This document shows, piece by piece, positions 1 to 7,446 of a stretch of 7,446 bases of DNA. Positions within the stretch are counted from its first letter, which is position 1. Every line of letters begins with the position of its first letter. The DNA comes from Deltaproteobacteria bacterium (GTDB lineage: Bacteria; JAUYMQ01): the NCBI GenBank assembly GCA_030698575.1, contig JAUYMQ010000061.1, positions 1-7,446 on the forward strand. Direction: 5' to 3'. The notes below the pieces were generated by a model. It did no database searches. It saw only the letters and a program-made list of their open reading frames with translations, and was not told the origin of the DNA. The translations under genes were made by a program, and so were the position numbers.

Positions 1-262
1 GTCATCGCGAGCCGGTCGTGGAGGGTTGGCTGTGATTCGAACGCTCTGGAGGAACTGCAAGATTCGTGCGCGTGTCCAATCTTGCTGCACCTGCCCGCCG
101 TCAAAGGCCTTTTTCACAGCCGTCCTTTTCGGACGGGGTTCCCCAGGGAACTTTTTTCCCCAGAATGTGTAAAACTTTTCTCGCTTGCTCCGCCCTTCCC
201 CCTTCCGCTAGAGTCGCACCATCGGCCGCCAACTTCTGGTGCGCCCTTCCCGGACTCCGCTC
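1..262. other. Left-edge region without a convincing gene
   Basis: No protein-like reading frame is visible here. One plus-strand frame stays open from base 1 to 390, but its translation is rich in Pro, Arg, Ser and Phe, has no domain-like pattern, and overlaps a better gene in another frame. Another plus frame stops with TGA at 33-35 after a short stretch ending REPVVEGWL. That could be the extreme C-terminus of a gene lying left of the window, and the hairpins at 120-157 would fit as its terminator. The piece is too short to identify. Upstream of the small membrane-protein gene there is only a weak sigma-70-like pair (TTGCTC at 185-190, TAGAGT at 209-214, 18-bp spacer), which I do not trust enough to call as a promoter. 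Confidence 0.4.
120..157 (+). terminator. Putative plus-strand terminator with two adjacent hairpins
   Basis: Two short inverted repeats lie side by side. The first is CCGTCC (120-125), a 5-nt loop, and GGACGG (131-136). The second is GTTCC (138-142), loop CCAG, and GGAAC (147-151), followed directly by six T residues at 152-157. A hairpin followed by a T run is the pattern of an intrinsic terminator reading left to right. It would end a plus-strand gene lying mostly or wholly to the left of the window. The second stem is only 5 bp (6 bp if a 2-nt loop is allowed), so the call is moderate. Confidence 0.45.
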
Positions 263-592
263 ATGATGGTCGGATACCTCGCCGCATTTTTTCTCGCAGT
301 CTTCCTCCTGGCTCTTGGCCTCTCTGCGATCTTCCTTTCCTGGCGCGAACGAACCGATCGCGCGAAAGCGATCGATCGCGACGGCCCTAGCGCGCGCCGC
401 CCGCTTCCCCTCACGCCGGAGAAACGCGTCTCCAACGCGCTGTCGGATTTCGAGCGATCTGTCCTGCGGGACGTCTACGGGCTGAGCGAGGAGGAAATCT
501 GCTTCTCCGAGGCGTTGCTTCACTACCGTGACAAACGGGGGCACACCTACGTGACGAGCGACGAAAGGCCCGACGGCTTCTTTCAATGCTAA
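263..592 (+). CDS. Small single-pass membrane protein of unknown function
   Basis: I do not recognise a family. With the ATG at 263 the product is 109 residues. Residues 4-27 form one strongly hydrophobic segment rich in Leu, Ala and Phe, which should be a transmembrane helix or uncleaved signal anchor. A basic stretch follows directly (WRERTDRAK), which by the positive-inside rule would place the C-terminal part in the cytoplasm. After a Pro/Arg linker (about residues 42-55), residues 57-90 look amphipathic and helical, and the protein ends in a polar tail with a terminal Cys. A GTG at 239 would add eight residues. Neither start has a clear Shine-Dalgarno site, and I chose the first ATG of the tandem pair because it begins at the membrane segment. 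The gene runs convergently towards the acidic-protein gene at 665-1048, with 72 bp between the stop codons. A minus-strand frame over the same bases (101-586) looks like a shadow because it is rich in Arg and Lys and has no structured segments. Confidence 0.6.
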   Translation: MMVGYLAAFFLAVFLLALGLSAIFLSWRERTDRAKAIDRDGPSARRPLPLTPEKRVSNALSDFERSVLRDVYGLSEEEICFSEALLHYRDKRGHTYVTSDERPDGFFQC

Positions 593-664
593 AACCGGCC
601 TCGCGCAAAAAGCATCGCCGCCACGCGGGGCGCCGTTTCGATTCCTGGCAACTCGGGAGGAGGC

Positions 665-1048
665 CTAGTCTCCCTCCACTATCAGCATGTCGACTTCCCG
701 GAGGAATTCGTCAATCTTGCCGTTGACGCGCTCGGCGTCGGTTTCCGGGCCGATGAGTGTTTCGATGGAGGAAACCCGTTCGAGCAACGGCACGAGCGGC
801 CCCGAATCGAAGGGTAAGAGATCGACGTTTCCGAGGAGATCGACGGCGAACGCATCCACGCGTGCCACTCTCTCACTGCTGAACTCGGCCTCCAGAAGCC
901 GGAGCACATCACGGAGACCCTCGAGAAAACCATCTCGATCGAGGCTCTCGGTCGCAACCTCCTCCGCCAACGCCCACATCGCAAGGCTCAGATCATCGCT
1001 CTGAGACGACCAGATCTGCTCCTGCTCGAGATTCAGCCGGCCTGCCAT
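665..1048 (-). CDS. Small acidic protein of unknown function
   Basis: The 127-residue product matches no family that I recognise. It is strongly acidic: by my count 29 Asp/Glu against 9 Arg and a single Lys. There is no signal peptide or membrane segment. Residues 15-60 and 85-125 have heptad-like Leu/Val/Ile spacing that suggests a soluble, mostly helical protein, possibly a bundle or a partner-binding protein. The ATG at 1048 is preceded by a purine-rich AGAGGGAGGGT stretch that serves as a ribosome binding site. The gene lies downstream of HU on the same strand, but a strong terminator and about 300 bp separate them, so it is probably transcribed on its own. Good codon use and the ribosome site support a real gene; no function can be assigned. 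Confidence 0.65.
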   Translation of the reverse strand: MAGRLNLEQEQIWSSQSDDLSLAMWALAEEVATESLDRDGFLEGLRDVLRLLEAEFSSERVARVDAFAVDLLGNVDLLPFDSGPLVPLLERVSSIETLIGPETDAERVNGKIDEFLREVDMLIVEGD

Positions 1049-1095
1049 ACCCTCCCTCTTCGGGTTCCGCGCCCTGGCGAATAGTGCCCTGCTAA

Positions 1096-1124
1096 AGAAT
1101 TCTCGAACCCGCGTTCCACGTCAA
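1096..1124 (-). promoter_or_regulatory. Candidate sigma-70-like promoter for the acidic-protein gene
   Basis: Read on the minus strand, TTGACG (bases 1124-1119) is a close match to a -35 box. After a 17-bp spacer, AATTCT (1101-1096) sits where the -10 box should be. The -10 matches the consensus poorly (three of six), so the support is mainly the -35, the spacing and the location about 50 bp upstream of the start codon at 1048. Confidence 0.3.
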
Positions 1125-1200
1125 GCGTAAAGCGCATACAGTCTTATCGGCTGCCCGGGGGGCCTGTTTGAGCGGATTGTGGGACGGGCCGCTCCACGCG

Positions 1201-1223
1201 CCCCTCGCCCGGCGGGCCAGGGG
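1201..1223. repeat. GC-rich inverted repeat with one C-C mismatch
   Basis: CCCCT (1201-1205) and GCCC (1207-1210) pair with GGGC (1214-1217) and AGGGG (1219-1223) around a 3-nt loop, with one C opposite C. The hairpin lies about 20 bp beyond the HU terminator in the direction of HU transcription. No T run follows on either strand, so it is not a classic intrinsic terminator. It could act as a second-line RNA structure or be chance in very GC-rich DNA. Confidence 0.35.
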
Positions 1224-1235
1224 ACCCCCGGGGCG

Positions 1236-1275
1236 CAAACAAGAGCGGCCGCCCCCTCGCCGGAGGCGGCCGCTC
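1236..1275 (-). terminator. Intrinsic terminator downstream of HU
   Basis: A perfect 11-bp inverted repeat, GAGCGGCCGCC at 1243-1253 and its complement at 1265-1275, flanks an 11-nt loop. Read on the minus strand the hairpin is followed by TTGTTT (1242-1237). This is a strong GC stem with a U-rich tail, placed 73 bp beyond the HU stop codon. It should end the HU transcript and insulate the acidic-protein gene from it. Confidence 0.7.
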
Positions 1276-1348
1276 CCGAACTATCGAGAACGCCGGTGAT
1301 GCCCCCGCAGGTTCACGCACACGGGGCGGTGGCTGCTCGACGAGTTGG

Positions 1349-1627
1349 TCACCTCTTTTTGACCAGATCCTTCAGGTTCTTCGCGACGGAGAACTTCACG
1401 ACCGTCTTGGCGGGAATCTTGATAGGCTCACCGGTCGCCGGATTGCGTCCCATCCGGGCCTTGCGCTTGGCAACCCTGAACTTCCCGAGACCGGTCAGGG
1501 GAACGTCTCCCCCCTTCTTGATGGTCGTCTCGATCACGGCGGTCAGACCTTCGAGCGCGGCCTTGCTGCTCTTCTTGTCCAGGCCGCTGGCCTTGGAAAT
1601 CGCCTCGATCAACTGGGTTTTGGTCAT
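1349..1627 (-). CDS. hup: HU-family DNA-binding protein
   Basis: This 92-residue protein is a full-length HU/IHF-family histone-like protein. It binds and bends DNA as a dimer and helps to compact the nucleoid. The N-terminal part (MTKTQLIEAISKASG, then the helix to about residue 38) is the usual two-helix dimerisation region. The diagnostic segment follows: GLGKF at 46-50, then RMGRNPATGEPIKIPA at 58-73, which contains the beta-arm with the Arg-Asn-Pro that inserts into the minor groove. The C-terminal helix ends KDLVKKR. A near-perfect TAAGGAGG Shine-Dalgarno site lies 7 nt before the ATG. The gene follows the peptide-importer operon on the same strand after 203 bp and has its own terminator, so it is probably a separate transcription unit, although I see no clear promoter in the gap. 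Sequence alone does not separate HU from IHF with certainty; the RMGRNPATGE arm and length favour HU. Confidence 0.95.
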   Translation of the reverse strand: MTKTQLIEAISKASGLDKKSSKAALEGLTAVIETTIKKGGDVPLTGLGKFRVAKRKARMGRNPATGEPIKIPAKTVVKFSVAKNLKDLVKKR

Positions 1628-1634
1628 TACGAAA

Positions 1635-1642
1635 CCTCCTTA
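1635..1642 (-). promoter_or_regulatory. Strong Shine-Dalgarno site of HU
   Basis: Read on the minus strand, these bases are TAAGGAGG, an almost perfect anti-16S match, 7 nt before the HU start codon. This is the strongest ribosome site in the window and fits an abundant nucleoid protein. Confidence 0.8.
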
Positions 1643-1830
1643 GGGTGTATTCCATTCACGGTCGAGTTCGGGATCGCCGGCAGCCCCAAAAACCGGATTT
1701 GAAGAACCGACGATCATGACAACGAGCCAATCGAGCAACTCTGGATCGGATTACTTCTGGCGCCGCCCCCCCGCCCTGCGCCAATGGGTCACTGTGTGAA
1801 GATCGTCGAGGCGGTGTGCGATAAACGATC
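1643..1830. other. Intergenic gap between the importer operon and HU
   Basis: No protein-like frame is seen. A 7-bp inverted repeat with an 18-nt loop (1800-1806 with 1825-1831) touches the oppF-type stop codon but has no T run after it on the minus strand. No convincing -35/-10 pair for HU was found, although HU is expected to have its own promoter here. Confidence 0.4.
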
Positions 1831-2826
1831 TCAACTCGCGGCGTTCTCTCTTCCCACGTCCGGTGCGAAGTGGCAAGAGGCGAAATGACCCGGAAGGATC
1901 TCCCTCAACCCCGGCGATTCCTCCCGGCAACGAGCCTCCGCATAAGCGCAGCGCGTGTGGAACGCGCAGCCTGGCGGAGGATTGATCGGGCTTGGCACGT
2001 CCCCCTGAAGGATGATCCGCCGCTTCTTCCGGCGGGGGTCCGGCAGGGGTATAGCCGACAGCAGCGCCTGAGTATAGGGATGCAGCGGCACCTTGTATAG
2101 CGCGTCCCGCCCAGCCAATTCAACTATCTTCCCCAAATACATTACCGCCACCCGATCGCTCACGTTCTTGACCACGCGAAGGTCGTGGGAGATGAAGAGG
2201 TAGGTCAGCTCGAACCGTTCCTGAAGGTCGAGCAGGAGGTTCAGGATCTGGGCCTGGATGGAGACGTCCAGGGCGCTGACGGGCTCGTCCGCAATGATGA
2301 GCTTGGGGATGACGGCCAGGGCCCGGGCGATGCCTATCCGCTGCCGCTGCCCCCCGCTGAATTCGTGGGCATACCGGCCATAGGCCTCGGGCGCGAGGCC
2401 GACGATGCGAAGGAGCTCCACGATGCGCTCCCTCCGCTCGCTCCCCGAGGCGATGCCATGGATGGTCAGGGCCTCCCCCACGATATCTCCCACCTGCATC
2501 CGGGGGTTCAGGCTGGCGTAAGGATCCTGAAAGATTATCTGCATTTGCCTGCGTTTGGCCCGCAGCGCACGGCGGTCGAGGGAAAGCACGTCCTCGCCCT
2601 GGAACGTCACCTTCCCGGCGGTGGGCTCGATGAGCCGGAGGATGGCCCTGCCGAGGGTGCTCTTCCCGCAACCGGACTCCCCCACCAGGCCCAGGGTCTC
2701 GCCCTCCGCCAGGTCGAAGCTCACGCCGTCGACCGCGCGCACCTCCCCCCGCCGCCGGCTGAACAGCCCGGCGCTGAGCGGGAAGTACTTCCGCAGATCC
2801 CGCACCTCCAGGAGGTTCTCGCTCAT
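1831..2826 (-). CDS. oppF: Peptide ABC importer ATPase, OppF/DppF type
   Basis: This is the second ATP-hydrolysing subunit of the importer; it docks on the cytoplasmic face of the two permeases. With the ATG at 2826 it is 331 residues. It shows Walker A GESGCGKS (49-56), Q-loop Gln100, signature FSGGQ (156-160), Walker B LIIADE (176-181) and switch His214. The C-terminal oligopeptide-transporter extension follows, with PPPGCAF and Cys at 287, 293, 300 and 318. The insert between residues 16 and 26 ([11 protein letters not shown]) before the AVDGVSF strand is typical of the F rather than D subunit. A longer reading would start at a TTG at 2856 with no ribosome site, whereas the ATG at 2826 has GGAGG about 9 nt upstream. 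It is the last gene of the operon, 61 bp after the D subunit. Family assignment is secure; whether the transporter is Opp or Dpp, and its exact substrate, cannot be told from sequence. Confidence 0.95.
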
Positions 2827-2857
2827 TCTCGGACTCCTCCCCGGCGCCAGAGCCAAA

Positions 2858-2878
2858 GGACCCCCTTCCGGGGGCTCC
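2858..2878 (-). repeat. GC hairpin with GGAA tetraloop between the two ATPase genes
   Basis: In the 61-bp gap between the D- and F-type genes, CCCCC (2861-2865) pairs with GGGGG (2870-2874). On the minus-strand RNA this closes a GGAA loop, which belongs to the stable GNRA class. Three further pairs (GGA 2858-2860 with TCC 2876-2878) extend the stem past one bulged base. It could stabilise the upstream mRNA end or tune expression of the downstream ATPase. It is not followed by a long T run, so full termination is unlikely. Confidence 0.45.
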
Positions 2879-2887
2879 CGGCGGCGT

Positions 2888-3892
2888 TCACCCGCTCCCG
2901 TTGCCGCCCACCGGCACCCGGTTGTGGCAGGCCACCCAGTGGCGGGGCTCCACCTCCTCGAGCGGGGGATCAGTCGTCGGACATGCCTCTATGGCGCGGT
3001 CGCACCGGTCGCTGAAAGCGCACCCCGGGGTACGGTCAAGGAGCGTTGGCACGGTTCCCCGGATGGCGTTCAACCTCCCCTGCCGGGGCGCGTTCTCGCT
3101 TCCGAGCTTGGGGAGCGAGTTCAGGAGGCCCACCGTGTAGGGGTGGCGCGGCCTCTCGAAGAGCTCCTTCACGCCGCACATCTCCACTATCCGCCCGGCA
3201 TACATGACCGCCACGCGCTGGGCGACCTCGGCCACTATTCCGAGATCGTGCGTGATGAGCAGCACGCTCATCCCCAGCTCGTTCTTGAGGCGTTCGATGA
3301 GATCGAGAATCTGGGCCTGGATCGTCACGTCGAGCGCTGTCGTGGGCTCATCGGCGATCAGCAGCTTCGGGTTGCAGGAGAGCGCCATGGCGATCATCAC
3401 ACGCTGGCGCATTCCGCCCGAAAGCTGATGCGGGTAGTCCTTCATCCGCTCTTCGGGGTTGGGAATGCCGACGAGGTGGAGCGATTCGATCACCTTGTCC
3501 TTCACCTCGCCCTTCGAAAGCTTCTGGTGGAGCTCGATGGCCTCGGAGATCTGGCTGGCGATGGTGAAGACGGGATTCAGGCTGGTCATCGGCTCCTGGA
3601 AGATCATCGAGATCTGATTGCCGCGGATGTCTCTGAGCGCGCCCGCAGGGAGCTTCAGAAGATCCTCTCCTTCGAAAAAAATCTCGCCACCCTCGATCCG
3701 GCCCGGCGGCGAGGGGATCAGGCGCAGGATCGACAGAGCGGTGACAGACTTGCCGCAGCCGGACTCGCCCACGATGCCCAGGGTCTCTCCGGGGTAAACC
3801 TCGAGGCTCACGCCGTCGACCGCATCGAGCCGCCCTTCGGGCGTACGGAATACGGTCCTCAGATTTCGGACGTCGAGGAGCGGCTGGGTCAT
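2888..3892 (-). CDS. oppD: Peptide ABC importer ATPase, OppD/DppD type
   Basis: This is the first ATPase subunit of the importer, 334 residues, the usual length for the family. Visible parts in order are Walker A GESGCGKS (42-49), Q-loop Gln99, signature LSGG (157-160), Walker B LLIADE (177-182) and switch His215. The C-terminal oligopeptide/dipeptide extension contains [10 protein letters not shown] and Cys at 291, 297, 304 and 322. The ATG at 3892 is preceded by AGGAA about 11 nt upstream, a modest ribosome site. The D assignment rests on the direct [23 protein letters not shown] style of the N-terminus, lacking the insert seen in F subunits, and on gene order. It is separated from the MshEN-domain gene by 124 bp, so its translation is not coupled to the permeases. 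D and F subunits normally form a heterodimer. Substrate specificity lies with the binding protein and is unknown. Confidence 0.95.
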
Positions 3893-3949
3893 TGCGTCGA
3901 GCGTTCCTGCGGCCCGCGCCCGGAATGCCCGGAGCGGAACCCGTCATCG

Positions 3950-4011
3950 GTTCGAGGGGAGTTCAAAGAGGGACCGGGAGTTTACCGCAGAGAGGCGATG
4001 AGTTCGAGGGG
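3950..4011. repeat. Pair of 10-bp direct repeats upstream of the D-type gene
   Basis: GTTCGAGGGG occurs at 3950-3959 and again at 4002-4011, 52 bp apart, within the 124-bp gap between the MshEN gene and the oppD-type gene. The copies match exactly over 10 bp and diverge at once on both sides. They could be a pair of protein-binding sites or a chance repeat in GC-rich DNA; there is no other sign of an operator. Confidence 0.25.
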
Positions 4012-4016
4012 TCTTT

Positions 4017-4781
4017 TCAGCGACGCCGGAGCTCGGCCCTCAGTTCATCGAGCGAGATGATCCGCTTGTGCGCCAGGAGGCGCACGAGGGCCTTCAGATG
4101 CACCAGGGCCTCGGCGCCCGCAGCGGACGCTCTGGCCGGGCGAGGCGGCTCGGGCTCCTCCTGCGCCTCCGGGGCATCGACGATCTCCGCCGGAGCCGCG
4201 TGGCCTTCCCCGCGAACCCGCTCCGTCTCGGCCAGTTCCTCGAAGGCGCCCCTGACTATCTGCATCTCGCCCCCGGCATCCTCCCCATGAATCGCCGGCG
4301 TGTCCGTGGGCCGAACGGACCGCACCGCCTGCTTGTTACCGAAATAGTGCTGGTCGATGGCCTTCAGGACCGCGTGGTCGCTGGCGATCAGCACCTGGAG
4401 CGGGTAGCTGGTTGCAAAGCGGATCTCGTCGAGGCACTCGAGGTTCTGAGGATCACCGATCGCCACGCGGAGAATGGTCCTTCCATCAGGGGTCCGGGCA
4501 ATGGCCAGCGGCAGCGCGAGGCGGCTCCTGGCGATCTCACGCGGCAGCGCCGCGAGAGCCTCCGGCTGGGGAACAACCTTGTCGAGGTTCACCCCGGGCA
4601 GTCCGTACTGCCTGGCCAGGCAGCGTGTAAGCGTCGTCTCGTCGATGTAGCCCAGGCGGATGAGCGAAGTCCCGAGGCGGTTGCCCCAGCGCCGCTGGTC
4701 CGTGAGCGCCTTGGCGAGCTTTATCTCGTCGATGCTTCCCGATTCGAGGAGAATCTCGCCGAGCTGCTTCCTCTCCTTCAT
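4017..4781 (-). CDS. Stand-alone MshEN (GspE N-terminal) domain protein, likely c-di-GMP-binding
   Basis: With the ATG at 4781 the protein is 254 residues. Residues 6-29 and 35-58 form two copies of the 24-residue pattern known from MshEN domains (RLG, two hydrophobics, G, then spaced Leu and a final Gln), with the expected 5-residue spacer (RRWGN). Residues 59-148 continue the family's second subdomain: YGLPGVNLDKV, ALPREIARS, an LRVAIGDPQNLECLDEIRF segment and a closing helix. Known MshEN domains bind cyclic-di-GMP at the N-terminus of type II secretion and type IV pilus ATPases. Here no Walker A, Walker B or Cys-zinc motif follows. Instead there is a Pro/Glu/Ala-rich linker (about 190-222) and a C-terminal basic helix ending LRAELRRR. 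The start was chosen because GGGGAGG lies 5 nt upstream of this ATG; a GTG at 4862 has no ribosome site. The first motif has Gln6 where Arg is usual. It lies on the operon strand, 111 bp after the C permease and 124 bp before the D ATPase. Domain call is firm; ligand and role are inference. Confidence 0.85.
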   Translation of the reverse strand: MKERKQLGEILLESGSIDEIKLAKALTDQRRWGNRLGTSLIRLGYIDETTLTRCLARQYGLPGVNLDKVVPQPEALAALPREIARSRLALPLAIARTPDGRTILRVAIGDPQNLECLDEIRFATSYPLQVLIASDHAVLKAIDQHYFGNKQAVRSVRPTDTPAIHGEDAGGEMQIVRGAFEELAETERVRGEGHAAPAEIVDAPEAQEEPEPPRPARASAAGAEALVHLKALVRLLAHKRIISLDELRAELRRR

Positions 4782-4786
4782 GAGAA

Positions 4787-4810
4787 CCTCCCCTGGGCCG
4801 CCCGTGGCCC
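4787..4810 (-). promoter_or_regulatory. Ribosome site of the MshEN gene with an abutting hairpin
   Basis: Read on the minus strand, GGGGAGG (4793-4787) lies 5 nt before the ATG at 4781 and decides that start over the upstream GTG at 4862. A 5-bp stem (4795-4799 with 4806-4810, 6-nt loop) ends one base before this ribosome site. It might affect ribosome access, but such short GC stems are common in DNA of this composition. Confidence 0.45.
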
Positions 4811-4892
4811 CGGGACTCACAGGCCCGGATCGCGCGCCGTGCGGATCCTTCTCTATCGGCACCGGGGGCGCGGGAATGGAGTGGCGCGGTCA

Positions 4893-5741
4893 TCAGCTCT
4901 TCGCCCCCCGCCCTACGCGCAGACGGGGATCGAAGGCATCGCGGATCCCCTCGCCGAGCAGGTTGTAAGCCAGCACGGTCAGGAGGATGGCGAGGCCTGG
5001 AAAAACCGAGAGCCACCAGGCGATCTCGATGTTGTCCTTTCCCGCCGTCAGGATGTTGCCCCAGGAGGGGGTGGGCGGCTGGACTCCGAGGCCCAGAAAG
5101 GAGAGTCCCGATTCGAGCAGCACGGCCCCGGCAACCCCCAGGATGGCCGAGACATAGACCGGCGCCATGGCGTTCGGGAGGATGTGGCGCAAGATAATGC
5201 GGCCGTCCCCGATCCCCTGCGAGCGGGCCGCAAGGACGAACTCGCGCTCCTTCAGGCTGAGAAACTCGGCCCGCACCAGCCGCGCCACCCCCATCCAGGA
5301 GGTCACGCCGATGACAATCATGATGTTCCAGATCGACGGCTGCAGGAACGCGATCACGGCCAGGATGAGGAAGAAGGTGGGAAAGCAGAGCATGATGTCG
5401 GTGAACCGCATCGCCAGCGCGTCCACCCAACCGCCGTAGTAGCCCGCCAGCGCCCCCACGATGCACCCGATGATCACCGAGATGCCGACGGCCACGAAAC
5501 CGACAGAGAGAGAGATCCGCGCGCCGTAGATCATGCGGGACGCCACATCGCGCCCCAGCTCGTCGGTGCCGAAGACATGCTCCTCGCTAGGCGCAGTCAG
5601 GATGAGCGAAGCGTCGATCGCGGAGGGATCGTAGGGGGCGAGCAGCGGCGCCAGGACCGCCACCAGAACGAGCAGCCCCACCGTGACCGATCCGGCAAGT
5701 GCCAGGGGGTTGCGCGCCACGTCCCTGAAGGCGGTCATCAT
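4893..5741 (-). CDS. oppC: Peptide ABC importer permease, OppC/DppC type
   Basis: This is an inner-membrane channel subunit of 282 residues, typical for the family. It begins with the OppC_N segment: a short cytoplasmic lead, NPLALAGS at 11-18, and a first membrane helix at about 15-35. A periplasmic loop with FGTDELGRD (57-65), a hallmark of C-type permeases, follows. Further membrane helices include about 78-100, 118-134 and 139-155, with more near the C-terminus. The EAA-like coupling loop ([14 protein letters not shown] then RHILPN, 167-190) contacts the ATPase. Near the end [16 protein letters not shown] and DPRLR are also family signatures. The start ATG overlaps the stop of the B permease in an ATGA arrangement, with AAGGA about 8 nt upstream, so B and C should be translationally coupled. 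The tandem ATG pair leaves a one-residue uncertainty in the start. Confidence 0.96.
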
Positions 5742-6715
5742 CGGCCCGTCCTTATTCGGGGATCAACCAGCCCGTAGCAAAGATCGGCGACAAGATTTCC
5801 AATCAATGTCAGAACAGCGCCGATCACCAGCACGCCCATCACAAGCGGGTAGTCCCGGCTGAGCACGCTCTGGTAGAAGAGCTGGCCCATCCCGGGGATC
5901 GCGTAGATCGTCTCGAAGATCACCGAACCGCCGATGAGCGCCGGAATCGAAAGCCCGAGGATGGTCACTACCGGGAGCAGCGCGTTGCGCAGGGCGTGGC
6001 GGTAGATTACGGCCTCCTCGGTCAGACCCTTGGCCCTGGCGGTGGTGATGTAGTCCTGCCGGACGACCTCGAGCATGTTCGACCGCATGTAGCGCGAGAG
6101 GCCTGCCAGTCCTCCGAAGGCCGACACGAACACGGGCATGGCCAGGTGTCGCGAGTAGTCCCAGATCTTCGCCGGCGCGGAAAGGGAGTTGTGGTCGAGC
6201 GACCGGATTCCCGATATGGGAAGCCAGCCCAGTTCGACGCCGAACAGGATCATGAGAAGGAGCGCCAGCCAGAACGTGGGGATCGCGAATCCGATGAAAA
6301 CGAACACCGTGGAAACGCGGTCGAAGAGCGTGTGCTGGCGCACGGCCGAGTAGACCCCGAGGGGTGTCGCCACTGCGAGTATGAGGATGAGGGAAAGCAC
6401 GTTCAGGGCGAGCGTTATGGGGATTCGCTCGAGGATCTTGTCCAGCACCGGGCGCCTGTCGGCCGAGAAGGACTCACCGAAATCGAGCACGGCCAGGCGT
6501 TTCAACCAGCGCCAGTACTGCACCGGCACAGGCTCGTCGAGGTGGTAAATCTGCCGGATTCTCTCGCGCGCCTCGGCGCTCACCTTCGGGTTGAGCGAGG
6601 TGTCCAGTCCGACGGGCTCGCCGGGCGCGAGGTGGATGACGGCAAAGCTGATGAGCGTAATCCCGAACAGGAGCGGGATCATGAACACGAGGCGCCTGGC
6701 GAGGTGAGTGAGCAT
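5738..6715 (-). CDS. oppB: Peptide ABC importer permease, OppB/DppB type
   Basis: This is the partner channel subunit, 325 residues. It starts with the family's N-terminal helix ([18 protein letters not shown], about 8-30), followed by HLAPGEPV, a B-type signature. A periplasmic region with a [15 protein letters not shown] segment (57-71) and the LDFGESF motif (77-83) comes next. Membrane helices follow at about 100-125, 134-160 and beyond. The EAA-like loop that binds the ATPase is at 221-244 ([16 protein letters not shown] then RHALRNA). The C-terminus has [10 protein letters not shown] and ends VDPRIRTGR. The gene starts 6 bp after the binding-protein stop; its GAGG ribosome site overlaps that stop codon, so the two are probably coupled. 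With OppC it forms the translocation pore. Assignment is secure; Opp, Dpp and Ni-type importers share this subunit. Confidence 0.96.
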
Positions 6716-6721
6716 CCGACC

Positions 6722-7446
6722 TCAGGGGGCCATCGCCTGGCGCTGCAGCGGCGCCGGCACGTACCACTGGTTCCACCAGCGGTCGCTGATCCCCAGGGGC
6801 TTCTCCACGATGCCATGAAACCGCTTGTGCACCGTGACGAGGGCGTAGGGAACGTAGAGGAAAAGGATCGGCTGATCCTCCGCCATGATCTCCTGGAGCT
6901 GATCGTAGATCCGTTTTCGTTCATCCGGATCGCAGCGACGCCTTCCCTGCTCCAGTAGTTCGTCGACTTCCGGGTTGCTGTAGGAGATGAAGTTGAACTC
7001 CTTGGGGCCGGTCTTGGAGCTGTGCCAGATGTCGTACTGATCAGGATCGAGGCCGATCCCCCAGCCGAGAACGATGGCCTCGAACTTCTTCTTGTCAATG
7101 AAGTCATTGATGAGCGCCGCCCACTCCAGTTCGCGGATGGACAGTTTGATCCCGACCTTATCGAGCCGCTGCTGGATGATCACCGCGGTGTTCCGGCGCT
7201 CCATGTTCCCGTTGTTGGTAAGAAGCTCGAAGGTGAAAGGCTTCCCCCCCTTGTCCAGCACCCCGTCCCCGTCGCTGTCCCGCCAGCCCGCCTCGGCCAG
7301 AAGCGCCCTGGCCTTCTCCGGATCGTAGGGGTAGGCCTCGAGCCCCTCTTTGAACCACCGGGTCGAGGGGACGTAGGGGCTCACCCCGGGAACCCCGAGC
7401 CCCATCAGCACCCCGTCGACAATCTCCTTCCGGTTGATAGCGTAGG
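6722..7446 (-). CDS. Peptide-binding protein of the importer, family 5, 3' part
   Basis: The last 240 residues of an extracytoplasmic solute-binding protein are present; the N-terminus with its signal peptide lies beyond the right edge. The visible part opens with YAINRKEIVDGVLMG, a hallmark of bacterial family-5 (OppA/DppA-like) binding proteins. It continues through YPYDPEKARALLAEAGW, DSDGDGVLDKGG, QQRLDKVGIKLS, a GWGIGLDPDQYDIWHSS segment, YSNPEVDELL, and a C-terminal IMAEDQPILFLY region, all in family order. Although the first ATG-like or GTG codon in this piece is near 7411, the frame runs open through the window edge and the family match starts upstream of it, so the gene is cut by the window rather than short. 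It captures the substrate in the periplasm, or at the outer membrane-side surface, and hands it to the B and C permeases. Peptide is the commonest substrate, but nickel, opine and glutathione binders look alike. Confidence 0.93.
   Translation of the reverse strand, partial: YAINRKEIVDGVLMGLGVPGVSPYVPSTRWFKEGLEAYPYDPEKARALLAEAGWRDSDGDGVLDKGGKPFTFELLTNNGNMERRNTAVIIQQRLDKVGIKLSIRELEWAALINDFIDKKKFEAIVLGWGIGLDPDQYDIWHSSKTGPKEFNFISYSNPEVDELLEQGRRRCDPDERKRIYDQLQEIMAEDQPILFLYVPYALVTVHKRFHGIVEKPLGISDRWWNQWYVPAPLQRQAMAP

Follow-up and report, generated by a model that had tools for sequence, protein, structure and literature searches.

A stand-alone MshEN protein encoded in Opp/Dpp-type importer operons: a candidate c-di-GMP-responsive accessory protein

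An operon for a peptide-type ABC importer in a deltaproteobacterial genome contains a gene for a stand-alone MshEN protein, and genes of the same family adjoin opp genes in at least six phyla. We interpret the product as an accessory protein that is dedicated to an Opp/Dpp-type importer and responds to c-di-GMP, a reading to which we assign a probability of roughly 0.55; only the genomic linkage is demonstrated, whereas c-di-GMP binding, contact with OppD/OppF and any regulatory effect are inferred, and the sign of the effect is unknown. The link between MshEN and the operon is not accidental, and a sensor role is plausible. More tentatively, this protein could define a phylum-spanning class of peptide importers in which a dedicated c-di-GMP-binding protein, encoded between the permease and ATPase genes, gates uptake according to the c-di-GMP level.

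The MshEN protein and its c-di-GMP motifs

The stretch of DNA analyzed here, hereafter the window, is one whole contig of 7,446 nucleotides (C497 of genome G000). On its minus strand, an open reading frame that runs from an ATG at 4781 to a stop codon at 4017-4019 encodes a protein of 254 amino acids, with the following features.

4017..4781 (-), stand-alone MshEN gene, 254 aa (ORF, PF05157, NF053729, AlphaFold model, Foldseek/VIA match to 5HTL)
4787..4794 (-), Shine-Dalgarno sequence AGGGGAGG, 5 nt ahead of the MshEN ATG at 4781 (from the sequence)
4695..4766 (-), c-di-GMP motif I, residues 6-29, QLGEILLESGSIDEIKLAKALTDQ, deviating from the published consensus at positions 1 (Q) and 11 (S)
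4680..4694 (-), 5-residue spacer RRWGN, its Trp a mark of the stand-alone MshEN family
4608..4679 (-), c-di-GMP motif II, residues 35-58, RLGTSLIRLGYIDETTLTRCLARQ, with 10 of 11 key positions kept
4338..4604 (-), MshEN C-terminal subdomain, residues 60-148 (Pfam match to residues 59-146; 5HTL match)
4137..4334 (-), flexible linker, residues ~150-215, mostly with pLDDT <60 in the AlphaFold model
4020..4130 (-), C-terminal helix pair ALVRLLAHKRIISLDELRAEL, helices 220-238 and 244-253 in the AlphaFold model

The protein scores well above the cut-offs of both the Pfam MshEN family (PF05157, 56.1 bits against 23.1) and the NCBIfam MshE c-di-GMP motif (NF053729, 57.7 bits against 38), and a Pfam search found no match to the T2SSE ATPase domain (PF00437) in it, so that it does not qualify as a type II secretion or type IV pilus assembly ATPase. 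An earlier note on this DNA had identified the gene as encoding an MshEN domain without a secretion ATPase, and these searches confirm the assignment. The domain is an established c-di-GMP receptor (PMC5013675), but the view taken in that note, that it is confined to secretion and pilus ATPases, is too narrow: stand-alone copies are common, and MshEN also occurs in fusions with glycosyltransferase, REC, HD-GYP, CheA and further domains (PMC5013675).

The two tandem 24-residue motifs with an exact 5-residue spacer are present as proposed, along with the key ligand residues that define membership in the MshEN family, but only motif II is of the RLG type. It has the form RLG...Q and departs from the key positions solely by a Tyr at position 11, whereas motif I starts with QLG and, given also a Ser at position 11, keeps 9 of 11 key positions. 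The Gln at position 1 together with this Ser could reduce the affinity for c-di-GMP. The extended motif consensus permits Lys or Leu at position 1 (PMC11731258), and we found no binding test of Gln at this position in the literature.

Such deviations allow for the possibility that the fold was retained and ligand binding lost, the protein then serving the importer as a scaffold or assembly factor blind to c-di-GMP. A relative that no longer binds the ligand, XpsE, is known (PMC5013675), the last Gln of motif II is replaced in several Opp-linked relatives (by His in four, Tyr in two and Lys in one), and in two operons that lack MshEN, the position between oppC and oppD is taken by another gene, for a disordered protein with a helical tail. 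We nevertheless consider a blind scaffold quite unlikely: the window protein preserves the conserved Gly, the clustering Leu and the final Gln of both motifs, as judged by comparison with the consensus, and GSPII-B binds tightly without an Arg at position 1 (PMC11731258).

In the AlphaFold model of the window protein, built from 29 aligned sequences (mean pLDDT 83), confidence is high for the MshEN part (residues 4-148), with a mean pLDDT >90 across residues 11-150. The best match among solved structures is c-di-GMP-bound MshE (5HTL; Z 19.5, rmsd 1.9 over 138 residues), the alignment spanning residues 4-146, which meets the criterion for the MshEN fold. The tail, with the pattern L..LL..KG.i...E, is found in most stand-alone MshEN proteins and is not specific to the Opp-linked ones.

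The importer operon and its genome

On the minus strand, the operon reads oppA (3' part), oppB, oppC, MshEN, oppD, oppF, and the placement of MshEN between the C permease and D ATPase genes on the same strand, as noted earlier, is supported by the ORF list, Pfam and NCBIfam.

1831..2826 (-), oppF ATPase gene (PF00005 and PF08352; NCBIfam PRK11308 above cut-off)
2888..3892 (-), oppD ATPase gene (PF00005 and PF08352)
4893..5741 (-), oppC permease gene (PF00528 and PF12911), with a 4-nt overlap with oppB
5738..6715 (-), oppB permease gene (PF00528 and PF19300)
6722..7444 (-), 3' part of the gene for the substrate-binding protein OppA (PF00496), truncated by the contig end

MshEN is separated from oppC by 111 nt and from oppD by 124 nt, and no terminator-like site was detected between oppC and oppD. 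There is no Rfam match to a c-di-GMP riboswitch in the window. Outside the operon, a gene for a DNA-binding protein of the HU/IHF family (1349-1627) lies downstream of oppF on the same strand, and two reading frames, 665-1048 (127 aa, minus strand) and 239-592 (117 aa, plus strand), have no Pfam match.

With two permeases, two oligo_HPY ATPases and a family 5 binding protein, the locus meets the definition of an Opp/Dpp importer, allowing for an oppA that is split over contigs; the NCBIfam subtype matches are mixed (oligopeptide, dipeptide and nickel), and a peptide substrate is not determined. Beyond the two oligo_HPY (OppD/F) genes of the window, none was detected in the genome, and no other complete peptide-importer operon was found in it. 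The MshEN-linked OppD/F pairs are likewise the only ones detected in three other genomes (G014, G028 and G035). With 15 GGDEF proteins encoded, the window genome probably produces c-di-GMP; it also contains three further MshEN genes in long open frames.

A search of the genome with the OppA of a relative located the N-terminal half of oppA at the end of another contig, C216 (L245:5181-5912), leaving a gap of ~15 residues between the two halves. Upstream of this half and in the same direction, C216 encodes a 637-aa TPR protein and a 304-aa lipoprotein-like protein (L245:2127-5912 including the oppA half); the latter exceeds the DUF4292 cut-off and has relatives in the L043 and L090 lipoproteins. 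C216 probably supplies the upstream part that the window operon lacks, consisting of a TPR lipoprotein, a DUF4292 lipoprotein and oppA, although the join is inferred from matching oppA halves at two contig ends, with no assembly across them.

Recurrence of the MshEN-opp linkage

A single-protein search of the genome contigs found no relative, whereas an alignment-based search succeeded; in the initial search by the window protein alone, Opp-linked genomes were already among the best matches. The neighborhoods of MshEN genes from other genomes were fetched and searched with the Opp proteins of the window. The recurrence across genera of MshEN between oppC and oppD, which the earlier note had singled out as a check, was observed: L090 and L099, both from Myxococcota according to NCBI, and G149 have the order oppA-B-C-MshEN-D, with two tandem MshEN genes between oppC and oppD in L099. 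Other arrangements are oppB-MshEN-oppC (G044, G189 and G049) and, as the most frequent placement, MshEN directly ahead of oppD (G014, G028, G035, G178, G180, G194, L081 and L091), where two MshEN genes sometimes stand in tandem. Six phyla are represented, according to complete or sampled phylum lists (G000; G044 and G189; G035, G180 and G194; G049; G178; G028), and G014 and G149 probably add two more. The MshEN protein of L081 (L081:7998-11279), at ~1093 aa, has a very long disordered linker along with the usual helix tail.

Persistence within a phylum is traceable for Myxococcota and, from a small number of genomes, for the phyla of G035 and G178, but for no others: G000 and G049 are each the sole genome of their phylum, and that of G044 contains two. 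Of the 58 Myxococcota genomes, 28 encode a relative of the first MshEN protein. Five relatives of G028 from the same family (G217, G238, G251, G210 and G243) share the order DUF4292 lipoprotein, MshEN, MshEN, oppD, and several other Myxococcota families keep the MshEN pair without adjacent Opp.

Same-strand Opp genes were found within 5 kb of 19 of the 85 stand-alone MshEN reading frames (two of the 19 repeat one genome each), the remaining 66 not being near Opp, compared with a single weak ABC match among 59 ATPase-fused MshEN genes. Among 20 genomes with a sampled stand-alone MshEN, about one genome per phylum, 10 have one beside Opp, where random placement predicts 0.13 (~80-fold enrichment). 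This expectation rests on an assumed Opp-cluster number for five genomes, and the genomes do not represent independent draws; moreover, the linkage count favors linked members because the profile was built mostly from such members. In an unselected clustering of same-strand neighbors, an ABC-ATPase family ranks first, with OppD/F in 13 of its 15 loci, and OppC, OppA and OppB are also high.

The possibility that an unrelated gene was inserted by accident, raised originally as the alternative, derives some support from the closest Opp operons by OppC (L087 and L093; 77%), in which no MshEN lies between oppC and oppD, but given the recurrence in at least six phyla, at several operon positions and far above the random expectation, it is hardly credible. 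Given this recurrence across genera, both in the oppC-MshEN-oppD order and in other placements among opp genes, the hypothesis that the protein regulates the importer, also proposed at the outset, is preferred to accidental insertion.

Both of these closest operons have, convergent to oppF, a gene for a PilB-type MshEN-T2SSE ATPase that bears a double zinc ribbon (L087:5354-7306 and L093:1766-3745); as complete T2SSE ATPases in this orientation, these neighbors were rejected as linked MshEN genes and not counted. In L093, a lipoprotein-like gene lies upstream of oppA, with a TPR gene beyond. The oppC-oppD slot of two other operons without MshEN, L235:3035-3751 (G040) and L238:4671-5285 (G185), is occupied by a different small gene for a proline-rich, disordered protein with a C-terminal helix, neither having a Pfam match. 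With MshEN absent from the closest operons and another gene in its slot elsewhere, MshEN is an optional part of the locus.

A phylogenetic tree of 143 MshEN domains separates the stand-alone from the ATPase-fused proteins (support 99), with a few stand-alone proteins on the fused side, and the window protein groups with the stand-alone ones. The spacer Trp is present in 14 of 18 Opp-linked and 51 of 66 other stand-alone proteins, whereas in the 59 ATPase-fused ones it does not belong to the common residues. Opp-linked members are scattered over several places inside the stand-alone family, suggesting that the linkage was gained or lost more than once or that genes moved, and MshEN-linked and unlinked members form no clean clades in the OppD and OppC trees, so that we claim neither a single origin nor co-descent.

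Conceivably, MshEN is merely co-expressed with Opp and acts in trans on another process, such as type IV pili or motility, given that pilus and secretion ATPases are the best-known carriers of the domain (PMC5013675), that the window genome has three other MshEN genes and that most stand-alone MshEN genes are elsewhere. The separation of the two kinds of MshEN in the tree and the near absence of Opp linkage among the fused ones, against the strong enrichment among the stand-alone ones, make this highly unlikely in our view.

An extended layout, TPR lipoprotein, DUF4292-type lipoprotein, opp genes and MshEN, is found in several phyla and probably in the window genome. Lipoprotein genes lie upstream of opp and MshEN in different phyla (L043, L045, L090, L140, L146 and others), several with a TPR-repeat gene, and include DUF4292 in L043 and L090. 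MshEN might thus serve the lipoprotein part, in an envelope process, and adjoin Opp only through conservation of the whole cluster: TPR and lipoprotein genes are upstream in many linked loci, and in several Myxococcota genomes the DUF4292-type lipoprotein gene and the MshEN pair stay together without adjacent Opp. The lipoproteins are predicted to be extracytoplasmic, however, so that a cytoplasmic MshEN could not contact them directly; where all components are present, MshEN sits among the genes for the cytoplasmic side of Opp, and in L038 it adjoins oppD-oppF with no DUF4292- or TPR-type lipoprotein gene beside it. We regard this explanation as unlikely without dismissing it.

Proposed role and relation to known systems

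Under the preferred reading, that of an importer accessory protein, the MshEN head would bind c-di-GMP and be tethered by the flexible linker, while the C-terminal helix pair would dock on the importer, with the OppD/OppF ATPases as the most likely site. The choice of the ATPases as the target is an inference from loci in which MshEN is directly ahead of oppD, even without adjacent oppA-B-C. Ligand binding would reorient the head, as for GSPII-B of PilF (PMC11731258), and this might raise or lower ATP-driven peptide uptake, the sign being unknown, such that peptide import would be coupled to the cellular c-di-GMP state. Against this proposal stand the predominance of unlinked genes among stand-alone MshEN, the lack of MshEN in the closest Opp operons, a tail that is not Opp-specific and the deviant motif I.

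A link between c-di-GMP and peptide uptake is likely real, though untested. c-di-GMP is known to control pili, secretion, polysaccharide synthesis and motility; direct control of a nutrient ABC importer by a dedicated receptor, if true, would tie the decision between sessile and motile states to peptide uptake and would provide a function for a widespread family that, within the literature searched, is apparently unstudied. No description of MshEN paired with Opp or ABC transporters was found in the open literature (preprints and most subscription journals were outside the scope), so that an earlier description cannot be excluded.

The window protein shares with the MshEN domains of MshE, PilB and PilF (5HTL and 8PDK) the fold, the two 24-residue motifs and the 5-residue spacer but differs from them in the lack of an ATPase domain, the spacer Trp, the flexible linker, the C-terminal helix pair and the location in an Opp operon; for this protein, there are no binding data. 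The locus resembles other Opp/Dpp importers (OppABCDF and DppABCDF) in its two permeases, two oligo_HPY ATPases and SBP_bac_5 binding protein and is distinguished by the extra MshEN gene and, in the extended locus, by the upstream TPR and DUF4292 lipoprotein genes. EIIA-Glc, which inhibits MalK, offers a known case of an ABC importer regulated at its ATPases by a small protein of the cytoplasm; this protein has another fold, responds to another signal and is not encoded in the importer operon. Action of a second messenger on a solute ABC importer has a precedent in OpuC, which c-di-AMP controls via the CBS domain of the ATPase subunit OpuCA, and in BusA (PMC10243994). Those systems respond to c-di-AMP and have the receptor domain inside a transporter subunit or a repressor, whereas the window operon encodes a separate protein with a different domain, presumably responding to c-di-GMP, and an importer of the peptide type.
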